The notes below the pieces were generated by a model. It saw nothing but the letters and a program-made list of their open reading frames with translations, did not search any database and was not told the DNA's origin. From a bacterium (GTDB lineage Bacteria; SM23-81; DAOVCL01), in NCBI GenBank assembly GCA_029932675.1, contig JAOZPP010000027.1, positions 1 to 38,641 on the forward strand: a stretch of DNA of 38,641 nt. The letters run 5' to 3'. Shown here piece after piece: positions 1 to 38,641 of this stretch. The stretch's first letter is position 1. The number at the start of each line of letters is the position of its first letter. A program made the translations under genes and the position numbers.

Positions 1-391
1 CTTTACACCTCAAATTGCACCTCTTCGTCGGCGATATGGTCAAAAACCCAGGAGGCCGATAGCCGTTTCTTTCCACAAAGGCCTTGAAGTTGGGGTCATT
101 CTGCAGAAGGATGTTACCAATAAAGAGTTCCAGCAATCCCCTTCTCACCTGAGGGGAGATATTCCCGTTTCCCAAGGCTTTATCCACTGAATATAACATA
201 TTTCTGAAGACATAGAACTTATCCTCCTGGACCCTGTGAGGGTGTACCGGGGGGTTCTCTTCCACCACTGCCTTACGAAGTTTTCTCACCGCTACTTTAA
301 GGGCAATCCCCCGGAGCGAATCCCTCCGCAGGACCATGTCTACCAGACTTGTGAAGGGCTGCTCCCATATAGATTTCCCCTTGGAAAGCAT
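1..391 (-). CDS. Radical SAM protein, N-terminal part (cut by window edge)
   Basis: 130 residues are visible and end in PPGFLTISPTKRCNLRC, the first two cysteines of a radical SAM CxxxCxxC cluster; the third lies outside the window. The preceding ~110 residues are mostly helical and carry no motif I recognise, like the N-terminal extension of many radical SAM enzymes of unknown substrate. ATG at 391 is preferred over the in-frame ATG at 397 because GGAGGT (398-403) lies 6 nt ahead of it. It starts 23 bp after the phaR stop on the same strand, so the two are probably co-transcribed. The family call rests on the CNLRC motif and its context; the substrate cannot be guessed. Confidence 0.75.
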   Translation of the reverse strand, partial: MLSKGKSIWEQPFTSLVDMVLRRDSLRGIALKVAVRKLRKAVVEENPPVHPHRVQEDKFYVFRNMLYSVDKALGNGNISPQVRRGLLELFIGNILLQNDPNFKAFVERNGYRPPGFLTISPTKRCNLRCK

Positions 392-414
392 CTCCATACC
401 TCCTTGTTGTCCGT

Positions 415-972
415 TTACCCCTTCCCCAACTTAGGGACTAATCTAACCAGTTCTTCTATCCTCTTGCTCAAGCTATTTACCTTCTTTTTTAGCTCCAAAA
501 ATTCCCTTTCTGAGGCTCTATCAGACCTTCTCCGCAGAATTGCCTCTACATAGACTTCTAAGGCTTTTTTTCTCAACCTAAAACCCTCCATAAGGTTGTT
601 GAGAATAGCTCTTCCTTCCATTTTGGTTAACTTTTTTCTATCCACCAGGTCGGCAACAACCTTCTTTACCCTTTCCTCGCCCTGAGCGGTTAACTCCTCT
701 GCAACTGAAGCCAGTTCATGCACAGACCTCTTCCCCCTCCTTATTAGATCCCTTAATGGGGAGAGGTTTGACCCTCCCCCAGGCCCCATCTCCCTGGATA
801 GGATAATTTGAGCCATCACCCGAGAGCTGATATCAACCCCTGTATGGTGGTCAATGACCTTTACTTCCTCCCCCCTTTCAATAAATCCAGCCACCTGGGA
901 GAGGGATACTAAGCTTTTTGATTTAGTGTCATATAGCTTTCGGTTGGAATATCTCTTAATTAACCTCTTCAT
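415..972 (-). CDS. phaR: PhaR-type polyhydroxyalkanoate synthesis regulator
   Basis: 185 aa. The N-terminus MKRLIKRYSNRKLYDT is the hallmark of the PHB/PHA accumulation regulator DNA-binding domain (about residues 1-60). Family members repress phasin and PHA genes and leave DNA when PHA granules form. The rest is helical and charged and ends in a coiled-coil-like stretch (residues ~140-180). The ribosome site is weak (AGGGAAAA upstream). A perfect palindrome lies 95 bp upstream and could be its own operator. A phasin-like gene sits upstream on the same strand, which fits PHA-granule control. No PHA synthase is visible, so the pathway link rests on family knowledge. Confidence 0.85.
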   Translation of the reverse strand: MKRLIKRYSNRKLYDTKSKSLVSLSQVAGFIERGEEVKVIDHHTGVDISSRVMAQIILSREMGPGGGSNLSPLRDLIRRGKRSVHELASVAEELTAQGEERVKKVVADLVDRKKLTKMEGRAILNNLMEGFRLRKKALEVYVEAILRRRSDRASEREFLELKKKVNSLSKRIEELVRLVPKLGKG

Positions 973-1301
973 AATTTTTCCCTACGGTTATCCTGAGGTT
1001 AGGGAGAGTGTCCCAGAGCTATATTTAGGTCTAAATAAACACAGGATAAATATCGTTATGGCATTTTTACGCAGTGCGTAATTATATGGCTCCATTTAGC
1101 CTCTGTCAAGGAATTTTTCCGAGGATATCGAATTCAGGTTTAATTCACTTTCTACGTCTCCGTCTTCAGCGGTGATCAGCGACTGCTGGCCCCTAGGGGT
1201 GAAATCGGATTCCCGATGAGAAGTGCAAGGAGATAAGGTCGGACCGCAAGCTCGATACTTGGCCCAATTTCACGGTCTATTAGTATTTCCTCCCGGGTTG
1301 C
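973..1301. other. Intergenic region upstream of phaR
   Basis: 329 bp without a credible reading frame. It holds the palindrome at 1067-1081. I see no tRNA, no clear terminator and no strong sigma-70 promoter. A 13-base match to the 3' end of 23S rRNA at 1273-1285 does not extend on either side. Confidence 0.5.
1067..1081. promoter_or_regulatory. Perfect palindrome, possible PhaR operator
   Basis: TTACGCAGTGCGTAA has two perfect 7-bp arms around one central base. It lies 95 bp upstream of phaR. PhaR proteins studied elsewhere bind TGC/GCA-rich dyads, so the GCA-G-TGC core is suggestive. The assignment is an inference. Confidence 0.4.
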
Positions 1302-1610
1302 CTACTGCTTCTCTATTTTCCTTACCCTACCCTCTAACTCCTCAAGCTTGGCTTTGAGTTCATCGATATCGGCCTTAGTGGCTATTTTCATCTTTTGCAA
1401 CGCCTTTTGGGTAGCCTCATCCACCTTCTCCTCAAGCTCTCTCTTGGCCTCCTGTGACTTTTCCAAAAGCTCCTTCACCAACTTCGGCCCTTCCTTACTG
1501 GCAATCTCCCCTTTTTTTACTAGTTCATCAACCAAGCCCTCTATCTTCTCCTTAGTGAGGGCGGCTGCTCCTATGCCAGCGAGGAGAGTCCTTTTCAGCA
1601 ACTCAATCAT
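1302..1610 (-). CDS. Phasin-like PHA granule-associated protein
   Basis: 102 aa. The N-terminus MIELLKRTLLAGIGAAALT is followed by KEKIEGLVDELVKKGEIASKEG and a long charged amphipathic helix to the C-terminus. This is the pattern of the small phasin-superfamily proteins (polyhydroxyalkanoate synthesis regulator phasin). They coat PHA granules through the hydrophobic N-terminal face and self-associate through the coiled coil. An upstream in-frame ATG at 1652 is rejected because AAGGAGGTG lies 8 nt before ATG 1610. The gene sits between arsR and phaR on the same strand, so control by PhaR is likely. Proteins of this type also occur without PHA synthesis, so the exact role is uncertain. Confidence 0.7.
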   Translation of the reverse strand: MIELLKRTLLAGIGAAALTKEKIEGLVDELVKKGEIASKEGPKLVKELLEKSQEAKRELEEKVDEATQKALQKMKIATKADIDELKAKLEELEGRVRKIEKQ

Positions 1611-1723
1611 CTTGAACACCTCCTTTTTACCCCTTTCGGGTCTACCTTGCAAACATTCCGTTCACACCCTGAAATCTTCACCTTTCTTCCATCAAAAATC
1701 CATTCTCCTAAAAGGGGGTTACT

Positions 1724-2098
1724 CTATCCTTTAATTGATTTCCCTATCAGGGATTCCAAGGCCTTTTTCCTCCTTTCCCAGGAAGATTTCAAAATCTCGG
1801 AAACCAAATCTAAGATTTCGAATACCCTCCTGTCGGCGACACCACAATAAACGTTAAGACCCTCCCTGCGGGAAATGACTAAACCGGCGTCCCTTAAAAT
1901 AGCCAAATGTCTGGAAACTACAGATTGATCGAGGTTTAATCGGGAAACCAGTTCCCCTACCCTCTTCTCCCCTCCCTGCAGGAGCTTCAAGATCTCTATT
2001 CTGCTTCCTGAGGCTAAGGCCGAGAGGAGGCTTTTCCTGGGATCATGGGGTTCCCGAAATAGCTTCCTCTTAAAGGTTTTCTTTAGTCTCTTAGGCAT
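1724..2098 (-). CDS. ArsR-family winged-helix transcription regulator
   Basis: 124 aa. Residues ~20-100 form an ArsR/SmtB winged helix: SGSRIEILKLLQGGEKRVGELVSRL, then the recognition helix LDQSVVSRHLAILRDAGLVISRR and a wing. No Cys-rich metal site is present (the only Cys is in NVYCGVAD), so it may sense something other than metal, or act with a partner. The first 20 residues are very basic. There is a clear promoter, but no Shine-Dalgarno sequence before ATG 2098. A dyad overlapping the start codon suggests autorepression. It is the first gene of the minus-strand PHA cluster and diverges from def. Confidence 0.85.
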   Translation of the reverse strand: MPKRLKKTFKRKLFREPHDPRKSLLSALASGSRIEILKLLQGGEKRVGELVSRLNLDQSVVSRHLAILRDAGLVISRREGLNVYCGVADRRVFEILDLVSEILKSSWERRKKALESLIGKSIKG

Positions 2099-2157
2099 TA
2101 TGCTTATATGGTTAATTGTGCATAAAATAATATAAGAATACCTTTGCCCTTTGTCAA
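2098..2157 (-). promoter_or_regulatory. arsR promoter with overlapping dyad
   Basis: TTGACA (2152-2157) and TATATT (2129-2134) are separated by exactly 17 bp on the minus strand. Inverted copies of TTATGC/GCATAA at 2098-2103 and 2120-2125 lie between the -10 box and the start codon and are a plausible site for autorepression. Confidence 0.7.
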
Positions 2158-2210
2158 GGTTTTTTGAAAACCACTTTAATCTTTTGGAATTTGATCGGTG
2201 GATAAAGAGG

Positions 2211-2239
2211 TTGACTTTTCCGGAGGGGAAGGTTATCTT
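2211..2239 (+). promoter_or_regulatory. Promoter for def-amrS
   Basis: TTGACT (2211-2216), 17-bp spacer, TATCTT (2234-2239), about 24 bp before the def start codon. Confidence 0.55.
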
Positions 2240-2262
2240 TCTTTTACAAAAGGAGAGATCAA

Positions 2263-2766
2263 ATGGGCATTCTGAAGGTGAAGGTGTATCCAGCAGAGGT
2301 GCTCAGGGAGAGGGCAGGAGAAGTGAAGAATATCAGTGGGGAGACTAAGTCACTCGTAGATGATATGGCTCAAACTATGTATGCCTATGAAGGAATTGGA
2401 TTGGCCGCTCCCCAAGTAGGCATCTCCCAGAGGGTAATTGTCTTTGATGTGGGGGAAGGATTAGTCAGCCTGATAAATCCCCTTATCTTAGAGGAAGATG
2501 GGCAAGAACTCTATGAAGAGGGTTGTCTTAGCCTTCCTGGCATAATGACGGAGGTGAAAAGGGCTCGAAGGATTTTGGTGAAGGGGGTAGATCTTGATGG
2601 AGGAGAGAAGGAGTTGGAGGTAGAAGGACTTTTGGCCAGGGTCATCCAACACGAAGTCGACCACCTCAATGGTGTTTTAATTATAGATAAGGTCTCCACT
2701 ATTCGCCGACGGCTCATGGAGGGGAAGATAAGAAAGCTGCGGAAGAGGGGGGAGTGGGGGAGATGA
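2263..2766 (+). CDS. def: Peptide deformylase
   Basis: 167 aa, the usual length of bacterial PDF. It removes the formyl group from the initiator Met of nascent proteins. All three family motifs are present in order: GIGLAAPQVG (about residues 45-54), EEGCLSLPG with the metal-binding Cys, and HEVDHLNGVL with the two metal-binding His and the catalytic Glu. The start has AAAAGGAGA a few bases upstream. The stop overlaps the amrS start as ATGA, indicating translational coupling. Confidence 0.97.
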   Translation: MGILKVKVYPAEVLRERAGEVKNISGETKSLVDDMAQTMYAYEGIGLAAPQVGISQRVIVFDVGEGLVSLINPLILEEDGQELYEEGCLSLPGIMTEVKRARRILVKGVDLDGGEKELEVEGLLARVIQHEVDHLNGVLIIDKVSTIRRRLMEGKIRKLRKRGEWGR

Positions 2767-3773
2767 AAGAGGCAATGCTTTATGAAAGGCTGGGAGAGGG
2801 GAAGGTGAGGTGTGCTCTCTGTTCCCATCGGTGTCTCATTGGACCTGGGGGGCGAGGGATATGTGGGGTAAGGGAGAATAGGGAAGGGACCCTCTACTCC
2901 CTGGTCTATGAGAAGGCCATTTCTTGGAATGTTGATCCCATCGAAAAGAAGCCTCTCTTTCATCTCTTCCCCGGTTCACACTCCCTCTCCATAGCTACCG
3001 TAGGTTGTAACTTTAGATGTAACTTCTGCCAGAACTATAACATCTCTCAAATGCCCACTGATGAGGGAAGGATCACTGGCTATAAGATTACCCCTCAGGA
3101 GATAGTGGAGATGGCTCTCCGATACCGATGTAAGAGCATCGCTTATACCTATACCGAGCCTACCATATTCTTCGAATATGCTTACGAAACAGCAGAACTG
3201 AGCAGAAGGGCTGGGCTGAAGAACATATTTGTCACCAACGGGTATATGACAGAAGAGGCTCTAAAGGAGATGGCTCCCTTCCTGGATGCGGCCAATGTAG
3301 ATCTGAAATCCTTCCGGGAGGAATTTTACCATAAGCTGGTGGGGGCGAGGCTTGGTCCTGTGCTGGATAGGCTCCATCAGCTTAAGGGGATGGGGATCTG
3401 GGTTGAGGTAACCACGCTAATCATCCCTACCCTCAACGATTCACCTGGAGAACTAAAGGAGATTGCCAGATTTGTCCGCAGCATTGGGGAGGAGACGCCT
3501 TGGCATATCAGTGCCTTCTATCCTGCTTATAAACTGAGGGACCTTCCCCCTACTCCGGCCTCAACCCTAAAGAGGGCACGGCAAATAGGGATAGGGGAGG
3601 GCTTAAGGTATGTCTATACTGGGAATATCCCTGGAGAAGAGGGAGAAAATACCTATTGCTATCAATGTAGGAAGAGGCTCATCCACCGCTGGGGATTTAC
3701 CATATTGGAGAACCTAATAGAGAATGGCCACTGCCCCTTCTGTGGGGCTAAGGTAGATGGGATTGGGATGTAA
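2763..3773 (+). CDS. amrS: AmmeMemoRadiSam system radical SAM enzyme
   Basis: 336 aa from ATG 2763 (a GTG at 2754 is possible, but the ATGA overlap with def favours 2763). N-terminal CALCSHRCLIGPGGRGICGVREN is the paired-Cys segment of this family, followed by the SAM cluster CNFRCNFCQN and AYTYTEPTIFFEYA. A C-terminal zinc-ribbon-like CYQC...CPFCG closes the protein. It belongs to the PflA-like AmmeMemoRadiSam group, which usually accompanies Memo and AMMECR1 proteins; neither partner is in this window. The function of the system is not firmly known. Confidence 0.9.
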   Translation: MKEAMLYERLGEGKVRCALCSHRCLIGPGGRGICGVRENREGTLYSLVYEKAISWNVDPIEKKPLFHLFPGSHSLSIATVGCNFRCNFCQNYNISQMPTDEGRITGYKITPQEIVEMALRYRCKSIAYTYTEPTIFFEYAYETAELSRRAGLKNIFVTNGYMTEEALKEMAPFLDAANVDLKSFREEFYHKLVGARLGPVLDRLHQLKGMGIWVEVTTLIIPTLNDSPGELKEIARFVRSIGEETPWHISAFYPAYKLRDLPPTPASTLKRARQIGIGEGLRYVYTGNIPGEEGENTYCYQCRKRLIHRWGFTILENLIENGHCPFCGAKVDGIGM

Positions 3774-3864
3774 GTGACCTCTCTTCAGGCTTAGGGATGA
3801 GTAAGAAGGGCTAAGGCCCCCCTATCGAGAGCTTTGCCAGATTAGCCATTCAGTTTAAAATATT

Positions 3865-3888
3865 GGCCGAAGGGGAAACCCTTCGGCC
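3865..3888 (-). terminator. Terminator of the maturase/peptide operon
   Basis: A perfect 10-bp stem (GGCCGAAGGG / CCCTTCGGCC) closed by a tetraloop is followed on the minus strand by AATATTTTAAA. It lies 47 bp after the stop of the 36-codon peptide gene. Confidence 0.75.
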
Positions 3889-3935
3889 GTTCACAACCTG
3901 TGGCCAAGAACAGCATCCCCTCGAAGGGGACAGCC

Positions 3936-4046
3936 TCAATAATTTGAAGCTGGTACATGCATTATGCAGCCACAGTTCCATGGTGGGCACACTGGGACCG
4001 GAGTGATTGGACCGTCCACTCCAGACGGATCCACAACCCACTCCAT
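3936..4046 (-). CDS. Candidate Cys-rich RiPP precursor peptide (36 aa)
   Basis: ATG 4046 is the base directly after the maturase TAA, with AAGGAGGTG 6-7 nt upstream, one of the best ribosome sites in the window. The product begins MEWVVDPSGVDGPITPV and ends in a Pro/Cys-rich segment VCPPWNCGCIMHVP plus a short tail ASNY. Cysteines are at 20, 25 and 27 (C-x4-C-x-C), with Trp23, Asn24 and His30 between or near them. A short acidic N-terminal half and a Cys-rich C-terminal half fit a leader-core precursor of a radical SAM/SPASM maturase (sactipeptide, ranthipeptide or cyclophane-like product). I recognise no homologous family. A terminator follows. That it is expressed and modified is an inference from adjacency and the ribosome site. 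Confidence 0.7.
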   Translation of the reverse strand: MEWVVDPSGVDGPITPVPVCPPWNCGCIMHVPASNY

Positions 4047-5414
4047 TTAAGCCACCTCCTTTCCACCTTTAGCTCGACCGACCCCTTGCCTTAAGGGATT
4101 ACTAAGACGGCCGGCATAGTACAACTTTAACATACCCAGTAGGTTGTACCTCCAGTTATCACATGCCCCTCGGGTACGCGTCTCCAACCTTAATCCCACA
4201 TAAGGGCATCCTCCCAGGCAGACAGGGAGAAGCTTACACTCCCTGCACTCCTCTCTCTCAAAGACATCCCAGGCGAGCCATTTTAGAACGTTCCTCTTCT
4301 TTTCCTCGTATTTGGTTGGATCACTAACATGGCCCACGGCTTCGTCCGGGTTCCCGGGGTCGCTCCAACACTTGTAGAGGTAACCCGAAGGTCCGACCAC
4401 GAAGGAATTGACATGGTCCGCCTCACAGTAATGAAATTTGGGGCGAGGGTATTTTGCCAGGTTGAAGCCCTTCTCCAACCCTCCCTTGGTCAACCGCAGT
4501 TCTAAGTCCGTATACTCCTGGTCTCTGAGACAGCTCCCAGCTATGCTGGCACAGGCTTCTGTATGGGCCATCACCTTGGCGAAATATATCGAGACCTTCC
4601 CTTTGAGACCATAGTCCTCTATTGCGTCCAAGAGCTCCAACACCCTATCCGCGTTATTCCTGTCCGTGTTGACCCTGATTTGAATTTGTTTCAAAACCTT
4701 GGAAACCTGAGAGAGGTTTTCCATGATCCGATCGAAGCTCCCCCGACCATTAGCCAGGGGGCGCCTCTGGTCATGCACCTCTCGGGGTCCATCTAGGGTG
4801 ACCTGGGCCGTTTCAATCCCCATTTCCTTTAGCCTCTTAGCCACATCTCTGGTGAGCAGGTAGCCATTGGTGACTATTCCTCCTGGAGAATACTTGATCC
4901 CTTTGGCTTCACAGATCTTGGCAAATTCACCCCTCAAATAGGCGATGATATCCAGGGCCAATAGTGGTTCACCTCCGTACCAACTGGTAGTCAGGCTTTC
5001 GACTCCCTCGGTCTTCTTCCTCACAAATTCAACTAATCCCCTTTGAATCTCTCGGCTCATGGTGATGTTTTTTCGGCCTTCATAACAGTATATGCACCGG
5101 AAATTACACCTCAAAGTGGGGAGGATCGTCAACTTTAGTGGCCTCGGATTGAACCTGCTGCTCCTATACCTCACTTTGAGGATATCCAGCTCATCTACCC
5201 CCTCCCGGAGGAGGAACCCACCCTGGAGGAGCTTCTCCCGTAACTCCAGTTTAGCCTGGCTATCGTATCGATAACTATTGGGTGAACGCAAGATCTCTTG
5301 GACCTGGCGGTGCTTTTCCTCGGTTAAGGTAGCCAAGCCACCGCTCAGGGCGTTGAAGGCCAGATGGGTGCCATTCTCGGCATCAAAGAAGAAATTATAT
5401 CTCGAGGGTTGCAT
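4047..5414 (-). CDS. Radical SAM/SPASM peptide maturase
   Basis: 455 aa. Residues 1-90 form an N-terminal domain (SRYNFFFDAENGTHLAFNAL) of the kind seen in peptide-modifying radical SAM enzymes. The SAM cluster is C103-x3-C107-x2-C110 in LPTLRCNFRCIYCYEG, followed by WYGGEPLL. The C-terminal SPASM domain has CEAD, then GPSGYLYKCWSDPGNP, then CRECKLLPVCLGGCP and a last Cys in RGACDNW, giving ligands for two auxiliary Fe-S clusters. Length and domain order match enzymes that crosslink Cys or other side chains in ribosomal peptides. It has its own promoter and is followed without a gap by the peptide gene. No transporter or protease is beside it. Confidence 0.92.
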   Translation of the reverse strand: MQPSRYNFFFDAENGTHLAFNALSGGLATLTEEKHRQVQEILRSPNSYRYDSQAKLELREKLLQGGFLLREGVDELDILKVRYRSSRFNPRPLKLTILPTLRCNFRCIYCYEGRKNITMSREIQRGLVEFVRKKTEGVESLTTSWYGGEPLLALDIIAYLRGEFAKICEAKGIKYSPGGIVTNGYLLTRDVAKRLKEMGIETAQVTLDGPREVHDQRRPLANGRGSFDRIMENLSQVSKVLKQIQIRVNTDRNNADRVLELLDAIEDYGLKGKVSIYFAKVMAHTEACASIAGSCLRDQEYTDLELRLTKGGLEKGFNLAKYPRPKFHYCEADHVNSFVVGPSGYLYKCWSDPGNPDEAVGHVSDPTKYEEKKRNVLKWLAWDVFEREECRECKLLPVCLGGCPYVGLRLETRTRGACDNWRYNLLGMLKLYYAGRLSNPLRQGVGRAKGGKEVA

Positions 5415-5443
5415 GGGTCCCCCTTTTCTGCTTAGGGTTAATT

Positions 5444-5472
5444 ATCTTAAACTCCTATGAGTCTTTTGTCAA
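5444..5472 (-). promoter_or_regulatory. Promoter of the maturase/peptide operon
   Basis: TTGACA (5467-5472), 17-bp spacer, TAAGAT (5444-5449) on the minus strand, about 30 bp before the maturase ATG. Confidence 0.65.
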
Positions 5473-5592
5473 CTGATTTTTTGTGATCTAAGGAGATTTT
5501 TTTGCTGGGGGAAATGGCCTATGATCCAGGGGACCCTCAAGGGGGGAACTTCTGAGGTTTATCCAATGTTGCTTTATTTGCTTGGTAAGTAG

Positions 5593-6564
5593 TCAGCTAA
5601 AATTAATTTCATATTTTGTTCCATAGTTGCATACCACATTCTCAATGTATCTCACCAGATAGGGCCACCCCTTGTAGGCCCACCATTCTATCCATTGGTA
5701 CTTCATAAAGCGCCAAAGTATCTCGATGAGATTCAATTGAGGAGAATACTTGGGAAGATGAAATATCTCCAAGTTCTTGCTTCGCCACTCAGAGACCTTC
5801 TCTGAAATTGCGGCACTTGTGTGAAAGGAAGAGTTATCCATTACGACTACAGTCTTTCTTCCAGATTGAGGCAGCAAGCAATGACTAATTTACTGTCCAC
5901 AGCTCCTTCTGTAGTGTAGGCAATCAAACCTTGCTTTTGACTCAAGAATCCCAGGATGCTTAGCCGCTTTGGGCAACTGGATTCAACCTGAATAGTTTCG
6001 CCTTTTTTCTGCCAGGCATAGGGTAGGTAAGGGTCCAAACAGAATCCTCTCATCGAAGAAGTATAGGTCTATGAGTCCCTGGTTTGCTTGCTCCTTCAGC
6101 TCTTCTAACTCCCCTTTCCTCTGAGCATACTCATCAGGATCAGGGGCTCCCTTGGGCTTCTTGCGAATACGTCGCCAACTGAACCCAGAGGCACGCAGAA
6201 TGCGCTTGCTCACTGATACCCCAAATCTCTCTTTCACCAAGGCAACAATCTTTTTTAGGTTTTTCGGGAATTCCTTGGCCCACTGTTGCACTTGAGCTTG
6301 TTGGAAAGCATTCAACCTAGGCCTTCTCCCTCTGCCCTTTTGCTCGTAAAGCCCAGCGAAATGATGTGCTTCCCATAAATCTAACCAACTATAGATTGTT
6401 CGGGTAGTCTTTTTGAAGATCTTTGCCAAATTTGGGACAGGGATACCCTGATAGCTCAAGGGAATACAATGGGCTCGTTGACGCACGTGATGTTTCTTAC
6501 TTTCTCGATAGATGCGGGATAACAAGCTCATCTGCAAGGAACAGAAGTTTCTGACAAAACGCAT
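5593..6564 (-). pseudogene. IS630-like transposase, frameshifted
   Basis: Three pieces in different frames make up one DDE transposase. 6564-5983 gives the N-terminal HTH part (IYSWLDLWEAHHFAGLYEQKGRG...) through LYFFDE. 6053-5847 continues RGFCLDPYLPYAWQKKGE. 5877-5593 gives RKTVVVMDNSSFHTS and YSPQLNLIEILWRFMK. FFDE, VVMDN and NLIEILW supply the three acidic catalytic residues of the IS630/Tc1 superfamily. One frame break falls after FFDE near 6050 and another near 5870, where the middle of the protein also looks shortened. There is no slippery heptamer at either break, so I read it as decay and not programmed frameshifting. Terminal inverted repeats could not be identified. Confidence 0.8.
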
Positions 6565-6618
6565 TTAAATCCTCCCTTTAATATTATGACCTTAATCGTT
6601 GCGAGTTTGTAAATGTTA

Positions 6619-7729
6619 TCAGGCGACAAGGTTGATCTTTGAAAGAACCTTCATGAGATGTTTGCGGCCATATGAGCTCTTCAGTGCCTCCTGAATGTAA
6701 AGCATGTTCTCTTTGTTTACCTCTGCTTTCACCACCTCCATCATCTGTGGTGTGCGAGCGTTCTGGAGGTGATAAGCTTCCTTAGGGGAGAGGGAACCCC
6801 GCAGTAACTGTAGTCTTCTATACTCCAGGAACAAGAAGGTGATCAAGACAATATCCACCCAATGCTCAGAGGCCGGGAAGTTCTCCCGTAGCTCGTAGAG
6901 CTCAACAATCTGTTTGGCTGTGAGTTGGCAGTTATTGGTCAACAGCACCTTGGTAGAGAAGCTTCTGTGTTTGCTCTTGATCTTCTCTTTTTTGGAAAAC
7001 ACTACCCATCGCTTTCCAAGTTTAGCGATGTTGAATCTCTTCTTGCTCTTCTCCGCCTTGGAGCTCTGCGGAAAGAGCTATACTGCTCGCTTCTGGTGTC
7101 CAAGGTTATCCCCTGAAGAGCTTTGGAGGGAAGTGACTCTAACAGAGGAACAATAGGCTGACCGTTTCAGGGACGTGGAGCTCAAAGAGCATTTCCACTA
7201 CTAGATCAACTTGGCTACGGTATTTTAGGCCATGCCTTTTGGCATAGGCTTTGGTATAATAGCTACGCCGGGGCAAGGGAATGCGGGTGCCGCTCTCGGT
7301 GATGAGCAGTCCCATGACCCAAAGATGGGTTTGACTTCCCTTACCCCTTTTACCCCTGTCCTTATACTTGATAGTGTTACCATTGCGTTTACGAGACTTC
7401 CATCTTCTCTGGGTCTTCTTGGTAGTGGTATCAAAGATAACCAAACCATTGAGCCGGGAAAGATAACCTCTGTTGCTGGAAGAATAGACCAAAGAAGCTC
7501 CAGTAAACCTGGAGGGTATCAAATCCTGGATTATTGAATACCCTATTCACATTGCTTTGTTGCGTTGTTCGGTCAATACCTCTTGACCAAGTTTGCGCAT
7601 GGATAGCTTCCCAATGCAAAGGGCAAATGGCAAGACAAATCTCGGGAGGTAATTATCTCTGCCATATTTGAGAAGGGAAGGGATATGTAAAAGAATCTCC
7701 TTATGTTTCTGGGGAGTCGCCAAGCACAT
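6619..7729 (-). pseudogene. Second DDE transposase remnant (IS4-superfamily-like), broken
   Basis: The N-terminal piece (7729-7547, MCLATPQKHKEILLHIPSLL...QEVLTEQRNKAM), the middle (7522-7139, LNGLVIFDTTTKKTQRR...) and the C-terminal piece (7002-6619, VLLTNNCQLTAKQIVELYELR...ERRWVD-like HWVDIVLITFLFLEYRRLQLLRG) lie in order but in different frames. FDTTTK and the TAKQIVELYELR region resemble the first Asp and the Glu region of IS4-superfamily transposases. Sequence is missing after ELYELR, where the strand-and-helix region of a full enzyme would be. The ATG at 7729 has a G-rich ribosome site, so the right end of the insertion is probably just beyond, near 7740. Inactive. Confidence 0.65.
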
Positions 7730-7737
7730 TATTCCCC

Positions 7738-8654
7738 CCTCAAAGATCTTAAATCTGGGTAATGGGGGGGATACCTACGACATTATGGTTACGGATAACC
7801 AGGGTTGGGCTCTAAATCCCTCCACATTTTCGGTATCACTTGCCCCCTGTTGCACGGATACTACTCTCTCTATCACGGCCTCCGTTCCTCCGGGTGCCCT
7901 GGCTGGTACTGTGGATGAGATCAAGCTGAAGGCAATTTCCCAGGCTGATCCAGCGGTTAAAGATTCTAATTGGGTGACCGTTACCGTTATAGACACCTTA
8001 CCTCCGGCACCAATCACAGATCTCTCCGCCAGGACAGCTACGAGCAGCTCTGTTATTTTGTCCTGGACCTCACCAGGAGATGATGGCAATGAAGGCACTG
8101 CTTCGGTTTATGCCATTCGTTACTCTCTCGAGCAGGTTGGTGCTGATACTAACAGTTGGTGGAACGCTGCATCCATAGTATCAGGAGGGCCTTCTCCATC
8201 CCCTCCAGGGGGCAGAGATAGTTGTGAAGTTAGTGGGTTATCTCCAAGCACCGTCTACTATTTCCTCATCAGGACCGCCGATGAATCACCCAATTGGTCT
8301 GGATTCTCCAATGTCGCCTGCGAAACCACCTATGCCGTAGGCATTGAGGGGAAAGGTGAGCTAAATGAATTGCCTGGATCGTTTAAACTTTTCCAGAACT
8401 ATCCTAACCCCTTTAATCCCATAACCGAAATCAGATACCTTTTGCCCTATGTTAGCCATGTGAAAATCGAGATTTACAACCTTTTAGGTAGAAGGATAAT
8501 TACCTTAGTCGATGAATACCAAGAAGCGGGTTCCAGAGTGGTCAGGTGGGATGGAAGAGACGGAGGGGGGAACAGGGTGGAGAGCGGGGTTTACTTCTAT
8601 CGAGTAGAAGCAGGTGGGTATAAGACCACTAAAAAAATGGTTTTACTGAGATAG
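7738..8654 (+). pseudogene. 3' remnant of a secreted protein gene with C-terminal sorting domain
   Basis: The open frame begins inside the antisense strand of the transposase remnant. Recognisable protein starts near 7745 (LNLGNGGDTYDIMVTDNQGW), a beta-sandwich repeat of cell-surface proteins. Next come a fibronectin type III-like domain (PPAPITDLSARTATSSSVILSW ... STVYYFLIRTADE) and a T9SS-like tail: NYPNPFNPITEIRY, IYNLLGRRIITLVD, WDGRDGGGNRVESGVYFYR and a final KKMVLLR. No start codon, ribosome site or signal peptide belongs to it, so the 5' part was lost through the insertion. If translated it would stay in the cytoplasm. The bulk of the original gene is not seen elsewhere in the window. 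Confidence 0.75.
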
Positions 8655-9337
8655 GAAAGCACTTGGCGGTACGAGTCCCCTTCGACTCCTCTATTCATTC
8701 TATTTCAAGCCTGGAATGAAAGACGGATCGGTTAAAGGAGAAGACCACGTAAGTTCCCATTTTGTATGGGCCCTACTGCCCTCCAGTTTCTCCCTTCTGC
8801 CAGCCAATCAACTAGCGGTATACGATAGGGGGACTGTCTTCGCTCTGAGGTGAAAATTGTTTGAGTCCTGAGCATGACTTTAAACTGCTCATTTATTTTT
8901 GCCTTGAGGGTAAGCTAGGTGGTTTCAGAGGAAGTAATGAGTATGGTCAAAGGTGGGCTGGAAGCTTCCGCTTTCGCCGTGGCTTTGTGTGGGGGCTGAA
9001 GGCCCACCGCCAAAAATAAGGGAGGAGTGAACCAATTGTTCCTTGAAATTCAACCTCATGGGAGGCTAAATTCTTGGCTGACAAAGGCAAAGCCATCGGG
9101 TTCACCGGTGGCTTTGCCTTTTTGGAACCGTCTGTCCCCACCGAGTACTAATGTGCAGAGGGAGTTCCCCCCAAAAAACTCTCAGAGCTCCATTCCGGCA
9201 GTAGAGGAAGGCCCTGATATTTTCGGGATACCACCTCGAGCCAACTGTTAGCTATCTTTTCTCGTCCAAAACCGTCCCTAAAAGGAGAGCGCCTTTTCCA
9301 CTTGCAATTGAAGCTGAGTTTTGTTAATTTAGGTAAC
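8655..9337 (+). other. Non-coding region before pdxA with folded RNA elements
   Basis: About 680 bp without a supported gene. Between 8953 and 9009 GGTGGGC pairs with GCCCACC around an inner GGAAGCTTCC palindrome. GTGGCTTTG at 8979-8987 is repeated exactly at 9108-9116 inside the terminator, so it could pair with the terminator's 5' arm and act as an antiterminator. A small hairpin (CCCAT/ATGGG) lies near 8757-8771. I recognise no known riboswitch class. Confidence 0.4.
9083..9121 (+). terminator. Strong intrinsic terminator or attenuator upstream of pdxA
   Basis: A 17-bp stem with one G-U pair (9083-9099 with 9105-9121, loop GTTCA) is followed by a T run ending at 9123. It lies about 215 bp before the pdxA start, either ending the decayed upstream transcript or attenuating a pdxA leader. 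Confidence 0.8.
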
Positions 9338-10345
9338 GTGGCTGAACCGGTTCTGGGAATTACTATGGGGGACCCCGGGGGGGTGGGACCAGAGGTAATA
9401 GTTAAGGCCTTGCAAGACCCCAGGCTTAACCTCTCCTTTAAACCCCTCCTCATTGGTTCTAAGGGTGTATTTGAGAGGGCAGCAAGGGGCATCCATCCCG
9501 GGTTGGAGCTTAAACCCATAAAGGATATTGAAGGAAATCTTGGGGATGGAATAGGGGTTGTGGACTGTGTAGGGAGGGGGGTAAACAGGTTCCCGGTAGG
9601 AGAGGTTTCTCAGGAATCAGGGAAGGCGGCCATGGATGCCCTCCTCAAGGGAATAGATTTGGCCCTACAGGGCAAGATCGCTGGTTTAGTCACCGGGCCG
9701 ATAAGCAAATGGGCAGCATACCTGGCTGGGTATAAATTCCCTGGGCAGACAGAGCTTTTGGCCCATTACACCCAAGCCTCCTCCTTTGCGATGATGTTAG
9801 CCAATCAGAGGCTCAAGGTGGCCTTGGTCACCACCCACCTCCCTTTAACCCAGGTGAGCAGGAGCCTTTCCGTGGAGGTTATCGGGGAGAAGCTGCGGGT
9901 AACCAACCGGGCCCTGAGGGAGTATTTTGCCATCTCCTCCCCGCGGATAGGGGTGGCCGCACTCAACCCCCATGGGGGGGAAGGGGGAAAACTTGGTAAG
10001 GAGGAGATAGAGCTTATCTCCCCGGCAATAGAGGGGGCCAGAAGGGAGGGTATAGATGTTCAGGGCCCCTTCCCCAGCGATACCCTCTTTACCCCCACTT
10101 TTCTCCCCCGTTTCGATGCCCTCTTGGCTATGTATCACGATCAGGGGCTCATCCCGGTGAAGCTGCTCGGTTTTGGGCGCTCAGTAAACATAACTTTGGG
10201 GCTGCCTATCATCAGGACCTCCCCGGATCACGGAGTGGCCTTGGATATCGCTGGTCAGGGAAGGGCAGATCCTGGAAGTATGATCGAGGCCATAAGGATG
10301 GCCTACAGGATGTGGAGGGCCAGGAGTGGAAATCCTCAGCTTTGA
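9338..10345 (+). CDS. pdxA: 4-hydroxythreonine-4-phosphate dehydrogenase PdxA
   Basis: 335 aa from GTG 9338 (AEPVLGITMGDPGGVGPEV), close to the 329 aa of E. coli PdxA. A TTG at 9302 with AAAGGAGA 13 nt upstream would add 12 atypical residues. The enzyme oxidises 4-phosphooxy-L-threonine for pyridoxal phosphate synthesis. Motifs: ITMGDPGG at the N-terminus, TGPISKWA, FPGQTELLAH, ALNPHGGEGG, MYHDQGLIPVK and TSPDHGVALDIAGQGRADPGSM, which include the metal-binding histidines. The end overlaps ftsE by 20 bp. It is the first gene of a plus-strand operon with cell-division genes. Confidence 0.95.
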   Translation: MAEPVLGITMGDPGGVGPEVIVKALQDPRLNLSFKPLLIGSKGVFERAARGIHPGLELKPIKDIEGNLGDGIGVVDCVGRGVNRFPVGEVSQESGKAAMDALLKGIDLALQGKIAGLVTGPISKWAAYLAGYKFPGQTELLAHYTQASSFAMMLANQRLKVALVTTHLPLTQVSRSLSVEVIGEKLRVTNRALREYFAISSPRIGVAALNPHGGEGGKLGKEEIELISPAIEGARREGIDVQGPFPSDTLFTPTFLPRFDALLAMYHDQGLIPVKLLGFGRSVNITLGLPIIRTSPDHGVALDIAGQGRADPGSMIEAIRMAYRMWRARSGNPQL

Positions 10346-10976
10346 ACGGGTAAGCTACAGTTACCCTGAGGGGATCGATGCCTTGAAGGAGGTAAGCTTT
10401 GGGCTGAAGAAGGGAGAACTGCTTACCTTAGTGGGGCCAAATGGTTCAGGAAAGACTACCTTGCTCAAACTCATCTATATGGAGCTTTTTCCCACCCGGG
10501 GGAGGGTGTGGGTTGATGGTTACTCTTCCCAGAAGATAAGGCCAAGGGAGATCCCTAAGCTGAGGAGAAGGTTGGGGATCGTTCCTCAAAATGGCTTGCT
10601 CTTGGAGGAGAGGGATGTCTTTGAGAACGTTGCCTTGGCTATGAGGGCAGTAGGAGGGAAGGGGATCAAGGGAAGGGTCTGGGAGGTGCTGGGCCAAACG
10701 GGCTTGAGCAGCCGAGCTCGCTCCCTTCCCCACCAACTTTCTGGGGGAGAGGCAAAAAGGGTGGCTATAGCCAGGGCCCTCTGCAACCAACCGATCCTTC
10801 TTTTAGCCGATGAACCCACTGGGGGGATTGATCCCCAGGGAGCGGAGGGGGTTCTTAGCCTCTTGAGAAGGATAAACGAACAAGGTGCCGCTATCCTATT
10901 GGCCACTCAGGATGAGGAGGTAGCCCAGCGTTTGGGTGGGAGGACCTTGCGCATAGCCGAAGGGATGATTGTATAG
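10326..10976 (+). CDS. ftsE: Cell-division ABC transporter ATPase FtsE
   Basis: 216 aa, GTG start with an AGGA ribosome site inside the end of pdxA. Walker A GPNGSGKTT (~residues 38-46), Q-loop VPQNGLLLEERDVFENVA, signature LSGGEAKRVAIARAL, Walker B ILLLADEPTGG and a final switch-His region in which ATQDEEV stands where ATHD is usual: the switch histidine is replaced by Gln. FtsE pairs with FtsX at the septum and controls periplasmic murein hydrolase activation. ftsX begins on the base after its stop. Confidence 0.93.
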   Translation: MEILSFERVSYSYPEGIDALKEVSFGLKKGELLTLVGPNGSGKTTLLKLIYMELFPTRGRVWVDGYSSQKIRPREIPKLRRRLGIVPQNGLLLEERDVFENVALAMRAVGGKGIKGRVWEVLGQTGLSSRARSLPHQLSGGEAKRVAIARALCNQPILLLADEPTGGIDPQGAEGVLSLLRRINEQGAAILLATQDEEVAQRLGGRTLRIAEGMIV

Positions 10977-11825
10977 ATGTCCAGGGGTTGGATTTATGGA
11001 ATGAGGGAAGTCCTCTTCAGCCTCCAGGGGCATCCGGCCCGTTTCTTGGTTTCTGTCCTTACCATCTCCCTTTCCCTGCTTCTCTTGGGGGCATTTCTCT
11101 GCTTGACCCTCAATCTGAAGCTGGCCCTCCAGGAGCTGAGGGCAAAGGTGGAGGTGGAGGCATTCCTGCGGGATGGAGTCACCCCTTCCCAGATGGAGGA
11201 ACTCGTCCAAAGGGTAAAAGGGATTGAGGGGGTGAAGGAGGTCATCCCCGTTACCAAGGAGGAAGCACTCCTCGACCTGCAAGCGGAGTTTGGCAAGGAG
11301 TTTACCGCCGATCTGGGGACTAATCCTCTCCCCCCTTCACTGAGGATAAAGCTGAGGAAGGGCTGGCGCACAAAAGGGGCGGTACAGTCAGTAGCGACAA
11401 GGGTAGGTTCTCTAAAGGGGGTGGAGGATGTAGAATATGGGGGGAAGTGGTTGGAGAGGCTGGACAGGTTCGTCTTCCATCTTCTTCTGCTCGATATTAT
11501 ATTGGGGGTGGTCATTGGGCTCTCTACCTTTATGTCTGTCTCCAATGTGGTGGGCAGATCCTTCCTCGATCGCTACAGGGAGGTGGAGGTGATGGAACTC
11601 GTGGGGGCTACCCGGAAGTTTATCCGCAGGCCATTCCTCTATGAGGGGTTCTTTCAGGGGCTCTTGGGGGGTGGGATGGGGGCGGGGTTTCTCTATCTAC
11701 TCTTCCTCCTTCTCTCCCCGCGGCTCCCCTCAGGGGCAATGCTCCCCCCCCAGGTGTTAGGCTTCCAGTTGGGTTTGGGGTTGGTATTTGGGGGCTTAGG
11801 AGGGAGGTTCTCCTTTGGCTGGTAG
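10977..11825 (+). CDS. ftsX: Cell-division protein FtsX
   Basis: 282 aa. Four membrane segments are visible: residues ~20-45 (FLVSVLTISLSLLLLGAFL), then a periplasmic domain of ~110 residues (KVEVEAFLRDGVTPSQMEEL...), then ~165-190, ~220-245 and a C-terminal one. The cytoplasmic loop has RYREVEVMELVGATRKFIRRPFLYEG, the family signature that contacts FtsE. It transmits the ATPase cycle to an EnvC-type activator, and just such a gene follows with a 10-bp overlap. Slightly short at the C-terminus. Confidence 0.92.
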   Translation: MSRGWIYGMREVLFSLQGHPARFLVSVLTISLSLLLLGAFLCLTLNLKLALQELRAKVEVEAFLRDGVTPSQMEELVQRVKGIEGVKEVIPVTKEEALLDLQAEFGKEFTADLGTNPLPPSLRIKLRKGWRTKGAVQSVATRVGSLKGVEDVEYGGKWLERLDRFVFHLLLLDIILGVVIGLSTFMSVSNVVGRSFLDRYREVEVMELVGATRKFIRRPFLYEGFFQGLLGGGMGAGFLYLLFLLLSPRLPSGAMLPPQVLGFQLGLGLVFGGLGGRFSFGW

Positions 11826-12984
11826 GTTAGCCCTTCAGACCGTGATCTTATTCCTCCTTCTTACCCTCAGGTCAGAGGGCATAGGGGTCGAGGATTACGA
11901 CCAGAAGTTGGCCCGCCAAGAGGAGGAGTTGGCTAAGATAAGGAGGAAGCTCGCTCAGAAGAGAAAGGAGGCAAGGGATCTGGCGAAAAGGGAAAGGAGC
12001 CTTCTGGCTCGGCTTGAGGATGTGGAGAAGAGGCTTGAGCTTTCCCGGGCCCTGATCAGGGGTTTAGCTAAAAAGGAGAGGCTGCTTAAGGGCTCAATTT
12101 CACAACTAAATGAGAACTTAAAGCTCTTAGGGGAGGACTTAGCCCAGAGGAGGGAGGAATGGGCAAGGAGGATGAGGAGCATCTACAAAAGGGGCAAGAT
12201 AAGTGACCTTGAGCTTCTCTTCTCAGCGAAGTCATTTCCTCAGCTTCTCTGCCGGGGGAGATACCTTGGCCTGATAGCCCGGAGGGATAGGGAGTACCTC
12301 CAGCAGTTGAGAACAAAGAGGGGGAAGCTCCTGGAGGAGAAAGAGAAACTGCGGGTGGAGAGATTGGAGGTGGAGAGGGCGAAGGTGGAGAGGGAGAAGG
12401 AGGAGAAGGCTTTAAAGAAGGATCGGGAAAAGAGGAGGAGGCTTCTGCGCAAGGTGAAGCTAGCGAGGGCAACCCATGCCCAGGCGATAAAGGATTTAGA
12501 GTCAAGTTCAGAGGAGATCCAGAGGATAATCGATGAGCTCCAGAAACAGAAGAGGGAATACTTAGCCAAGGCCTCCTTTGCCGCTCAGAAGGGCCACCTC
12601 CTTTGGCCGGTGGAGGGGAGGGTTGTCTCTAAGTTTGGTAAGCACCTTCATCCCGTGTTTAAGACAGTCACCCTTAATGAGGGGGTGGAGATAGAGGCTC
12701 CAGTTGGCTCAGAGGTGCGCACTGTATTTGATGGGGAAGTTCTATATGATGGATGGTTAAGGGGCTATGGGAGATTTCTCATCATTGGCCATGGTTCAGG
12801 TTACTACACCCTCTACGCCCACCTCTCTCAGCTCCTGGTGGCTAAGGGGGAAGAGGTGAAACGGGGAGAGCCGGTGGCCCTTTTGGGGGAGACGGGTTCA
12901 TTTAGCGGTCCCCAACTCCATTTTGAGATAAGGAAGGGGAAGGAGAAGTTAGACCCATTGCTATGGTTGGAAAAGAAGAGGTAA
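11815..12984 (+). CDS. EnvC-like murein hydrolase activator (coiled coil + degenerate LytM)
   Basis: 389 aa, TTG start with GGAGGT 5-6 nt upstream inside ftsX. A signal peptide (LALQTVILFLLLTLRSEG) is followed by long coiled coils (residues ~28-115 and ~160-255) and an M23/LytM domain (~265-385). The active-site motif HxxxD is replaced (TLNEGVEIEAP) and the HxH motif reads QLHFEIR, so two or three zinc ligands are missing. This matches EnvC, whose LytM domain does not cut peptidoglycan but activates amidases once FtsEX releases it. Position directly after ftsEX supports that job. No amidase gene is in the window. Confidence 0.88.
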   Translation: MAGRLALQTVILFLLLTLRSEGIGVEDYDQKLARQEEELAKIRRKLAQKRKEARDLAKRERSLLARLEDVEKRLELSRALIRGLAKKERLLKGSISQLNENLKLLGEDLAQRREEWARRMRSIYKRGKISDLELLFSAKSFPQLLCRGRYLGLIARRDREYLQQLRTKRGKLLEEKEKLRVERLEVERAKVEREKEEKALKKDREKRRRLLRKVKLARATHAQAIKDLESSSEEIQRIIDELQKQKREYLAKASFAAQKGHLLWPVEGRVVSKFGKHLHPVFKTVTLNEGVEIEAPVGSEVRTVFDGEVLYDGWLRGYGRFLIIGHGSGYYTLYAHLSQLLVAKGEEVKRGEPVALLGETGSFSGPQLHFEIRKGKEKLDPLLWLEKKR

Positions 12985-14081
12985 CGGAGCTTTTCCCTCG
13001 GGTTGTAGGTCAGAGGAAAGCAAAACTGTTTATCTGGAGGGCACTCCAGCGGGGGAGGCTGGCCCATTCCTACCTTTTTTATGGACCCAGAGGGGTGGGG
13101 AAAGATGCCCTGGCCTTGGAGTTGGCAAAGGCGGTAAACTGCCAAGGGGAGAAGAAGCCTTGTGGGAAGTGTCAGAGCTGTAATTGGGTGGCCCAAAATA
13201 GCCATCCTGACCTTATGTACCTTCAACCCATGCCCAAATCCCTCACCCCTGAGGAGGTGGGCAGATCAACTCAGAAGAGGGTTCAGAGCCCCTATATAGA
13301 AGAGGAAGTTGAGGGCAGCCTTTATATTTCCATTGGGGCGGTAAGGGAAATGGAGAGGTGGACCGCCCAGAAGCCCTTTATGGGAGAGAAAAGGGTGGTC
13401 ATTATCTCTCACTGTGACCGCTTGACGGCCCCTGCCGCCAATGCCCTTCTCAAATCTATAGAGGAACCCCCACCTTACCTCCTCTATATTCTTACTAGCT
13501 CCCATTTGCCCTCCATCCCCCTCACCATCAGGTCCCGCTGTCAACTGGTCAGAATGGGCAAGCTCTCTTCCGGGGAGATAGAGGGGGCCTTGCGGGAGAG
13601 GTTCTCTGTGCCCTCTGACAAGGCGAAGCTCCTCTCCAAGCTGGCTATGGGAAGTTTGGGTCAGGGGCTTAGCCTCTACCAGGGGGAATGGCAGCGGCTA
13701 AGGGAAGAGTCCCTTTCCCTCTTAAGGGAAGCCCTTTGGGGGGATCCCCTGAAGGTTGTGGGATCCATCGAAGATGGATTCAGGAGGAGGGAGAGGATGA
13801 AGGCTAAGGGGGTAGTAGAGGTGCTCCTCTCCTGGTTTAGGGATTTGCTCCTCCTTTCCCAAGGGATGGAGGAACTTGTCTCCAACGAGGATAGGGTAGG
13901 AAGGTTGAGGGAGGAGTTGGAGGCGGTCTCTTTAGTCAAGCTGGAGAGGGCCCTTTCTAAGTTGAGGGAGGCACAAAGGGCCATTGATTTCAATGCTAAC
14001 CTGAGGCTTATATTGCTCGTTACCTTCCTCGGCTTGAGGAGAATAGTGAGAGATGAAGGAGATATTTCAGATAGGGTTTAG
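12963..14081 (+). CDS. holB: DNA polymerase III delta' subunit
   Basis: 372 aa. AAA+ clamp-loader fold: AHSYLFYGPRGVGKDALALELA (Walker A), a zinc module CGKCQSCNWVAQNSHPD, RVVIISHCDRLTAPAANALLKSIEEPP (the sensor region of DnaX/HolB proteins) and IRSRC with the arginine finger. The region CQGEKKPCGKC identifies it as delta'/HolB-like; the protein is too short for DnaX. It loads the sliding clamp within the replicase. The start overlaps the upstream gene by 22 bp and the end overlaps ricT by 29 bp. Confidence 0.92.
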   Translation: MVGKEEVTELFPRVVGQRKAKLFIWRALQRGRLAHSYLFYGPRGVGKDALALELAKAVNCQGEKKPCGKCQSCNWVAQNSHPDLMYLQPMPKSLTPEEVGRSTQKRVQSPYIEEEVEGSLYISIGAVREMERWTAQKPFMGEKRVVIISHCDRLTAPAANALLKSIEEPPPYLLYILTSSHLPSIPLTIRSRCQLVRMGKLSSGEIEGALRERFSVPSDKAKLLSKLAMGSLGQGLSLYQGEWQRLREESLSLLREALWGDPLKVVGSIEDGFRRRERMKAKGVVEVLLSWFRDLLLLSQGMEELVSNEDRVGRLREELEAVSLVKLERALSKLREAQRAIDFNANLRLILLVTFLGLRRIVRDEGDISDRV

Positions 14082-14868
14082 GGGGTGGAGGAAGGGGTAT
14101 TTTCTCAACCCCAGATTACTCCCCTTGCAGATAGGCGACTGGGTTTTGGTTAGTGCTGAGAAGGGGGAGGATATGGGAATGGTGATAAAGAAGGCTAAAG
14201 TGGGGGATGGGTTCTCCCATTCCCAAAAGATACTGAGGAAGGCCACTCCAGAGGATATGAAGAGGATGGAGGAAAACAGGAGTAAACAGGAGGAGGCCCG
14301 CAGGACCTGTCAGGCGAGGATCGAGGAGAAGAACCTTCCGATGAAGCTTGTGGATGTGGAATATCAGTTTGACGGGAACAAATTGGTTTTCTACTTCATC
14401 TCCGAGGAGAGAATTGACTTCCGAGGCCTGGTAAGAGAACTGGCCTCAGTCTATAAGACCAGGATAGAGATGAAGCAGATAGGGGTTAGGGATCAGGCGA
14501 AGAGAATGGGCGGTTACGGGATCTGTGGCCGTCCCCTCTGTTGCGCCACCTTCTTGGAGGATTTTGAGCCCATAACAACTCAATTGGCAAAGGGGCAGCA
14601 TCTTACCCTTATTCCCTCCAAGATATCTGGGGTGTGCGGGAGGTTGATGTGTTGCCTCCTCTTTGAGCGGAAGCTCTATGAGGAGGAACTAAAGAGGTAC
14701 CCCCGCATTGGGTCAAAACTCCGCACGGAGAGGGGAGTAGGGGTGGTGGAAAAGGTGGATATATTCAGGGAAAGGGTGACTGTTGCCCATACCGATGGAG
14801 TAGTTGAGGAGTTGCCCCTTTCCCAACTCCAGAAAGGGAAGGGGCGGAGCTTCTTCAGAAGAAGATAG
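14053..14868 (+). CDS. ricT: PSP1-domain protein RicT (YaaT)
   Basis: 271 aa. Carries the diagnostic block EMKQIGVRDQAKRMGGYGICGRPLCCATFL, then SKISGVCGRLMCCLLFE; the paired Cys (CGRPLCC and CGRLMCC) bind Fe-S clusters in the B. subtilis Ric complex. In Bacillus, RicT acts with RicA and RicF in mRNA maturation and development; the conserved role outside Firmicutes is less clear. The holB-ricT-metG order is common in bacteria and supports the assignment. Confidence 0.93.
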   Translation: MKEIFQIGFRGWRKGYFLNPRLLPLQIGDWVLVSAEKGEDMGMVIKKAKVGDGFSHSQKILRKATPEDMKRMEENRSKQEEARRTCQARIEEKNLPMKLVDVEYQFDGNKLVFYFISEERIDFRGLVRELASVYKTRIEMKQIGVRDQAKRMGGYGICGRPLCCATFLEDFEPITTQLAKGQHLTLIPSKISGVCGRLMCCLLFERKLYEEELKRYPRIGSKLRTERGVGVVEKVDIFRERVTVAHTDGVVEELPLSQLQKGKGRSFFRRR

Positions 14869-14990
14869 GGGCGAAGGCACCTATGAAGGACTTGGCGAGC
14901 ATAGCAACTGAGTTCATGAGGGGAGATCTTCCCCCAACTGCCGACTTTCTATGGTTAACCGCGATAAACTGCTAAACCAATGGAGGTGAG

Positions 14991-16856
14991 ATGGCCTTTT
15001 ATATAACGACTCCCTTATATTATGTGAACGCTGAGCCCCATATTGGACATGCCTATACCACGGTGCTGGCCGATGTGCTTGCCCGCTACCACAAGATGGG
15101 GGGAGGGGAAGCTTTCTTCCTTACAGGGACCGATGAGCACGGCCAGAAGCTTGCTGATACAGCGAAAAAGAAAGGGCTCTCCCCGTTGAAGTTTTGCGAT
15201 CAGATGGTGGAGAAGTTTAAGGAGCTATGGGAAGTTTTAGGGATTGAGTATGATGACTTCATCAGAACCACTGAGGAGAGACATGAAAAGGTGGTTAAGG
15301 CTGTTCTGGCCGATCTCTACCAGAGGGGGGAGATCTACCGGGGGGAGTATGATGGCTGGTACTGCGTGCCAGACGAGAGGTTCTGGACAGAGAAGGACTT
15401 GGTAGATGGCCGCTGCCCTGACTGTGGAAGGGAGGTAATCAAGCTATCTGAGCCCAACTACTTCTTCAGGATGTCCGCCTATCAGGAGTGGTTGGTTGAG
15501 TATATAGGTGCACATCCTGATTTTATCCTCCCTCCCAGCCGGAGAAATGAGGTGCTGGGGTTCCTCAAGAAGCCCTTAGGGGATCTCTGTATCTCCAGGC
15601 CTAAATCCAGGCTGGGTTGGGGAATAGAGCTTCCCTTTGACCCCGACTATGTCTGTTATGTCTGGTTTGATGCCCTCCTCAACTATATATCCGCACTGGG
15701 GTACCTCTTTGACCAGGAAAGGTTTACCCATCTCTGGCCGGCCAGGTATCAACTCATCGGGAAGGACATCCTCACCACCCATGCCGTCTATTGGCCGATA
15801 ATGCTCAAAGCCATTGGCCTTGATCCCCCCCAGACCATTATCGCCCATGGCTGGTGGCTTACCGGTGAGGAGAAGATGTCTAAATCCCTGGGGAACGTGG
15901 TCAACCCAGAAGATCTGGCCAACCTCTATGGAACTGACAGCTTTCGCTATTTTCTCATCAGGGAGATGACTTTAGGCCAAGATGCGAACTTCACCCAAGA
16001 GATATTAGTTGGGCGGCTGAACAGCGATTTAGCCAATGACCTGGGGAACTTAGAGAGCAGGCTCTTAAAGATGGTGGATGGCTGGTGGGAGGGGGAGATC
16101 CCTGAACCAGGAGACTACTTAGAGGAAGATGGGGAACTTAAGGGGTTAGCCTTTCAGGTCGCCGGGAGAGTAGAGGAGTTGGTGGGGAAGCTTAAGTTGG
16201 ATGAAGCCATAGAGGAGATATTTAGGCTGGTTAGGGCCACAAACAGGTATTTGGAATCTACCTCCCCCTGGAGGCTTTATAAGGAGGCGAAGAGGGAGAG
16301 GCTGGGAACAGTCCTCTATACCGGCTGTGAGGCCCTCAGGGTGGCTTCCCTCCTCTTAAGTCCGGTTATGCCTCAAACCTACGCGCAGATAAAGGAAAGG
16401 TTGGGGATGGAGGAAGAGGTTGCTCCCTGCTGGGATGACGCACGGCGGTGGGGGCTCCTTGTTCCTGGTAGTAAGGTGAGGAGGGGAAAACCCCTCTTCC
16501 CCCGGATTAAACCTCCCAAACAGAGGGTTGAAGAGCTAATCAGTTGGGGGGAGTTCAAGAAGATTGACCTGAGGATAGCCCAGGTGGTAGAGGCGGATAG
16601 GGTGGTGGGAACGGATAAGTTGCTCAGGTTGAAAATCGATCTTGGAGGGGAACTGAGGCAGATAGTGGCTGGGGTCGGCCATCGCTATTCACCCAAGGAA
16701 CTGGTGGGGAAACAGATCGTCGTAGTGGCTAATCTCCAGCCAGCGACAATTAAGGGGATCGAGTCCCAAGGGATGTTGCTCGCGGCGACCAGCGGAGAGG
16801 ACCTTGTCCTCATCGGCCCAGATGGCTCCATTCCCCCAGGGGCAAAGGTAGAGTAG
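14991..16856 (+). CDS. metG: Methionyl-tRNA synthetase with C-terminal tRNA-binding domain
   Basis: 621 aa. Class I motifs HIGH at residues 17-20 (PHIGHAYT) and KMSKS at about 295-299 (EEKMSKSLGN). A single CPDCGREV half-knuckle lies in the connective insert. The last ~105 residues (ELISWGEFKKIDLRIAQVVEADRV ... QGMLLAAT) are an EMAP-II/Trbp111-like domain that improves tRNA binding and dimerises the enzyme. GGAGGTGAG precedes the ATG. It charges tRNA-Met in the cytoplasm. The 120 bp before it hold no supported gene. Confidence 0.97.
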   Translation: MAFYITTPLYYVNAEPHIGHAYTTVLADVLARYHKMGGGEAFFLTGTDEHGQKLADTAKKKGLSPLKFCDQMVEKFKELWEVLGIEYDDFIRTTEERHEKVVKAVLADLYQRGEIYRGEYDGWYCVPDERFWTEKDLVDGRCPDCGREVIKLSEPNYFFRMSAYQEWLVEYIGAHPDFILPPSRRNEVLGFLKKPLGDLCISRPKSRLGWGIELPFDPDYVCYVWFDALLNYISALGYLFDQERFTHLWPARYQLIGKDILTTHAVYWPIMLKAIGLDPPQTIIAHGWWLTGEEKMSKSLGNVVNPEDLANLYGTDSFRYFLIREMTLGQDANFTQEILVGRLNSDLANDLGNLESRLLKMVDGWWEGEIPEPGDYLEEDGELKGLAFQVAGRVEELVGKLKLDEAIEEIFRLVRATNRYLESTSPWRLYKEAKRERLGTVLYTGCEALRVASLLLSPVMPQTYAQIKERLGMEEEVAPCWDDARRWGLLVPGSKVRRGKPLFPRIKPPKQRVEELISWGEFKKIDLRIAQVVEADRVVGTDKLLRLKIDLGGELRQIVAGVGHRYSPKELVGKQIVVVANLQPATIKGIESQGMLLAATSGEDLVLIGPDGSIPPGAKVE

Positions 16857-16907
16857 GAAAGGCCTCTTAATTTTAAGCCCTTCCGCAGCGACTTATCACC
16901 CGGAGGT

Positions 16908-16979
16908 CTGTCCGTCCTTTCTAATTGATTTTTGAAATCAAAAGTGAGGTGGCAGAACCCCTGTTCTGCCACGGACAGA
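16908..16979. promoter_or_regulatory. Nested inverted repeats upstream of tpiA
   Basis: Three inverted repeats sit within 72 bp: CTGTCCGT with ACGGACAG at the outside; TTGATTT with AAATCAA (16925-16941); and a perfect 10-bp stem GTGGCAGAAC/GTTCTGCCAC around CCCT (16949-16972). No U tract follows on the plus strand, so this may be a folded leader or an end-of-transcript structure for metG and not a classic terminator. Confidence 0.45.
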
Positions 16980-17068
16980 TCAGGGGATCTGGCCGCTCAG
17001 CTATTGGTAGTTTGCAGCTACGTACAGGTTTTTATGGATAATTCAGGTTAAACGAGAGGGGAGTATAA

Positions 17069-17836
17069 ATGCGCCAACCGATCATCGCTGGAAATTGGAA
17101 GATGAACAAGACCAACCAGGAGGCAAGGGAGTTGGCCCAAGCCATAGTCCAAGGGCTTAAGGCTGACTCAACTTTCTCAGAGGTTGTTGTATGTCCGCCC
17201 TTTACCGCCTTGGAGTCGGTAAAAGATATAATCGAGGGTTCCAATGTAGAGTTGGGGGCACAAAATCTCTTCTGGGAAAGCCAAGGAGCATATACTGGTG
17301 AGATATCACCCAAAATGCTCTTGACTCTTGGTTGCAAATATGTTATATTAGGACACTCGGAGAGGAGAAGATACTTCTTTGAGGATGACCAAATAGTAAA
17401 CAGAAAGGTTAAGGCAGCCATCGAGGCAGGGTTTTCCCCCATCCTCTGCATAGGGGAGAGCCTGGAGGAGAGGGAAGGGGGAAAGACAAGGGCGGTGGTG
17501 AGCAGGCAGTTGCAGGGGGCCTTGGAAGGCCTGGAGGGGGAGAAGCTAAAAAACTTAGTGATTGCCTATGAACCAATCTGGGCCATAGGAACAGGGAAGA
17601 CGGCGACCCCTGAACAGGCCGCCGAGGTGCATAGTTTCATTAGAGGCCTTCTCTCTCAACTATGTGATGAGGAGCTCTCGGAGGAGGTGAGAATCCTCTA
17701 TGGGGGGAGCGTTAAGCCGGAGAATGCGACGGACCTCTTTTGCCAACCCCAAATCGATGGAGGCTTAGTGGGAGGAGCGAGCCTTGATGCAGAATCCTTC
17801 CTGAAGATCATTAACTCGTATCCAATAGGTGATTGA
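17069..17836 (+). CDS. tpiA: Triosephosphate isomerase
   Basis: 255 aa, usual length. Interconverts dihydroxyacetone phosphate and glyceraldehyde-3-phosphate. N-terminal GNWKMNK holds the substrate Asn and Lys, VILGHSERRRYF holds the catalytic His, AYEPIWAIGTGKTA holds the catalytic Glu, and YGGSVKPEN and DGGLVGGASL form the phosphate-binding loops. GAGGGGAG sits just before ATG. It is followed without a gap by secG. Confidence 0.98.
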   Translation: MRQPIIAGNWKMNKTNQEARELAQAIVQGLKADSTFSEVVVCPPFTALESVKDIIEGSNVELGAQNLFWESQGAYTGEISPKMLLTLGCKYVILGHSERRRYFFEDDQIVNRKVKAAIEAGFSPILCIGESLEEREGGKTRAVVSRQLQGALEGLEGEKLKNLVIAYEPIWAIGTGKTATPEQAAEVHSFIRGLLSQLCDEELSEEVRILYGGSVKPENATDLFCQPQIDGGLVGGASLDAESFLKIINSYPIGD

Positions 17837-17837
17837 G

Positions 17838-18212
17838 ATGTATGCCCTTATGGTCCTTATTCATATAGCCGTCTGTGTTGGCCTTATATTGGCCATCCTC
17901 CTTCAGTCAGGGAGTGGAGGTGGATTAGCCGGGGCATTTGGAGGAGGGGGCATCTCCAGTGCCGTATTTGGAGGGAGAGGAGCAGCCCCATTCTTAGTCA
18001 AACTAACCACTGTTTTGGCCGTTGTCTTTGCCCTTAGTTGTCTCTCCCAATCGATGGTCCGTCCAGCAAAGCACCGGACCAGCGTCATCCAGGAGCAGGC
18101 CAAGAAGGTAGCTAAACAGATCCCTCCTCCTCAACAAGCTCCTCCCATCCCCCAGGAGGGGGAGGGGGAATTTCAGTTGCCCGCTCCACCGGAAAGCTCA
18201 GGAACGAAATAA
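17838..18212 (+). CDS. secG: Preprotein translocase subunit SecG
   Basis: 124 aa from ATG 17838; AGGTGA lies 5 nt upstream, which favours it over GTG 17829. Two membrane helices: residues ~1-22 (MYALMVLIHIAVCVGLILAIL) and ~50-70 (FLVKLTTVLAVVFALSCLS). Between them is the family signature LLQSGSGGGLAGAFGGG. SecG assists SecYE-mediated export. The C-terminal ~45 residues are a Pro/Gln-rich cytosolic tail longer than usual. A tRNA-Leu(GAG) gene follows 9 bp later, the same order as secG-leuU in E. coli. Confidence 0.94.
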   Translation: MYALMVLIHIAVCVGLILAILLQSGSGGGLAGAFGGGGISSAVFGGRGAAPFLVKLTTVLAVVFALSCLSQSMVRPAKHRTSVIQEQAKKVAKQIPPPQQAPPIPQEGEGEFQLPAPPESSGTK

Positions 18213-18221
18213 TCTGTTCTT

Positions 18222-18306
18222 GCCGAAGTGGTGGAACTTGGTAGACACGCTGCTTTGAGGGGGCAGTGCCCGTATGGGTGTGGGGGTTCAAATCCCCCCT
18301 TCGGCA
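18222..18306 (+). tRNA. tRNA-Leu (GAG anticodon)
   Basis: The acceptor stem GCCGAAG (18222-18228) pairs with CTTCGGC (18299-18305), discriminator A18306. Loop TTGAGGG gives anticodon GAG; there is a long variable arm (GTGCCCGTATGGGTG) as in class II tRNAs, and a T arm GGGGGTTCAAATCCCCC. CCA is not encoded. The 3' 55 bases form the attachment site of the integrated element, and the integrase gene overlaps the tRNA end from the opposite strand. Confidence 0.96.
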
Positions 18307-18307
18307 T
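18252..18307. repeat. attL: 56-bp direct repeat
   Basis: Identical to 26373-26428 over 56 bases. Flanking bases differ on both sides (T/A on the left, T/A on the right). It includes the anticodon loop, variable arm and T arm of tRNA-Leu, so the tRNA remains whole after integration. Confidence 0.95.
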
Positions 18308-19403
18308 TCTTGTTTTTCAAGGAGTTATGGCGATTGGTGTTTAGTGAAATTCCGCTCGATCTGGACTTGGTGTCCATATAGTGTCCACCGAAGTCCAGCA
18401 TCGCCATTCCCATCCTTAAATGGTTAGGGGCTAAGTGGGCATATCTCATCGTTGTTTTGATGTCCCTGTGGCCCATTAGCCTCTGCACCGTGGGGAGGTC
18501 AACCCCTGCCATGACCAGGTGGCTGGCAAAGGTATGCCGGAGAGCATGAGGGTAGAGGTGGCCCAGACCGGCAGCCTTTGCCGCCTTCTCCAACCTTTTC
18601 CTCATAAAGTGATTCTCCAGCTTTGACCCGTCAGGATTGCAAAAGACATATCCGGTTGCCATTCTCATAGGCTCTAACACTCTCCGGACCTCCTCGTGCA
18701 AGGGTATTGTCCTTGACTCATAGTTCTTGGTGTGCCACTCCTCCCTGCTGCTCACCGTCAGGCTACCCCTTGCAAAATCAATATCCTCCCAACGAAGGTT
18801 GAGAAGCTCCGACTTTCTCATCCCTGTATGGAGAGCTGTGACCACCAGGGAGTAAATCTCCGGGGTATGCTCCAGACAGGCATCAAGTAACCTCCCTATC
18901 TCTTCCTTGGTCTCAAGAAAACGATAAGGACTCCTGGGGGCTTTGATCTTCTTCACCGATTTCGCCGGGTTCTCCTTGATGTATCCCCATTCCGTGGCCT
19001 TCCTAAGGAGGTGTTTCAAGGTATTTAACTCCCTGTTCAGAGTCTCCGGCTTCACCTTCCCCAGTCTCTCCATCTTGTATCTCTCAATCTCCCTGATGGT
19101 GATAGTATGAAGAAAACGGCTGCCAAAGAATGGAACCAGGTGGACATTGATGGTCAACAAATCCCTCTGATAGGAGTTTTCCGCCTTGTTGACCTTGCAA
19201 TACTCTGCATACTCCCGGGCAAACTCGGAAAAGGGAATGTTCTTAGGTTGCTCAATCCCGATCTTGCCCTGGGCAATCTCGATCTGCACCTTTTTTAGGG
19301 CTAATTTGGCCGTCTGATAGGATGGCCCTATCTTCTTCCTCTTACGGACACCCTGGACACGGTAGTCTATATACCAGTTTTCACCCTTCTTATAGACTCC
19401 CAT
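18288..19403 (-). CDS. Tyrosine-type site-specific integrase
   Basis: 371 aa. Short N-terminal arm-binding region (YKKGENWYIDYRVQGVRKRKKIG), SAM-like core-binding domain (FSEFAREYAEYCKVNKAENSYQRD...), then the catalytic domain with TALHTGMRKSELLNLRWEDID (Arg), HALRHTFASHL (His-x-x-Arg), GHRDIKTTMRYAH (His and Tyr nucleophile). AAGGAGG precedes the ATG. The last codons and stop are encoded by the antisense strand of the tRNA/att core, so the stop is also present in the circular form. It carries out integration at tRNA-Leu. A promoter and a 7-codon leader ORF lie upstream. Confidence 0.95.
   Translation of the reverse strand: MGVYKKGENWYIDYRVQGVRKRKKIGPSYQTAKLALKKVQIEIAQGKIGIEQPKNIPFSEFAREYAEYCKVNKAENSYQRDLLTINVHLVPFFGSRFLHTITIREIERYKMERLGKVKPETLNRELNTLKHLLRKATEWGYIKENPAKSVKKIKAPRSPYRFLETKEEIGRLLDACLEHTPEIYSLVVTALHTGMRKSELLNLRWEDIDFARGSLTVSSREEWHTKNYESRTIPLHEEVRRVLEPMRMATGYVFCNPDGSKLENHFMRKRLEKAAKAAGLGHLYPHALRHTFASHLVMAGVDLPTVQRLMGHRDIKTTMRYAHLAPNHLRMGMAMLDFGGHYMDTKSRSSGISLNTNRHNSLKNKNAEGGI
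18368..18387. repeat. GTGTCCA double motif, left copy
   Basis: TGGTGTCCATATAGTGTCCA contains two GTGTCCA units 11 bp apart. It is identical to 26223-26242 near the other end, in the same orientation, and similar to an inverted copy at 21662-21679. It lies 60 bp inside attL. Likely an arm-type integrase or excisionase binding site. Confidence 0.6.
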
Positions 19404-19434
19404 GTCTCCTCCTTGGTTTTAAAGCCTAAGTCTC

Positions 19435-19458
19435 TCACCGCTTTCTTCTTCTATCCAT
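19435..19458 (-). CDS. Leader ORF, 7 codons (MDRRRKR), upstream of integrase
   Basis: ATG 19458 is preceded by AGGAGGTG at ideal spacing and encodes Met-Asp-Arg-Arg-Arg-Lys-Arg before TGA. It ends 31 bp before the integrase start. Three of its arginines use AGA. A strong ribosome site on such a short Arg-rich ORF suggests translational attenuation or coupling of int, sensitive to charged tRNA-Arg. That role is an inference. Confidence 0.45.
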   Translation of the reverse strand: MDRRRKR

Positions 19459-19583
19459 CTTGCACCTCCTAACAAAAAGGGCCACTTTCGCTGAGCCTAT
19501 CAGGGCAAGGATATAATCCTTAAACAGCTACTCGTGGCCCGTCTATGGGCAATAAAAAGCCTTGCCGCTGATAGACTAATCAT

Positions 19584-19612
19584 AATATACATCCTCAGAT
19601 CGGACTTGTCAA
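19584..19612 (-). promoter_or_regulatory. Integrase promoter
   Basis: TTGACA (19607-19612), 17-bp spacer, TATATT (19584-19589) on the minus strand, about 125 bp ahead of the leader ORF. The intervening leader can fold. Confidence 0.65.
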
Positions 19613-20169
19613 GAACTTTTTTTCGGAGGTGCACATAATAACCTATCTTGCTTTAAACCAGCAACTTCTGCGTGAAAACTAAAGGGTAACTTCTCCCGCC
19701 GGCGGCAAATTTTAAAGGGCAGCTTCCCCCTTTTTAGGCTCTTTAAAGGCCTTTTTTTAAGAGCCCCGTATTCGGCTCTGAGGCTAAAACCCCCGCTACG
19801 GGCTTCTGTGGCCAAAATTTGGCCAAAATAAAGCAAGGGTGAGGGCAGCCGGTCCAGGCGCAAAGGGGTAACCACCTGGACCTCCACCCCCCGCAAGGTG
19901 GCCCCGGAGTTTTAACGAGCTGGACACCCAAGAGGGGAAAGAATGGAAAGAAAAACCCTCTTGGGGGGGACCCGCCCCTTTAAGGCCGCCCTTGCCTCAG
20001 TGGTGGAGTGGGCTATATCTACTTCAAAAAGATCCGCTCCTCCAAAAGGTAACAAGGGCCTCCTCTCGGAGGTGTTCCTCAAGTTCCAAGATTTCCTTCT
20101 AAGAGGAGAAGAAGACTGAAGACGAACCCCCAAAGTGCCCGTGGGGGAATGGAATAGCTGCCGTCTCCG
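19613..20169. other. Non-coding, repeat-rich region of the element
   Basis: No supported gene in ~550 bp. On the minus strand two related motifs, GAAGTTACCCTTTAG and GAAGCTGCCCTTTAA, lie between about 19677 and 19732. There is a palindrome TGGCCAAAATTTGGCCA (19809-19825), a GGTCCAGG/CCTGGACC pair near 19850-19882 and a CCCAAGAGGG/CCCTCTTGGG pair (about 19927-19965). This density of repeats fits protein-binding sites, such as a replication origin or integrase arm sites. Confidence 0.4.
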
Positions 20170-20616
20170 TTACGCCTCATCCTCCTCCCTTTCCGTCGCC
20201 TTCCGAATCAGATCGGCCACTGTCAGATCCCCGCTGAACTCGTGCCTGCGCACCTCCTCCGAGAGATCGGCCTTCTCCAAGCCTCTCAGGACAAGGTTAA
20301 TAATGTCAACTGCAACAAACCTCCTCAAACGGGGGTTCTCGTCATCAAGGAGGTCCACAAGAACCTGGGCAGCCTTGACCATAGCAGACCGCAAGGTGGC
20401 AAGTGCCTCCTCAATCACTTGGTTGCGCTGCCTGGTAAGCTCCGCCCTGAAAGGTGGATCCTGCAACCACCGTGCCAGGGTGGTCTTGCCGACCCCGGCT
20501 CGCCGCCTGCCCTCCTCTTGACTTCGAGCAGCTACCAGGAAGCCGATAGTCCGCCGCTGCCGATATGTTAGTGACTGATTCTCCCTATGCAATGGTATAA
20601 CCTTAGCTTTCCCCAT
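20170..20616 (-). CDS. HTH protein, terminase-small-subunit-like
   Basis: 148 aa. The N-terminal half reads LTYRQRRTIGFLVAARSQEEGRRRAGVGKTTLARWLQDPPFRAEL, a helix-turn-helix pattern common in small phage or plasmid proteins related to phBC6A51-type terminase small subunits. The second half is helical with repeats of LRSAMVKAAQVLVDLLDDENPRLRRFVA. It probably binds element DNA. No large terminase is present, so packaging would need a helper, or the protein may be purely regulatory. First gene after the non-coding region. Confidence 0.6.
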   Translation of the reverse strand: MGKAKVIPLHRENQSLTYRQRRTIGFLVAARSQEEGRRRAGVGKTTLARWLQDPPFRAELTRQRNQVIEEALATLRSAMVKAAQVLVDLLDDENPRLRRFVAVDIINLVLRGLEKADLSEEVRRHEFSGDLTVADLIRKATEREEDEA

Positions 20617-20655
20617 AAACCGTCTTTAACCCCCCTTTTTAAACCCATAGTGAAC

Positions 20656-20957
20656 CTTTTTGCCCCGTCAAAGGGGATTATTTCCAGGTCTCCTTCAGGT
20701 AGACGCCCGCTTCCTGAGGATGCTCCTTACAAACCAAATCAAAGGCCTCAACATAGTCTATGCTTGAATCTTGTTCCATCTTCTCAAGGGTCCACTTCAC
20801 AAGTTGTCTCTCCGTAAGGGAACTAATATCAGGCAGTCCCCTCTTGAGCACAGCAATTAACGATCCCCTTGCCCTTTTTTTCATCTCCAACTTGTCTTCC
20901 ATCTTGTTGCTCCTTTCGCTTTATCTAATGTTGAAATCGTTTTGACGGGGCAAAAAG
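20656..20957. repeat. 17-bp inverted repeats flanking a small gene
   Basis: CTTTTTGCCCCGTCAAA at 20656-20672 and its exact reverse complement at 20941-20957 bracket the 74-codon gene at 20678-20902. Both are intergenic. They could be operators, or the ends of a small inserted unit. Confidence 0.75.
20678..20902 (-). CDS. Small conserved-looking element protein, function unknown
   Basis: 74 aa: MEDKLEMKKRARGSLIAVLK, then ERQLVKWTLEKMEQDSS and AFDLVCKEHPQEAGVYLKE. Helical, acidic, one Cys, no membrane segment. The EAFDLVCKEHPxxAxxYL pattern recurs in small phage-type proteins, but I cannot name a family. An AAGGAGCAA ribosome site precedes the start. The gene stands alone between two 17-bp inverted repeats, and such a unit could be inverted or moved as a block. 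Confidence 0.55.
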   Translation of the reverse strand: MEDKLEMKKRARGSLIAVLKRGLPDISSLTERQLVKWTLEKMEQDSSIDYVEAFDLVCKEHPQEAGVYLKETWK

Positions 20958-21002
20958 AAACCAAAAAGAACCGATAAAAGTTCTATCCCTTCAAGTTACC
21001 CA

Positions 21003-21641
21003 TCATTTCGTCCCCCCTTTCAACCCCTCAATGTGCCGTCTCCGATGGCCTAAGTAGCCCCTTAGCCAAGCATTGAGGCCATCGTCAGGGTCGGTCCAGA
21101 ATTTCCGACGGGCTTCTTCCCCAGGATCAAATCGATTTGCAGGCACAAGAACCCCCAAATTTTCCGCCTCTCTGGTCTCCATCGCCTTAACCCTCCGATC
21201 GTCCCGTGACAGACCGGGTATGGCCTCAAATGCGCCCAAGTAAGCTTTCTTCGCCTCTTCACTTTTCTGTCTTAAATGACCTGCCTCCAAGCAAAATTTG
21301 TCCACCTGATCCCAGGTCTTTACCATAAAGTCATCCTCGGCTCTAATACTTTTCAACCAGGTTACAAATAAGCCTGGCAGCTTGCGTCTGGCCTCCTCCT
21401 CTCTCTTCTTTTGGGCTTTCTCCTCTTCTTCCCTCCGCTTCTCCTCCTCTTCTCTACGCTTCCTCTCCACCTCTTGCAATTCCCGCTCCAGAGCCGCCAC
21501 CTCCTCGGCCTTACTGCCGATAGCTACTTTTTGTTTAACGCTGATTTCCCCTAAAAAGGCCTCGTCCTCTAACTCCTTAAGCTCCTCCTTGGCCTTGGTG
21601 AGCCTGGCCTGAAGCTCCTCAAACTTCCCCAATTTCGGCAT
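21003..21641 (-). CDS. Coiled-coil protein of unknown function
   Basis: 212 aa. Residues ~5-90 are a long charged coiled coil (KAKEELKELEDEAF ... ERKRREEEEKRREEEEKAQK). The rest (residues ~90-210) has a Trp-containing helical part, TWLKSIRAEDDFMVKTWDQV, and ends in ARRKFWTDPDDGLNAWLRG. No signal peptide or known domain. It is expressed away from the excisionase-like gene, and a GTGTCCA-type site lies just upstream, so it may be regulated by the same factor that binds the element ends. Confidence 0.55.
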   Translation of the reverse strand: MPKLGKFEELQARLTKAKEELKELEDEAFLGEISVKQKVAIGSKAEEVAALERELQEVERKRREEEEKRREEEEKAQKKREEEARRKLPGLFVTWLKSIRAEDDFMVKTWDQVDKFCLEAGHLRQKSEEAKKAYLGAFEAIPGLSRDDRRVKAMETREAENLGVLVPANRFDPGEEARRKFWTDPDDGLNAWLRGYLGHRRRHIEGLKGGTK

Positions 21642-21661
21642 TCCCCCTCCTTCTTAGCAGT

Positions 21662-21679
21662 TTTTGGACACTTTATGGG
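21662..21679. repeat. Internal inverted copy of the GTGTCCA double motif
   Basis: On the minus strand it reads GTGCCCATAAAGTGTCCA, 16 of 18 bases matching the copies near attL and attR. It lies 20 bp upstream of the coiled-coil gene and downstream of the excisionase-like gene. The position suggests an operator. Confidence 0.5.
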
Positions 21680-21724
21680 CACTTTTTACGCAAAGCCCAT
21701 CATAACTTATTTAAAAACAACCCT

Positions 21725-21934
21725 TTACCTACCTTTGGCACTGCATCCACGCTGCAATGGCTCAACCTCCGAGTCACCAAGCCACCGTTCGATCTGGCTT
21801 TGTTTGAACCTCACCAGGTTGCCCCCGGCAAGCTTAATGTAGGGAATCCTCCGCTGCATAATCCAGGTGTTCAGAGTTGAAAGCTTGATGCCAAGCCAAT
21901 CTACCACTTCTCTTTTTGTTAAAAGTCGGTCCAT
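21725..21934 (-). CDS. Excisionase-like HTH protein
   Basis: 69 aa. LLTKREVVDWLGIKLSTLNTWIMQRRIPYIKLAGGNLVRFKQSQIERWL is a complete MerR-type winged helix of the excisionase/DNA-binding HTH_17 family. Within an island that carries a tyrosine integrase it is the best candidate for the recombination directionality factor (Xis). It sits 15 bp downstream of the PC4-like gene, so the two are probably one transcript. Confidence 0.8.
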   Translation of the reverse strand: MDRLLTKREVVDWLGIKLSTLNTWIMQRRIPYIKLAGGNLVRFKQSQIERWLGDSEVEPLQRGCSAKGR

Positions 21935-21949
21935 TCGCTATTAAGGAAT

Positions 21950-22201
21950 CTATGAGGTCGCCCCCGTCTCTTGATCTGTTTCTAACCCCTCTTTCAGAGC
22001 CTTAGCCCCCTCTTTCAAAAACTCAATCACCGGCAAGATGGTCTCTAAGCTCAAGGCCACCCCCTTTCTGGTGGGTCTATATTCGCCGTTTTCAGCCTCA
22101 TAATAGACCCGGAGGTCAACAAACCGGTGACCTCTGTATTCTGTCCCAATAACTCGGATTAGCTCCCTTGAGTTCTTCAGGACCTCCCCGAATTGAACCA
22201 A
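21950..22201 (-). CDS. PC4/p15-type single-stranded DNA-binding protein
   Basis: 83 aa, TTG start with GGAGGTG 5 nt upstream. Residues ~3-60, FGEVLKNSRELIRVIGTEYRGHRFVDLRVYYEAENGEYRPTRKG in two adjoining parts, match the transcriptional coactivator p15 (PC4) fold: KNSxExxRV, GxxFVDLRVYY, PTRKGVxL. Bacterial and phage members bind and melt single-stranded DNA. With the helicase-like and primase-like genes upstream this suggests element replication. The C-terminal 25 residues are an acidic helix. Confidence 0.8.
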   Translation of the reverse strand: MVQFGEVLKNSRELIRVIGTEYRGHRFVDLRVYYEAENGEYRPTRKGVALSLETILPVIEFLKEGAKALKEGLETDQETGATS

Positions 22202-22300
22202 CTTTCACCTCCAAAATCCCAAATAGATTAAGTGTATGCAATCCTCAAAACAGTTTTTACAGGGCTTAACTCCTTGAAAAATCAGCCTTTTCTTGAACCC

Positions 22301-22361
22301 TACCACTAAAGTAAGAAGGTTAATATCTCTCTCTATCTCTCTCTTGTTTACTTTAGTGGTA
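22301..22361. repeat. 14-bp perfect inverted repeat around a CT-tract
   Basis: TACCACTAAAGTAA (22301-22314) and its reverse complement (22348-22361) surround 33 bp rich in TCTCTC. Outside the arms a further AACC/GGTT pairs after one mismatch. It lies between the ATPase gene and the PC4-like gene. It may be a replication origin, an operator, or a large hairpin. Confidence 0.75.
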
Positions 22362-22392
22362 AGGTTAGAGGTTTGTCTTATATATCAACGAC

Positions 22393-23652
22393 TTAGGGGT
22401 CGAAAAAACTGTTCTCAGAACTATCAGGTGAAGCTTCCTCTAATAGGGTCTTACACTTTTCCGATAAACCCCACAAGTCAGCTTTACCCTGTCCCTGGGG
22501 ATTCCTACTTACAAGCTTAAAAGCGGTCAAATCCTCCAAAAACCGCCTGGTGGTATTTGTGGGGTATTGTATAGCCTTGGCTACTTCTGAAGTTTTTAGC
22601 TGGCCGTCCATTTCATTTAAGGCGTCTATAACCAGTCTCCGTTGCTTTGAGATTCCATCCAAACCTATCTTGTAGAGCAACCTATAATCTTCCTCCGTAA
22701 CCTCGGTTCTTCCCCTGACAATGGCCAAGGCTTTGCCAAGAGTGGCAAGTTGCTTGGCCAACCGAGCCGGACCCTCAGGATCAGGGATATATGTAATCTC
22801 TTTGCTTCCATAGGAATCCCGGATAACTCCAGACCTGGCAATGACACAAAATTGTATAAGGCTATCAAACTTACTCTCCACCTCTTGGGTCATTTTGATC
22901 TCTTCAACCCTTGGTATCTCCAGGCTTGCGATAAAATCGGCAAACTTGTCCTTCAACTCCTGTCGCATTTCCTTTTCCTTGCCAGCATTTTCCCTTGCTT
23001 TCTTTACAACGAGCTTAGGATCGGGATCAGCCAATCTGTATTGAATGAACCTTTCACCTAAAATTTGATAGACAGCATAATGAATATCAATAACTTGTGT
23101 TACCCCTGCGATAAAACCGATCTTGCCTCTCCATCTGAGTTCCTTACCAGTGCCAAACCTCTTCACATAGCTGCCATCGGCGATCTCCCGTAGTTGCGAT
23201 AGGATGGCCTGCCGGGATTCTCGAAATATACTCAGCACTGTCGTAAAGTCTTTGAGGGTCAAGATTTTGTTGTGAAGTTTCGGCAGCAAGCTCTTATCAG
23301 GGCCTTTCATCCCACTGATGAAGGTCTGAGCAGTTAGATCAGACAAGGGATAGACCTCAGGTATTCCGTCAAGCGCCCGAATGAGTTCAGTCTTTGCGGA
23401 GGATGGTGGTGCGATAACGAATAGCCAAATCGGGTCACCATTGAGCTTATTGCCTATAATCGTCGCCAAAAGCACTCGGACAATATCGATTGAATCCAAG
23501 ATTAACCACTTCTGCACAGTTTTTTCTATATCCTCAAGCGATATAATGGGTTGTTGGGGCTCTGTCTGTGGGGATTGCACCACAACACCCATTTTCTCCA
23601 AATCCTCCCTGCTTAACCCCATCTCTTTGGCCGCCAGTGCGTCCAGTCTCAC
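22393..23652 (-). CDS. MCM/AAA+-like replication ATPase
   Basis: 419 aa, GTG start overlapping the primase-like stop as GTGA. The P-loop is atypical: APPSSAKT at 81-88, with both glycines of GxxxxGK replaced by Ala. Then ALDGIPEVYPLSDLTAQTFISG, KLHNKILTLKDFTTVLS (Walker B region), LREIADGSYVKRFGTGKELRWRGKIGFIAG (sensor and hairpin region) and GERFIQYR. The C-terminal ~90 residues form a winged helix (LKTSEVAKAIQYPTNTTRRFLEDL). This order resembles MCM-like AAA+ helicases found on plasmids and integrated elements. Probable replicative helicase of the element. Exact family uncertain. Confidence 0.65.
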   Translation of the reverse strand: MRLDALAAKEMGLSREDLEKMGVVVQSPQTEPQQPIISLEDIEKTVQKWLILDSIDIVRVLLATIIGNKLNGDPIWLFVIAPPSSAKTELIRALDGIPEVYPLSDLTAQTFISGMKGPDKSLLPKLHNKILTLKDFTTVLSIFRESRQAILSQLREIADGSYVKRFGTGKELRWRGKIGFIAGVTQVIDIHYAVYQILGERFIQYRLADPDPKLVVKKARENAGKEKEMRQELKDKFADFIASLEIPRVEEIKMTQEVESKFDSLIQFCVIARSGVIRDSYGSKEITYIPDPEGPARLAKQLATLGKALAIVRGRTEVTEEDYRLLYKIGLDGISKQRRLVIDALNEMDGQLKTSEVAKAIQYPTNTTRRFLEDLTAFKLVSRNPQGQGKADLWGLSEKCKTLLEEASPDSSENSFFDP

Positions 23653-24194
23653 CGCCAGTTCCTCAAATAGAAGTGGTTCGCCGTTCGCAACCGATCAAAT
23701 TCGGCCAGCCGATCCTCCGCTACTATCCGTTTGGTATAGAAATCGCAGAGGCTGATTTCTCCCTTTCGTAGTTGCTTATCAAGTCTTTTCAAGCTCCGGA
23801 CAAGGATTCGCTCCAGGGTGTCCTCCAGTTCCCTTAATTCGGTTCGGAGGGTGTTTGTCCTCCGCCTTGGGGATATATGCCCTTTTGTGGCAGCCTCACT
23901 ATTCAGGCCCAGCTTTGCCTTAGCCTCCGGGAAGCTGCAACCCTCAATTTCCATTACAAACTGAATAGCATCGCCTCCCTTGTGGCAGCCGAAGCAGAAC
24001 CAACTTTGATTTGCGGGATAAACCACAAGGGAAGGCCGTTTGTCTGGGTGAAAGGGGCAAAGGCCTCGATAAAGGCTACCAGTCTGCCTCAGTTTGACTC
24101 CATAACCTTCCACCAGCGACACTATGTCCGGGGGGCTATCCTTGTTTGTTTTGGGAAACAATCTCTTTGACTTTCGTATCGAGCTTGTCCACAT
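23649..24194 (-). CDS. CHC2 zinc-finger primase-like protein without TOPRIM
   Basis: 181 aa. C46-x2-H49-x17-C67-x2-C70 in LCPFHPDKRPSL...SWFCFGCHKGGD is the CHC2 zinc finger of DnaG-type primases; FVMEIEGCSFPEAKAKL continues the family pattern. The polymerase (TOPRIM) domain is absent, and the rest is basic and helical. It may recognise template DNA for a host primase or help the following ATPase. The true start may lie downstream of ATG 24194, since the first ~22 residues overlap the previous gene and are atypical. Stop overlaps the ATPase start. Confidence 0.75.
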   Translation of the reverse strand: MWTSSIRKSKRLFPKTNKDSPPDIVSLVEGYGVKLRQTGSLYRGLCPFHPDKRPSLVVYPANQSWFCFGCHKGGDAIQFVMEIEGCSFPEAKAKLGLNSEAATKGHISPRRRTNTLRTELRELEDTLERILVRSLKRLDKQLRKGEISLCDFYTKRIVAEDRLAEFDRLRTANHFYLRNWR

Positions 24195-24414
24195 AGGTAA
24201 GGGCTTTCAGACTCTTCATTGCATCAACAAAGCCTAAAGGCTCAACCGACAGTTTTCTATTTACAAAATCGAGCAGCAGTTGCTCCCGCTCTGGCCTGTC
24301 CTCGAACTCAAACAAAGCTCGGCTATTGCCATTGATGTGCACTGCAAGCAGGGTAAAGCCCTTTATTTTGAGGATGGTTGCTTGCCAGAGATCGTAAGTT
24401 TTATAGCTCACCAT
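24136..24414 (-). CDS. DUF5659-like small protein
   Basis: 92 aa from ATG 24414 (AAAAGGG upstream; an ATG at 24495 would add 27 unlikely residues). VSYKTYDLWQATILKIKGFTLL, then a strand RALFEFEDRPE and NRKLSVEPLGFVDAMKSLKALTY follow the pattern of DUF5659 proteins, which are common beside mobile-element primases. Function unknown. It overlaps the start of the CHC2 gene by about 60 bp. Confidence 0.6.
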   Translation of the reverse strand: MVSYKTYDLWQATILKIKGFTLLAVHINGNSRALFEFEDRPEREQLLLDFVNRKLSVEPLGFVDAMKSLKALTYVDKLDTKVKEIVSQNKQG

Positions 24415-24519
24415 ACAGCAACCCTTTTCCCAAGCAACCGCTGGAGAATACTGCCAATTAGAAAGAGCAGCCATCGACCGTCGAAAAAGCCCCAAGCCAA
24501 CAGATAAACGGCCAAAGCC

Positions 24520-24699
24520 TTAATTTTGGGGGCCATTTTCCTTTAAAATTCTGTGCATCTGCCCTACAAGAGGTATAATCTTGTCACAGACTTTGTTAGC
24601 CTGTGCTTGACCCTCAAAGGTAGGGGAGTAAACTGAAAAGTCATCCACTCCCTTTGGAGTCAGGATCAATAGGATTTTCCAAGGTTTTTCATCATTCAT
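24520..24699 (-). CDS. Small protein of unknown function (59 aa)
   Basis: ATG 24699 is preceded by GGGAGAAAGGAGAAG. The product runs MNDEKPWKILLILTPKGVDD, then FSVYSPTFEGQAQANKVCDK, and ends KENGPQN. A beta-beta-alpha pattern is plausible, with no membrane segment. It is the first gene of the primase/helicase operon, after the terminator of the 410-codon gene. I recognise no family. Confidence 0.65.
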   Translation of the reverse strand: MNDEKPWKILLILTPKGVDDFSVYSPTFEGQAQANKVCDKIIPLVGQMHRILKENGPQN

Positions 24700-24779
24700 T
24701 TTTCTTCTCCTTTCTCCCCCTCTATAATACTAAACAGCGAAAAGGGCAAAATCGTCATCCTAACAGCATTTTTTTGCAT

Positions 24780-24810
24780 GAAAAAACCCAGGGACATGCA
24801 ATCCCTGGGT
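24780..24810 (-). terminator. Terminator of the unknown HTH gene
   Basis: 9-bp stem (ACCCAGGGA at 24802-24810 reading minus, paired with 24786-24794) with a 7-nt loop and six T residues on the minus strand. It lies 28 bp after the stop of the 24838 gene. Confidence 0.85.
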
Positions 24811-24837
24811 AAAGTGCCAATCTTAATGGTTAGATAT

Positions 24838-26031
24838 TTATTCTCTAGGCCAATTATCCTGAGCCAACTTTAATAATCTTCTGACAGTGGCTTCGCTTAC
24901 TCCCAACTTTTTCCCTATTTCCTCATTAGTGAGATTCTCATCCACAAATTTCATCCTTATAGCATCTTCTACCCTTTTGATCCGTTGCTGTGGCAAACCT
25001 TTCCTAACCAGCCCTTTCTTCACATAGTCAATTTTCTCCTCCAAAAGGAACTCTTCTGATAAAGGGATGGAGTCTTCTAAGTAGATAAATCTATGGTTTG
25101 TTATTTGCGTCTCTTCTTCCACTGTATCAAGAGAGACGAGCATTGGCTTATTCAGCTTCAAAAGCGCCTGTTTCATCCGCTTCAGGACCATCTTTGAAGA
25201 TGGTAACCATTTGGAACCATCACCAACCCATTCTTGACGGGTCATCCCTTTCCCGTCAACTCCATAAGGATAGCCTGCGGTATAGAAAAACCATTCCCGA
25301 AACAGGTCTTTAGCAGCTTCCTCATTATATTTCCTTTCGAGAGCAAATGTTATACCCATATTATGGAGCATCCCCATAACAGCCGCCTTGCTCTCCTCCC
25401 AGGCCATTTCGTAAGCCTCCTCCTTCTCTCTTCCAGTGCCCTCTCTTGCTTGCCAGAGAAGCCTTGAAGACAGAAGCTTATTGGCCCGAAGGTCCCAGAA
25501 GATTTCACCTTTACCGTTGGGATAGGTCAAAAAGGTTATATAGGGAAGCCCCATCTCTCTCCCTGCAAGCAAATAATACTTAACATTGGAGGCTGAAAGA
25601 TCAGAAAGATATATCGGGTCTCCTGGTTTAAGATCCCTGTTAGCCTGGATTATTGCAAGAACCTTCCCGTTCACTTCCTCATTTATTCTGATTGTCGGTT
25701 GGAGATCTCTAAAGTTATACCAGATTGCCTGGTAAGCAAATATTTTTGTTTCCCCAAATCCGGGGAGAGTGTGGGATATATAAGAGTCACCCAGAAGGGG
25801 GTTTGCATCTTCCCACCCCTTTTTTAAGCGCTGCTCAACATCTGCTTGTATAAAGTCCTTATAGGCACCAAGAGCTATTTGAATACCTACACTGTTTGCC
25901 TCCATAAAGTCCCTTCTATCTAAGCTATACCGCCCTACAATGGCTATCTCTGCCATTTCTCCCTTTTTAGGCTTGTTCGTTAGAAGACCAACGACCCTTT
26001 CCCAATTAGAATTTGTTATTCTCTTGTCCAT
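24838..26031 (-). CDS. Unknown protein with C-terminal HTH, possible element cargo
   Basis: 397 aa from ATG 26031 (AGAGG 5 nt upstream); ATG 26070 would give 410 aa but lacks a ribosome site. No N-terminal family is recognised: it begins MDKRITNSNWERVVGLLT and contains a mixed alpha/beta body with LAIIQANRDLKPGDPIYLSD and PYITFLTYPNGKGEIFWD. The C-terminal ~50 residues (RIKRVEDAIRMKFVDENLTNEEIGKKLGVSEATVRRLLK) are a clear helix-turn-helix. It has its own terminator and lies next to attR, the usual place for cargo. Role could be replication initiation, regulation or host interaction; I cannot decide. Confidence 0.65.
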   Translation of the reverse strand: MDKRITNSNWERVVGLLTNKPKKGEMAEIAIVGRYSLDRRDFMEANSVGIQIALGAYKDFIQADVEQRLKKGWEDANPLLGDSYISHTLPGFGETKIFAYQAIWYNFRDLQPTIRINEEVNGKVLAIIQANRDLKPGDPIYLSDLSASNVKYYLLAGREMGLPYITFLTYPNGKGEIFWDLRANKLLSSRLLWQAREGTGREKEEAYEMAWEESKAAVMGMLHNMGITFALERKYNEEAAKDLFREWFFYTAGYPYGVDGKGMTRQEWVGDGSKWLPSSKMVLKRMKQALLKLNKPMLVSLDTVEEETQITNHRFIYLEDSIPLSEEFLLEEKIDYVKKGLVRKGLPQQRIKRVEDAIRMKFVDENLTNEEIGKKLGVSEATVRRLLKLAQDNWPRE

Positions 26032-26070
26032 CTCCTCCTCTAAAAAGCAAATGGCGTCCAAACCTTTCAT

Positions 26071-26372
26071 TGTCTTGGCGGATCAACAACAGAAGATTCA
26101 AACGCCATTATAAAAGCCTGTGTCTCCGCCAGTGATTTTCCCTGACCAGGGGCCTCGGAGGTCAAATTGTGATAAGCCTCCGAAGCCCCTTAGTCTAAGC
26201 TGGTGAAACTGTCAAATGAAACTGGTGTCCATATAGTGTCCATAGAGGATCGAAATCCATCTAAAACCATCTAAGAAAATGTAAGAAAACTGACCCCCTG
26301 TTGTCAAGCCCAAATTTATGCAGGTCAACCAATTACCCTGAAGTTCAACAAGTTAGCCGAAAGCCCCTGATA
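26071..26372. other. Non-coding end region next to attR
   Basis: Holds an imperfect hairpin GGGGCcTCGGAGG / CCTCCGAaGCCCC (26149-26189), the right-hand GTGTCCA motif (26223-26242) and a tandem pair of CCATCTAA with a 10-bp period (26257-26274). The arrangement fits integrase and excisionase binding sites of an attachment region. Confidence 0.5.
26223..26242. repeat. GTGTCCA double motif, right copy
   Basis: Exact 20-base copy of 18368-18387, direct orientation, 130 bp inside attR. Confidence 0.6.
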
Positions 26373-26428
26373 GCTTTGAGGGGGCAGTGCCCGTATGGGT
26401 GTGGGGGTTCAAATCCCCCCTTCGGCAT
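26373..26428. repeat. attR: 56-bp direct repeat of the tRNA-Leu 3' part
   Basis: Identical to 18252-18307. Immediately downstream lies the terminator at 26439-26468, which was probably the original terminator of tRNA-Leu before integration. Confidence 0.95.
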
Positions 26429-26438
26429 AAAACCCATT

Positions 26439-26468
26439 GTGCCGTCAGGAGAGTAATCCTGACGGCAC
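26439..26468. terminator. 12-bp perfect hairpin, original tRNA-Leu or convergent terminator
   Basis: GTGCCGTCAGGA pairs with TCCTGACGGCAC around GAGTAA. ATTCTT follows on the plus strand and AATGGGTTTT on the minus strand, so it may serve both directions. Confidence 0.7.
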
Positions 26469-26508
26469 ATTCTTCTGCCAGCGGTTGGCTGGAATTCAGC
26501 TTTTGCCC

Positions 26509-28902
26509 CTATTTGAGCAGGATCATCCTCCGTGTCTCCATAAACCCTCCCGCTTGCAACCTGTAAAGATATACCCCTGAGCCCACATCCTTTGCATCCC
26601 AGGTTACAGCCTTATATCCAGGGGCTTGCTTCTCATCCACCAAGGTGACCACTTTCTCTCCCAAGATGTTGTAAACCTCCAGCCTGACATAGCAATCTTT
26701 AGGCAAGGTATACCTGATCTCCGTCATGGGGTTGAAGGGATTCGGGTAGTTCTGGGAGAGGGAAAAGCTCACAGGCAGTTCAACATTCCTATTGGCATAA
26801 ATGCCCGTAAATTTGCAACTGACCTCATCAGAGTACTCCCCTTCGTTCCCAGCAAAGTCAAAGGCAGAAATCCGATAGTAGTAAGTGCTGTCGTTGACAA
26901 CCTCTAAATCACTGTAAGCTGTATCTATGGTAGTCCCCAGCAGGTTTGAGCTATCTGGAGTGAAACCGCTTTCCCTCCCTCGATAAATGGCATAATAGCG
27001 GAAGTCCCCATCGGGGATTGCCCTCCAAATCAGATTTATGGAGGTATCCCCTGAGGCCACGGTTAGCCCTTGGGGCGCAGAGGGAGCAAGGTTGTCTACT
27101 GAATAGCCGCTGTCAGGCTTTGAATCCCAGAAGATGAATGGGTCAGAGGTGTGAGCAGAGACGAGGAAGTAGTGCCAGCCAGGTGTAGCTGAGCTCGAAT
27201 CGTATAGAGTCGGTGCCGTATAAGAGTAGTGGGCGAGATAGTGGGCTTGTTGGTTACCGATCCATTCCCAGTAAAAGGTTTTCCCTCCTTCCTTGATTAC
27301 CCGGTAGGCTGGGCCGTTGAAATCCGGGCCAACCTCGGCTGGTGAGATCTGCCTGGTCCCCTGGGGGATGAGTTTTCCATTAGGGAGGCTCCTCCAAATG
27401 GAATAATGGGTAACCACCTCCAGGGGAGAGATATCTGTGCCACTTCGAACCCAGCGGAGAGAAACTATCCCTCCCTGGTCATGAGGTACATCTCTGATGC
27501 TGGTGATTATCGGAAATTCACCAGTTACCCCATTGCTGAGGACCCTCTGGGCGTAGATGTCGCAGCCATGGCGATAGTCTTGCCAGGTGATGATTGCACC
27601 TCCGGCCCCGTCGGAGACAAGTTGGGGCTCTGATTGAGACCTAGCTGCGGTGCAGATAGGTACTCCATTGCTCTCCCACAGGACTGTGCCTGAGCCACTC
27701 ACCCTCTGAGCGTAGATGTGGTAGCCATGGCCGTTGCGATAGTCCTGCCAGGCAATGATTGCTCCACCGGTCCCGTCGGAGACAAGTTGAGGTTCTGATT
27801 GAGATCTGACTGCGGTGCAGATAGGTATCCCATTAGTGTCCCACAGAACTGTGCCTAAGGCATTCACCCTCTGGACGTAGATATCGTCATCATAGCCGTT
27901 GCGATGGTCTTGCCAGGTAATGATTGCTCCGCCGGTCCCGTCGGAGACAAGTTGAGGCTCTGATTGAGACCTAGCTGCGGTGCAGATGGATACTCCATTG
28001 GCGGTCCACAGAGGTGTGCCTGAGCCACTCACCCTTTGGGCATAAATATCGGCGGTGTCGCTGCGCTCATTGCTCCAGGTGATAATAGCACCCCCGGCCC
28101 CGTCAGAGATAAGTTGAGGATACCCTCCAAGTTTTGTGGAGATTGCCACTCCATTGGTATCCCATAAGATTGTGCCAGAGCTATCCACCCTTTGAGCGTA
28201 AATATGCGCAGTGTCGCTACGATGGTCATACCAAGTGACGATTGCACCTCCGGCCCCGTCAGGGATAAGTTGGGGATCTCTTTGATCCCTCGCTGCCGTG
28301 CAGATAGGTATTCCATTTCTCTCCCACAGAACTGTGCCTAAGCCACTCACCCTTTGGGCGTAAATATCGGCGGTATTGTCGCGATAGTCGCTCCAGGTAA
28401 TGATTGCACCTCCGGCCCCGTCAGGGATAAGTTGGGGATCTCCTTGATCCCTCGCTGCCGTGCAGATTGCTATCCCATTAGTTGTCCATCGCACTCTGCC
28501 CCAGGTATCTACCCTCTGGGCATAAATGTCCGCGGTGTCGCTGCGCTCATCGCGCCAAGTGATGATAGCCCCACCTGTCCCGTCAGGGATAAGTTGAGGA
28601 GAAGATTGCGTCCCTACTGCTGTGCAGATTGCTATTCCATTGGTATCCCACTGGATTATGCCCCAGGCATCTACCATTTGGACGTAGATGTCGCCGTAGC
28701 GATAAACATAGAGATAATCGCGCCAAGTGATGATAGCCCCACCTGTCCCGTCGGAGATAAGCTGGGGATATCCTTGATCCTCTGCTGCCGTGCAGATAGG
28801 TGTTCCACCCTCCATCCACTGAGCCAAGGAAACATTGGGTTGCCCCATAATCACCACTATTGCGATGAACGAAACAATCAAAAGCAAAAGAAATCGCGTC
28901 AT
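26509..28902 (-). CDS. Secreted repeat protein with FN3 and T9SS-like tail
   Basis: 797 aa. A signal peptide (FLLLLIVSFIAIVVIMGQPNVSLA) is followed by eight copies of a ~45-50-residue repeat built on ICTA..Q..PQL.SDG.GGAIITW.D.R...DIYAQRV...G..LW..NG (residues ~30-460), probably a beta-propeller or beta-sandwich array. A region with a YSIWRSLPNG block, an FN3-like domain (APSAPQGLTVASGDTSINLIW) and a C-terminal sorting tail (NYPNPFNPMTEIRYTLP ... RRMILLK) follow. Probably exported to the cell surface. No catalytic motif is seen, so a binding or structural role is likely. The repeats are well conserved in DNA. Coupled to a small upstream ORF. Confidence 0.85.
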   Translation of the reverse strand: MTRFLLLLIVSFIAIVVIMGQPNVSLAQWMEGGTPICTAAEDQGYPQLISDGTGGAIITWRDYLYVYRYGDIYVQMVDAWGIIQWDTNGIAICTAVGTQSSPQLIPDGTGGAIITWRDERSDTADIYAQRVDTWGRVRWTTNGIAICTAARDQGDPQLIPDGAGGAIITWSDYRDNTADIYAQRVSGLGTVLWERNGIPICTAARDQRDPQLIPDGAGGAIVTWYDHRSDTAHIYAQRVDSSGTILWDTNGVAISTKLGGYPQLISDGAGGAIITWSNERSDTADIYAQRVSGSGTPLWTANGVSICTAARSQSEPQLVSDGTGGAIITWQDHRNGYDDDIYVQRVNALGTVLWDTNGIPICTAVRSQSEPQLVSDGTGGAIIAWQDYRNGHGYHIYAQRVSGSGTVLWESNGVPICTAARSQSEPQLVSDGAGGAIITWQDYRHGCDIYAQRVLSNGVTGEFPIITSIRDVPHDQGGIVSLRWVRSGTDISPLEVVTHYSIWRSLPNGKLIPQGTRQISPAEVGPDFNGPAYRVIKEGGKTFYWEWIGNQQAHYLAHYSYTAPTLYDSSSATPGWHYFLVSAHTSDPFIFWDSKPDSGYSVDNLAPSAPQGLTVASGDTSINLIWRAIPDGDFRYYAIYRGRESGFTPDSSNLLGTTIDTAYSDLEVVNDSTYYYRISAFDFAGNEGEYSDEVSCKFTGIYANRNVELPVSFSLSQNYPNPFNPMTEIRYTLPKDCYVRLEVYNILGEKVVTLVDEKQAPGYKAVTWDAKDVGSGVYLYRLQAGGFMETRRMILLK

Positions 28903-29006
28903 GAGTAACCCTCCTTGAATTTCACCGTATCGGCAATGGCTGATTGCAGGCCGAGGCCAAGCAGAAACACCATTGCGGCTGCCAAACCAACTTTCATTTT
29001 GCTCAT
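28899..29006 (-). CDS. 35-residue signal-peptide ORF translationally coupled to the repeat protein
   Basis: ATG 29006 with AAGGGGAGAAG in front; the product is MSKMKVGLAAAMVFLLG followed by LGLQSAIADTVKFKEGYS. It is a signal peptide with an AxA-like cleavage site and only ~10 residues after it. Its TGA overlaps the ATG of the next gene (ATGA). It may be a decayed or frameshifted beginning of an earlier secreted protein, a leader that couples translation, or a tiny secreted peptide. An ATG at 29102 in frame is rejected for lack of a ribosome site. Confidence 0.5.
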   Translation of the reverse strand: MSKMKVGLAAAMVFLLGLGLQSAIADTVKFKEGYS

Positions 29007-29438
29007 CTTCTCCCCTTTCTTTTTTGGGTTATCTATTCGACCTTTTAGCCTCACTTGGGTAATATTATCCTTTGACTTTGTTTTTGCCCATAGTTTTGTC
29101 ACATCTAACTTGCTTTATTTATAGCTGCTTAGGATATAGACATCGGTATTTTTGTCCAAAGATTTGTCAGAGTTTTGACCTTTCTACCAAATCAGCGAAT
29201 AAAGCAAATGGCGTTCAAACCTCCTATATTTTAGAGTGATCTCTTCCTCTATCTCAACTTACTTCCAAAACACCGAATTAACTCCTCAGACGGCTTACCA
29301 CGTTCACCGTTCGTCCTAGCGTGCTTTCTGGATGGGCAAACTTTCATCAAGATCACCGAGCGACTGTACCCTTCGTAACCTGAGCTACCATAGCCATAGT
29401 ACTCTCCATAAATTTATAGCCTCACAACTCATGGGTCC
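29007..29438. other. Intergenic region between the secreted protein and the cassette array
   Basis: 430 bp without a supported gene. It carries GCAAATGGCGTTCAAACCT (about 29204-29222), which nearly repeats the sequence at 26048-26065 inside the element's unknown gene, and probably the promoter for the 29006 unit (GATAATATT near 29063). No RNA gene recognised. Confidence 0.4.
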
Positions 29439-29525
29439 GCCTAACGTTTGGTTACCGCAGCACAAAACGCAAGGGGGGAAACTCACAGCGGATTAGACGT
29501 CCGTGTGTTACTTCTATTGTTATGC
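29439..29525 (-). repeat. attC-like site B (weak pairing)
   Basis: On the minus strand it begins GCATAAC and ends GTTAGGC, the inverse-core and core boxes of integron attC sites; GTTAGGC fits GTTRRRY. An inner CCGC/GCGG can pair, but the arms next to the boxes are poorly complementary. The final codons of the HEPN gene run into it, as is usual for gene cassettes. Confidence 0.45.
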
Positions 29526-30826
29526 ATTTTTCTCAGATCTTCTTGCAAGAGTTTTAATTCTTCTTGAATGACCCTATGACACATCCTTTGGAGTTTTGAA
29601 AATAATTCCCTCTCGCGATAAGTAAGACGACTTTTCCCTCTATGGACAATCTTTGATCGGATTCCATATATTTCTTTAAAATCGTCAAGTATCTCTGATC
29701 TCTGACTGTGGCTTTTTCCTATTAGATATGCACACCTATTTCCCAATAGCTCCCCAATCCCTATTTGGTCAGAAACGGCTTTTTCACCAAGGAGTATCTC
29801 GAGAGCAACAACCGTTTGAACAAAGGAAAGAAGCTCATTCTTGCCGCTATGGCTATCAAACAACCATTGGGACGCTAATCTGATTTTTTCTGCCTTTTCT
29901 GAATTGGAGAAAACTGATTTTATTTCTTTTAATCGCGCTTTTGCCCAAGTAGACTTTTTTGAGTTAGTGTCTAGCTGACCATTAAAATCGTGAAAAACCA
30001 AGTCGTTGAATGTGCTAGAAATATCACTATCTAGCTTCTTTGCACTGTCAACAATCCATCGCTTATCAATTTCACGATGTACAAAGAACTTAGCCTTTGG
30101 TGGTGTCGGGCGGTATTTATAATTTATCTTGAACAACCTTAAAGCAATGCCAAGACCGCAAAAAGATTTTAACGTTGATTTTGCTCGCTCAACGGTATAA
30201 GTTTCTCCGTATTTACCAACGAAACCATCGGCCTCGATCTGTAAATAACTGGAGCTTCTGTCCCATTGGGGCGGGCTGAACATAGAAGGTAGCCCCAATT
30301 CACCAAAAAGCGAACGATCTCTGGCTTCTATGCCTGACCGCAACGGATATGATTTCTCAAAATCTTCATTAGGTCTAATGAGCCTGAGAGAATCTGATAA
30401 CTGATAGCAACCAATTAGGTCGGCAAATAGGGTGGAAAGCTCATTCCCAAATTTAATCGTGAAAGAATACTTCCATGGAAGGGTATCGAATTCGTCTACG
30501 AGGCGCTTAGCTGTTAATCTAGGGTTTTCGTACCCTTCGATTTCAATAAGTTTTAACTCTTTCGTTTCGGGGTCATATTCTTGACGTTCGTACAGTTCTT
30601 TAGATAGCGATTCATAGACAAAATCAAAAATAGGAGATTCGCTAATATATTGATTTAGTTTTTCCCTAATGCCACCTTGATTTGGAATTACTTTCTCGGC
30701 AAGTAGAAGCGGCATCGCTGATCTGCCATCTAAGAACATTCGATTGTTGACCGAAAGGTTCGGCAATTGCTCAGCAATGACTTCTACAAGCCGTTCTTTG
30801 CATTTGTTGTGAAGCTTTATACCCAT
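29483..30826 (-). CDS. Apea-like HEPN-domain protein
   Basis: 447 aa. The C-terminal ~130 residues have the helical HEPN layout: RLASQWLFDSHSG, NELLSFVQTVVALEILLG, ELLGNRCAYLIGKS and the signature R390-SKIV-H395 (IRSKIVHRGK), an Rx4H motif typical of HEPN ribonucleases. The first ~300 residues match nothing I know. HEPN proteins of this kind are RNases in toxin-antitoxin and anti-phage systems. The gene starts 22 bp after attC-like site A and ends within site B, without a Shine-Dalgarno sequence, as expected of an integron-type cassette. Base composition is more AT-rich than the housekeeping operon. Confidence 0.65.
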   Translation of the reverse strand: MGIKLHNKCKERLVEVIAEQLPNLSVNNRMFLDGRSAMPLLLAEKVIPNQGGIREKLNQYISESPIFDFVYESLSKELYERQEYDPETKELKLIEIEGYENPRLTAKRLVDEFDTLPWKYSFTIKFGNELSTLFADLIGCYQLSDSLRLIRPNEDFEKSYPLRSGIEARDRSLFGELGLPSMFSPPQWDRSSSYLQIEADGFVGKYGETYTVERAKSTLKSFCGLGIALRLFKINYKYRPTPPKAKFFVHREIDKRWIVDSAKKLDSDISSTFNDLVFHDFNGQLDTNSKKSTWAKARLKEIKSVFSNSEKAEKIRLASQWLFDSHSGKNELLSFVQTVVALEILLGEKAVSDQIGIGELLGNRCAYLIGKSHSQRSEILDDFKEIYGIRSKIVHRGKSRLTYRERELFSKLQRMCHRVIQEELKLLQEDLRKMHNNRSNTRTSNPL

Positions 30827-30848
30827 GTTAGATCGTCAATTTTTAAAT

Positions 30849-30923
30849 GCCTAACGACCAAGCTCACTTGCCGCTGTGGAGCGACAGCGGAATGGCGATT
30901 AGGAGTAGAGCACCTTGTTATGC
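30849..30923 (-). repeat. attC-like site A between two cassettes
   Basis: 75 bp. Minus strand: GCATAAC ... GTTAGGC at the ends, GGTGCTC and GAGCTTGG as inner arms (GCTC/GAGC pair), and a central CCGCTGT/ACAGCGG stem of 7 bp. This is the layout of an integron attC recombination site, oriented as the end of the nuclease cassette. Confidence 0.6.
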
Positions 30924-30926
30924 TTC

Positions 30927-31718
30927 TCAGTTTGTTGATGCTAAAATTGCGGCGGCCTTTGCATCTTCATCAATTACTGCGACAAATTTTTCAAGCTGGC
31001 TGAACTCAACGAAATCCAATAAGAAATACTCATTCCGCCTCTTGCCCTGCCTGTCGATGTACGCATATCGTACCTCAAGCTGGAAGTTTTCTTTTATCGG
31101 CTTTGGCTCTGATTCCGTATAAAAATCAACGGAATAGATTTTATCAAGCGAGTTGCAGACTACTACCGGAAACTGCATTATTGCTTGTAGACCCATTTGG
31201 GATTTCTTGAGTTCCGGTACCGAAACCGGTAGACCACGCATAGATACCATAGCGCTCAGAACTTGGTTCAGCGCCTTGTAGAATGGATCGTTCTCTGGAG
31301 CTTTGTTCGTACTGGTTGCGAACAGTTTCGCCACTTTAGAGTTTTGTGCTAATAAGTAGTGGTGGTGTTTGTCGGTATATTTATTGTTTGGTTGGAAAGG
31401 ACCGGTGGAACATACGAGGTCTTGTGCGGATTCGTGGTCTTTCTCGGCGAACCAAAATACCGAATGCTGTGAGACATACTTACACTCAATAAATAGGCGC
31501 ACGGCGATATGCCCCATTTGGTTTTTAAACCTGTCTTTTACTGGCCAGAGCTTCTCCGCCACCAAATCTATTTCACGGGCTTTGTTCTGTGCCTGATCCA
31601 TATAGTAGGGGCTTACAACGATGTGCCAACCGTTAGTAGAGAACCAACGTGCCACTTTTGCGTGGAAATTGTTGCCACTGTTTTTTATTAGTTTAGTTAT
31701 CTCGTCGGGCACAGCCAT
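30927..31718 (-). CDS. PD-(D/E)XK nuclease-like protein
   Basis: 263 aa from ATG 31718 (GGGAG 8 nt upstream; ATG 31736 has none). Near the N-terminus FHAKVARWFSTNGWHIVVSPYY is the helix-strand opening, then NKAREIDLVAEK and VRLFIECKYV supply Asp51, Glu78 and Lys80: the D...ExK core of restriction-type nucleases. The C-terminal half is alpha/beta with no named domain. Genes like this are frequent cargo of integrons and defence islands. It ends 3 bp before attC-like site A, in the same orientation as the HEPN gene. Confidence 0.7.
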   Translation of the reverse strand: MAVPDEITKLIKNSGNNFHAKVARWFSTNGWHIVVSPYYMDQAQNKAREIDLVAEKLWPVKDRFKNQMGHIAVRLFIECKYVSQHSVFWFAEKDHESAQDLVCSTGPFQPNNKYTDKHHHYLLAQNSKVAKLFATSTNKAPENDPFYKALNQVLSAMVSMRGLPVSVPELKKSQMGLQAIMQFPVVVCNSLDKIYSVDFYTESEPKPIKENFQLEVRYAYIDRQGKRRNEYFLLDFVEFSQLEKFVAVIDEDAKAAAILASTN

Positions 31719-32169
31719 AACCTCGTCTCCCTGCATATGAAATATAGCTCCGATTTATATGATTTCCATATATGAACCTTGGATCCGGCCATCTTGCAGT
31801 GTAAGGATCCGTATCATTTCTAAAGATTGGATGTAGGAAGAGCTGGCGTTGCAGAACAGCACAATTAGAGATGGATTTATCTATGGGGTTTCCGCGTAAC
31901 ACCTTTGGTCTTGACTGGGTAACAGTAGGAAAGTTGGGAACAGCAGTGGAGGAAGTGCTTTAACTTGCGTCTGCGTAAGATCATCTTTCTCATAACTACA
32001 CACCAATATAACCACTCAGAAAACCTCCGTCAAGGGAGTTTTGGGGGGGATAATATGGCCAAAATCCTCAGGTTCTTTCTCTCTGAAGGAGCCAACAAAA
32101 GAGGGAGGAGCCTATTTACTCTCCCCCCTTTTCAGGTTTTGGATGCTGAATCAAGTAGGCCATTTGACC
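31719..32169. other. Intergenic region, no supported gene
   Basis: 450 bp. A minus-strand frame of ~70 codons (31693-31902) has no ribosome site and low-complexity content, so it is left out. GGATCC occurs twice near 31780-31810. A weak terminator-like hairpin (GAGGGAGGAG / CTCTCCCCCC, about 32100-32130) follows the stop of the PKD gene on the minus strand, ending in TTTT. No third attC-like site is visible. Confidence 0.4.
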
Positions 32170-33375
32170 TTATTTCAGCAGAATCATCTTCCTCGTCTGC
32201 ACGAAATCCCCGGCTCCGAAGGAGTCCGGAGTCCTTCGGACCTGAAGCCTGTAGAAGTAGATCCCACTGGGGGAGGAAGTTGCGTCCCACCTGACTGCCC
32301 TGTATCCAGCTTTCTGCTTTCCATCGACCAGAGTGGTTACCTTCTCACCGAGGGTGTTGTAGATCTCCACTTTAACCTGGCAATCCACCGGAAGAGTATA
32401 CTTGATTTCGGTAATCGGGTTGAAAGGATTGGGATAGTTTTGATTCAGGGAATATTCCTGAAAAGTTTGTCCTCCGGAACTACCAGGGGAGCCTTCACTA
32501 CCAACGGTAATATAGCCTTCTTTTGTTTTCGTGTGCGAAACTTCGCCATTTGTAACTGTCAATTTGATAGTATAACTTCCGGGCATTGTATAGGTATAAA
32601 CCGGATGCTGTTCTTTCGAATCTTCAACTCCATCGTTGTCGAAATCCCAACTCCAACTTGTTTCTCCAAACATCCCTATTAGCGACAAATCCACAAATTG
32701 AACTGTCAAAGGTGCAATACCCGTTGTTGTATCTGCGGAGAAATCGACCTCCAAAATTTGATCCCCCTCATGCCGCATATATGTTACCGTGTCATCAGTG
32801 ACATAGAATGTCCAGAAGTGGTTGCTTATGCAGCCGCTCATACAGTCTTCCCAACCCCTACGGAATGTATAGATGGAGAGACAAGAGTCGTCTATGGTTG
32901 CATATATATTATCACCATCACCGTAATAGTGATTTGGTTGTGCCCACCTCACTCCTTCTGCTACCGAATACATTGGTGAAAGACATTCTGGATTATAATG
33001 GAAAGGGAACTTCAAAACCAAGACCTTAATAAATGAAAGTGGCTCAATTTGGACAGGACCATATAGCGCGTTTAAACTGTCCAATCCGTGATACTCTCCA
33101 TTGATAAATTCCTCCCAAGCCTCATCAGTTAATCCAACAATAAGCTCACCTGGCACCCAGGGAGGGAAGACATGAATGAGCTCCATCCCAGGATAAAATT
33201 GACGAATGACTGCCAACTCGTTACTTATCCGTTCATAAAGCAAGGGTGGGGCTGATAATTCCCCGGAAACCTGCAGGGCCAAAATCTCGGCATCATCCCA
33301 TCCATCGGCAAGAGCGACGATACTTGTTGAAGATATGCCTATACTTAGAACTAAGAGAAAAATCATAGATCTCAT
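32170..33375 (-). CDS. Secreted PKD-domain protein with T9SS-like tail
   Basis: 401 aa. Signal peptide (MIFLLVLSIGISSTSIVALA), an N-terminal domain of ~200 residues without a known match (it has four Cys around CMSGC), then a PKD domain (EVDFSADTTTGIAPLTVQFVD ... WSWDFDNDGVEDS ... YTYTMPGSYTIKLTVTN), a Ser/Gly linker and a sorting tail (NYPNPFNPITEIKYTLP ... RKMILLK). GGAGGGGA precedes the ATG. Surface-located. In the tail a 9-residue insert VRRTPDSFG interrupts RLQ-AGDF, encoded by a palindromic DNA insertion. Confidence 0.85.
   Translation of the reverse strand: MRSMIFLLVLSIGISSTSIVALADGWDDAEILALQVSGELSAPPLLYERISNELAVIRQFYPGMELIHVFPPWVPGELIVGLTDEAWEEFINGEYHGLDSLNALYGPVQIEPLSFIKVLVLKFPFHYNPECLSPMYSVAEGVRWAQPNHYYGDGDNIYATIDDSCLSIYTFRRGWEDCMSGCISNHFWTFYVTDDTVTYMRHEGDQILEVDFSADTTTGIAPLTVQFVDLSLIGMFGETSWSWDFDNDGVEDSKEQHPVYTYTMPGSYTIKLTVTNGEVSHTKTKEGYITVGSEGSPGSSGGQTFQEYSLNQNYPNPFNPITEIKYTLPVDCQVKVEIYNTLGEKVTTLVDGKQKAGYRAVRWDATSSPSGIYFYRLQVRRTPDSFGAGDFVQTRKMILLK
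32215..32241. repeat. In-frame 27-bp palindromic insertion
   Basis: TCCGAAGGA and TCCTTCGGA arms (9 bp, perfect) flank a TCCGGA centre with two mismatching bases between. Length is divisible by three, so the frame is kept. The other two sorting tails in this window lack it. Confidence 0.6.
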
Positions 33376-33500
33376 AAATATCCCCTCCTTAAGAATGTAG
33401 TTATGGGTCGCTTAACCTGGGAAGACCAGGTACGGTGATGCAGAGGGTACTTTGCTCCCCCTTTCCTAAAGTCAATTTGTCTGCAACCTCCAAATAGAAA

Positions 33501-33539
33501 ACCCACCTGCCTACCCCTGCACAGGGCTGACAAGTGGGT
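33501..33539 (-). terminator. Terminator after the 32-codon ORF
   Basis: ACCCAC (33501-33506) pairs with GTGGGT (33534-33539); inner GCC/GGC and CCC/GGG pairs extend the stem. TTTTC follows on the minus strand. The stop codon of the small ORF overlaps its base. Confidence 0.65.
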
Positions 33540-33637
33540 CAAAATAGAACAGAAAGAAAACCCTTCTTTAAAGCTGGAGAATAATAGCTGAACAAAGCCC
33601 CCTTTGCCCCATCCCCTTCGTAAGGACTAAAATTCAT
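33539..33637 (-). CDS. Small ORF, 32 aa, with own promoter and terminator
   Basis: ATG 33637 has AGGAG exactly 5 nt upstream. The product reads MNFSPYEGDGAKG, then ALFSYYSPALKKGFLSVLF. It is aromatic- and Ser-rich, weakly hydrophobic at the C-terminus and has no Cys. It lies in a compact unit: promoter 33717-33745, an ~80-nt leader with two hairpin-like segments (GGAC/GTCC and CCTGT/ACAGG), ORF, terminator. It could be a small membrane-active peptide, a toxin, or only the coding part of a regulatory RNA. No family recognised. Confidence 0.45.
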   Translation of the reverse strand: MNFSPYEGDGAKGALFSYYSPALKKGFLSVLF

Positions 33638-33716
33638 CTTTTCTCCTGTAACTACAGACAGGCTTGGACTTTCCCTTTTTAAGGGGTCCTTAGCGGATAA
33701 AGGCCTATGTGTAAAT

Positions 33717-33745
33717 AAAATAATAAATTCCTCGCTGCCTGTCAA
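33717..33745 (-). promoter_or_regulatory. Promoter of the 32-codon unit
   Basis: TTGACA (33740-33745), 17-bp spacer, TATTTT (33717-33722) on the minus strand. Confidence 0.65.
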
Positions 33746-33980
33746 GGGGAAAGTGGAATCCTTGGGGGTGAGGGTTTACAAGGCCATCGCCCTCTGAGAG
33801 GCCCTTAACACGGTATCGAATACCTTCCTATTGCCTGCACAAGCCATTCAAAACAAAGGATTGGTGGGTGGGGACGATAATTTACCCTGCCTTTAAGGGA
33901 AAGCGGTATGGTGTTCAAACCCCATTCTCAAGACCAATGTCCCGCCAGTGATTTCAATGTTCATCAGAGCGAAATTATGC

Positions 33981-34637
33981 CTAATGGCCAAAGTCGAGGC
34001 CGACCATAGCGCTAATCATAGCTGTGGAGCCATACCTAAAGATATGTTCAACTCGCACCATTATTGGCATATGCAACTTCTCCCCGATTGGGAGGTTCAT
34101 ACCTGCCGTTCCCGAGAGGCCGACGTTTGTGTCCATACCAGAGTCTTCCTTATATTCGCTACTGTATTTGCCCCGGAAATTGTACTCCCACCACCAGAAT
34201 ACAAAGTGCACCCCCACTCCTGCTTGGAGGAAGAAAGGCGACCCCTCTGGGGCTAACTCCACCAACCCCATAGAGCTAAGGTCATATTCGGTCTCCTTGT
34301 GATAGGCATTCTCATAGGCTTGGAACTTTGAGGAGAACAACCGCTTTACACCAATATCCAAGCCGAGCTTGGTGTTCATACCTTCCATTAGGGGTTTGCT
34401 TGGGCTGAGGAGAAACTGCAGCCCACCTCCAAAGTTGCCCCGGTTCACATCCAAGTACCTGTCCAGGTTCCCTCCGCCAACTTCCACATAACGCAAGTCC
34501 TCTGCCGAGGGAGGCGTAAGTAAGTAGCCCACATTTAGATAGGGCCTTAACGAAATGGTCTCTCCAGCTTGAGACGAGTTTACCATACTCAAGAGAAAGA
34601 GAAGGCCCACAAAAGGGAGAACTGTTCTTTTGGTCAT
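33981..34637 (-). CDS. Outer-membrane beta-barrel-like protein
   Basis: 218 aa from ATG 34637 (GGAG 6 nt upstream). Signal peptide TVLPFVGLLFLLSMVNSSQAGE, then strands rich in alternating aromatic and Gly residues (LRPYLNVGYLLTPPS, FGGGLQFLLSP, FFLQAGVGVHFVFWWWEYNFRGKY) and a final aromatic-terminated strand SAMVGLDFGH. This is the pattern of small outer-membrane barrels. It follows the LanC-like gene by ~170 bp on the same strand and may belong to the operon, for example as an export or immunity factor, but the link is only positional. Confidence 0.6.
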   Translation of the reverse strand: MTKRTVLPFVGLLFLLSMVNSSQAGETISLRPYLNVGYLLTPPSAEDLRYVEVGGGNLDRYLDVNRGNFGGGLQFLLSPSKPLMEGMNTKLGLDIGVKRLFSSKFQAYENAYHKETEYDLSSMGLVELAPEGSPFFLQAGVGVHFVFWWWEYNFRGKYSSEYKEDSGMDTNVGLSGTAGMNLPIGEKLHMPIMVRVEHIFRYGSTAMISAMVGLDFGH

Positions 34638-34810
34638 AATAGGCTCCATCCTGTTAGTTGTTTAGATTTATAAACACCATCGCCACCCTAAAATGCCCTC
34701 AGCTTTATCACCTCCCTCCAAAGATATACCTGCGTTGGGTCATCAAACATCCCCGTTACAACTCAATTTACCTAATAACTATGGGTTAACCTTTCTTGCC
34801 CCCCAACTTA

Positions 34811-35941
34811 TCACCCTTCAACGACTGGTTGTTCAGCCTCTTTGGGGTTTTGGAGGTCAAGCATCAAACAGATGATGCCAGCTAACCCGCTGTAAAGGCC
34901 AAGGCGCCAAAGCTTTATGATTGAGCCATGCTCAGCGAAGTCGGCGTAGTGGAAGGCATATTCTAACCAAGGCCCGCTGGGATCGATACGATTCAAGGAG
35001 AGCAAGGCGTAACTGACGCCCGCAGCCCCACAGCAGAGATGACCAAGGTGGTAATTGGTCTTGTGTATGCAGTATTCGCCGGTTGCCCTGGCGGTTTCAA
35101 GGAAAAGTGGATCCTTGTAAAGGTTGTAAGCAAGGGTCCAGAGGAGGATGAGGCCAGGGGCGCCGTTGCACCAACTATCCATATATCCCCTCTCATCCCT
35201 TTCATCAATGGGCCAACTTATACCATATTTATGCTTTCTGCCCGATTTAGCGTATTGCTTAAGGCCTGTAAGGACCCATTCCGGCAGGGGATAACCGGTT
35301 TCTTTAGACCAGAGGAGGAGTGCATAATAGTTACCAGCGCGCCCATGAGCAAATCCCAATTTGTGATTGTTAGGCCAGGGGACAACCCCATTAGAAACCT
35401 CGGCCGTTGCGGTCAAATCCTTTGCTATGGAATCGCCATACTTCTTTAAACTCGCCTCCCCTGTCTCCCGGTACAATAATGCACAACCAACTAACCGCCC
35501 TGCAATCCCTTGGAGGAATTCTTGCTGAGTTAGCCTCTTGCTTTCTGGAGCAGTGTAATTCTCCAAGGCCTTCTCTAAGATAGGCCGATCGTCCTGCGCA
35601 TAAGCAATAAGTGCTCTGACGAAATCTATCCCCCTGTTCCCGAATAATAACGAGTCCTTTACTTGGATTTCCACGGTCTCCATAGGTTTTTCGGGGAGTT
35701 TAATGATTCGCTCATCTTCTGGTGCAGCAATTACGTGATCGATCCAAAATCGAGCATAATCGAGCCATTTCGCTTCGTCCAAGATACACGCCGCTTTCCA
35801 AAAGGTGTAGGCAATACCAGCTCCCCCTGCATATAGGGAACGATAAGGCGGCGCATGTACCAAACACATGTTCTTGAATGAATACTGGGCAAGTTCCTCA
35901 ATCCCCTTCATTGCTTTTGATAAAGCCCGCGATTTAGTCAT
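34811..35941 (-). CDS. LanC-like cyclase with Cys-Cys-Cys zinc site
   Basis: 376 aa, an alpha-toroid protein. GG-motifs occur at YAGGAGIAYTFWKA, GIAGRLVGCALLY, FAHGRAGNYYALLL (H199), SWCNGAPGLILLW (C258) and HLCCGAAGVSYALL (C303, C304). In classical LanC the third motif is CHG with a His ligand; here it is CCG, as in the Cys-Cys-Cys variants known from some class II synthetases such as ProcM. H199 matches the catalytic His. It would add Cys thiols to dehydrated Ser/Thr. It follows the kinase by 22 bp, with AAAGGTG ahead of ATG. No kinase or lyase is fused to it. Confidence 0.8.
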   Translation of the reverse strand: MTKSRALSKAMKGIEELAQYSFKNMCLVHAPPYRSLYAGGAGIAYTFWKAACILDEAKWLDYARFWIDHVIAAPEDERIIKLPEKPMETVEIQVKDSLLFGNRGIDFVRALIAYAQDDRPILEKALENYTAPESKRLTQQEFLQGIAGRLVGCALLYRETGEASLKKYGDSIAKDLTATAEVSNGVVPWPNNHKLGFAHGRAGNYYALLLWSKETGYPLPEWVLTGLKQYAKSGRKHKYGISWPIDERDERGYMDSWCNGAPGLILLWTLAYNLYKDPLFLETARATGEYCIHKTNYHLGHLCCGAAGVSYALLSLNRIDPSGPWLEYAFHYADFAEHGSIIKLWRLGLYSGLAGIICLMLDLQNPKEAEQPVVEG

Positions 35942-35963
35942 AGATCGACACCTTTATTCTGCC

Positions 35964-37259
35964 TTAGGAATCAAGGCCGCTGTCCTTAAATGGGCTAAAA
36001 TCTGCCTTTGGAGGCAGTGGTATTGCCCTCAGTGCTTCCAGAAACTCAGCCATAGAAGAGAAGCGTTTCCCCTTTTCCTTTTCCAATGCCTTATGTAAAA
36101 CCGCTTCCAACTCCGGCCATGGGGTGCGTTCACACTCCTCAAAACCCTTTGGTTTTTCGTTTAGAATGCTTTTCATATATTCATTCCGGCGAAAATTCCA
36201 TGTATAGGGCATTCGCTTTGTAAAAAGGTAGAAGAGTATCACTCCGAGGGAGTATATTTCCCCGGCGACCGAACCCCAAAGGCCTTTTCGGCCCTCAAGG
36301 ACGTGGCGCACATATTCGGGGGGCATATACAGTATCACACCGCCTTCTTCATAGTTCTCCTCTTCCTTGATTTCAATAGGGCGAGTTAGGCCGAAATCAA
36401 TCAGACAAACATTGCCATTTCTAATTAGGAAGTTGTCGGCATGAACATCACCATGAAGGTAGCCAGCCACATGAACGGCCTTTAGGGCCTCTGCACACTG
36501 AATGGCAAGCTTCATTAGCTTCCTGTCCGTTGCTTTGAAATCCATTTCATGGGCATAACTGATAACAGGAGGGCCATCGACCCAGTCGAGAATACCGTAT
36601 ATGCGTCCCTCATATATCCCTTGTTCCCATAGCTTGACAACGTTAGGATGGTTGACATACCCCATAACTTCAAATTCGTGATTTAAACGCCGCGTTATCC
36701 TCTCTTTCATCTCCTTGTTTGGAAACTTATTTTGCGCAATCTTCAGAGCCCTAAATTCACCTGTGCTCCTGTTTTCAATCTTGTAGATTTCGGAATCCAC
36801 GAGGCAATGTATGTTCTCCCTGATTACGTAGCCAAGCCACTCCTCACCTTCTTTGAAACTGGGTTCTACGGATTCAGCCGATGAGATTTGCTCATCGCCG
36901 ACATCAACAAGAAAGCTGTTGTGGATCAAACTCCTCACCAGCTTCCTAAGTTTAGGATCGAGTTCGTCGCGATTGAGGTTTCTTGACTTCGTAAAATATT
37001 CTAAGATATCATTGTAACTCGCCCCCCTTCTTCCGAACGCTTGCAGCACATCAACTACATCCTTATTGACGATCTTGGGGAGGGCCCGTACCCTCTTGCG
37101 TTCGAGAGCAAAGTACCCCTGGGGGATTTTCCCCTCAGGATAGATTTCCTTTAGCAAAGCCTCCGGCAGCTTGCTAACTGGGGTAATGATGACGTCCTTC
37201 GCCAGGCGTCTGAGGCGATTTAAGTCTATCTTTATATCAGCATTAAGCGGATCTCTCAT
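35964..37259 (-). CDS. Ser/Thr kinase with N-terminal winged-helix-like domain
   Basis: 431 aa. Residues ~48-125 (VNKDVVDVLQAFGRRGASYNDI ... LVRSLIHNSFLVDVGD) look like a PqqD/RRE-type winged helix and resemble residues ~40-110 of the upstream gene product. Residues ~140-415 are a full protein kinase: ALKIA with K173, HEFEV with the alpha-C Glu, HGDVHADNFLI (D271, N276), DFG D288 and YMPPE. Catalytic residues are all present. In the context of a LanC-like and a HopA1-like gene it probably phosphorylates Ser/Thr of a precursor peptide before elimination. Overlaps the upstream gene by 17 bp. Confidence 0.85.
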   Translation of the reverse strand: MRDPLNADIKIDLNRLRRLAKDVIITPVSKLPEALLKEIYPEGKIPQGYFALERKRVRALPKIVNKDVVDVLQAFGRRGASYNDILEYFTKSRNLNRDELDPKLRKLVRSLIHNSFLVDVGDEQISSAESVEPSFKEGEEWLGYVIRENIHCLVDSEIYKIENRSTGEFRALKIAQNKFPNKEMKERITRRLNHEFEVMGYVNHPNVVKLWEQGIYEGRIYGILDWVDGPPVISYAHEMDFKATDRKLMKLAIQCAEALKAVHVAGYLHGDVHADNFLIRNGNVCLIDFGLTRPIEIKEEENYEEGGVILYMPPEYVRHVLEGRKGLWGSVAGEIYSLGVILFYLFTKRMPYTWNFRRNEYMKSILNEKPKGFEECERTPWPELEAVLHKALEKEKGKRFSSMAEFLEALRAIPLPPKADFSPFKDSGLDS

Positions 37260-38457
37260 CTCTTTGCCCTGAAGGGGTGAACTCTATACTCCAATCATCG
37301 CTCAAAGGACGCCATCTAAGACTATCAACTCCAATAAGTTGCATATAAGCATGAATATATTCCAGGGGGTTTTTTGTTCCATCCCGTCGCGCCCCCTGGA
37401 TCGCCAGGGCAAGCTTGGTTGTAATGTAGAGACGCCAGCTATATGATTCCCCAATCTTGTGGGGAGGATCGACCCCCATGGAAACTATGGGATTCTTGGG
37501 GTTTACCTGGAAGCTAAAGGGTACTCCCTGGGGATCAAGGGAGATTAACTGTTCCGACATAAGGGAGGCGAAATCAAAGGCTTGTTTGTATTCGGAGAAG
37601 TAGACCAAGAGTTTGTCTGGGCGGAGGATACCGGCTAAATGCCGGCCGATCTTCATGAAATGTGCCCCAGACTCAGCAACAGCCCCCCTGACAATTTGAA
37701 AAACACGGGGAAGGTCCTGAGGAAGTGGGCTGAAATAGACCTTGTAGCTGGGTTTATCCTTAGGATGTTTCCTCTTCTTAAAATCCCAGGATCTCCAATA
37801 TAGATCAAACGTATCCGGTTCGCCCTTTTCATCTAATCTAATTTGTCGAGACCTAATGGAATTAGGCATACCCTGCCAAGTACCGTCATCCCGTAGGTGG
37901 AGATATGCAGCCAATGCCTTGCTATCAGGGAGGTGTCTCTTCCAACGTCTGTTGATTGGGATGCAGTTGAGGTTGTAAAGGTAGGTGGCTAAATCCTGGG
38001 GGGTGGTAAGTGCTGAATTGAACGCAAGATGGATACCCCTCTCCGAAATGGTTTGGATATAAGCCCTTTTGTCACCTGAATAAGCTAAGTTCTTGGAGGA
38101 AGTGAGGACACGGTTAACAGCTTCCACGCCAGAAATAAATTCCCCATCGGCTAAGACCTGAAGCACACTGTCAAGAACCAGCCGAATTATATACTTTCTC
38201 CTTTCCTCCTTAGTCCCCCTATCGAACTTCTGGAAGGCGTCTCTCAATCTTATGGGTCGGGAGAATTGACGCAAAAAATCTGCGAGATCTCGGTTGACCG
38301 CCTTGACAGTTAATTTAGCCTCCCGGGGAGCATGGACGAAACCATACAAAGCTTTATTACTTACCAGGTGCTGAAAGCGCTTCTTCTGCTCATCAGTTAG
38401 ATCTTCAAAAGGAGTGATTGAATAGAGGGGATTGAGTCGGAAAATCTTATCAAACAT
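37243..38457 (-). CDS. HopA1-like putative phospho-Ser/Thr lyase
   Basis: 404 aa. N-terminal winged-helix-like domain (VNRDLADFLRQFSRPIRL ... VLQVLADGEFISG, residues ~50-110) shared with the kinase. The C-terminal half has SYKVYFSPLPQDLPRVF, HFMKIG (K269), LRPDKLLVYF, VPFSFQV, SMGVDPP (328-332) and YSWRLYITTKLA. The order lysine - R.D.x.VxY - GV..P - S.R is that of HopA1-family proteins, used as lyases in class V lanthipeptide and thioviridamide-type pathways. I infer elimination of phosphate from modified Ser/Thr. It is the first gene of the operon. The assignment is by motif order, not by alignment. Confidence 0.5.
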   Translation of the reverse strand: MFDKIFRLNPLYSITPFEDLTDEQKKRFQHLVSNKALYGFVHAPREAKLTVKAVNRDLADFLRQFSRPIRLRDAFQKFDRGTKEERRKYIIRLVLDSVLQVLADGEFISGVEAVNRVLTSSKNLAYSGDKRAYIQTISERGIHLAFNSALTTPQDLATYLYNLNCIPINRRWKRHLPDSKALAAYLHLRDDGTWQGMPNSIRSRQIRLDEKGEPDTFDLYWRSWDFKKRKHPKDKPSYKVYFSPLPQDLPRVFQIVRGAVAESGAHFMKIGRHLAGILRPDKLLVYFSEYKQAFDFASLMSEQLISLDPQGVPFSFQVNPKNPIVSMGVDPPHKIGESYSWRLYITTKLALAIQGARRDGTKNPLEYIHAYMQLIGVDSLRWRPLSDDWSIEFTPSGQRDERSA

Positions 38458-38578
38458 GAGGTCAATTATCCTTTTGTCAAACTAAAGCAAGCAAGATGCT
38501 CTTGGTTTAGGCGGATCCCGCATCTCTTTGGATCTCTGATGGTTATTGGGCTTCATGGGGACCTTGTTTGAACTTAGC

Positions 38579-38641
38579 TCCTAACGTTCCCTGGGGTCTC
38601 TCCCGCTGGCGCTCCGCAATCCTCCGCCAGTTAGGATTGCT
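38579..38641. repeat. Inverted repeats at the right edge
   Basis: TCCTAAC (38579-38585) and GTTAGGA (38630-38636) are exact complements 58 bp apart; GCAATCCT (38616-38623) and AGGATTGC (38633-38640) form an 8-bp stem; CTGGCG/CGCCAG pair between. Overall size and CTAAC/GTTAG ends resemble an attC-type or small inverted-repeat unit, but no strict consensus box is met and the window ends here. Confidence 0.4.

What the first reader, a model, noticed from the sequence alone, without database searches (positions are those of the whole stretch)
34811..38457. Lanthipeptide-synthetase activities split over three separate genes with an unusual combination
A HopA1-like putative lyase, a Hanks-type Ser/Thr kinase with an intact catalytic core and a LanC-like cyclase follow one another with overlaps or tiny gaps. 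Class III and IV synthetases fuse an OspF-like lyase, a kinase and a LanC domain; class V pairs a HopA1-like protein with an aminoglycoside-phosphotransferase-like kinase. Here a HopA1-like protein goes with a protein-kinase-type kinase and a free LanC. I know of no described class with exactly this set. The enzymatic roles are inferred from motifs.
Basis: partly seen in the sequence, partly recalled or inferred. Interest (0 to 1): 0.88.

Follow-up and report, generated by a model that had tools for sequence, protein, structure and literature searches.

The report
Split hybrid class IV/V lanthipeptide synthetase
Three adjacent genes encode a kinase, a phosphate-removing lyase and a ring-closing enzyme that most likely act together on a small peptide, and they belong to an apparently unnamed enzyme family found in scattered members of about ten bacterial phyla, next to its own kind of peptide gene.

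Summary
The trio is real and at the stated coordinates. The 404-aa protein has no sequence match to PF17914, but its predicted structure (pLDDT 86) matches HopA1, the class V lyase LxmY, class III/IV lyase domains and OspF/SpvC. All catalytic positions are kept. The kinase is Hanks-type and the LanC keeps its Zn ligands. I found 30 relatives in about ten phyla. Wherever the sequence is readable (28/28), the lyase gene neighbours a kinase-LanC fusion. In 22/30 a leave-one-out leader model ranks first an ORF just upstream of the lyase: a Cys/Thr/Ser-rich precursor with leader 'FxVKDLMI' and a C-terminal helix. Lyase and kinase share a homologous N-terminal domain that resembles an RRE (suggestive only). 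So this combines a class IV-like kinase-LanC with a class V-like separate lyase; the window carries a split version. No held paper or NCBIfam model describes the set. The window's own precursor is not visible: the contig ends 184 bp upstream, in a dispersed repeat. Lanthionine formation is inferred, not shown. Only open-access literature was checked.

The parts
37243..38457 (-). HopA1/LanY-type phospho-Ser/Thr lyase homologue, 404 aa (P0003)
   Evidence: AF2 model pLDDT 85.6. Foldseek top hits HopA1 4rsx/4rsw, LxmY 9dk1-3, CuvL, ThurKC, SpvC/OspF. Invariant K239-x-Y241, K269, RPDK 279-282, Y286 across 28 relatives, with spacing K219-R229-Y236 identical to CaoY.
37303..37860 (-). lyase catalytic domain (about residues 200-385)
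   Evidence: invariant residues and alignment
38104..38457 (-). N-terminal domain of the lyase, topology E-E-H-E-E-H-H-H-E, homologous to the kinase N-domain; possible RRE
   Evidence: hhalign prob 94-95%, E 7e-8 to 1e-7 against the kinase N-domain; DSSP
35964..37259 (-). Hanks-type Ser/Thr kinase with N-terminal accessory domain, 431 aa (P0002)
   Evidence: PF00069 3.8e-28. AF2 model pLDDT 87, Foldseek best PknB/CaMKII. K173, E195, H269xD271, N276, D288FG conserved in the family.
36882..37259 (-). N-terminal accessory (wHTH, PqqD/RRE-like) domain of the kinase
   Evidence: Topology. Best PDB profile hit is TbiB1 lasso RRE, E 0.54 (0.096 for the joint profile). One family member hits PqqD at 0.014. 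Suggestive only.
36024..36842 (-). kinase catalytic domain (about residues 140-412)
34811..35941 (-). LanC-like Zn-dependent cyclase, 376 aa (P0001)
   Evidence: PF05147 6.7e-40. Zn ligands C258, C303, C304 and H199 conserved.
38560..38641 (.). dispersed repeat at the contig end, upstream of the operon, where relatives carry the precursor gene
   Evidence: about 20 further matches in the same genome at E<=1

Best explanation
The trio is the synthetase of a ribosomal, lanthipeptide-type natural product. The Hanks-type kinase phosphorylates Ser/Thr in the core of a precursor peptide. The separate HopA1/LanY-fold lyase eliminates the phosphate to give Dha/Dhb. The Zn-dependent LanC adds Cys thiols to form (methyl)lanthionine rings. 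In relatives, the N-terminal domain shared by lyase and kinase would bind the N-terminal leader 'FxVKDLM[IV]' of the precursor, bringing both enzymes to one substrate. The window carries a probably derived, domain-boundary split of a kinase-LanC fusion that all readable relatives have. Shown here: gene order, predicted folds, conserved active sites, conservation of the lyase/kinase-LanC pair across phyla, and a conserved precursor-like gene upstream of the lyase in relatives. Inferred: all enzymatic steps, the leader-binding role and the thioether product. Not found: the window's own precursor.
For: The lyase fold is supported by structure search, with CaoY positions R187/K219/R229/Y236 matched by K239/K269/R279/Y286. 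Kinase and LanC active-site residues are conserved in 29 sequences. A scan with the lyase profile alone gave 28 loci, all with a neighbouring kinase-LanC fusion where readable. The reverse query with the fusion returned the same two plasmids. In leave-one-out tests, the leader HMM's top six-frame segment lies 15-260 bp upstream of the lyase gene in 22 of 30 loci. The precursors carry 3-19 Cys and 6-42 Ser/Thr. In Cupriavidus the same N-domain is also fused to a 2OG-Fe(II) oxygenase, as expected of a substrate-binding module.
Against: No precursor was found in the window or by pattern or profile in its genome; the contig ends in a repeat. No conserved exporter or protease lies next to the cassettes, unlike typical lanthipeptide clusters. 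The RRE assignment rests on weak hits (E 0.014-0.5). No chemistry has been shown. The window's lyase is a long branch, at most about 30% identical to its relatives.
Confidence: 0.8

Rival explanations
1. It is an ordinary class V (subgroup with LanC) lanthipeptide system, i.e. LanK + LanY + LanC, that has merely diverged.
For: Same three activities in separate genes; LxmY and HopA1 are the nearest folds; class V with stand-alone LanC exists.
Against: The kinase is Hanks-type (PF00069 99 bits against APH 26 bits; LxmK model NF038156 11 bits against a cut-off of 315). In relatives it is fused to LanC. The lyase misses PF17914 in 26 of 28 members and reaches only E 0.007 at best in two. Both proteins have an N-terminal domain; for class II-V enzymes PMC10604976 states that no RRE is identifiable.
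Confidence: 0.12
2. It is a split class IV (LanL) synthetase whose lyase domain simply became a separate gene.
For: The kinase-LanC fusions match the LanL model NF038150 over kinase + LanC at up to 2e-49; the cyclase is Zn-type.
Against: Scores are 135-168 bits against a cut-off of 650, and the match starts only after the lyase part. The lyase is nearer HopA1/LxmY than CuvL by Foldseek E-value (1.9e-7 and 1.1e-5 against 1.5e-4), and has Y241 where OspF/LanKC/L have the catalytic His106.
Confidence: 0.2
3. It is a regulatory or detoxification module acting on cellular proteins (phospho-elimination followed by thiol addition, like eukaryotic LANCL), not on a peptide natural product.
For: No exporter or protease is conserved nearby; no precursor is visible in the window; LanC-type enzymes in eukarya act intermolecularly (PMC9934072, abstract).
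Against: A Cys/Ser/Thr-rich precursor-like gene with a conserved leader sits just upstream of the lyase in at least 22 relatives, some with repeated cores (L005, L024, L028).
Confidence: 0.08
4. In this particular genome the cassette is a decaying remnant: repeat inserted upstream, precursor lost, fusion broken. (Compatible with the best explanation for the family as a whole.)
For: Dispersed repeat at the upstream edge; split fusion; no precursor found in the genome.
Against: All active-site residues are intact in all three proteins; genes overlap or nearly abut with no internal stops; the split lies at the linker between domains.
Confidence: 0.2

Closest known systems
Class V lanthipeptide dehydratase LanK/LanY (lexapeptide LxmKY, cacaoidin CaoKY), with or without stand-alone LanC (SmoC)
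   Same: Separate HopA1-fold lyase, separate kinase, optional LanC; equivalent catalytic residues (K269=K219, R279=R229, Y286=Y236 of CaoY).
   Different: Hanks-type rather than APH-type kinase; kinase fused to LanC in all readable relatives; Lys rather than Arg at the CaoY R187 position; extra N-terminal domain on both proteins; different precursors; found far outside Actinobacteria.
Class IV synthetase LanL (VenL, CuvL)
   Same: Protein-kinase-type kinase and Zn-dependent LanC in one chain (in relatives); pSer/pThr lyase fold.
   Different: Lyase is a separate gene of HopA1/LanY type with an N-terminal domain; Tyr in place of catalytic His; far below the LanL curated score.
Class III LanKC (ThurKC) and class VI LanKCb
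   Same: Lyase, kinase and cyclase activities together.
   Different: Single polypeptide; the class III cyclase lacks Zn ligands, which are present here.
Beta-bithionins (kintamdin KinC/KinD) and thioamitides (TvaC/TvaD)
   Same: HopA1-like lyase plus separate kinase as a two-component dehydratase.
   Different: No LanC; flavoprotein/kinase-homologue cyclisation instead.

Membership tests
HopA1 / LanY (PF17914) | match to the PF17914 profile | tested here: not met
   no hit for P0003; 2 of 28 relatives, best E 0.007
HopA1 / LanY / OspF phospholyase fold | fold and catalytic Lys/Arg/Tyr positions | tested here: met
   hhalign to a class V-type LanY (L037) E 7e-4 over the catalytic segment, though probability only 26%
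Class V lanthipeptide synthetase | APH-type kinase LanK (PF01636 / NF038156) | tested here: not met
   best families are Pkinase (99 bits) and PknB-type folds; PF01636 26 bits is marginally over its cut-off; NF038156 11 of 315 bits
Class V lanthipeptide synthetase | separate lyase gene, optional stand-alone LanC | tested here: met
   window gene layout; class V layout from PMC12328550
Class IV LanL | lyase-kinase-LanC in one polypeptide, NF038150 above cut-off | tested here: not met
   window: 3 genes, kinase 46 bits and LanC 85 bits; fusions 135-168 bits against 650
Class IV LanL | Zn-binding LanC | tested here: met
   C258, C303, C304, H199 by sequence
Class III LanKC | single chain, LanC without Zn ligands | tested here: not met
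Lanthipeptide system in general | cognate precursor with Ser/Thr and Cys | tested here: inconclusive
   met in relatives (22 of 30 by leave-one-out); not found in the window or its genome
Lanthipeptide system in general | (Me)Lan in the product | not testable with these tools
   needs expression and mass spectrometry
RRE (PqqD fold) on lyase and kinase | PqqD-type wHTH that binds the leader | tested here: inconclusive
   right topology, weak hits to TbiB1 (0.096/0.54), 8hci RiPP recognition protein (1.3) and PqqD (0.014); binding untested

The most novel reading that the evidence does not exclude
A further class of lanthipeptide synthetase, found in about ten phyla: a two-component system of RRE-HopA1 lyase plus RRE-kinase-LanC, dedicated to precursors with an N-terminal 'KDLM' leader and a C-terminal helical follower. 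The window would be its first fully split three-gene form.
Probability: 0.6. Interest if true: 0.75.

Novelty: new variant of a known kind. Interest (0 to 1): 0.64.

Why it matters
It would add a recognisable architecture, with its own precursor family, to lanthipeptide genome mining. The lyase and precursors match no curated Pfam or NCBIfam family and the fusion falls far below the class cut-offs, so existing tools probably miss it. It links class IV (kinase-LanC) and class V (HopA1 lyase), which bears on how these synthetases evolved. The window's naturally split form gives free kinase, lyase and cyclase for biochemistry. The paired N-domains would be a testable exception to the reported lack of RREs in class II-V enzymes.

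Tried and rejected
Single-protein scan of genome contigs with P0003 found nothing; plasmid tblastn then gave two seeds and their alignment opened up the family. Viral contigs: no relatives. Precursor search in the window with a leader HMM (best E 0.68), by DNA pattern in the whole genome (the single exact match lies in a non-precursor context) and by precursor profile (no match) all failed. The 32-aa open frame at the contig end (38543-38641) was considered as a precursor tail and rejected, because 38560-38641 is a dispersed repeat. Assembly frameshift as the cause of the split was considered and rejected: the kinase ends in its own TAA and the LanC frame has a TAA just upstream of its ATG, so two stops separate them. 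Neighbour clustering for a conserved exporter or protease found none. Papers on class VI, class VII and kinase-cyclase combinations: no described class with this set in the held open-access library.

Full report
The observation. Three genes lie head to tail on the - strand at the right edge of the window: a 404-aa protein (37243-38457), a 431-aa kinase (35964-37259, overlapping the first by 17 nt) and a 376-aa LanC-like protein (34811-35941, 22-nt gap). The window is a whole contig of 38,641 bp, so only 184 bp upstream of the first gene are known. Those end in an ~80-bp repeat with about 20 further matches in the same genome.

Identity of the parts. LanC: PF05147 at 6.7e-40, with Zn ligands C258, C303, C304 and the conserved H199. 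Kinase: PF00069 at 3.8e-28; K173, E195, H269-x-D271, N276 and D288-F-G are intact; an AlphaFold2 model (pLDDT 87) matches PknB and CaMKII best. It is therefore a protein kinase and not an aminoglycoside-phosphotransferase-type kinase. PF01636 also scores 26 bits, slightly over its cut-off, against 99 for Pkinase, and the class V LxmK model gets 11 of 315 bits. The 404-aa protein has no Pfam, NCBIfam or PDB sequence match. Its model (pLDDT 85.6, pTM 0.84) gives a clear Foldseek list: HopA1 4rsx/4rsw, the lexapeptide dehydratase LxmKY, CuvL (class IV), ThurKC (class III), SpvC and OspF. CaoY residues R187, K219, R229 and Y236, the first three tested by mutation (PMC9486802), correspond to K239, K269, R279 and Y286. 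The two downstream spacings (10 and 7) are identical. The position of the OspF/LanL catalytic His106 is an invariant Tyr (Y241). All these are invariant in 28 sequences of the family.

Relatives. Plasmid tblastn gave two distant homologues, in Paenibacillus peoriae and Cupriavidus oxalaticus. With their alignment, a scan of 84,980 species genomes gave 28 loci: Acidobacteriota, Actinomycetota, Bacteroidota, Pseudomonadota, Gemmatimonadota, Nitrospirota, Elusimicrobiota, Eremiobacterota and one Nitrososphaerales MAG (a bin, so possibly contamination). With the Paenibacillus plasmid this makes about ten phyla. The family is rare: 1 of 386 sampled genomes, the window's own, and none of the three other held genomes of the window's phylum.

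Association. In every locus with enough sequence (28 of 28; L021 ends after the lyase and L013 within the kinase), the lyase gene neighbours a protein in which an N-terminal domain, a kinase and LanC are fused. It is immediately downstream except in the two Cupriavidus loci, where the fusion lies on the opposite strand with an oxygenase gene between. L015 and L022 have a broken or shortened LanC part. The query was the lyase alone, so the association is independent of the search. Searching with the fusion returned the same two plasmids. Only the window has kinase and LanC as separate genes, cut at the linker with a stop in each frame. In the lyase tree the window pairs with Elusimicrobiota L019 (99/97, but both are long branches and the output warns of this) inside a group whose other members are all fused. 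The split is therefore probably derived.

Precursors. Just upstream of the lyase most relatives carry an ORF with a leader of the type 'M-x-F-x-[VI]-K-D-L-M-[IV]-x-[IV]' (or 'MAFRAKxLRVQLPCG' in five loci), a core rich in Cys, Thr and Ser, often repeated, and a C-terminal helix-like stretch 'LKxQLxxALxEVxxxE'. As a test, a leader HMM built without the locus in question ranked this ORF first among 76-391 six-frame segments in 22 of 30 loci, 15-260 bp upstream on the same strand. Four more (L026, L030, L032, L033) are visible by eye, L005 has a different repeated precursor, L020 has none that I could see, and L017 and L029 are cut by contig ends. No exporter or protease is conserved in the neighbourhood.

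N-terminal domains. The first ~120 residues of the lyase and of the kinase have the same predicted topology and are homologous by profile-profile comparison (prob 94-95%, E 7e-8 to 1e-7). In Cupriavidus a third copy is fused to a 2OG-Fe(II) oxygenase. The only RiPP-related leads are weak but point one way: the lasso-peptide RRE TbiB1 is the best PDB hit of the kinase-side profile (E 0.54; 0.096 for the joint profile, below several repeat-protein artefacts), a 'RiPP recognition protein' appears for the lyase side (1.3), and one member hits PqqD at 0.014. I read it as a leader-binding domain, with moderate confidence.

Mechanism (inferred). Kinase phosphorylates core Ser/Thr; lyase eliminates phosphate with K269 as base, Y286 and K239 assisting and R279 holding the phosphate (by analogy with CaoY/SpvC); LanC adds Cys thiols. 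The shared N-domains would bring both enzymes to the leader.

Comparison. The present family shares its lyase with class V and its kinase-LanC with class IV, fails the curated tests of both and has its own precursors. PMC10604976 states that class II-V enzymes lack an identifiable RRE. I found no description of the set in the held open-access papers, but subscription papers could not be checked.

Verdict. A real, conserved, apparently unnamed variant of lanthipeptide-type biosynthesis. The window holds an unusual three-gene form whose own precursor is out of sight.

Noticed in passing
L006:12993-14066 and L025:8936-10069: In Cupriavidus the system's N-terminal domain is fused to a 2OG-Fe(II) oxygenase (PF13640, 2.7e-12), suggesting a third tailoring enzyme guided by the same module.
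   Followed up: partly
L006:7339-11420: A full-length class I LanB dehydratase (PF04738 3.5e-136, PF14028 1.1e-53) and a Cupin_8 protein sit directly upstream of the Cupriavidus cassette, so two different dehydration chemistries may act in one cluster.
   Followed up: no
window 38560-38641: A dispersed ~80-bp repeat with about 20 further matches in the same genome ends the contig.
   Followed up: partly
L005:11014-11766: Paenibacillus precursor with three near-identical units, two carrying 'NDCGITCLASCGLFSVGG' and one a close variant, not of the KDLM leader type.
   Followed up: partly
window 26509-28902 and 32170-33375: Secreted proteins with Por_Secre_tail (type IX secretion) C-terminal signals; the first has several repeats of a 'GTPICTAARSQSEPQLVSDG'-like unit.
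   Followed up: no
L015:9101-11568: The kinase-LanC fusion of Amaricoccus appears broken by a frameshift within LanC.
   Followed up: no
L011 (Nitrososphaerales MAG): A cassette with a duplicated-leader precursor in a contig binned as archaeal; either transfer to an archaeon or a binning error.
   Followed up: no
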